Origin: Clostridia bacterium
Lineage (GTDB): Bacteria > Bacillota > DTU025
Reading direction: 5' to 3'
NCBI GenBank assembly: GCA_034926675.1
Contig: JAYFQW010000061.1
Location: forward strand, 1-33,244
DNA: 33,244 bases
Of the stretch, positions 1-33,244 are shown one piece after another (the stretch's first letter is position 1; the number at the start of each line of letters is the position of its first letter). The translations under genes and the position numbers were made by a program. Under the pieces are notes generated by a model that was given only the letters and a program-made list of their open reading frames with translations, searched no databases and was not told the origin of the DNA.

Positions 1-2
1 AT

Positions 3-89
3 AAGGTCTGGAACGGGCGAGTGATCGAGCAACTGGTAAGTCAACTCACCGACAATCTGACGGAACTGGTGTGTGGCCGATCCGGCTAG
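3..89 (+). pseudogene. C-terminal fragment of a repeated element's protein
   Basis: An open frame runs in from the window edge and ends at TAG 87-89. Its peptide contains NGRVIEQLVSQLTDNL, which matches NGRAIEELVEQFTSNL encoded at about 13052-13099. The two sites therefore appear to be copies of one coding element, probably an insertion sequence. I do not recognise the family with certainty, and the rest of the gene lies outside the window. Confidence 0.35.
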
Positions 90-521
90 CGAGCAAATAA
101 GCCTTTAGCTGGTAATTCCCCAAATGCCTGCTTGCCATATGTTACATGCGGAACGTGAGCGGTCAGTCGGCATTCCACAGGTTGAGTTTTTCCGTCAGCT
201 GCTGGCGCTCAAGAGTCGGCATATGGAGAAGGATCAGTTCATACGAAAGACAGTCGCGTTGGCGGTCGATGGCACGACCAGCGCATGGACATACAGAACT
301 GATCTCTTCTTCGTGGTCCTCGAGTTTCTGGCTATTCCTGAAAGGAGTGCGTCCCCGCCCTGAGCTTATCAAACTAGCCGAGTCCATAGCGACACAGAAG
401 AAATCGCCGGCGCCACCGCATCGGACGGTATTGCCTACAGAGTAATAGCGCGATTTCGAAGCCGTCTCCACTGTGATTCGGAGACGCCCTCAGATGCTTT
501 CCCATTAACTCTCACAACCCT
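90..521. other. No convincing gene; downstream flank of the lar operon
   Basis: Several short overlapping ORFs exist on both strands, but none resembles a known family and none has a clear ribosome binding site. Apart from the weak hairpin at 463-486 I see nothing here. The stretch separates larC from the element fragment at the left edge and is probably decayed DNA. Confidence 0.4.
463..486 (-). terminator. Possible terminator hairpin after larC
   Basis: CGTCTCC at 463-469 pairs with GGAGACG at 480-486 across a 10-base loop, about 35 bases past the larC stop codon. No clear U-tract follows on the minus strand, so this is a weak terminator candidate or an mRNA 3' end stabiliser. Confidence 0.3.
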
Positions 522-1757
522 TCAGGCCTTTTCTATTAGCGCTTGAACCTCCGCAAACGACAAGCCGTGTTTTCTTGCGATCCGGGCAACATCCTCATAC
601 TCCGCTTTGGACTTGGTGACGCCCCATCCGGTTGATGTTTTGATTGCGACAGGCCCATAGGGCGTCGGCGCCGTGTGGGTTTCACGATGCAGGCTGTACC
701 TACGGCTGACTATCTCGCGGACGCCCAGGGTAGAGGTGTGTCGGAACAGCAGAGCAGCCATTTCCTCCGCCATTTCACGACGGCACATGCATGTCAGCAG
801 CACTCCAAGGCGGCTTTTCTTCATGCCGATGGGAATAGTGTAGACATCCAGAGCGCCCTTTTGAAACAGCAGTTCCTGAACAAAGCCGATGGCCTCCGGC
901 GTCATGTCGTCCAGATTGCAGCACAGCTCGGACACCTCTCCCATACCGCCTTCGGTAACGCCAATACTAGCTCGCACGCAGTTAGCCGCCTCGAAGTCTT
1001 TCCTGCCCATGCCATACCCGATGGCTGAAACGGTCATCACGGGCATGACGCCAAAGGCTGCTACGAAGTGCTTCAGCAGCGCAGCGCCGGTTGGGGTGCA
1101 GAGTTCCCCGCGAATATGGCCTCCATAGATGGGAACTCCCTTCAGAATGTACGCAGTAGCCGGTGCAGGGACAGGCAGGACTCCATGAGCGCAGCGGACC
1201 TGACCACAACCAACATGGACGGGCGACGCCAGGACCCGTTCGGCGCCCAACTCTTCCATTAGCATGCAGACGCCGACAATGTCCGCCACGGCATCCATGC
1301 TCCCCACCTCGTGGAAATGGACCTGGTCAACCGGTTTGCCATGGACGCTGCTCTCAGCCTCGGCAATGAGGCAATATACCGCCAGCGCGTCTGCGCGCAC
1401 CTTTTCCGAAAGAGGCAAGTGCCCGATGAGATGCTCGATCTCATGCATGTCAGAATGGTGGTGATACTCGTGTTGGTGACAGTGATCGTGGTCATGTTCG
1501 TGCTCACGCTCATGGTCAAGGTCGTCGTCGTGACCTGCATCAACACTCGTCTCTTCCTCACCGTTCACTGTCACCATAACATGGGCGCCCGTGATGCCGC
1601 ATTTCACGGATGGTTCGGCAACGGCCCGTACGCCTGGGATTTCTAGCGAGTTGAACCGCCTCAGAAAATCGTCCGGGTCCGGATGCAGTTCCAGAAGGGC
1701 AGCCATCAGCATGTCCCCGGCGGCCCCCATATTGCAGTCCAGGTAGATCGTTTTCAC
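522..1757 (-). CDS. larC: LarC, nickel insertion protein for nickel-pincer cofactor
   Basis: The 411-residue protein matches LarC, the CTP-dependent cyclometallase that inserts nickel into pyridinium-3,5-bisthiocarboxylic acid mononucleotide to give the nickel-pincer nucleotide (family knowledge). The N-terminus has the typical [17 protein letters not shown]. Residues about 76-109 are very rich in His, Asp and Glu ([20 protein letters not shown]), a likely nickel-binding or storage insert. The C-terminal half carries the conserved [14 protein letters not shown] and IGMKKSRLG segments. In Lactobacillus plantarum the protein is made from larC1 and larC2 by frameshifting; here it is one uninterrupted frame. 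The ATG overlaps the larB stop by 4 bases (ATGA), indicating translational coupling. It is the last gene of the operon. Confidence 0.93.
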
Positions 1758-2512
1758 TTTGACCCCTCCATGTGGTTGATCATGCTGGCCAGGTATCCCG
1801 CACCGAATCCATTGTCGATGTTCACCACGCTCACCCCGCTGGCGCAGGAATTGAGCATGGAGAGAAGGGCCGAAAGCCCGTTGAACGACGCACCGTAGCC
1901 AACACTGGTCGGCACCCCAATCACAGGGCAGTCGACAAGGCCGCCGATGACACTGGCCAAGGCGCCTTCCATTCCCGCAATGGCGATGACCACCTTGGCG
2001 CTCATGATCTCATCCAGGTGGGCAAGAAGCCGATGAAGCCCCGCCACACCAACATCGTAGATGCGAACAACGGTATTGCCCAGTGCCTCGGCGGTAAGGG
2101 CCGCTTCCTCCGCCACTGGCATATCGCTGGTGCCTCCGGTGGCTACTACGATCTTCCCGATTCCATCTGGAACTGGAAGCTCGCCGACCACACCCATACG
2201 GGCTATCTCGTGGTAATGCAAGGGATGGCTGGTTCCCAGCACACCTGCCGCCTCAGGAGATAGCCTGGTGATCAGGATAGTCCTCTCTTCTTGGGCCAGC
2301 ATCGCCGATGCAATCTGGGAAATCTGCTCCGGCGTCTTGCCTGCGCCATAGATCACCTCCGCCACTCCCTGCCGCAACGCGCGGTGATGGTCAAGCTTGG
2401 CAAAGCCAATATCCTCAAAGGGTTGCATCTTCAGCTTCAGCACAGCATCGGCGACTGACAGTTCCCCGCCCTGCACCAGTTCAAGTATGCGGCGAATCTC
2501 ACTCTGGCTCAT
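1754..2512 (-). CDS. larB: LarB, pyridinium-3,5-biscarboxylic acid mononucleotide synthase
   Basis: This 252-residue protein matches LarB, which carboxylates and hydrolyses nicotinic acid adenine dinucleotide to start nickel-pincer nucleotide synthesis (family knowledge). An N-terminal helical part ([21 protein letters not shown]) precedes a PurE-like domain from about residue 115. That domain shows [12 protein letters not shown] (126-137), [13 protein letters not shown] (about 178-190) and IDNGFGAGY near the C-terminus. The length is normal for the family. The start overlaps the larE stop by 4 bases and the stop overlaps the larC start by 4 bases, so the three cofactor enzymes are translated as a coupled set. 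Confidence 0.95.
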
Positions 2513-3273
2513 TTCTGCTTCTCCTTCGACTGCCGACCGGCCATATCCAGCAACACAGCGGAGAAATCGGGCGTCAGCGCCTTCGCAATTGCCTCCCTCA
2601 GTATCAGTGCGGCGTGCATCTGCGCCGGCGCCAGCTCAAGCCGGGCGGCCTCTCCCAGCAGACGCACTCGAAAGTCCGTAAACCCCATCTCGAACAGAGC
2701 ATCCTCCGCTCGTTCCACCCGCGCTAGCAGTTCTGCTGTAATAGGCACTCCGGTAGGAACGCGAGTGGCAAGGCAGGCGTAGGCGGGCTTATCCCAGTTA
2801 GACAGCCCCGCCTCTTTGGCCAGTCGCCTTACTTCGCTTTTGGTGATACCGCACTCCCGCAGGGGGGATCGCACGGACAGTTCGCACAGGGCCCGCATGC
2901 CTGGACGGTCGCCAGCCTCGTCGGAGGCATTGGCGCCGTCGATCAGCATCGAATAGCCATCGGCCGCTGCCTGCTTTCGCAGTAATCCGAAGAGAGCGGA
3001 CTTGCAATAGTAGCAGCGGTCGGCGGGGTTCGTCGCTACATTGGGGACAGAGAGAATATCGTGGTGGACTACGGTCACAGTCGTGCCGAGCCGCGCTGCA
3101 AAGCGCAGAGCGCCATCCAGTTCAGACTGGGGCTGAAAGGCGGTCTTGACGTAATATGGCCGTATCTCCGCACCATAGTGCAGACCCGCATGGAGAAGGT
3201 AGGATGAGTCAACCCCGCCTGAGAAGGCGAGCGCAACTCGAGGGTTCTCGCGAAAGAAGGCCTGCTGTTCCAT
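2509..3273 (-). CDS. larE: LarE, ATP-dependent sulfur transferase
   Basis: LarE is a PP-loop pyrophosphatase that adenylates the LarB product and adds two sulfur atoms. The 254-residue protein has the PP-loop signature SGGVDSS at residues 18-24 and the conserved DRCYYCK with C87 and C90. [10 protein letters not shown] contains C167, the position corresponding to the cysteine that donates sulfur in the sacrificial type of LarE. I cannot tell from sequence alone whether this copy sacrifices that cysteine or uses an iron-sulfur cluster. The ATG directly abuts the larO stop codon, and the stop overlaps larB. The length is close to the family norm. Confidence 0.94.
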
Positions 3274-3999
3274 TCAGCGCCCTCCTTGATATGATAATGG
3301 GATCGCTTCGACACCGCAGTCGTCCATCGTTTTTTCGTCGTAGAGTAGTTCGGAAGAGGGTCCGTCCGCGAAAATCCTTCCGCTCTTCAGCAGAATCGCG
3401 CGGTCACAGACCTGGGCCGCGAAGGGGATGTCGTGCGTCGCAATCAGCTTAGTGTGCGGGAGCTTTCCAAGCAGCTTGATCAGGTTCCTCCTTGCCTTAG
3501 GATCAAGAAAGGCAGTCGGTTCGTCAAACAACATGACCGTCGGCTCCATCACGAGAACAGTCGCAATCGCGGCCGTCCTTTTCTCTCCCGCGGACAGTTT
3601 CAAGGAAGACCTCTGCTTCAAGTGGGCGATGCGCAACTCCTGCAATCCGCAGTCTACACGCTGTTCGATCTCCGTCTCCGCAATACCGTAGTTCCGCAGT
3701 CCGAAAGCTACATCGTCGTAGATCGTCGGCATGAACAGCTGGTCGTCGGGGTTCTGAAACACCACACCCACTAGCCGGCGGACTTCGCCGATAGTCTCCC
3801 TGCAAAGACGCACGTCACCAACGGCGACATCGCCTTTTGACGGGATAACGCCGACCAGAGATAGGATCAAGGACGTCTTGCCCGCGCCGTTTGCACCTAT
3901 CAGGGCAGCCGTTTCGCCATCCGTAAGAGAGAAACTGATATCGTCGATAGCCTTCGTGCCGTCTGGATAGACCACCGACAGGTTCTGTACATCGATCAC
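3274..3999 (-). CDS. larO: LarO, ATPase of ECF-type nickel transporter
   Basis: This is an ABC ATPase of the CbiO/NikO type that powers the energy-coupling-factor metal transporter encoded upstream. From the chosen start it has Walker A GANGAGKTS (about 35-43), Q-loop VFQNPDDQLF, signature LSAGEKR, Walker B VMLFDEPTAFLD and switch histidine ATHD. I chose GTG at 3999 because it overlaps the larQ stop by 4 bases (GTGA), like the other couplings in this operon, and gives an N-terminus MIDVQNLSVVYPDG typical of the family (241 residues). An ATG at 4020 would add seven residues (MDWNGAA) and is a possible alternative. A cobalt substrate cannot be excluded, but the lar neighbours point to nickel. 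Confidence 0.92.
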   Translation of the reverse strand: MIDVQNLSVVYPDGTKAIDDISFSLTDGETAALIGANGAGKTSLILSLVGVIPSKGDVAVGDVRLCRETIGEVRRLVGVVFQNPDDQLFMPTIYDDVAFGLRNYGIAETEIEQRVDCGLQELRIAHLKQRSSLKLSAGEKRTAAIATVLVMEPTVMLFDEPTAFLDPKARRNLIKLLGKLPHTKLIATHDIPFAAQVCDRAILLKSGRIFADGPSSELLYDEKTMDDCGVEAIPLSYQGGR

Positions 4000-4808
4000 A
4001 GCAGCACCGTTCCAATCCATCGGGAGAGCCCGCCTGGTATGTTGACGAAGCGAAGCAGCAGCGACAGCCCGCATGTAATCGCGAGAAAACAGTAATCCGC
4101 CGTCTTCATTGGAGCGCTGATTACGCATCCGTCTTTCAGTGCATATCCCCGGCATTTCATAGCGCTGTAAACCCGCTCCGCTCTGTCAAAGCTTCGCAGA
4201 AGCAATTGCCCTACAAAACTGCCCATATGTTTCATCTGCAGTCCCTTGTCCGAATTGCCGCGTAGCTGGTACGCGGTGTACATTGAGGTTGCTTCTTCAA
4301 TCAGTGCTCCGACATAACGATAAGTCATCTCGAGAAGAGTCATGAACAACTGCGGTGTCTTCATCCGTCGCATCTGCGCAGTGAGTTCGGTGAAAGGCGT
4401 CACCGAAACAAGAATCAGGACTCCGACCACACAAAGGAGAGTGCGGAACACCAGTGTAAACAGGAAGACGATACCGCGGCTCACCACAACACCGTAGAGG
4501 ATGAGCATAGGTGCACGATCGAGGACCACATTGGAAAGCCCGACGAACAGGCAAAACGGCATGGCCAGCATCGCTCGCTTCAGCATGAGGGAATAGGGGA
4601 TTTCCGCGAGCGCCATCATAATTGCTGGGTAGAACGCATATGGAGCCAGTCTTTCAAAATCGTACTTGCCCAAAGAAGCTACAGTGACAATGAAGACGAA
4701 CGTGGATGCTATCTTGACGGACGGATGCAAGGCATGGACACACGTATGCTTCCCAGAGAGCTGCTCCAAGGAGTAGATTTCGCTGACCTTGCTCTGAATA
4801 CTCGCCAT
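3996..4808 (-). CDS. larQ: LarQ, transmembrane T-component of ECF nickel transporter
   Basis: This 270-residue membrane protein matches the CbiQ/NikQ T-component, which couples the ATPase to the substrate-binding membrane protein. The N-terminus contains LHPSVKIASTFVFIVTVASL followed by several hydrophobic helices. The C-terminal cytoplasmic part has the coupling-helix motif ARG-like variants seen in YQLRGN and MKCRGYALKDG. The stop overlaps the preferred larO start by 4 bases, and about 62 bases separate the gene from larMN. A G-rich stretch GGGGGTC lies about 10 bases before the ATG. Confidence in the family is high; nickel specificity is inferred from context. Confidence 0.92.
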   Translation of the reverse strand: MASIQSKVSEIYSLEQLSGKHTCVHALHPSVKIASTFVFIVTVASLGKYDFERLAPYAFYPAIMMALAEIPYSLMLKRAMLAMPFCLFVGLSNVVLDRAPMLILYGVVVSRGIVFLFTLVFRTLLCVVGVLILVSVTPFTELTAQMRRMKTPQLFMTLLEMTYRYVGALIEEATSMYTAYQLRGNSDKGLQMKHMGSFVGQLLLRSFDRAERVYSAMKCRGYALKDGCVISAPMKTADYCFLAITCGLSLLLRFVNIPGGLSRWIGTVLL

Positions 4809-4870
4809 AGCACTGACCCCCAGGTCGTCCCCGTACTGAAAATGCCGGGGATCTCATGCTCGGAGTTCGT

Positions 4871-5896
4871 CTAGACCGTTGCTTCAGTCTTACCCTTTCT
4901 CCCCTTTGATTTTGAGATCACAAAACCGGCAAGGCCAGCGAGCAGGAGGGTCATGGCACTCCCCACGATTCCCGCGACGGTGGCGCCTGTTGCAGATCCG
5001 TCTTCGCCGGCGGAAGCATAGTCATAATCGGGCATGAAGGCTGTGCTCTCCTGAATCGCCGCTGCGCTATCAAAGATGCCTCCTTTTGCTTCCAGTTCGG
5101 TCGTTCCCGCAACCTTCTCCATCGACCATTCAAGACCGTCGGGATAGGCGGAAGCGAATATGGACAGGAGCCCACCCACGACAAGAGTGACGGCAGCCAG
5201 CGCCACAAGAACCTTCTTCATCGGCACGCCGGCGTCGATACGGGTTCTGTTCTCGGCACTCTCCAATATCTCCGGACGCATGCTGTGAACAAAACCAAGG
5301 ACACCTGCGGTCACGATTCCTTCAACCAACCCGATTGCCAGGTGAATCGGCAGCATCATCAGGGCAAACGTGGAGAACGGGAGCTCGCTGATCCCAGACA
5401 GTAGGGTCTCAAGCACCACGCAAAACGCACCGAGCTGCAAACTGACTACGACCGAGACAATCGACGCGATGGTAATGTTCCTCGATGTCATTCCCTTTCT
5501 AACGATGGGCCTGAAGATGAGCGGGTAGACCATAAGACATGGTATGACACCCATGTTGAAGATATTGCAGCCTAGGGCCAGTAACCCACCGTCAGCAAAG
5601 AACAAGCACTGGATGATCAACACCGCTGCGATTGTAAGAAGCGCCGGGAAGCCGCCAAGCAGCGCAGCCAGCAGAATGCCTCCCCCGATATGCCCGCTTG
5701 ACCCTGTCGCAGGGATCGTGAAGTTGATCATCTGTGCAGCAAACATAAAGGCCCCGGTGACAGCCATGACGGGAATCTTCTTCTCGCAGAGATCATCCTT
5801 CTTGATCTGCGCGGTTGAATGGGCGAGCGCACCAATGCTGACTGCGCACATTGCCGTTCCTACCGCGGGAGACAACAGCGCGTCTGCCATGTGCAT
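4871..5896 (-). CDS. larMN: LarMN, CbiM-type substrate component fused to an N (PDGLE) domain
   Basis: The protein is the metal-binding S-component of an ECF transporter. The start is ATG 5896, giving MHMADALLSPAVGTAM, because CbiM/NikM proteins begin with the metal-ligand motif MHMADALLS. AGGAGG at 5905-5910 lies 8 bases upstream. An upstream in-frame ATG at 5989 would add 31 residues unlike the family. Residues about 1-210 are CbiM-like with several membrane helices. The C-terminal 120 residues, with a helix, the PDGLEWSMEKV motif and a final helix before KSKGRKGK, form an N-type domain. This explains why no separate larN/cbiN gene exists. It is the first gene of the operon, preceded by a promoter and a structured leader. 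Confidence 0.92.
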   Translation of the reverse strand: MHMADALLSPAVGTAMCAVSIGALAHSTAQIKKDDLCEKKIPVMAVTGAFMFAAQMINFTIPATGSSGHIGGGILLAALLGGFPALLTIAAVLIIQCLFFADGGLLALGCNIFNMGVIPCLMVYPLIFRPIVRKGMTSRNITIASIVSVVVSLQLGAFCVVLETLLSGISELPFSTFALMMLPIHLAIGLVEGIVTAGVLGFVHSMRPEILESAENRTRIDAGVPMKKVLVALAAVTLVVGGLLSIFASAYPDGLEWSMEKVAGTTELEAKGGIFDSAAAIQESTAFMPDYDYASAGEDGSATGATVAGIVGSAMTLLLAGLAGFVISKSKGRKGKTEATV

Positions 5897-5921
5897 GGAA
5901 CATTCCTCCTCAGAAAACAGA

Positions 5922-5976
5922 ATTGCCATAAAGGCATCCTGTCCCTTCAGTGACAGAAAATCGCCTTCATGGCAAT
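5922..5976 (-). promoter_or_regulatory. Structured lar leader: long hairpin before larMN, possible attenuator
   Basis: On the minus-strand RNA the arm at 5976-5963 pairs with 5935-5922 over 14 base pairs, with a single G-U pair (AUUGCCAUGAAGGC with GCCUUUAUGGCAAU). Inside it a second short stem CTGTC/GACAG (5952-5956 with 5939-5943) closes a loop. The 3' arm is followed by the T-rich TTCTGTTTTCT and then the AGGAGG of larMN. The position between promoter and ribosome binding site suggests transcriptional attenuation or metal-dependent control. I could not match it to a named riboswitch by eye. Confidence 0.55.
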
Positions 5977-6040
5977 CATGTCTCATCATTCAACTCAGAA
6001 TTCGGGCAATCGGCACCTTCATGGTGTCGCCATCTAGGCT

Positions 6041-6069
6041 AGTATAGCACACAAGCGCTGGCTCGTCAG
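6041..6069 (-). promoter_or_regulatory. Sigma-A-type promoter of the lar operon
   Basis: Reading the minus strand, CTGACG (6069-6064) serves as -35 box and TATACT (6046-6041) as -10 box with a 17-base spacer. The -10 is extended by TG one base upstream (TGCTATACT). It lies just after the DUF3842 stop codon and about 145 bases before the larMN start, leaving a long 5' leader. Confidence 0.65.
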
Positions 6070-6089
6070 CAGATGCTGCTCCTTGCTCC

Positions 6090-6527
6090 TCACACTCTGC
6101 CCGGCCATTGCTCGTTGATCTGTTCAATCACGCACTGAATCAGCTTGCCGACTGACAAGTCCGGCACGCCGACCACAACATTGCCGCAGTGATTCACCGG
6201 TATCAAGATTCTTCTCGCGCAACTCTGCCCCACAGCAACGGCCATCGCTGGTGTGATCTCTCCGCAAAGCGAATCGGCGATGACTATGCCGATGGGGCCG
6301 ATGATGATATCGGCGCTTCTACAACCCACAATCACGGCGTTTTCGCCCGTTGCAGCATTATCGGCGCCAGCTCTCAGCATAGCAGACGTTGCAATGCTGT
6401 TAGTCCCGACTGCTGTAATGACGGCATCGGCGCAGTTCGCCCTGATGCCAGCGACCAACTGCTTACCGATGCCACCGCCCTGTCCATCAATGATCGTAAT
6501 GCGCAGTTTCTTTCCTGTATCCTCCAT
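6090..6527 (-). CDS. DUF3842 family protein
   Basis: The 145-residue protein starts at ATG 6527, preceded by GGGAGCGG, and reads MEDTGKKLRITIIDGQGGGIGK. The glycine-rich IDGQGGGIGK near the N-terminus looks like a nucleotide or dinucleotide-binding loop. It is followed by AVGTNSIATSAMLRAGAD, IVGCRSADIIIGPIGIV and ILIPVNHCGNVVVGV, which are typical of the DUF3842 family found in anaerobic Bacillota. The biochemical function is unknown. It ends only about 20 bases before the lar promoter on the same strand, so read-through into the nickel operon is possible. A longer frame reaching 6716 adds an unrelated HAD-like N-terminus, treated here as a separate fragment. Confidence 0.8.
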   Translation of the reverse strand: MEDTGKKLRITIIDGQGGGIGKQLVAGIRANCADAVITAVGTNSIATSAMLRAGADNAATGENAVIVGCRSADIIIGPIGIVIADSLCGEITPAMAVAVGQSCARRILIPVNHCGNVVVGVPDLSVGKLIQCVIEQINEQWPGRV

Positions 6528-6641
6528 AGAACCGCTCCCACCTACTGCATTATTGTGCGTGTTCGCTTTGGCAGGCTGATTCCCTGCAGCGCTGTGCGGC
6601 ATGGCGCGTTTACATGCGGAACGTGGTCTCGATGGCACTTT

Positions 6642-6716
6642 CTCAGCCCTATCGTAGTCAAAGAGCGTGCCGTCTGCATCCAGAAGCACGGAGTTTGGAG
6701 ATCTCAGGGCTTCCAC
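6642..6716 (-). pseudogene. N-terminal fragment of an HAD-family hydrolase
   Basis: The frame starting at GTG 6716 encodes SVLLDADGTLFDYDRAE, the catalytic DxDGT motif I of HAD phosphatases of the YjjG/5'-nucleotidase type. Similarity stops after about 25 residues, and the frame then continues through unrelated sequence into the DUF3842 gene. The rest of the hydrolase is missing. Its start overlaps the stop codon of the preceding AlbA-type fragment, a normal operon-like junction that predates the truncation. Confidence 0.6.
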
Positions 6717-7036
6717 TGGGTGAACACGTCACTGACGCGTTGCTCATATGTTGTGTTTTTGCCCCTGCCACGTTTAGAGATCAGCTGTCTGTCGGCAAGA
6801 GCATTAAGCACACGGATGGTTCGGCTCTGCGAGAGTCCGATAGCCTCTTCTATCTCTCTTCTTGAAGCGCTATCGCGTCCTATCAAATAGCCCATGACTC
6901 TGCGCTCAGTATCCGAAAGGCCGTCATCATCAACGGAAACCTCGCGACGGAAATTCGTATTGGGCAGCGTTATCTTGAAGGCATTGTCTGAGATCTCGAT
7001 AGCCGGCTGTGCCTTTTGCACATGATAGCACTCCAT
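6704..7036 (-). pseudogene. C-terminal remnant of an AlbA/RecG-like ATP-binding transcriptional protein
   Basis: The peptide begins with QPAIEISDNAFKITLPN, which in AlbA_2 (divergent AAA-4) proteins lies between the ATP-binding core and the C-terminal winged helix. LSDTERRVMGYLIGRDSASRREIEEAIGLSQ follows; it and the RGRGKNTTYE wing form that helix-turn-helix. The family is normally several hundred residues long, so the N-terminal two thirds are gone. The peptide could still bind DNA, but I treat it as a remnant because it starts mid-domain and upstream sequence holds no continuation. Confidence 0.6.
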
Positions 7037-7719
7037 GATTTGAGGATGCTGCCGCTGCCTTCAAAAACGGTGACCTTCCGTATGCTGGTTTCAGCCACAT
7101 GCCTTGCGGGGCGTTTGTGGGAAACTCGTAGTCCGACTCGCTATCATAGTCGTTTTCATATCCCCATTCGCCTTCATCGGACCACTCGTTCTCTTCCCAA
7201 TCGCCCTGATCAGGCGTGGAATCGCTGAACGTGTCACCACCGAAGGCGTCAGCTAGCGCCTCCGGGTGATACTGCAAGGCGAACGTGAGGCCGCCGTAGA
7301 AGCATCAGATGGACATTCCCTCATTTTGTCGAGGCTGGTTGAGTGTACGACAATAGGCCTGTATGGTCGGGCAGCGGTCCTCGTACGGGCAATGCGGGAA
7401 GAGCAGGCTGCTGTCGGCGTAATCGAATGGTTCCACTTTGAGCTGGCCTCTGCGGCGACCATGGAGAGGACTTGCGTACCCGAGCACGTGATTCTCCATG
7501 AAGCTCGACCCTGGGCAAACGACACAAGATGACCCGAAAAGGTGGGCCATAGGGCACAGGAGGCGATCGCGAAACGGCGAACAGACAACTTGGCATGCTC
7601 GGCGAAGATGCCACAAGCGAAGCCTTCAAAAACCCAGGAGCGGCTTTGGCAAAGCGGCACATTCGCACAAACAAAAGAAGAGCAGCTCCGGTTGCTCAAA
7701 CCTGCGCTCTGCATGGCTG
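7037..7719. other. Decayed region without an assignable gene
   Basis: Only short overlapping frames are present. A minus-strand frame starting at 7277 encodes a very acidic stretch (about 7230-7130, many Asp, Glu, Trp and Tyr residues). Another minus-strand frame (7616-7305) ends in a cysteine cluster FPHCPYEDRCPTIQAYC that resembles a zinc site. Neither could be assigned to a family. The context between truncated genes suggests debris. Confidence 0.4.
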
Positions 7720-8085
7720 CTATTCTCTGGGAACGTGGCTTTTGATCGCTTCAAAGCTCTCTGCGCTGATGACGTGCTCAATACGGCAGGCGTCTTCCAC
7801 CGCTGTTTTCCTGTCAACGCCCAGAAACACAAGCCAATCGGAGAGCAATGTGTGACGCTCATAGATGGTTTCCGCGATGGAGCGCCCCTTGTCGGTCAGG
7901 GTGATGTAACCATCACTATCCATTTCTATACATCCGGTTTCGCGCAAGTTCTTCATGGCAACGCTGACGCTGGGCTTGCTAAAAGCAAGTTCGTTTACGA
8001 TATCAATCGAGCGAACAGAGCCGCTTCGATGGCTTAGGACCAAAATGGTTTCCAGATAGTTTTCCGCTGATGCCCGTATTCTCAA
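7720..8085 (-). CDS. DtxR/MntR-family iron-dependent repressor
   Basis: The 121-residue protein has the DtxR N-terminal winged helix (about residues 1-60: ASAENYLETILVLSHRSGSV, then SIDIVNELAFSKPSVSVAMKNL). The wing DGYITLTDKGR follows, and then the dimerisation domain with ERHTLLSDWLVFLGV and DACRIEHVISAESFEAI. The H-x-x-x-E/C-type metal ligands DACRIEH and ERH are visible. It lacks a C-terminal SH3-like domain, like MntR and short IdeR relatives. The start is TTG 8085 with GGGAGG 7 bases upstream. It is divergent from feoA1 and almost certainly controls the feo genes through the repeated GTTAG-N6-CTAAC sites. Iron rather than manganese is inferred from the neighbours. Confidence 0.88.
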   Translation of the reverse strand: MRIRASAENYLETILVLSHRSGSVRSIDIVNELAFSKPSVSVAMKNLRETGCIEMDSDGYITLTDKGRSIAETIYERHTLLSDWLVFLGVDRKTAVEDACRIEHVISAESFEAIKSHVPRE

Positions 8086-8187
8086 TGAGCCGCCTCCCGC
8101 TCAAGTTGCTTTCAACTAACCGCAGAATAGCACATTCGCCTTTCAAATTCAATTTTCAAATAATGCTAAACCAGTCCTGAAGGAGCA

Positions 8188-8216
8188 TTGACAAAAGGGT
8201 TAGGCAGTGCTAACCT
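8188..8216 (+). promoter_or_regulatory. feoA1 promoter overlapped by an operator
   Basis: A perfect -35 TTGACA (8188-8193) is followed after 17 bases by TAACCT (8211-8216), a weak -10. The operator GGTTAG-N6-CTAACC (8198-8215) covers the spacer and the -10, so a bound repressor would block RNA polymerase. Confidence 0.55.
8198..8215. promoter_or_regulatory. DtxR-type operator 1
   Basis: GGTTAG at 8198-8203 and CTAACC at 8210-8215 form a perfect 6-base inverted repeat with a 6-base spacer. The sequence TTAGG...CTAACCTA resembles the known DtxR/IdeR iron box. The same arms and spacing recur before feoB. Confidence 0.75.
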
Positions 8217-8224
8217 AGTACTCA

Positions 8225-8240
8225 GTTAGGGACCACAAAC
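8225..8240. promoter_or_regulatory. Degenerate operator copy 2
   Basis: GTTAG at 8225-8229 and CAAAC at 8236-8240 with a 6-base spacer match the operator pattern with one mismatch. It lies 10 bases after operator 1, close to one DNA turn, and could assist cooperative binding. Confidence 0.4.
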
Positions 8241-8258
8241 CGCTAATTTCTGGGCACG

Positions 8259-8276
8259 GGTTAGTCTAGACTTACC
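8259..8276. promoter_or_regulatory. DtxR-type operator 3
   Basis: GGTTAG (8259-8264), spacer TCTAGA and CTTACC (8271-8276) match the operator pattern with one mismatch. It lies between the promoter and feoA1, where a bound repressor would be a roadblock. Confidence 0.6.
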
Positions 8277-8300
8277 GCGACAAGAAACGAGGGGGTTGTC

Positions 8301-8513
8301 ATGATGCCTCTGACAATAGCAAGAAGCGGGGAAACAAACTACATCAAGAAGATTACCGGACAGGACGATGTGCGCCAGCGCCTCGCGGAACTCGGATTTG
8401 TGGTGGGGGAATGCGTCACCGTCGTGAGCGAGATCGGCGGGAACATGATTCTGAGCATCAAGGGCACTCGAGTGGCTCTGGACAAAAGCATGACCAATCG
8501 GATCATGGTATAA
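8301..8513 (+). CDS. feoA: FeoA, first copy
   Basis: This 70-residue protein has the SH3-like FeoA fold pattern: DVRQRLAELGFVVGECVTVVSEIGGNMILSIKGTRVALDKSMTNRIMV. FeoA is a small cytoplasmic protein that interacts with the ferrous iron transporter FeoB. ATG 8301 is preceded by GAGGGGG. The gene directly follows the operator-rich intergenic region and is followed after 14 bases by a second feoA, a tandem arrangement common in Clostridia. Confidence 0.9.
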   Translation: MMPLTIARSGETNYIKKITGQDDVRQRLAELGFVVGECVTVVSEIGGNMILSIKGTRVALDKSMTNRIMV

Positions 8514-8527
8514 GGGAGGAACGAACA

Positions 8528-8749
8528 GTGAGAACACTCAGGGACGTCAAGGTCGGAGAGACCGCAACGGTAGTGAAACTGCACGGCGAGGGTGCGGTCA
8601 AGCGTCGCATCATGGACATGGGCATCACCAAGGGCGTGTCGGTGTTTGTGCGCAAGGTGGCGCCTTTGGGCGACCCCGTGGAGGTCAATATCCGGGAATA
8701 CGAGCTTTCGCTCCGCAAGGCGGACTGCGAAATGGTTGAGGTGGAGTAA
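8528..8749 (+). CDS. feoA: FeoA, second copy
   Basis: The 73-residue protein starts at GTG 8528, with GGGAGGAA about 8 bases upstream. LRDVKVGETATVVKLHGEGAV and RRIMDMGITKGVSVFVRKVAPLGDPVEVNIREYELSLRKAD are textbook FeoA. It is closer to the canonical family than the first copy, so the two are diverged paralogues rather than a recent duplication. It is separated from feoB by a hairpin and a fresh operator. Confidence 0.93.
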   Translation: MRTLRDVKVGETATVVKLHGEGAVKRRIMDMGITKGVSVFVRKVAPLGDPVEVNIREYELSLRKADCEMVEVE

Positions 8750-8755
8750 TCCGAC

Positions 8756-8773
8756 GGCAGCCCGGGGGCTGCC
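8756..8773 (+). terminator. Hairpin between feoA2 and feoB
   Basis: GGCAGCC (8756-8762) and GGCTGCC (8767-8773) form a 7-base-pair GC-rich stem with a CGGG loop. It is followed by CTAAAAAG rather than a T-run, so on the plus strand it is not a canonical terminator. It may attenuate or process the message between feoA2 and feoB. Confidence 0.4.
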
Positions 8774-8789
8774 CTAAAAAGCCGCGTTA

Positions 8790-8805
8790 GTTAGGTCAAC
8801 CTAAC
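8790..8805. promoter_or_regulatory. DtxR-type operator 4, before feoB
   Basis: GTTAGGT and ACCTAAC form a perfect 7-base inverted repeat around CA, which is also GTTAG-N6-CTAAC like operator 1. It lies 28 bases upstream of the feoB ATG and implies separate iron control of feoB. Confidence 0.75.
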
Positions 8806-8833
8806 CTCCACCTCATATGAAGGAGTGAAGAAT

Positions 8834-10999
8834 ATGGAAATCAAGATCGCACTTGCCGGAAACCCAAACTGCGGCAAGACGACAATGTTCAACGGCCTAA
8901 CCGGCAGTACGCAGTATGTGGGCAACTGGCCAGGCGTCACAGTCGAGAAGAAGGAAGGCAAGCTCAAGGGCACAAAGGACGTCGTTATCGAGGATCTGCC
9001 AGGCATCTATTCGCTTTCTCCCTACACTTTGGAGGAAGTGATATCGAGAAACTACCTCATCAACGAAAAGCCGGATGTCATCCTCGACATCGTGGACGGC
9101 TCCAATATCGAGCGCAACCTGTATCTCACCACTCAGCTTTTGGAGATCGGTCTGCCGATGGTGATCGCCCTTAACATGATGGACATTGTCCGCAAAAGCG
9201 GCGACGTAATCAGCATCAAGAAGCTGTCTGAGGCGCTGGGCTGCGAGATCATCGAGACTTCGGCGCTGAAGGGCGAGGGCTCAAGAGCGGCGGCCGAGCG
9301 TGCCGCGGAGCTTGCCGTGTCCGGCACGCAGGGCGAGCATCCCCATGTGTTCGGCGGCACGGTGGAGCACGCCATTGCCCACATCGAGGATATCATCAGC
9401 GGCGCGGTAGAGCCAAAGCATCTGCGCTGGTTTGCCGTCAAGCTTTTTGAGCGGGACGACAAGGTTATGGAGCAGCTGAAGTTGGGCGCGGATGTGCTGG
9501 CAAAGATCGAAAGCGTTGTCAAGGACTGCGAAAAGGAACTGGACGACGACGCAGAGAGCATCATCACCAACGAGCGCTACGCCTATGTAGGCAAGCTGAT
9601 GAATGCCTGTGTGCAGAAAGGACACAGGAAGGGCAACCTCACCGCTTCAGACAAGATCGACCGGGTCGTCACCAACCGCGTTCTGGCTCTGCCCATCTTT
9701 GCAGCGGTCATGTTCGTCGTGTACTACATATCGGTCACCACCATCGGTGATATCGTGACAGGCTTTACTAACGACACCTTGTTTGGCGAGTGGATTATCG
9801 GGCCTTTGGGCGAATGGATGAGCAGAATCGGCACGGCTGGCTGGCTCACCGGCCTTATTACTGACGGAATCATCGGCGGCGTGGGTGCGGTGCTGGGCTT
9901 TGTACCCCAGATGCTCATACTGTTCTTGATGCTCGCCGTCCTCGAGGACATCGGCTACATGGCGCGTGTGGCGTTCATCATGGACCGCATCTTCCGCAAA
10001 TTCGGCCTCTCGGGTAAGAGCTTTATCCCCATGCTGATCGGCTCGGGCTGCTCGGTGCCTGGCATTATGGCATCGCGCACCATTGAAAACGACCGCGACC
10101 GCAAGATGACCATCATGACAACCTCCTTCATCCCCTGCGGCGCCAAGATGCCCATCGTGGCGCTTATCGCGGGCGCACTGTTCGGCGGCGCGTGGTGGGT
10201 TGCGCCCATAGCCTACTTCGTCGGCGTTGCGGCTGTCATCGTATCGGGCATCATGCTCAAGAAGACAAAGATGTTTGCGGGTCAGCCGGCGCCCTTTGTC
10301 ATGGAGTTGCCCGCTTATCACACACCCTCCGCGGGCAATGTCCTGCGCAGCATGTGGGAGCGGGGCTCGTCCTTCATCAAGAGAGCCGGTACCGTTATCG
10401 TGCTTGCCAGCATCGTGATCTGGTTCCTCTCAAGCTTTGGCGCAGTTGACGGCAGCTTCGGCATGGTCGAAGATATGGACTTAAGCATCCTTGCTGTTAT
10501 CGGCGGCTTTATCGCCCCCATCTTTGCGCCGCTGGGCTTTGGCGCCTGGCAGCCCACCGTTGCGACCATCATGGGCCTCGTTGCCAAAGAGGAGGTCGTC
10601 GGCGTGTTCGGCGTGCTTTTCGGTGTGGCGGGCGACGCTCTGGGAATGGTCGAGGAGGGCGCTTTTGAGGGTCTGTCGGCCATCGCGGTACACTTTACCA
10701 CCCTTTCCGCATTCTCGTTTTTGCTGTTCAACCTGCTCTGCGCCCCCTGCTTTGCTGCCATCGGCGCCATCAAGCGCGAGATGAACAGCGCGAAATGGAC
10801 ATGGTTTGCCATTGGGTACCTCTGTGTATTCGCCTATGTTATCTCGCTGATCGTGTATCAGTTCGGCTTACTCATCACAGGCGCGGGTTTCACGGTTGCC
10901 ACAGCGGTTGCCATCGCCCTTGCGGCGCTGCTCCTGTTCCAGCTGTTCCGGCCATATAAGGAAGCGCAGAGGCTGACGACGGCTGCTGTTAAGGCGTAG
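8834..10999 (+). CDS. feoB: FeoB, ferrous iron transporter
   Basis: The 721-residue protein is a full-length FeoB. The N-terminal G-domain has G1 GNPNCGKTT (residues 9-17), G3 DLPG and G4 NMMD. A helical spacer follows to about residue 270. The membrane part contains the two gate segments, including GSGCSVPGIMASRTIENDRDRKM and SFIPCGAKMPIVALIAGALF with the conserved cysteines, and a second Gate/FeoB_C region near FAPLGFGAWQPTVATIMGLVAKEEVVG. ATG 8834 was chosen because AAGGAG at 8819-8824 lies 9 bases upstream; a GTG at 8825 would overlap the ribosome binding site. It imports Fe(II) under anaerobic conditions. Its codon choice is more GC-biased than the flanking decayed DNA. Confidence 0.97.
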   Translation: MEIKIALAGNPNCGKTTMFNGLTGSTQYVGNWPGVTVEKKEGKLKGTKDVVIEDLPGIYSLSPYTLEEVISRNYLINEKPDVILDIVDGSNIERNLYLTTQLLEIGLPMVIALNMMDIVRKSGDVISIKKLSEALGCEIIETSALKGEGSRAAAERAAELAVSGTQGEHPHVFGGTVEHAIAHIEDIISGAVEPKHLRWFAVKLFERDDKVMEQLKLGADVLAKIESVVKDCEKELDDDAESIITNERYAYVGKLMNACVQKGHRKGNLTASDKIDRVVTNRVLALPIFAAVMFVVYYISVTTIGDIVTGFTNDTLFGEWIIGPLGEWMSRIGTAGWLTGLITDGIIGGVGAVLGFVPQMLILFLMLAVLEDIGYMARVAFIMDRIFRKFGLSGKSFIPMLIGSGCSVPGIMASRTIENDRDRKMTIMTTSFIPCGAKMPIVALIAGALFGGAWWVAPIAYFVGVAAVIVSGIMLKKTKMFAGQPAPFVMELPAYHTPSAGNVLRSMWERGSSFIKRAGTVIVLASIVIWFLSSFGAVDGSFGMVEDMDLSILAVIGGFIAPIFAPLGFGAWQPTVATIMGLVAKEEVVGVFGVLFGVAGDALGMVEEGAFEGLSAIAVHFTTLSAFSFLLFNLLCAPCFAAIGAIKREMNSAKWTWFAIGYLCVFAYVISLIVYQFGLLITGAGFTVATAVAIALAALLLFQLFRPYKEAQRLTTAAVKA

Positions 11000-11040
11000 C
11001 AGATCGTTGTGCTAATGCCTTTGCGAAGGAGGTCATCGTT

Positions 11041-11217
11041 ATGCTGATGTTCTTGCAGTACAATCTTGCGACGATACTCATCGCAGCACTGCTGGTTTGC
11101 GTAGTTGCGCTGGTTATCTGGAAGATCGTGAAGGACAAACGCAGTGGCGCTTCGTGCAATTGCGGCTGTGGCTGCAAGGAGTGCCCAAGCGCCTCGATAT
11201 GCCATAAGGAACGGTGA
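11041..11217 (+). CDS. FeoB-associated Cys-rich membrane protein
   Basis: A short frame encodes 58 residues: a single membrane helix (about residues 9-28, ATILIAALLVCVVALVIW), a basic KIVKDKR stop-transfer, then a cysteine cluster SCNCGCGCKECPSASIC with six cysteines. This matches the FeoB-associated Cys-rich protein family (FeoC-like position, functionally undefined). GAAGGAGG at 11025-11032 lies 8 bases before the ATG. It follows feoB by 41 bases and is surely co-transcribed. The cysteine cluster may hold iron or sense redox state. Confidence 0.85.
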   Translation: MLMFLQYNLATILIAALLVCVVALVIWKIVKDKRSGASCNCGCGCKECPSASICHKER

Positions 11218-11221
11218 GCGC

Positions 11222-11464
11222 CTACATGTCGTCATCGTACCAAGCGTGGCACAGCTCATGAGCTGCTGCGAAATACTGCTTGCCCAGGGGAATCGCCGTG
11301 TTGATGAAAACGAAGTTCTGCCCGTCTCGGCGACCGATGAGCGCAGCCAGGCTTGCATCATCTACTGGGAACCTGAGTGTGATGATACCGGCTTGATCCA
11401 GATGGGCAAAGGCCTTCGAGCCCACAGGAGAGCAGTTCCCCAGGCCGAGTTCAGCCCGCTTCAA
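11222..11464 (-). pseudogene. Truncated ImmA/IrrE-type metallopeptidase
   Basis: The 80-residue frame contains GRRDGQNFVFINTAIPLGKQYFAAAHELCHAWYDDD, matching the zinc-peptidase core of the ImmA/IrrE (DUF955) family with its HExxH motif (HELCH). The frame stops a few residues after HELCH, so the third metal ligand and the C-terminal half are missing. Such peptidases cleave phage or ICE repressors or act as toxin-antitoxin partners. Truncation abuts the end of the feo operon, which suggests a rearrangement boundary. Confidence 0.65.
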
Positions 11465-11511
11465 TGGCGCGGCCGCTCATAGCCAGCACATTTGCTTGAT
11501 TCAGCCTGCTC

Positions 11512-12321
11512 ATGCCCGCTATTCCGATGGAGGAGAGGATCGATCACTCCATTTCTTTCTTACTAGGCGCTCCGCAGGGCGGCTGTCCCTATCAATATGC
11601 CCAGGATCCTCCCGCTGGATTTACACCACTGCCTAAGACACTAACTATGGAACAGCTTGTGGCCGCGCAGGATCCTGAAGAGGTGAAGCGGATCGCGCCG
11701 TGGCCGAAGCCGTCCGATTTACGTGGGGTGCGGTCCGAGGACATCGAGAGCATGTACGGAATGCCCCCATTTCATTTCTTCTGTCGGTGCACCGCCGTCT
11801 CGCGTATGGATGACAACAACGGGCCGGGGTCGGATGGTATAATCAAGATAGGCGAGACGGTGGAGCCGGAGAGCGCGAACCTGACCTCGGATCAGGAGGA
11901 ATCGCTGAAGGCTTGGAGCGTTTATACGCCGCCGGAGCAGGCGAACAAGATCAATCAAGCGCGGTGGGCGACGATGGGCGAACGGTCTGCCGAACGGCAT
12001 GCGTGGAAGCATGGCGAGGCCAGAGCTGTCAGTGCTGAAGGCTATGTTCAGCTTGCGCGCGCGGTCATATCGAATCCGGATGATATCCTGGTGTTCAGGC
12101 ATAAGCTCAGGAACACGGCCCAGATAGCGTTCGGAAAGCGCGGTAACGGCGTGACGGACTGGCTGATTGCGATAGTGGATTCGGAGCTTGGACAGATCAT
12201 GACGCTATATGGTCTGGATGCGAAAAATCCGCGGACGTATCTCGAGAGAATCGCGGTAGGGCGAGAAGAAGGCGGATGGCTGGAGGTGAGGGTAAGCCAT
12301 GAGGGAGATCTCGCTGAGTAG
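11512..12321 (+). CDS. Phage head-morphogenesis C-terminus with putative nuclease-toxin domain
   Basis: The 269-residue frame has two parts. Residues about 1-100 end in MPPFHFFCRCTAVSRMDD, the PPxHxxCRC motif that closes Mu gp30/SPP1 gp7-type head-morphogenesis proteins; the family's larger N-terminal part is absent. Residues about 115-269 contain RHAWKHGEARAVSAEGYVQL, NPDDILVFRHKLRNTAQIAF and YLERI. The arrangement resembles the barnase/EndoU/colicin/RelE-like nuclease domains (PBECR-type) known to be appended to phage head proteins. H-x-x-K-H could be catalytic. The nuclease assignment is an inference. The gene overlaps the next ORF by 23 bases. It is likely a prophage remnant, possibly retained as a toxin. 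Confidence 0.55.
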   Translation: MPAIPMEERIDHSISFLLGAPQGGCPYQYAQDPPAGFTPLPKTLTMEQLVAAQDPEEVKRIAPWPKPSDLRGVRSEDIESMYGMPPFHFFCRCTAVSRMDDNNGPGSDGIIKIGETVEPESANLTSDQEESLKAWSVYTPPEQANKINQARWATMGERSAERHAWKHGEARAVSAEGYVQLARAVISNPDDILVFRHKLRNTAQIAFGKRGNGVTDWLIAIVDSELGQIMTLYGLDAKNPRTYLERIAVGREEGGWLEVRVSHEGDLAE

Positions 12322-12688
12322 GCGAGTCGAGGCATATGCGGCCGGGGTATACCCAGAGTGGGACTCTGGGATGCTCAGCGACGAGTTGATCAGCTGGGGC
12401 CTTTTCCACAGAAGCGCGATATACGACAAGCTACCCGAGCTTTCGGCAGAACAGGAGGAACTGGTGCGCGGCGCCGATGTGGCAATGATAGAGCACGCTC
12501 CGGAGATAGCCGAGTGGTGCGAAGTCGATCTTCGATGGGCGGAGCGCGAGAGGTACCGCGAGAGATGGCACATCACTCGCGACCAGTGGTGGTGGTGGCT
12601 TGACGAGATCGCAGCCGGCACGTACCCGCTGGAGTTGCTGCCCGACTATCTGCACGAGGCGGCGGCGAAGTACCGGAACCAGAGCTGA
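12299..12688 (+). CDS. Acidic 129-residue unknown protein, possible partner of the nuclease
   Basis: The start ATG overlaps the 3' end of the putative nuclease gene by 23 bases, which suggests translational coupling. The protein is strongly acidic (about 26 Asp/Glu against 14 Arg/Lys). It has a tryptophan-rich segment RDQWWWWLDEIAAGTYPLELLPDYL and no membrane helix. I do not recognise the family. Acidic composition and coupling to a putative nuclease would fit an immunity protein or antitoxin, but an ordinary phage structural or accessory protein is just as possible. The stop codon directly abuts an orphan CRISPR repeat. Confidence 0.5.
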   Translation: MREISLSRRVEAYAAGVYPEWDSGMLSDELISWGLFHRSAIYDKLPELSAEQEELVRGADVAMIEHAPEIAEWCEVDLRWAERERYRERWHITRDQWWWWLDEIAAGTYPLELLPDYLHEAAAKYRNQS

Positions 12689-12689
12689 G

Positions 12690-12721
12690 GTCGCGCCCCG
12701 TGCGGGCGCGTGGGTTGAAAC
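12690..12721 (+). CRISPR. Single orphan type I-C-like CRISPR repeat
   Basis: A 32-base sequence beginning GTCGCGCCCC and ending GTGGGTTGAAAC matches the well-known type I-C repeat pattern. It has a 7-base-pair palindrome CGCGCCC (12692-12698) / GGGCGCG (12704-12710) and the diagnostic 3' tail TTGAAAC. No second copy is found within 100 bases either side, and no cas gene is in the window. It starts one base after a stop codon. Confidence 0.65.
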
Positions 12722-12813
12722 GACATACCCGAAGCCGCGGTGTAAACTGCATCCAACCAATACAGCGCGTTAGGCCGCCAAGGTGAAAGCCAAAGCGGTT
12801 TTCTTATACCCAA

Positions 12814-12891
12814 GACCGGGTTGGGGTGAGCTATGCCGTCGGCCGGGATGGCACGCTCTGGGTGTGGGGACACAATGCTTATGGCCAGCTG
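12814..12891 (+). pseudogene. Fragment of an RCC1-repeat protein
   Basis: The peptide VGVSYAVGRDGTLWVWGHNAYGQL is a single clear RCC1 blade motif (consensus hslALk-DGtvWaWG-N-yGQLG). There is no start signal for a complete gene and no further repeat on either side. It is a 26-residue scrap of what would normally be a multi-repeat, often secreted, propeller protein. Confidence 0.6.
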
Positions 12892-12944
12892 AGGAGGGGA
12901 TTGGGCAGCTTCGTTTTCAAGCCCATCCAGAACCCTGACATTCG

Positions 12945-13029
12945 GCGCGCGACGATGCCGGTTTGGTTGGCATTGACCGCCTGCGAGACCGGAACCTCAG
13001 GAACCGCAGATTCGTTTTCGCGGCTGTGA
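12945..13029 (+). repeat. Decayed element copy A (pairs with 24272-24356)
   Basis: This 85-base stretch aligns without gaps to the reverse complement of 24272-24356, with about 64 of 85 positions identical. In one frame both copies read D-x-AGL-x-x-I-x-x-LRDRNL, reminiscent of the DAGFDSI segment of DDE transposases. I infer an ancient insertion-element copy. Confidence 0.6.
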
Positions 13030-13039
13030 GCGGCGGGCG

Positions 13040-13205
13040 AATGGGCGAGCCATTGAGGAACTGGTCGAGCAGTTCACAAGCAACCTCGAAAACCAAGCGA
13101 TTGAACGCCCAATGGTGCTGAATATGGGTTCTATATACATGTCCGATTCTTCGCATTTGATGATTTCTGACGCACAAAAGAAGGAGTTTCTTCACTCACA
13201 GCGAA
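13040..13205 (+). pseudogene. Remnant of a repeated element, right-hand part
   Basis: One open frame reads NGRAIEELVEQFTSNLENQ and continues to a stop around 13227. It matches the peptide at the left window edge (NGRVIEQLVSQLTDNL). Within it, 13088-13129 is 36 of 42 bases identical to 24891-24932, ending in GGTGCTGAATATGGGT, perhaps the terminal sequence of an insertion element. Confidence 0.45.
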
Positions 13206-13322
13206 ATGCATCACTCAAAGTAAAATAGAAGCGACGTCAGAATGGGCTCTGGGCCGGCGAACCCGCAGGTTGAGCAGGCTGAGTGGGCCGAGCGGTGAGG
13301 GGCCAATCTCGGAGGTGTATCA

Positions 13323-14021
13323 ATGACCGACGCCAATCACATGGGCAGCGATGACGAGGTGTTGCTTGGGGCAGCGATACGCGAGCTGAGAGTGCAAAAG
13401 GGCATGACGATCGAGGAATTGGCGGAAGCATCACAGCTCAGTACGGGTTTGATAAGCAAGATCGAACGAGATCTAGGAAACCCATCCATCAGCTCGCTCC
13501 GTAGGATCTCTAAAGCGCTCGGCGTTCCTACGGCGTTTTTCTTTGCAAGGGAACCAGGCGCCCATAATGAGCAGGTGTCGCACAACAACAAGCGTGTCTA
13601 TGCATACCCGCGTTCTCGAGTGTCGTATACTGCCATCGTGTCGCCCGTGTCTGACGATGTCGAGTTCTTCATGATAGAGGCGATGCCTGGGGCTCGCGGA
13701 GGAACGGAGGCCGTGTGTCACCAGGGGTTTGAACAAGGCATGGTAGTCGAAGGGTGTCTGGAAGTGACAGTGGGCGACCGAGTCTTCAACCTTGGCCTGC
13801 TGGATACCATATCCTTCCCCAGCGCCATTCCTCATATGTGGGCCAACAAAGGACCCGAGAGGTGCAGGTCCATTTGGGCGATCGCTACCAAGCATCCGCT
13901 GGCGATGTTTGATTCTGATTCCGCCGGCGGCCCCGGCGGCCCTGGCAGCGCGGGCACAGAGGCAGACACCCAGGTGGCGATTCTGAAGCATTTGACGGAA
14001 AGCGAGAGGAATGGGTCATGA
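13323..14021 (+). CDS. XRE-cupin transcriptional regulator
   Basis: The 232-residue protein has an XRE/Cro-type helix-turn-helix at residues about 15-70 (AIRELRVQKGMTIEELAEAS, TGLISKIERDLGNPSISSLRRIS) and a cupin domain at about 130-200 (QGMVVEGCLEVTVGDRVFNL, SAIPHMWANKG). Such regulators bind an amino acid, polyamine or peptide metabolite in the cupin barrel. A low-complexity Gly-Pro-rich linker GGPGGPGSAG lies near the C-terminus. GGAGGT lies 7 bases before the ATG. Its stop overlaps the start of the dipeptidase gene by 4 bases (ATGA), so the regulator is the first gene of the operon and is probably autoregulated. Confidence 0.88.
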   Translation: MTDANHMGSDDEVLLGAAIRELRVQKGMTIEELAEASQLSTGLISKIERDLGNPSISSLRRISKALGVPTAFFFAREPGAHNEQVSHNNKRVYAYPRSRVSYTAIVSPVSDDVEFFMIEAMPGARGGTEAVCHQGFEQGMVVEGCLEVTVGDRVFNLGLLDTISFPSAIPHMWANKGPERCRSIWAIATKHPLAMFDSDSAGGPGGPGSAGTEADTQVAILKHLTESERNGS

Positions 14022-15394
14022 CATGTCGCGATACTCAAAACACGCACGTTGAACAGGTTCTGAAGCATGCCGCTGAGAATGAGGAACGGTATGTTGACGA
14101 CCTGAAGGCGCTTCTGCGCATTCCAAGCGTATCCGCCAACCGAAGCGGCGTCTCCGAGTGCGTGGAGTTTCTGTCGGCTCACCTCAGGGGCATGGGCATG
14201 ACAGTCAACGTCTTCAAAACAGAACGCAATCCGATAATCGTGGGCGAGATTCAGGGGACGTCTCCCAGGACCGTCCTGTTTTACGGGCACTATGATGTGC
14301 AGCCGCCTGATCCCATTGAGGCATGGGAACACCCGCCGTTCGCAGTTTGTGAATGCGAAGGCCGCATCTATGCTCGGGGCGCAGTGGACGACAAGGGCAA
14401 TTTCTTCTGCATCGTAAAGGCCATTCAGAGTTATGTGGAGACGGTTGGGTCTCTTCCATGCACCGTCAAGTTCATCCTTGAGGGTGAGGAGGAGATGGGG
14501 AGTGAGAGCATCGCGGACTTCATACCCCAAAACCTCGATTTCCTCAAGTGCGACGACATGGTGTGGTTCGACGGAGGCGTCCATGCGGACGGCCGACCAG
14601 AAGTATGCCTTGGCATGAAAGGCATGGTGTATGTAGAGCTCAGCGTGGAATCGGCCACCCGGGATCTGCATTCGGGGAAGGCGCCATTGGTCGATAATGC
14701 TGCGTGGCGGCTTGTCTGGGCGCTGCGTTCGTTGTATGGGCCGGATCAGAGAATCGCCATTCCCGGGTTCTACGATGATGTGGTCGGCCCAAGTCCCAGC
14801 GATATCAGGCTCATCGCCAATTCTCGTCTGACGGCTGAGGACATTCTGAAGGACTGGACGATACAGCGTCTCCGCGATGGATACGAGGATTTGCGCGGGG
14901 AGGAGCTCCTGACGAGGCTGTACTTCGAGCCCACGTGCACCATCTGTGGAATATCAACAGGCTACAGCGGCCCTGGCTCGAAGACTGTCATTCCTCACAC
15001 TGCCCGGGCCAAGGTTGACTTCCGCCTGGCGCCTAAGCAAGACCCTGACGACATCATCGCCAAGCTCAGGTCACACCTCTGCGAACAGGGGTTCAGCGAT
15101 ATAGAAGTGAGCGTGGATTCGGCCATGGCTGCCTCGAAGAGTGATCCAGACGCGGATATAGTACGCAAGGTGCTCGACGTAATGCGGTCCAATTACGGGG
15201 AGCCCGTCGTAAAGCCGATTGTGGAGGGCTCAGGCCCGGGATGCGTGTTTGAGCAGCTTGGGGTTCCCTATGTGTTCGCGAGGCTGGGCCCTGCTGAAGA
15301 CCGATCCCATTCGCCGAACGAGTACACTACGCGCGAGGCTTACCTGAAGGGAATAGCCACTGTTATTCAGCTGATTGCAGAGTATTCCCGTTAA
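14018..15394 (+). CDS. M20-family metallopeptidase (dipeptidase)
   Basis: The 458-residue protein is an M20/M25/M40 di-zinc peptidase similar to carnosine-type dipeptidases. Metal and catalytic motifs are present: GHYDVQPPDP (His, Asp), ARGAVDDKGNF (bridging Asp), EGEEEMGS (general base Glu-Glu), and a C-terminal RSHSPNEY histidine. A lid/dimerisation domain occupies the middle. There is no signal peptide, so it acts in the cytoplasm on imported peptides. The start is coupled to the regulator. The exact substrate cannot be read from the sequence. Confidence 0.92.
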   Translation: MTCRDTQNTHVEQVLKHAAENEERYVDDLKALLRIPSVSANRSGVSECVEFLSAHLRGMGMTVNVFKTERNPIIVGEIQGTSPRTVLFYGHYDVQPPDPIEAWEHPPFAVCECEGRIYARGAVDDKGNFFCIVKAIQSYVETVGSLPCTVKFILEGEEEMGSESIADFIPQNLDFLKCDDMVWFDGGVHADGRPEVCLGMKGMVYVELSVESATRDLHSGKAPLVDNAAWRLVWALRSLYGPDQRIAIPGFYDDVVGPSPSDIRLIANSRLTAEDILKDWTIQRLRDGYEDLRGEELLTRLYFEPTCTICGISTGYSGPGSKTVIPHTARAKVDFRLAPKQDPDDIIAKLRSHLCEQGFSDIEVSVDSAMAASKSDPDADIVRKVLDVMRSNYGEPVVKPIVEGSGPGCVFEQLGVPYVFARLGPAEDRSHSPNEYTTREAYLKGIATVIQLIAEYSR

Positions 15395-15425
15395 TTCGAG
15401 CTCAATCTGAGGGAGGAAGGTTTCC

Positions 15426-16112
15426 GTGGCTAAGGAGACAGGTTTCAAGATCTACACTTCAATCGAACGACCGGCCAAAGGAATCGTAGAACAGTACCGT
15501 GGTTTTGTCGCAGCTAACATATCCGACAGCATGAGCCGCCTCTTCACTATGGACTACCGTGTCGGACCCGTGTACAAGCCCATGAGCAAGCTGTGCGGAA
15601 CCGCCATCACTGTTCAGGCGAGGCCAGGCGACAACCTCCTTTCGCTGAAGGCGATCGAGATTGCCCAGCCAGGAGATGTGATCGTCATAGCGACACAGGG
15701 AGACACATCGCTTTCCGTCTGGGGCGGGTTCATGAGCATGATGGCTGCCAAAAAAGGAATCGCCGGAGTAGTCACTGACGGAGTGATCCGCGATGTGGAG
15801 CAATCTCGCGAAACGGGCCTGCCTATCTACGCAGTAGGCGTGACTCCTGCGGCGCCCACCAAGGAAGGCGCCGGCCAGATCAACACCTCAATCTCATGCG
15901 GAGGGGTAGTCGTAGAACCAGGCGACATCGTAGTCGGAGACGAAGACGGGGTCGTAGTCGTGCCCAGACGCGAGGCCGAGGCGGTCGTTGAGAAGGTGCG
16001 GGAGAGGATAGCCAAGGAAGATGCGTGGCTCAAGATTGTCGAGGGCGGCGGTTTCATCGCCATAGACTCGGCAAGCGAGATCATCGCAGCGAAGAACGCC
16101 GAGATCAAATAG
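15426..16112 (+). CDS. RraA-like protein (HMG/CHA aldolase or oxaloacetate decarboxylase family)
   Basis: The 228-residue protein starts at GTG 15426 after GGAGGAAGG. It carries the RraA-fold signature: VWGGFMSMMAAKKGIAGVVTDGVIRD, where the arginine and aspartate of IRD bind the 2-oxo acid and metal, plus SCGGVVVEPGDIVVGDEDGVVVVP. Members include 4-hydroxy-4-methyl-2-oxoglutarate aldolases, oxaloacetate decarboxylases and many untested proteins near amino-acid or amide catabolic genes. It would act on a 2-oxo acid made downstream of the hydrolases. It lies 31 bases after the dipeptidase gene. Confidence 0.85.
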   Translation: MAKETGFKIYTSIERPAKGIVEQYRGFVAANISDSMSRLFTMDYRVGPVYKPMSKLCGTAITVQARPGDNLLSLKAIEIAQPGDVIVIATQGDTSLSVWGGFMSMMAAKKGIAGVVTDGVIRDVEQSRETGLPIYAVGVTPAAPTKEGAGQINTSISCGGVVVEPGDIVVGDEDGVVVVPRREAEAVVEKVRERIAKEDAWLKIVEGGGFIAIDSASEIIAAKNAEIK

Positions 16113-16207
16113 GTTTACAGCTTCGCCCTGCAGGTGGTCGCCGGATCGCCAGGTTTGGAGCTGACGCACTAGACACACCAACAAGTTATGAGAAGAGGTT
16201 TGTAGGA

Positions 16208-16996
16208 ATGCGTACTTGTGAATTGGCCAAGCTTTCGTGGAAAGAAGCTGAAGAAGCGCTGGCCCAAAAGCCTGTAGTGTTGATCCCCATGGGCGCAGTG
16301 GAACCCCATGGTCCACAGCTGCCTCTCGGCACGGACTACATGGTGGCGGAATACGTGGCGCTCGAGGCTGCCATGAAATCGGGGAATGCGCTCGTGACGC
16401 CGACGATTCCGTTTGGATACTGTGACGCAGTTAGGGACATACCGGGCGCAATCTCTCTCGATCCCGATACCCTATCAATGGTCGTCGCGGATGTGGTGTC
16501 GAACCTCGTCCGGCACGGGGTTGAGAGGATAATCTTCGTAAACAACCACCGTACCAACTCCGTGGCTCTCGACTATGTCGCCCGCAAGCTACGCCGGGAA
16601 ATGGGCATTGAGATGGCCACATTCTTCCCATGGGGCGTCATCCAGGCATTCTGCCCGCCCATGTATGAGAATTTCGCCGCGGTGTTCGGTCATGGAGCAG
16701 AACCTGAGACATCTGTGATGCAGTCCCTGTTCCCCGAGCATGTCCGCATGGACCTCGCCAAGGCTGACCAGTACGGGAATAAGTGGGGGATTCCTGCAAA
16801 GAGCACGTCCCAGCTGGACTTCCATGGCACTCCGATAGAGGTGTACTTGCAGTCGCAGGAGATCAGCGAAACCGGCACGAGGGGGAATCCGCTGGAGGCG
16901 TCCTCCGATAGGGGAAGAAAGATGGTCGATCAGGTCATTCGGCGCCTGGCTGAATTCATCGAGGCGTTCAAAGAGGCGCCGCTTCCGAACGAGTAG
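16208..16996 (+). CDS. Creatininase-family amidohydrolase
   Basis: The 262-residue protein has the creatininase metal site in PMGAVEPHGPQLPLGTD (Glu, His, Asp) and HGAEPETS, and belongs to the family that opens creatinine or other cyclic or N-alkyl amides. ATG 16208 follows GAAGAGG. The usual NGHGGN motif is replaced by VNNHRTNS: the histidine is kept but the glycines are lost, so the substrate may differ from creatinine. Its position in an operon with peptide transport and peptidases suggests an amide or cyclic peptide substrate. A 95-base gap separates it from the RraA-like gene. Confidence 0.85.
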   Translation: MRTCELAKLSWKEAEEALAQKPVVLIPMGAVEPHGPQLPLGTDYMVAEYVALEAAMKSGNALVTPTIPFGYCDAVRDIPGAISLDPDTLSMVVADVVSNLVRHGVERIIFVNNHRTNSVALDYVARKLRREMGIEMATFFPWGVIQAFCPPMYENFAAVFGHGAEPETSVMQSLFPEHVRMDLAKADQYGNKWGIPAKSTSQLDFHGTPIEVYLQSQEISETGTRGNPLEASSDRGRKMVDQVIRRLAEFIEAFKEAPLPNE

Positions 16997-17052
16997 AGGA
17001 TTCCTGCGAGTTGGTTCTGGGGGCGCGGTAGGGAGAAGGGAGTGAATGGTGA

Positions 17053-17973
17053 GTGCTGCGATTCGTAGGTAAGCGGATCCTCTGGATGATTCCGTTGCTG
17101 CTTGGTGTGACTCTGATGGTCTTCCTGATCCTTCACCTCACCCCGGGCGATCCAGCTGCGCTCATTCTGGGAGATGCGGCTGATCAGCAGACCATAGAGA
17201 TGCTCCGTCACGAGATGGGACTGGATAGGCCCTTAGTGGTCCAGTATTTCGACTTCGTATGGAAGGCGGTCCGCGGAGACCTGGGAACTTCCACGCATTC
17301 AAAGCGGCCTGTTGTCAGCGAGCTCAAAAGTCGCTTGCCTGCCACTCTGGAACTGGCATGCACAGCGCTTCTCCTGGCTGCCGTGGTCGGGATCACTGTG
17401 GGAATTGTGTCTGCTGTTAGAAGATACTCTGCGTTCGACCATGCGATGATGCTGACAACTCTGGTGTTTGCGTCGATGCCGTCGTTTTGGTTAGGCCTGA
17501 TACTGATGTTGGTTTTTTCGGTGCAACTAGGATGGCTGCCTGCTGTGGGAAGAGGTGGGTTCATCCATCTCATACTTCCTGCACTCACCCTGGCGGCGAC
17601 GCCCGCAGCGCTAATAGCTCGGCTGACACGCTCCAGCATGCTGGATGTGGTGGAAGAGGACTACATCCGCACTGCCCACGCTAAAGGGCTCAGCGAAGAG
17701 GTCGTGATCTGGAAACATGCGCTGAAGAACGCGATGATCCCAATCATAACGGTAATCGGGATCCAGTTCGGTGGGATGATGGGCGGATCGGTAGTGATAG
17801 AGTCGGTGTTTGCCTGGCCGGGCGTAGGCAAACTGATGGTGGATTCCATATTGACCAAGAACTATCCGGTTGTTCAGGGCGGGCTCCTCATGATGGCTGT
17901 CATCGTCAGCCTGATCAACTTGGCCGTCGATGTTACGTATGGGCTGCTCGATCCGAGGATCAGGTACGAGTGA
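17053..17973 (+). CDS. dppB: Dipeptide/oligopeptide ABC transporter permease (DppB type)
   Basis: The 306-residue inner-membrane permease begins MLRFVGKRILWMIPLLLGVTLMVFLILHLTPGDPA, typical of DppB/GsiC. Six membrane helices are visible. The EAA coupling loop reads EEDYIRTAHAKGLSEEVVIWKHALKNAMIP, followed by VVIESVFAWPGVGKL. The start is GTG 17053 after GGGAG. It forms the channel with the next gene product. Confidence 0.93.
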   Translation: MLRFVGKRILWMIPLLLGVTLMVFLILHLTPGDPAALILGDAADQQTIEMLRHEMGLDRPLVVQYFDFVWKAVRGDLGTSTHSKRPVVSELKSRLPATLELACTALLLAAVVGITVGIVSAVRRYSAFDHAMMLTTLVFASMPSFWLGLILMLVFSVQLGWLPAVGRGGFIHLILPALTLAATPAALIARLTRSSMLDVVEEDYIRTAHAKGLSEEVVIWKHALKNAMIPIITVIGIQFGGMMGGSVVIESVFAWPGVGKLMVDSILTKNYPVVQGGLLMMAVIVSLINLAVDVTYGLLDPRIRYE

Positions 17974-18002
17974 TGGCGACGAGAGACAAGGAGCGGGTGA
18001 CC

Positions 18003-18893
18003 ATGGGTAGTGTAGATCAGAATACTCTGAATGCAGGCGCTCCTGCTGCGCGATCACAGATAAGGGCCTTATGGCGCCGTCTGCTGAGAAACCGTATGGC
18101 GGTAATGGGTGGATGCGTCGTGCTGTTCTTCGTTGCTGTGGCTATCTTCGCGCCGCTCATAGCGCCTTACGACCCCAGCAAACCGAGCTTCATGGCTAGG
18201 CTGCAGGGGCCGTCGTCAGAGCATTGGCTTGGCACCGACACCCTGGGGCGCGACATGCTCAGCCGGATAATGTACGGAAGCAGATACTCGCTATTGGCCG
18301 GGATTGTGAGTGTGGCAATCGCTGCGTTTGCCGGCACACTGCTTGGTCTTCTATCCGGGTATTACGGCGGCTGGGTGGATATGACCATCATGAGGCTGAT
18401 GGACATGCTGCTGGCGTTTCCGGGCATTCTCCTTGCGATAGCGATCATATCCGTTCTGGGGCGCGGCCTGTTCAACGCCATGGTGTCCGTGGGGTTGTAC
18501 TCAGTTCCCAGCTTTGCGAGGGTGGTTCGCAGCAGAGTCTTGTCACTGCGGGAACAGGAGTTTGTTGAGAGCGCCAGAGCAATAGGCGATACAGATGGCC
18601 GTATACTGTTTCGCCATATTCTTCCTAACATAGCGACTCCAGTTATCATAATGTCGACTATGCGGCTGGGGACTACGATACTAGCTGCGGCGTCCCTCAG
18701 TTTCCTGGGCCTCGGCGCGCAGCCCCCGATGCCCGAGTGGGGAGCGATACTGAGCGGCGGACGCGATGTGCTACGAGTGGCGCCTCACATCGCGGCATTC
18801 CCTGGCCTGGCGATACTCATGACCGTGGTCGGTTTCAACCTGCTGGGAGACGGGGTTCGCGATGCTTTGGATCCCAAACTCAAGGATAAGTAG
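18003..18893 (+). CDS. dppC: Dipeptide/oligopeptide ABC transporter permease (DppC type)
   Basis: The 296-residue protein pairs with DppB. An N-terminal helix (GGCVVLFFVAVAIFAPLIAPYDP) is followed by the HWLGTDTLGRDMLSRIMYGSR periplasmic-loop motif and the EAA loop EQEFVESARAIGDTDGRILFRHILPN. The end, GDGVRDALDPKLKDK, is characteristic. ATG 18003 has AAGGAG about 9 bases upstream. An upstream GTG at 17970 overlapping the dppB stop is an alternative that would add 11 residues. Confidence 0.93.
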   Translation: MGSVDQNTLNAGAPAARSQIRALWRRLLRNRMAVMGGCVVLFFVAVAIFAPLIAPYDPSKPSFMARLQGPSSEHWLGTDTLGRDMLSRIMYGSRYSLLAGIVSVAIAAFAGTLLGLLSGYYGGWVDMTIMRLMDMLLAFPGILLAIAIISVLGRGLFNAMVSVGLYSVPSFARVVRSRVLSLREQEFVESARAIGDTDGRILFRHILPNIATPVIIMSTMRLGTTILAAASLSFLGLGAQPPMPEWGAILSGGRDVLRVAPHIAAFPGLAILMTVVGFNLLGDGVRDALDPKLKDK

Positions 18894-18910
18894 AAAGGAG
18901 ACGAACTAAC

Positions 18911-20476
18911 ATGCGTATGCCAACCAAGGATATCTGGACTCTCTGCAAGACCCTACTGGTTCTAGTTGCGGTATCCGCCATGGTCGCTCATGCCCCTGCG
19001 ACCAGCGCAGACAGTGGACGAATAGTGTACGCGATCGATGTGGACATATCCAACCTGGACCCGATCAATTCCATCGATCCAGGATCTGCTGCAGTGAATC
19101 AGCAGATCTACGAACCCCTTGTCAGGATGGGGAGTACTGGCGATATCGAGCCGGTGCTTGCCGAGTCGTGGAACGTTAGCTCCGACAACCTCACATGGTC
19201 TTTCAACCTGAGGAAGGGCGTGAAGTTCCAGGACGGAACTGCTTTTGACGCTGCTGCCGTCAAGGCGCATTTCGATCGATTGCTCGACCCGAAGAAAGCC
19301 GCCAGAGCACGCGGGGCTTTTGACATGATCAAGAAGGTGGACGTGGCAGCAACCCACACTGTCAAGTTCACTCTCATCAAGCCGTACGCGCCGTTCCTGG
19401 CTGTCATGACCGACCTCGGAGGCCTGATCTGCAGCCCAACTGCCGTTAAGAAGTGGGGCGACGACTATCCGTTCCATCCCGTGGGCACCGGCCCATGGGT
19501 GTTCAAGGAGTGGATGCCCGCCGACCATACTACACTCACGCCCAGCCCGAACTACTGGGGCGGCAAACCCAAGATCAGCGAGCTCGTGTTCAAACCGGTC
19601 TCCGAGCCGAGCGCCCGCGTTATCATGCTCGAGACTGGCCAGGCTGATGTGGCGAACACCATAATGCCTGATGAGATGAAGCGCCTCGAGCGGAGCAAGG
19701 ATATCGACATTCACAAGGTGCCTGTGCTCAGAGGCTGGTTCATCGGGCTGAACGTGCTCGAGAAGCCCTTCGACGATGTGCGTGTCAGACGGGCCCTCAA
19801 CTACGCAGTTGATGTCAGCATCATAACTGACGAGATACTGAGGGGAACGGCAAAACCGCTCTCTGCTCCAGTCAACTCCAAAGTATGGGGCTATAGCGGT
19901 CAGCCGGATTATGAGTATGACCCGGTGAAGGCGAAGAAGCTGCTGACCGAGGCGGGCTACCCAAGGGGATTCGAAGCCAACCTGTGGGCGCCTGCGTCTG
20001 GGGCAGGGTTCATGCCTGAGGTTCCGCAGGCCATACAGGCCATGCTTGGCGAAGTCGGCGTCAAGGTGAAGATCATCCCGTTTGAGATGTCTGCCTTCAT
20101 CGACAACATCATAAAGAATCCCGCCGAATCCAAGAAGGCCGGAAAGAACATGGTCATGATGGGTATCGGCGCAAGGACTGGAGAGGCAGCCACCATCATG
20201 GATGAGTTCTTCAACACGGGTTCGTGGGCGCCTGTCAAATACAACCGCTGCTTCTACAGCAACAAGACTGTGGACAACCTGCTTGACCAGGCTCTTCAGA
20301 CCTTCGATCAGACGAAGCAGAAGGCGCTCCTGGCCCAAGCGCAGGAGATGGTGTGGAATGATGCACCGTGGATCTTCCTCTACGAGATGATGGGCATCTA
20401 CGGAGTGAGGAGCAACGTAAAGGGCCTTCAGTGGCTTGCGTCAAACTACATCCTGTTCCACACGGTTCAGAAGTAG
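18911..20476 (+). CDS. dppA: Extracellular peptide-binding protein (SBP family 5, DppA type)
   Basis: The 521-residue protein has a signal peptide (LLVLVAVSAMVAHAPATSA, cleavage near residue 33) and then the family 5 fold. Recognisable segments are NLDPINSIDPGSAAVNQQIYEPLV, LAESWNVSSDNLTWSFNLRKGVKFQDGT, HPVGTGPWVF and RVRRALNYAVD. There is no lipobox cysteine at the cleavage site, which is unusual for a Gram-positive binding protein. AAAGGAG lies about 9 bases before the ATG. It delivers peptides or peptide-like ligands to DppBC. Confidence 0.93.
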   Translation: MRMPTKDIWTLCKTLLVLVAVSAMVAHAPATSADSGRIVYAIDVDISNLDPINSIDPGSAAVNQQIYEPLVRMGSTGDIEPVLAESWNVSSDNLTWSFNLRKGVKFQDGTAFDAAAVKAHFDRLLDPKKAARARGAFDMIKKVDVAATHTVKFTLIKPYAPFLAVMTDLGGLICSPTAVKKWGDDYPFHPVGTGPWVFKEWMPADHTTLTPSPNYWGGKPKISELVFKPVSEPSARVIMLETGQADVANTIMPDEMKRLERSKDIDIHKVPVLRGWFIGLNVLEKPFDDVRVRRALNYAVDVSIITDEILRGTAKPLSAPVNSKVWGYSGQPDYEYDPVKAKKLLTEAGYPRGFEANLWAPASGAGFMPEVPQAIQAMLGEVGVKVKIIPFEMSAFIDNIIKNPAESKKAGKNMVMMGIGARTGEAATIMDEFFNTGSWAPVKYNRCFYSNKTVDNLLDQALQTFDQTKQKALLAQAQEMVWNDAPWIFLYEMMGIYGVRSNVKGLQWLASNYILFHTVQK

Positions 20477-20495
20477 ATGGGATAACACCTATAGG

Positions 20496-20529
20496 CGAAC
20501 ACCCGACCTTTCTGGGCTCCGGGTGTTCG
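20496..20529 (+). terminator. Strong hairpin after the binding-protein gene
   Basis: CGAACACCCG (20496-20505) and CGGGTGTTCG (20520-20529) form a perfect 10-base-pair stem with a 14-base loop, 19 bases past the dppA stop. The following TCTCTAGG is a poor U-tract, so partial termination or mRNA 3' end protection is likely. This would raise dppA expression relative to the genes downstream. Confidence 0.65.
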
Positions 20530-20560
20530 TCTCTAGGATGACTTCAGGAGGGTGAGCCTT

Positions 20561-21385
20561 TTGGGACTGAGAGTGTTCATAAGCGCCGACATCGAGGGCA
20601 CGGCGGGCGTGGTCAGCTTGCTGCAGTGCGTTCCGGGCGAGTCCGAATACGAGATGGGCAAACGCCTGATGACGTGTGAGGTCAACGCGGCTGTTCAAGG
20701 CGCCATCGATGCAGGCGCGAGCCAGGTTGTGGTGTGCGACGCGCATGCCAATATGCAGAATATCCTCCCTGAGCAGCTGCATCCTGAGGCTGAGCTTGTC
20801 AGGGGCGCGATCAGAGACTCTCTGCAGATGCAGGGGATCGACGACACCTACGATGCATTACTCGTGACAGGAGCGCACGCGATGGCCGGGACGCACAGGG
20901 GAGTGCTGGACCATTCCTGGGTGAGCAGGATGGTCTACAACATCCGAATCGGCGGAGCCACTCTCAATGAACCGTGCCTGAATGCGATCACAGCCGGGTA
21001 CTACGGAGTCCCGCTGGTGATGGTGAGCGGCGATCGGGCCATGGTTGAGCAGACCCAATCAGTGCTGCCGGATGTCAAGGGGGCAGTGGTCAAAGAGGGG
21101 TATAGCCGCTATTGCGCACGCTCGCTCCATCCTGAGCGGGCAAGGGCCCTCATACGCGAAACAGCAAGAGAGGCACTGGGGAATCTCAAGCAGTTCAGGC
21201 CAGTGTCGGCGCCTAACCCCCTCTGCATGGAGATTGACTTCTACCGAACCGACATGGCAGACGCAGCCGAACTTGTTCCCGGCGTGAAGCGACTGGGCTC
21301 TCGAACCGTCTCGTTCACTGGCGATCCTGAGCAGGTATTCAGAGTTCAGGAACTCGTTTTGTATCGTTTGAAGTACGAGATGTGA
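20561..21385 (+). CDS. M55-family D-aminopeptidase (DppA-type peptidase)
   Basis: The protein of about 274 residues matches peptidase family M55, zinc D-aminopeptidases such as Bacillus subtilis DppA. Conserved residues are visible in [12 protein letters not shown] (Asp and Glu ligands), [12 protein letters not shown] (His), and [19 protein letters not shown] (His). It probably forms a decamer with a central pore, as known for the family. TTG 20561 is preferred because AGGAGG ends at 20551; the GTG at 20552 directly abuts that sequence and is too close. Substrates in the family are D-Ala-D-Ala and D-Ala-Gly-Gly, suggesting peptidoglycan-type or D-amino-acid peptides. Confidence 0.9.
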
Positions 21386-21416
21386 GTTAGCCTCTGTGGG
21401 AAGGAGCGCCCGCGAC

Positions 21417-22385
21417 ATGGACAAACCACTGTTGGAAGTGCGGAACCTCAAAACATGTTTCTACACTGAGGATGGCGTAGTGCCGGCTATAGAGGATGTA
21501 AGCTTCTCACTGGGCGAGGGTGAGACTGTCGGGATTGTCGGTGAGAGTGGAAGCGGCAAGAGCGTCACGGCTCTTTCGGTGATGCGGCTCATCCCAAACC
21601 CTCCTGGCAGGATCGAAAATGGAGAGATCATCTTCAAAGGAGAGAACCTTCTGGCGAAGCGCATGAACGAGATGCGACGCATCAGGGGCAATGATATCGC
21701 CATGATATTCCAGGAGCCGATGACAAGCCTGAACCCTGTCCTCACTGTGGGGGAACAGATAATGGAGGCAATAGCGCTCCATCAGCAGCTTGGAAGGCAA
21801 GATGCGAGAGACAAGACCATCCGCATGTTGAGATCGGTGGGAATTCCTTCACCCGAACGCCGTGTGGACGATTATCCGCATCAGATGAGCGGCGGAATGA
21901 GGCAGAGGGTGATGATCGCCATGGCGCTTTCGTGTAACCCCGAGCTCTTGATCGCCGACGAACCGACTACGGCTCTAGATGTGACGGTGCAGGCGCAGAT
22001 CCTCGAACTCATTATGGCGCTCAAAAACGACCTTGGCGCTTCGGTGATGCTGATCACTCACGATCTTGGAGTCGTTGCAGAGACTGCCGACCGTGTCATA
22101 GTCATGTATGCTGGAAAGGTCATGGAGAATGCGGGCGTCAAAGAACTGTTCCGAAGGCCTGCTCATCCGTATACCATGGGCCTTCTTGGGTCTATTCCCA
22201 AGCTCAATGAGGACCGCGCGAGGCTTCAGTCTATCGATGGCGTAGTTCCGAGCCCCTTCAACATGCCGAAGGGTTGCAGATTCCATCCCCGATGCAGCTC
22301 CGCAATGGACGTTTGCCGGAATGAGGAACCCGGGTTCACCAGCATTGCGGATGGCCATAACGTGAGATGCTGGAAGTACGCTTAG
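21417..22385 (+). CDS. dppD: Peptide ABC transporter ATPase (DppD type)
   Basis: The 322-residue ATPase has Walker [10 protein letters not shown]-loop [12 protein letters not shown], signature MSGGMRQR, Walker [14 protein letters not shown] and switch ITHDLGV. The C-terminal oligopeptide/dipeptide extension [12 protein letters not shown] and [15 protein letters not shown] carries cysteines that bind an iron-sulfur cluster in some members. ATG 21417 follows GGGAAGGAG with good spacing; the upstream GTG at 21396 precedes that site. Confidence 0.94.
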
Positions 22386-22411
22386 GGGCGGCGGAGTGAG
22401 GAGGGCCGGAA

Positions 22412-23440
22412 ATGGCAGAAAAGCTTCTTGAGGTAAAGGATCTTGTGAAACACTTTCCCATGAAGAGCAGAGGGATGTTTTCGAAGGGTTCAGGTGTTGT
22501 TAAAGCCGTGGATGGCGTGAGCTTCTCTATCCAGGGCGGCGAGACACTGGGCCTTGTTGGAGAGAGCGGTTGTGGGAAGTCGACCACAGGCAGGCTGATA
22601 CTGCGGCTGATCGAACCTACGTCAGGCAAGGTCGCTTTTGACGGGGTGGATGTGCGCTCGCTTGGCAAGCGAGACCTTCGAGCTTTGCGCAGGGAGATGC
22701 AGATTGTGTTCCAGGATCCGTATGCATCGCTCAACCCGAGGATGACCGTGGGGCAGATCATAGGCGAACCATTGGAAGTTCACGGTGTCCCGCACGGCGG
22801 CGAGAAGCAAAAGCGTATTCAGGAACTGCTGGATGTAGTGGGCCTTTCCCCATACCATGCAAGTCGATACCCGCACGAGTTTTCGGGAGGGCAGCGCCAG
22901 AGAATCGGGATAGCCAGGGCCCTGGCGGTCAACCCCAAGCTGATTGTGTGCGACGAGCCGGTATCGGCCCTCGATGTGTCGATTCAGGCTCAGGTCATCA
23001 ACCTTCTGCAGGATCTTCAGGCAAATCTGGGGTTGACATACCTATTCATCGCCCACGATCTGAGTGTGGTGAAGCACATAAGCGATCGGGTGGCGGTGAT
23101 GTACCTCGGAAGACTGGTTGAACTCACCTCCAAGGAGACCCTGTACCGCTCCCCGATGCATCCTTATACCCAGGCTTTGCTCTCTGCCGTGCCGGTGCCA
23201 GACCCTGAGCGGAAGAAGCATCGAATCCTGCTTGAGGGGGAGATACCCAGCCCCATCAACCCACCGTCAGGGTGCAGATTCCATCCCAGGTGCCCACACG
23301 CCCAGGAGGTATGCTCGGCAGAAGACCCAGTGTTCACCGAGGTTGATGAAGGGCATTTCGTTGCCTGTCACCTTCATGAGGCATGTGAGGGCAAAGAGGG
23401 TCGAATTCCTTCAGCTTCGGAAACGAGAGGGGTTTCCTGA
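22412..23440 (+). CDS. dppF: Peptide ABC transporter ATPase (DppF type)
   Basis: The 342-residue ATPase partners DppD. It has Walker [11 protein letters not shown]-loop [12 protein letters not shown], signature FSGGQRQR, Walker [15 protein letters not shown] and switch IAHDLSVV. The oligopeptide-specific C-terminus reads [14 protein letters not shown] and [15 protein letters not shown]. It is the last recognisable gene of the operon. The start ATG lies 26 bases after the dppD stop, with GAGGAGGG upstream. Confidence 0.94.
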
Positions 23441-23556
23441 TCGGTGGAGAAGACCGGCGCCGTGATGCTGCTAGACTCGTCGGTCTGTGTTGCGCTCCCA
23501 CGGAGCGACTGAATGGAGGACATGGGCATACCATTAGTGGCAGGAGGTGGGCGCAA

Positions 23557-23799
23557 GTGAGTATTGGAAAGAACGGGTCTGTTAGGTTCTTGCACGTTGC
23601 GAAAAACTCGAGTGAATCCGTGCTTGAGGTCCGTGAAGGGATGATCGGTCGTAACGAGCGCCTTTGCGAAGATCATGAGGTGCAGGGCCCTGAAGAGGAG
23701 CTTGTGTGGAAGATATCAACGCCTCCCCCGAATGTACGCTACATTGAGCTCAACTCGGAAACCTCCTCCGATGCGCTCCTTGAGGTAATGATGAGCTAG
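23557..23799 (+). CDS. Small hypothetical protein, 80 residues
   Basis: The frame starts at GTG 23557 with AGGAGG about 10 bases upstream. The peptide is acidic in its second half (GPEEELVWKISTPPPNVRYIELNSETSSDALLEV), with no membrane helix or motif I recognise. It follows the dpp operon by 116 bases on the same strand. It could be a genuine small gene or part of a decayed one. Confidence 0.35.
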   Translation: MSIGKNGSVRFLHVAKNSSESVLEVREGMIGRNERLCEDHEVQGPEEELVWKISTPPPNVRYIELNSETSSDALLEVMMS

Positions 23800-23828
23800 G
23801 CGAGTGTTTCGGACGCCAGCAGGGAGAG

Positions 23829-24206
23829 TTGGAGCTGATGGCATCTCTGGGTCTGCTGGTCGCGGCCGAAGCAGAGCTAGGGAAGGACTACTGGACCCGT
23901 GTCTGTAGGGGGAAGAAAGATGATCTGAGCAGGTATTTCCGCGAAGTATGCAAGCTAAGGGGCAAGAGAGTATCGCTTGAAAAGCACATCTTGGCAGGGT
24001 GGAATGCCCTGGCAAAGCGATTCATAGGATCTAGTCACCCTCAGCAGGGTACCTGCGAGAGGCGGACTTCTGCGCACAGTCCCAGACCCGCACGAATGCC
24101 CTGCCGTTTCTCATTTTTGAGCGATAACCCGCCTCAGATCCCATGTTCAGCGCCCTTGGGCGTTCAATCGCTCGGTTTTCGCTGCAGCCCTGAGCTCGTT
24201 AGATAG
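23829..24206 (+). CDS. Hypothetical ORF, N-terminal part protein-like
   Basis: Residues about 1-60 look like a normal soluble helical protein (LLVAAEAELGKDYWTRVCRG, then KKDDLSRYFREVCKLRGKRVSLEKHILAGW). After about residue 68 the sequence becomes rich in Pro, Ser, Arg and Cys and no longer protein-like. It is probably a fragment of a larger gene whose 3' end was replaced by repeat-element DNA. TTG or ATG starts (23829, 23838) are possible. I do not recognise the family. Confidence 0.3.
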   Translation: MELMASLGLLVAAEAELGKDYWTRVCRGKKDDLSRYFREVCKLRGKRVSLEKHILAGWNALAKRFIGSSHPQQGTCERRTSAHSPRPARMPCRFSFLSDNPPQIPCSAPLGVQSLGFRCSPELVR

Positions 24207-24217
24207 TCTGTACCTGG

Positions 24218-24244
24218 GGCATTGCCTTGGCATTGCCTTGGCAT
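24218..24244. repeat. Short tandem repeat, 11-base unit
   Basis: GGCATTGCCTT occurs twice in tandem (24218-24228, 24229-24239), followed by a partial third copy GGCAT. The unit itself contains the small palindrome GGCATTGCC. Confidence 0.7.
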
Positions 24245-24271
24245 CGCGGAAGGCAACGTCTTGCACGCCGT

Positions 24272-24356
24272 CTACAGCCGCTGATGCGGCTCCGTGGTTC
24301 TCAAGATTCCGGTCCCGCAGGCTTTCAATGTCGTCCAAACCGGCATTGTCGCGCGC
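24272..24356 (-). repeat. Decayed element copy B (inverted relative to 12945-13029)
   Basis: The reverse complement aligns ungapped to 12945-13029 with about 75 per cent identity. The best-conserved core is GCGCGCGAC followed by ATGCCGGTTTGG. The minus-strand reading LDDIESLRDRNLENHG resembles the other copy's LVGIDRLRDRNLRNRR, so coding potential has been shared. Confidence 0.6.
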
Positions 24357-24370
24357 TCAATGCCACTCAG

Positions 24371-24400
24371 TTGGACATTGACCACGGGGTCAGTGTCCAA
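24371..24400. repeat. 12-base-pair inverted repeat
   Basis: TTGGACATTGAC (24371-24382) and GTCAGTGTCCAA (24389-24400) pair over 12 positions with one wobble, with a CACGGG loop. A further partial copy TCGACATTGAC follows at about 24405. It could be an element terminus or a coincidental stem in degenerate DNA. Confidence 0.5.
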
Positions 24401-24574
24401 TTGGTCGACATTGACGGTCCGACTCCCGCGGTCGAGGTTCGCGCAGATTCCATGACGCGCGCGGGCGATTTCAGAAAACACGTCTAGCTGCAAGCCAGCC
24501 GCGCCACATTATGTCATGATCCCGCTCTCTCGCGCGCAGTGTCGCCAATTTCGCCGGAACGCGCGTTTGGAGGA

Positions 24575-24629
24575 TCTCAATGCTGGTTTCATCGACATCG
24601 CGGGCGTCTCAATGCTGGTTTCATCGACA
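24575..24629 (+). repeat. Two direct copies of a 23-base sequence
   Basis: TCTCAATGCTGGTTTCATCG plus ACA occurs at 24575-24597 and again at 24607-24629, identical, with a 9-base gap (period 32). Only two copies exist, so it is not a CRISPR array. It probably reflects a local duplication. Confidence 0.75.
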
Positions 24630-24710
24630 GTATCGTTCCAGCGACGAGCAAGGCGTTATGCTGAAGCCACTGATGAGGAGTTGCCGCTCCCGGGCAAAAG
24701 GACAACAAAA

Positions 24711-24863
24711 CGGCCTACAGCACGGACGATCCTGGATTCGTTTGATGCTGTCATCTTTGTTCAGCTTCCCGATGGCAGTCGGCTGCTTTCCGAATCAAAG
24801 CCGTTCCCGGACAAGATGCTCCGGACCCTCGGAGTATCGCACTATCGCCGTCGGTCTGCATAA
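24711..24863 (+). pseudogene. Possible transposase C-terminal fragment
   Basis: The frame encodes RPTARTILDSFDAVIFVQLP, then DGSRLLSESKPFPDKMLRTLGV, resembling the C-terminal end of IS1634-type transposases (a charged strand followed by a terminal ILxxLG helix). The upstream part in this frame is not recognisable. About 60 bases later the segment 24891-24932, shared with 13088-13129, may mark the element's end. Confidence 0.35.
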
Positions 24864-24890
24864 CAATTCCGCAAGAAAACCGCTTCCTCT

Positions 24891-24932
24891 GAAAACCAAG
24901 CGACTCAAGGCTCGAGGGTGCTGAATATGGGT
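24891..24932 (+). repeat. Shared 42-base segment, possible element end
   Basis: It is 36 of 42 bases identical to 13088-13129. The identical blocks GAAAACCAAGCGA and GGTGCTGAATATGGGT flank a variable middle. Both copies are on the plus strand and lie near transposase-like fragments. Confidence 0.65.
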
Positions 24933-25249
24933 CAGATTCTCATGCGTGGGGGATTTCCGGCGATTCCTTCCCATTAATGAGAATTCGACTCCGCGTCTTT
25001 TTGTTTGCCTACGCGGTCTCGAATGTGAGATATGTACCGCCAGATTCAACAGCATGTCTCGAACCAAAGCAGCCGAGAGGATAGGGTGTAAGCAGCAGCC
25101 ATCAATATGGTGGATGTCGAATCGAAATTGTGAGAGGTGTGCGGGGCAGTTTGCAGAACCATTGGATAGACGAGTCAATTCGCGGCGAGGGCTATGGAAG
25201 CAGGTTAGTGTCGGCCACCTAAGAAACTGCATGAGATAGGGGCTGTGCA

Positions 25250-25441
25250 GTGATCTGGCTTAACACTTTTGGTTTTCAGGCCCCTGGGTTCTACGCGAAA
25301 CTCGGATATGAGCAGTTTGGCATGCTCGAGAAATGCCTGAATGGTTCCAGCCAGCATTTCTTCAGGAAATGCCTCTCTCCCGGCAAGGCAGAGGTCTACG
25401 TGCCGGGCATGGATAGCCCCGCATCTCTGAACGTCGGTTAA
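25250..25441 (+). pseudogene. C-terminal remnant of a GNAT acetyltransferase
   Basis: The 63-residue frame begins LNTFGFQAPGFYAKLGYEQFG and continues to HFFRKCL. This matches the last two strands of GNAT proteins (typically TFSFQAPxFYxKLGYxxFG...FLRKxL). The acetyl-CoA-binding loop and everything upstream are missing. The tail after RKCL is longer than in the family. Confidence 0.65.
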
Positions 25442-25453
25442 ACTGCCGAAGGA

Positions 25454-25552
25454 ATGCCAATATACCTCAACGTATTCTCGTCGGCCCCGTACGAGGGCGA
25501 CCCCACAGCCGTGGGCATTGATGAGATTCGCATGGAGTGCTGCACGGGATAA
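25454..25552 (+). CDS. Tiny ORF of unknown nature, 32 residues
   Basis: ATG 25454 is preceded by GAAGGA, too close for a normal ribosome binding site. The peptide is MPIYLNVFSSAPYEGDPTAV and continues to a TAA at 25550. No family is recognised, and it could be a fragment of another decayed gene. Confidence 0.2.
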   Translation: MPIYLNVFSSAPYEGDPTAVGIDEIRMECCTG

Positions 25553-25597
25553 TCAAGGATCGACGCAGGAATGATATTGCACAAAGGAGTGAAAGCT

Positions 25598-26467
25598 ATG
25601 AACTATGAGGTAGTAACGGACTCATCCGCCGACCTCACAGACGACATGATTGAGAAATACAGCATTCATATTCTTTCCCTCGTTTACAGAATCGGCGGGG
25701 AAGAGTTCCACAGCTACGTTAAGGGGCAGAAGACGGATCACAAGCGGTTCTATGATAGGCTGAGAAAAGGAGAGCTCGCCGAGACCTCTCTGATAAGCGT
25801 GGAACAATGCCAGCATACGTTCGAGAGCATTCTCAAGCAAGGCAAGGACCTTCTTTACATAGGCGTCTCATCGGCGCTCAGTGGTAGTTACAACGCCGCC
25901 GCCATGGTGGCAAGTCATCTACGGGAGGCCTATCCAGATCGCAGAGTATATACTGTCGACTCCCTCTCGGCTTCCTTGGGCGAGGGGCTGTTAGTGTATT
26001 ACGCTGCGGAGCAGAGGCTCGCAGGCAAATCCATCGACGAGGTAAACGCCTGGCTCCTTGCAAACAGGCTTCACCTGTGCCATTGGTTCACAGTTGATGA
26101 CCTCTTCCATCTGAAGAGGGGCGGGAGGATATCTGCAACCACTGCATTGCTGGGCACGATGCTTTCGGTCAAGCCGGTAATGCATGTTGATGATGAGGGC
26201 AGGCTTGTTCCTGTTGGCAAGGTGCGGGGCAGGCGAAGATCACTTGAGGCGCTTGCAGATGAGATGCAGAAGACCTGCATAAACCCGACTGAGCAGGTTG
26301 TGTTCATATCCCACGGCGACAGCATTGAGGATGCTCAGTATGTTGAGAAACTGGTTAGAGAGCGGCTCGGTGTAAAGGATACTCTGATAAACTATGTCGA
26401 TCCTGTCATAGGTGCGCACTCGGGTCCCGGCACTATTGCGTTGTTCTTCCTTGGCGCCAGGAGGTGA
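25598..26467 (+). CDS. DegV family fatty-acid-binding protein
   Basis: The 289-residue protein has the DegV signature: VVTDSSADLTDDMIEKYSI at the N-terminus, TSLISVEQCQHTFESIL, ISSALSGSYNAA-like GVSSALSGSYNAA, DSLSASLGEGLLV, DDLFHLKRGGRIS and IGAHSGPGTIALFF. DegV proteins (FakB type) hold fatty acids for phosphorylation by FakA; no fakA is nearby. ATG 25598 follows AAAGGAG with good spacing. It appears monocistronic. Confidence 0.93.
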   Translation: MNYEVVTDSSADLTDDMIEKYSIHILSLVYRIGGEEFHSYVKGQKTDHKRFYDRLRKGELAETSLISVEQCQHTFESILKQGKDLLYIGVSSALSGSYNAAAMVASHLREAYPDRRVYTVDSLSASLGEGLLVYYAAEQRLAGKSIDEVNAWLLANRLHLCHWFTVDDLFHLKRGGRISATTALLGTMLSVKPVMHVDDEGRLVPVGKVRGRRRSLEALADEMQKTCINPTEQVVFISHGDSIEDAQYVEKLVRERLGVKDTLINYVDPVIGAHSGPGTIALFFLGARR

Positions 26468-26485
26468 GGGTGTTGCCACACCCTC
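26466..26485 (+). terminator. Hairpin overlapping the degV stop
   Basis: GAGGGTGT (26466-26473) pairs with ACACCCTC (26478-26485) around TGCC, starting inside the stop codon. There is no U-tract after it, so it is a tentative terminator or stability element. Confidence 0.4.
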
Positions 26486-26713
26486 TGAACAAGGGTGGGA
26501 AACTCGTATTCGGCTGGCTCGACAATCTGGAGAACGTGCGCCGGCGACGTGAGGTTCACTATCTTTTCAGTGCGGGCGCGTCAGAACGTTGCCGCTGCCG
26601 CCTGGACTGCTGCTTCCAACGCCGTGATCACGCAGCCTTCTGACGTGTTCGGAATACCCCTTCGTCTGCTGGTTTGTTGCCCGGGCTATAGCCATTTTCA
26701 CCCTAATCGATGC
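26486..26713. other. Intergenic region before the chemotaxis gene
   Basis: No gene is recognised. A 73-residue plus-strand frame lacks a credible start signal or family match. The sequence ends in an AT-rich stretch containing the candidate promoter of the next gene. Confidence 0.4.
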
Positions 26714-26741
26714 TAATCCAAATGATCTAATATGCCGACAT
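26714..26741 (+). promoter_or_regulatory. Possible sigma-28 (motility) promoter
   Basis: TAAT (26714-26717) and GCCGACAT (26734-26741), separated by 16 bases, resemble the sigma-28 pattern TAAA-N15-GCCGATAA. The gene downstream is a chemotaxis receptor, a classic sigma-28 target. A small hairpin AGAAGG-N6-CCTTCT (26749-26766) follows in the leader. Confidence 0.45.
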
Positions 26742-26794
26742 AATGCTAAGAAGGCTGTATCCTTCTACCAGTGCAGATCTGGGGGTTGGTGTGC

Positions 26795-28654
26795 GTGAGA
26801 TTCGGATTCTCGGCCAAGCTTACTCTGGTGCTTGTTGTCGTGGCCATTGGAGTCTCGTCGACCATAGGCATGATGTCGGTTGTCACCATAAGAAATGACG
26901 TAACATCGCTGGTGAACACCAGAGTCAAACGGGATTTGGCGACGGTGAGGGACATCATCGACCAGAAGCATCCTGGCCAATGGTCTCTTCAGGGCGACCA
27001 GATTCTCAAGGGCGTTCACGTAATGAACGAGGACTACGAGTTGATAGATGAGATTGGACGTCTCACTGGAAACACTGTTACGGTGTTCAGGAAGGACACC
27101 AGGGTGTGCACAAATGTCCTAACGTCCGAAGGCAAGAGAGCGGTCGGCACCAGTTCATCACAGAATGTGGCGGACGCTGTTCTGAAGCGCGGCGGGGACT
27201 ACGTGGGCCGAGCCAATGTGGTGGGGCAATGGTATCAAACGGCATATGAGCCGGTGCGGGACAGCCGTGGGGACATCATAGGCATGCTGTATACAGGAAC
27301 GCCGAGCAGGAGCTACGATAGCCTGGTCGAAGGCTACACGCGGAAGCTGCTCATAGCAGTGGCAGTGGCAATAGCGGCAGTAGTGCCGATTGCCTTCATG
27401 GCATCGGCCTTGATGACCAAGCCCATCCGGGAGATAGTCAGGGTCGTGGGGAGTGCGGCTCAGGGCGACCTGAGAAACGACGCAGCAGTGATCTCTCGAG
27501 ATGAATTCGCCGACCTGACCCGGACATTCAACTCCATGCTGGGCAAATGGAGAGCCATGATCAACAGTATCATGGCTGTAAGCAATGAGCTCGAACGTGG
27601 AGCGCAGACCCTAATGCTTGGCGCCGAAGAGCAATTGCGCCTCACTGGCCAGGTGCAGAAGGCATTCTCCGAAGTATCTAGAGGCGCTCACGCCCAGAAC
27701 ACTCAGATGAACGCGGCCAAGCTCTCCATTGATCAGCTTTCATCGGCAATAGCTCAGATAGCGACAGGCGTTCAGGATCAGACCGCGACTGTCGCGAGCG
27801 CGAGCGACGTGTCCAACTCCATGCTTGAAGAGGCGCGCGAGGCCGCCACAGTGGTTGCTACGGTGAGGGAGGCCGCCGAGGAATCGAGGCAGGCCGCCGC
27901 AAGCGGCTACAAGTCCATTGAAGCGGTTATTGCCGGCATGCCCAAGCTGGAAGCCGGATTCAACTCCACTCTGGAGAGCGTCTCACATCTGGATGAGGGC
28001 TCCAAGCGGATCGGGCTCATAGTTGAAGCCATCGGCGACATCGCCGATCAGACCAATCTGCTGGCGCTCAATGCTGCCATAGAAGCCGCGCGAGCCGGCG
28101 AGCACGGTCGCGGCTTCGCCGTCGTGGCCGATGAGGTTCGTAAGCTAGCAGAGCGCTCCAGCCGATCGGTCGGTGAGATCAGCACCATTATCATGGAGTT
28201 GTCGCAGGCTATCACAGTGACGATCAAGGCCGTTAAAAACAACAACTCTCTGGTCAGCCGGAGCAGCCAGATGGCGGAAGAAGCTAGTCAGATGCTGAAT
28301 TCGATAACCTCCGCTTCAGAAAGAGCAGCGGCGGCGGCTTCATCGCTGATTGGCGTGGCCGATGCCCTCCGGGAACGGAGCCAGCGCGTTGGCGATGCCA
28401 TGACCGGCCTTGCCGCCATATCCGAAGAGAACAGCGCTTCGGTGGAGGAAGTCTCTGCAAGCACCGGCGAGATCACGTCCGCCATAGGCCAAGTGGCAAA
28501 GGTAACAGCTGATAACAGCGAGCACGCCTCCTCTGTGGAAGAGTCGGCCAGAGCACAGAATGACTCGATTGAGAGCGTGAGAGGGTCGGCCAAGATGCTG
28601 TCAAGCTCAGCTCAAAAGCTAAATGAGCTGGTATCGTATTTCGCGACCGCATAG
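26795..28654 (+). CDS. Methyl-accepting chemotaxis protein with Cache-type sensor
   Basis: The 619-residue receptor has one N-terminal helix ([20 protein letters not shown]), an extracytoplasmic single-Cache-like domain (about 35-180; [19 protein letters not shown] and [12 protein letters not shown]) and a second helix near 188-208. A HAMP domain (about 210-265) and a long signalling coiled coil follow. The hairpin tip [27 protein letters not shown] is conserved. GTG 26795 is favoured, because GGGGG lies about 8 bases upstream and the product begins MRFGFSAKL; a GTG at 26771 lacks a site. There is no CheR-binding pentapeptide at the C-terminus. No other chemotaxis gene is nearby. Confidence 0.93.
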
Positions 28655-28690
28655 AGGGTTGATATCCAAACGAACAGCGCGCCCGACCTC

Positions 28691-30253
28691 TTATCCTTGT
28701 TTGCATTCACACTCATCGCGGCGGTAAGGGACCACTCGATTCTTCCCTAACTTCTTCGCTTCATAGAGCGCCGCGTCGGCATCTCCTACAAGGCGCTCGG
28801 CCTCAAAGCCGGGGCCAGTCATCTCCCCAGCCACCCCTACGCTCACGGTGACTCGAATCGTGTGGTTTTCATACACCATCTCGATATCGGAGATCTTTTC
28901 ACGCAGCCTTTCCGCCAGCGCCACTGCGGCGTCGAGCCCTATACCAGGCGCGATTACGATGAACTCCTCGCCGCCGTACCGAGCAAGAATGTCCTGACTC
29001 CGTAAGCTCGTTTTCAGTATCGACGCGATTTCCCGTAGGACCATGTCGCCAGCGCTGTGCCCGTGTTCGTCATTTACTGGCTTGAAGTCGTCGATATCTA
29101 TCATGATTGCGCACACGAGCAGGCCGCTTACGCACCGTTTCTTCAGCTCTTTCACCTGGGAGTGGAGCGATCTGCGATTCGCAATGTGGGTGAGCGAATC
29201 TAGGTTGGCGAGTTTCCTCACAGCCTGCAGCGTTCTCATCTCGTTGGTTATGTCGGTCATAATGAGATACTTCGCCAGAGCTCTGTTCCCTCTGCCCAGG
29301 ATGGTATGGACGCTTGCTCTATATGCGCGGCTAGAACCATCCTTCAGCGCGATATTGGCGTGATCGTCTGAATGGGTCATCACGAATTCAAGGATTTCGG
29401 GATAGTCACTGAATACCGTGGATAGATGCTCGCCCAAGTGGTCTCTGCTGGCGCAGAAAAGCAGCTGATTCAAGGACGGGTTGTGGTCGACGATCCGATT
29501 GTTCTTGCTAATGATGACTACAATGTCATTCATGCTGTCGATCACTCGGCGTTGAGCCAGCGGGACCACGTTAAACAGCTGGTTGCCGTTCAGCCCATGA
29601 ACTAGCAGCGCGCTCATGACAAGTAGATAACATGGAGCCAGATCAGTGTCGTAGGGGCTGAGCCCCAGCAGATAGATGAGACTGCCTATCGCCGGGGCCA
29701 GAAAACTCATGAGATACACCCGGTACTGCGGTTTCAAGTCAGCCGGCGCCTTGGCTATCGCCCTGGCTAGAATCGTGATGCCCACCGCAAAGCAAAGCTC
29801 GACGTAAACCACAAACACCTTGTACCATATGCCTGGTGTCACACGCATTATGGTGAGCGCCCCCACCTTGGTGAGCGCAAGATCGGCATAGTACAAGTGG
29901 TGAAGGTTGTTGGTGTGCACCAGTATCACAGTCAACAGGGAGAAGAAGAGCATTCCCCAGGCTATGCGCTTGTCGAATCGCCTATCGTTCCCGGTAAGTT
30001 CGATGATTGCGAGGATGCCGAAGAAAGACTGGAACGCAATGCCTAAGTACTCGATTTTGATGAATATGAAAGCCATCTCCACGGTGCTGGCAGTGAGCTC
30101 AAAGGCATAGCCAAAGGAGTGCAGGGCCGCTGCAAGCGCGAACCCTGAAAACCATAGGTTCTTTCCTCGTCTGCCTTCGAGCAGCACATAAATGCCGATG
30201 CTCGACAGGATCATCCCAGAGACGAATGTGGCTCCGATCATGGAGTATTCCAT
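28691..30253 (-). CDS. 7TM-PAS-GGDEF diguanylate cyclase
   Basis: The 520-residue protein has seven N-terminal membrane helices (about 1-215, histidine-kinase N-terminal 7TM type) and a PAS domain (about 225-330, with IVVIISKNNRIVDHNPSLNQLL). A C-terminal GGDEF domain (about 350-515) carries the active site ARYGGEEF. An inhibitory I-site RSQD lies exactly five residues before GGEEF, so product inhibition by cyclic di-GMP is expected. DSLTHIANRRSL is the usual domain start. It is convergent with the chemotaxis receptor, which suggests a motility or surface-lifestyle link. The minus-strand leader contains an intrinsic terminator. Confidence 0.92.
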   Translation of the reverse strand: MEYSMIGATFVSGMILSSIGIYVLLEGRRGKNLWFSGFALAAALHSFGYAFELTASTVEMAFIFIKIEYLGIAFQSFFGILAIIELTGNDRRFDKRIAWGMLFFSLLTVILVHTNNLHHLYYADLALTKVGALTIMRVTPGIWYKVFVVYVELCFAVGITILARAIAKAPADLKPQYRVYLMSFLAPAIGSLIYLLGLSPYDTDLAPCYLLVMSALLVHGLNGNQLFNVVPLAQRRVIDSMNDIVVIISKNNRIVDHNPSLNQLLFCASRDHLGEHLSTVFSDYPEILEFVMTHSDDHANIALKDGSSRAYRASVHTILGRGNRALAKYLIMTDITNEMRTLQAVRKLANLDSLTHIANRRSLHSQVKELKKRCVSGLLVCAIMIDIDDFKPVNDEHGHSAGDMVLREIASILKTSLRSQDILARYGGEEFIVIAPGIGLDAAVALAERLREKISDIEMVYENHTIRVTVSVGVAGEMTGPGFEAERLVGDADAALYEAKKLGKNRVVPYRRDECECKQG

Positions 30254-30656
30254 CCGGCACGCCCCCTAAACGATCTTACCTTCTTCCGGGGTAAGTGCAA
30301 GTTGCGAGCGAAACCAAGGTGAGCGAAGTAAAAAGGCGCTCTGGTGCACCGACAACCGGAGCGCCGTGCTTTACCACGCGCTGCCTCTGTAGTCATCCAC
30401 ACACGAGAGGTGCAATGGGGGGCGGGTGCAACGCTACTGCCTTGGAGTTGCCTTATTCCCAACTGAAGATCCAGGGTGAATACGGCCAAGCTCGGTCTCC
30501 AGTCAACCGGATCATCTTCCCTCTGCGTATTCCTTCCAGGGACTTTCAGTTCTATAGTAACAGAAAAACGTTCCACGCAGGAGTTGCTACTACTCCACGG
30601 TGGACGATTACCCCTGGCTGCTATCATCCAATACTCCACGTGTGGAGGGATGCTCA
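30254..30656. other. Divergent intergenic region, 403 bases
   Basis: No gene is recognised between the diguanylate cyclase (minus) and the racemase (plus). It contains the minus-strand terminator at 30329-30365. Upstream of it the minus strand reads GCGTGGTAAAGCACGG, faintly resembling a T-box core but with insertions. Confidence 0.45.
30329..30365 (-). terminator. Intrinsic terminator in the diguanylate cyclase leader
   Basis: On the minus strand GGCGCCTCCGGT (30365-30354) pairs with ACCAGAGCGCC (30344-30334) as an 11-base-pair stem with one bulge and one wobble. A run of five T follows (30333-30329). It lies about 75 bases before the cyclase start and would stop any transcript begun upstream, so it is either an insulator or the expression platform of a leader regulator. 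Confidence 0.7.
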
Positions 30657-31354
30657 ATGAAAATGAAGGTGATTGTGCCAGTAGCCACATCCGCATGGAA
30701 TGATGAGATCGGGACGCTCTGCTCGACTGTGGCAAGCTCCCTAACGACCATCGACGTCTCAAACATAGATAAGGGACCCACCTCGCTAGAGTGCGAGTAT
30801 GATGAGGCGATGGCCGCTCCTCACTTGATGGCGAGTCTGAAGACGGCTGAGTGTCAGGGTTATGACGCAGCGCTCATTTACTGTTTCGGAAACCTGGGCC
30901 TACTTGCGGGAAAGGAACTGCTCAGAATACCGGTGTTGGCAATCGGAGAGCCTGCTATGGCAGTAGCAACCACCATTGGCGAGCGAATTGGGATCATCTC
31001 CACGCTTCATTATGCACGGAGGAATCGCCGGCGAGTTCAACTATTCGGCAGCTCGAAGATTGTCAGAGTAAGTCCCTTGAGCATTCCGGTCATGGGACTG
31101 ACGGACAGGCCTTGATTAGAGATCGCGCATTGGCTGTGGCACAGGATATGGCTGAGAAGGACGATGTGGGTACAATCATACTTGGCTGTGGCGTGATGCT
31201 GGGGGTCGATGAGTTGATTGAGAAGGAGGCGGGGGTGCCCGTTGTTGTTCCCGGCAAGGCTGGAGTAGTCATGGCCGAGGGGATTGCACGGCTCGGATTG
31301 GCTCAGAGTAAACGCGCCTTTGCGTCTCCGCCGCCCAAGGAGCATATATCCTGA
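30657..31354 (+). pseudogene. Asp/Glu/hydantoin racemase, frameshifted
   Basis: The first frame (30657-31115, 152 residues) starts after GGAGGG and reads MKMKVIVPVATSAWNDEIG, then YDAALIYCFGNLGLLAGKEL with the first catalytic cysteine and IGEPAMAVATTIGERIG. The second frame (31112-31354) continues with RDRALAVAQDMAEKDDVGTI, then ILGCGVMLG with the second catalytic cysteine and PVVVPGKAGVVMAEG. Together they make one normal-length racemase, interrupted by a one-base shift near 31105-31113. There is no slippery heptamer at the junction, so decay or a sequencing error is more likely than programmed frameshifting. Confidence 0.8.
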
Positions 31355-31484
31355 TGAGCGTCCAGTCGCAGCACGCAGAAGCAAGCCCGGTCGCTCAGGC
31401 ACTCCGCGCTTTCTTCACGGCAACTGTGACTCCGTCTCCGATTGGTGTCCACATACAGGAATCGGTAACCGCCTGACAGGAACC

Positions 31485-31832
31485 TAACCGCGGCGTGATA
31501 CAAAGGGACGAAGGCGAGCAGCATCACAGTCAGACGCGCGTTCATGGTGATCGCGAGCGCGCCGACGAATTCTACCACAGAGACGAGGATCTTGGATGTG
31601 TTCGCGCTGAACAGCATGCCGACGGCCGAGACCTCCCCGAGTTGCGCCGTCAGGTAACCTGTCTGTCGCTGCTTGAGGAATTCCACGCAGCAAGCTTGCC
31701 GAGAAGGGCCAGATCGCCGCGGAGAATAGCGTCGTCGACGATGCGCTTCGTCACGAGCGGCGGAAGCAGGGCAATGCCCGCTACGATCAGCATGAGGAGG
31801 ATCCCGACTACTCCTGTTGGCCGCCGTGGCAA
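31485..31832 (-). pseudogene. Broken ABC exporter membrane domain
   Basis: One minus-strand frame (from 31832) gives GILLMLIVAGIALLPPLVTK, then RIVDDAILRGDLALLGKLA, the first helix of an MsbA/ABCB-type exporter. A different frame (about 31690-31485) gives FLKQRQTGYLTAQLGEVSAV, then FVGALAITMNARLTVMLLAFVPL, which normally follows some 90 residues later. An internal deletion plus frameshift and the absence of any ATPase domain show it is a relic. Confidence 0.65.
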
Positions 31833-31912
31833 CCATCGTGCGCACGCGCGCGCACAGTTGGCTAATTCGATGAAACCATGCTGATACCTTCCATTTCGGC
31901 TCAGTTGCCTGC

Positions 31913-33043
31913 CTATTCTGTGTTCGAATGTATATTTGCACTGACGGGTGAGCTGCTAACTTGGTCTCTCTTGATGGCTCCGGAGCAGATTAATGCCACC
32001 TTGGCACATGCAGGGCCAATCAACTCGTATAGGACCGAAGAGGATAATGTGATTGTCATCATCACATTTCCGATATCTGACGGAAGTATGCGTTGCCCCA
32101 GATAAGCCAAGCCAATTGCAACCCCCGCTTGAGGAACCAATGCCAGACCCAAATAGCCGCGAGTGGTTTTGTCGGTCTTGGCTGCTAGACACCCCAAGAA
32201 TGCGCCAACATACTTTCCAGCGATTCGAACGAAAAAATACCCTACACCGACAAGCCCAAATGTCGCAAGGGCGCCTATATCCAGTTTCATTCCGGATACT
32301 ACAAAGAAAAGCGACATGATCGGCGGAGAAAAACGGTTGAGTTGGCGGTAAAGCTCCTTATCTTGGGTCCTATTTATATAGACTGCGCCAAATACCATGC
32401 ATGACAATAGCGGAGATATCTGAAGCACCGAGCATAAGCCTGAGAGCCCGAGAAGCAGTGCAATTGCCAGTATCAAACGGTTATCTGAGCTTCTGGCCGG
32501 TGTCAGCAATCTACTCAGTATGACGCCGAACAAGAAACCTATTCCCATTGCTCCGACATTGTGCAGAAGCGGAAGCGCGAGGTCAAGATATGAAAACGCT
32601 CCTGTTTCCCTTCTGTTGATGAGTGCCACAACTATGCTGAATGTGAGTAGGCAAACAACATCATCAAACGCTACGATTTGCAGCAGGGTGTTCACAAATT
32701 CTCCACGTGCATGATATTGGTTTATCGTCATGATCGTGCTGGCCGGCGCAGTGGAAGTTGCGATTGCCCCCAGCAACAAGGATAGCGGCCAGCCCAACAG
32801 GAAGATATAATGCATAGAGACTGTGACCAACACACCTGCCAACAGTGACTCAAACAAAGTAATGACAACCACTTTGATGCCGGCTTCCCGAAGGGTTTCT
32901 CTCTTGAAAAACCTTCCTACCCCAAATGCAATAAGCGCCAACGCTATGTCTCCCACAAACCCCATGCGTTCTACCAGATATGCTGGTATGATTCGAAGGC
33001 AATAGGGGCCTATCAGTATGCCGGCAACAATATACCCGCTCAC
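31913..33043 (-). CDS. CPA2-family cation/proton antiporter, N-terminally truncated
   Basis: The 376-residue frame encodes about 12 membrane helices of a Kef/NapA-type Na+(K+)/H+ antiporter. It starts at GYIVAGILIGPY, which in the family is helix 2 (xxVxGYLLAGILLGP). ATSTAPASTIMTI and IVAFDDVVCLLTFSIVVAL (the catalytic Asp-containing segment) and ALVPQAGVAIGLAYLG are conserved. A stop codon lies ten codons upstream of GTG 33043, so helix 1 (about 20-30 residues) is missing. It may be a truncated, inactive gene or use an unusual start. There is no RCK/TrkA domain. Confidence 0.75.
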   Translation of the reverse strand: MSGYIVAGILIGPYCLRIIPAYLVERMGFVGDIALALIAFGVGRFFKRETLREAGIKVVVITLFESLLAGVLVTVSMHYIFLLGWPLSLLLGAIATSTAPASTIMTINQYHARGEFVNTLLQIVAFDDVVCLLTFSIVVALINRRETGAFSYLDLALPLLHNVGAMGIGFLFGVILSRLLTPARSSDNRLILAIALLLGLSGLCSVLQISPLLSCMVFGAVYINRTQDKELYRQLNRFSPPIMSLFFVVSGMKLDIGALATFGLVGVGYFFVRIAGKYVGAFLGCLAAKTDKTTRGYLGLALVPQAGVAIGLAYLGQRILPSDIGNVMMTITLSSSVLYELIGPACAKVALICSGAIKRDQVSSSPVSANIHSNTE

Positions 33044-33244
33044 ATTAAGGTGGACCCCTTTGTCAAGACACTGTTAATGGGTTTGCTAAGCAACGCCCTC
33101 CAGACTTCGTAATGGTCACTACGGTCCGCGCTATGGCCTGTCGGGCCGTCAAGCGGATCCGGGCGGGCTCCGGCTCCAACATGTCCCATGCCTTGCTCGC
33201 TCGGGTATCGATGTCGGGGCGGGCGCAGGTGTCATACGGGCGGC
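33044..33244. other. Right edge, no assignable gene
   Basis: The sequence is more GC-rich than the antiporter and has no recognised gene. A minus-strand frame of about 49 residues runs up to TGA next to the antiporter start. The change in composition at about 33050 marks a junction that removed the antiporter's N-terminus. Confidence 0.35.

Follow-up and report, generated by a model that had tools for sequence, protein, structure and literature searches.

The lar Operon and Its Leader

The window, i.e., the whole 33,244-nucleotide stretch of Clostridia bacterium DNA analyzed here, carries a lar operon on its minus strand. The first gene controlled is larMN (4871..5896), a CbiM-CbiN fusion that represents the S component of a nickel/cobalt ECF transporter. 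The rest of the operon (522..4808, minus strand throughout) consists of larQ (3996-4808), larO (3274-4155), larE (2509-3273), larB (1754-2512), and larC (522-1757). Directly upstream of larMN, and on the same strand, lies a gene encoding a DUF3842 domain (Pfam: PF12953; 6090..6527; E-value 2e-48). Its frame runs on upstream into 6528-6716 (minus strand), where a fragment that looks like the beginning of a HAD hydrolase (VLLDADGTLFDYD) is apparently a truncated gene. An MntR/DtxR-like regulator (7720-8085, minus strand) and feoA-feoB (8411-10999, plus strand) are also found beside the operon. Seven relatives from the same family (G001-G007) have neither larMN nor a match to the covariance model described below, which suggests that the operon and its leader were gained by transfer; one of them, G001, does have DUF3842.

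The leader of larMN follows a predicted promoter on the minus strand (6041..6069; CTGACG-17-TATACT, with 9 of 12 positions as in the consensus and a TG extending the -10 element), whose spacing predicts a transcription start near 6034. The first hairpin, P1 (6014..6026, minus strand; CACC-AUGAA-GGUG), is lengthened in the window copy by a GGCGA/UUGCC pairing in our fold calculation. The second, P2 (5959..5977, minus strand; GAUUGCC-AUGAA-GGCGAUU), forms the 5' arm of a much larger terminator-like hairpin (5921..5977, minus strand). The outer stem of the latter has 16 uninterrupted pairs (5977-5962 with 5936-5921) and encloses an inner hairpin (5958-5937) of 7 bp (5958-5952 with 5943-5937). It is followed by a U-rich tract, CUGUUUUCU (5912..5920, minus strand), by a ribosome binding site, GAGGAGG (5905..5911, minus strand), and shortly 3' of the hairpin by the larMN AUG at 5896. 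In the window copy this tract is weak, with six U among nine positions and interruptions by C and G; homologous leaders have runs such as UUUUUU at this place. A preliminary description of the locus had recognized the promoter, the T-rich stretch, and, downstream of the promoter, a stem enclosing a second stem. All of these are present, except that the outer stem has 16 pairs and not 14. That description mentioned neither the separate 5' hairpin P1 (6026-6014) nor the small AUGAA-loop hairpin (5977-5959) that makes up the 5' arm of the large one.

The large hairpin has a folding energy of -32.8 kcal/mol, compared to -14.1 +/- 2.6 kcal/mol for dinucleotide shuffles (z = -7.1; none of 200 shuffles is as stable), and it matches the covariance model with 58.6 bits; for the whole window leader the folding z-score is -3.7. 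A terminator scan that accepts loops of 3-8 nt only reported none in the window leader. P2 and the terminator are mutually exclusive. The calculated energy of the terminator form is -48.8 kcal/mol versus -37.5 kcal/mol for P1 plus P2. When growing transcripts are folded stepwise, P1 and P2 form first, and the terminator wins once its 3' arm emerges. The leader therefore combines an alternative hairpin, a terminator exclusive with it, and a U-tract, the last being weak in the window copy.

Conservation and Covariation of the Hairpins

We compared 81 leaders, i.e., those of 80 larMN-homologue loci from named genomes and that of the window. Small hairpins with the loop C-(A)NGAA-G are common to the larMN leaders of Clostridia, Spirochaetes, and Synergistes. 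At least one AUGAA-loop hairpin occurs in 46 of the 81 leaders, compared to 1.7 expected from mononucleotide shuffles; the loop is mostly AUGAA, and ACGAA, AAGAA, AGAA, and UGAA are found too. The distance from loop to loop of the two hairpins ranges from 18 to 94 nt.

In 28 leaders aligned at P1, 88% of the cells are paired and five of the six pairs show compensatory changes. The P1 stems are very diverse, with changes on both sides in 52 cells (16 expected). None of 500 shuffles matches the covariation score, which drops from 0.76 to 0.2 if the partner is shifted by one column. Because these 28 leaders were chosen partly by their pairing, the unbiased test is a stem-blind one, in which sites were picked by the 7-mer CATGAAG alone, so that pairing was not selected for. 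The 81 leaders contain 66 such sites, a density 25-fold above that in the rest of the loci. Pairs 2, 3, and 4 are formed at 95%, 95%, and 84% of the 63 distinct sites, versus 38%, 40%, and 47% of 80 control sites taken from these loci. In the leader alignment the terminator stem is paired in 91.5% of the cells and the local pairing of P2 in 82%, and column 6 shows covariation with each of the two columns it can alternatively pair with.

The same data bear on whether the inverted repeat is read as DNA. It could serve as an operator for a metalloregulator (the MntR-like gene product or NikR) followed by an ordinary terminator; inverted repeats by promoters are typical operators, and an MntR-like gene is found upstream in the window, as it is close to a few other larMN loci. 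The loop, however, is specific to one strand, and P2 is located well within the transcribed region. Moreover, the stem sequences vary freely while their pairing is kept, which suits an RNA and not an operator. We consider an operator highly unlikely. There is little doubt, on the other hand, that the leader is a conserved tandem-hairpin attenuator RNA, as the hairpins are conserved and covary across phyla. Conservation in other genomes, covariation, and a position downstream of the predicted promoter are what the initial proposal asked of the leader, and it shows all three.

Distribution and Downstream Genes

Since strict pattern searches were either too noisy or too strict, we used a covariance model, built on the P2/terminator part of the leader with P1 left out. 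Of 398 genomes of the phylum, 74 are positive, with up to nine matches per genome. Six matches (in G081, G209, G288, G414, G430, and G450) were discounted on sight as plain terminators. The model does miss copies of the element, as in G089, which it scored negative although the element stands before DUF3842 there. As P1 is absent from the model, hairpins upstream of its matches provide an independent check, and a hairpin of the C-(A)NGAA-G type is found within 110 nt upstream of 28 of 70 matches, the background being 1.9% in segments elsewhere and 0.5% in shuffles. A run over the phylum to which the Spirochaete G134 belongs gave few model matches, many of them short plain terminators.

The genes after the element include cbiM, NikA-, NikB-, and NikD-like genes, ECF S components (PF12822), FecB-type and ZnuA-like binding proteins, FecBCD-type transporters, and CobN/Mg-chelatase-like genes, as well as FmdE, TrmO, methyltransferases, and DUF3842. 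Their common theme is nickel/cobalt acquisition, and we infer the metal, and with it the nickel responsiveness of the window leader, from the regulated genes only. Four genomes (G398, G236, G080, and G415; L273-L294) have six to nine element matches each, preceding CobN-like, FmdE, TrmO, methyltransferase, and nickel/peptide ABC genes. At one locus (L203 in G110), three such hairpins precede a FecCD-type transporter adjoining DUF3842 and a histidine-rich protein. The latter, a small protein (HEHTHDGLHHHEH...), is encoded approximately 380 bases before DUF3842, as expected for a nickel-handling neighborhood.

Some larMN leaders without the element (L051, L056, L094, L097, L103, and L126, from unrelated taxa) have another motif, (TAT)CCCCCC...GGCTTG, approximately 75-115 nt before larMN. 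An Rfam search with these leaders gave no match. The motif is possibly a second, different control element.

Comparison with Known RNA Elements

A cmscan of the leader against all 4227 Rfam families, those for the NiCo and cobalamin riboswitches among them, gave no match at gathering thresholds. A match to mir-3136 (E-value 0.006) reflects merely a long stem and lies far below the gathering score. The leader occurs as a single copy in its own genome, so we rejected a repeat or mobile element. A DNA similarity search with the whole leader returned short chance matches, none of them informative, and phage sequences contained no match to it. Our search of the open-access literature turned up no comparable RNA element upstream of genes for nickel uptake. 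Being absent from Rfam and from open-access papers, the element appears to be undescribed, as had been proposed at the outset for a structured leader with an attenuator layout.

One of the closest known layouts is that of the ANTAR antiterminator RNAs (the targets of EutV, NasR, and AmiR), in which two small hairpins have like loops and the second overlaps a terminator (PMC3369931, PMC8934654). The resemblance extends to the exclusion of the terminator by the second hairpin, to the variable sequence of the stems, and to the dispersal before several operons. ANTAR RNAs, however, have a hexaloop with A1 and G4, whereas the loops here are of 4-5 nt, AUGAA/ANGAA pentaloops or NGAA tetraloops within C-(A)NGAA-G, and stand before metal-uptake genes. 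In addition, the genome of the window, which is 97% complete, lacks an ANTAR protein (PF03861), and so do 24 of 31 genomes with the element. The loop and the missing protein led us to reject ANTAR as the partner, and an ANTAR-type dual-hexaloop antiterminator is the least probable explanation we considered, so improbable that we give it almost no weight.

Two riboswitch classes also invite comparison. Guanidine-II (mini-ykkC) RNAs consist of two small hairpins in tandem, whose loops are conserved and whose linker varies; the second hairpin is coupled to the expression platform. The element shares the tandem hairpins, the conserved loops, and the variable linker, but it has ANGAA/AGAA loops in place of ACGR, gives no guanidine-II match in Rfam, and precedes nickel/cobalt uptake genes instead of those for guanidine export or carboxylation. 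The NiCo riboswitch (RF02683), like the element, is tied to nickel/cobalt handling; it is a four-way junction before efflux genes, in contrast to two isolated hairpins before uptake genes, and its model gives no match at the gathering threshold.

DUF3842 as a Candidate Partner

Which factor might recognize the loops? Among larMN genomes, DUF3842 is present in 26 of 31 that bear the element and in two of 18 that are element-free (p-value 7e-7, uncorrected for shared ancestry). In the phylum sample it is present in 66 of 74 element-bearing genomes and 115 of 324 others (p-value = 9e-18, again uncorrected for shared ancestry). DUF3842 adjoins larMN in several taxa, and six DUF3842 genes, in six genomes, have the element in their own leader. 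The genome of Acetobacterium wieringae, a culturable species (L102/G127), has the element along with two DUF3842 genes. DUF3842 is found in lar operons and might thus be one of the lar genes under control, not the one exerting it. Several of the 18 element-free larMN genomes, however, lack DUF3842 although larB, larC, or larE adjoins larMN, so lar alone is insufficient to account for the co-occurrence.

The AlphaFold model of DUF3842 is a confident single Rossmann-like domain (pLDDT 92.8), with an invariant glycine-rich motif and an invariant GENA motif. A comparison of the model with the PDB gave only weak structural matches and no known RNA-binding relative, and the sequence has no significant match among PDB sequences. 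We found no open-access paper on DUF3842. Even with a sensitive profile, DUF3842 was not found in G013 and G338 (both 99% complete), whose elements look genuine; it was likewise not found in G085 (84% complete), where the element is present. The element loci of these three genomes are L333-L338 and L341.

The three genomes lacking DUF3842, together with a fold that offers no RNA-binding precedent, would suit another protein as the binder of the same antiterminator, with DUF3842 a nickel-related passenger. DUF3842 nevertheless has the co-occurrence, the adjacency to larMN, and its own copy of the element; it is the only candidate with genome-wide co-occurrence, other proteins not having been systematically screened. 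We regard a different protein as distinctly improbable, and DUF3842 as probably the RNA-binding partner of the element.

The main rival is a direct riboswitch, in which the two loops would bind a ligand in tandem (Ni2+, Co2+, the nickel-pincer nucleotide, or a related metabolite) and DUF3842 would be a regulated nickel gene. The genuine-looking elements in three genomes without DUF3842 are consistent with it, as are the guanidine-II-like architecture (two small hairpins, conserved loops, a variable linker, and the second hairpin overlapping the terminator) and the fact that DUF3842 is sometimes under the element itself, as a member of the regulon would be. Conservation, however, is limited to the loop and its closing pair, which is little for an aptamer, and DUF3842 accompanies the element more closely than one would expect of a single regulon member among many. 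Furthermore, a ligand that stabilizes P2 would turn the genes on, and it would be unexpected for nickel to induce its own uptake. We find a direct riboswitch rather unlikely, although it comes ahead of the other alternatives. The small size and tandem order of the hairpins, and how closely they track DUF3842 across genomes, favor an antiterminator bound by a protein over a metal riboswitch of the classical kind. Thus, of the initial proposal of a metal-responsive attenuator or riboswitch, the attenuator layout holds and the riboswitch gives way to a protein-bound antiterminator as the favored form.

Discussion

We propose that the leader acts by transcription attenuation, with DUF3842 as a loop-binding antiterminator controlling nickel (or cobalt) uptake, and put the probability of this full mechanism at about 0.5. 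RNA polymerase would make P1 and then P2, both presenting the C-(A)NGAA-G loop. If P2 is left unheld, the next segment would pair with it to form the terminator, and the nickel transporter and lar genes would be off; a factor bound to both loops would keep P2 closed and allow read-through. The most likely factor would be DUF3842, working as an antiterminator under nickel (or cobalt) shortage. In the terminator form the P2 loop is buried, so that whatever recognizes it must favor read-through. Nickel uptake is wanted at low nickel, so a protein that binds in its metal-free form fits better than a nickel-binding riboswitch. Three steps of this scheme are inferred: DUF3842 as the binder of the RNA, the status of nickel or cobalt as what is sensed, and activation of the genes as the outcome of binding.

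It is tempting to go further, if tentatively and with somewhat less confidence than in the mechanism itself, and to see in DUF3842 the first member of a new class of antiterminators that bind RNA. It would be a single-domain, Rossmann-like sensor of nickel or of a nickel or nicotinate-nucleotide cofactor that grips C-(A)NGAA-G loops and, in several phyla of anaerobes, switches on a dispersed regulon for nickel/cobalt uptake to which its own gene belongs.

The control of nickel uptake and of the nickel-pincer cofactor in anaerobes is poorly known. The textbook case is LarR of Lactobacillus plantarum, a protein regulator that acts at the lar promoter. Like the leader described here, LarR controls lar and nickel-uptake genes; it does so as a protein, whereas the present control element is an RNA leader. 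Our analysis defines a widespread RNA element and maps its loop, lists its regulon (NikABCDE-like, CbiM, other ECF, FecBCD-type, CobN-like, and FmdE), and suggests a candidate role for a domain of unknown function, DUF3842. The question of how such anaerobes sense nickel is thereby reduced to one small protein and a leader of approximately 120 nt. If DUF3842 does bind the loops, an ANTAR-like antiterminator layout would be found on an unrelated protein.
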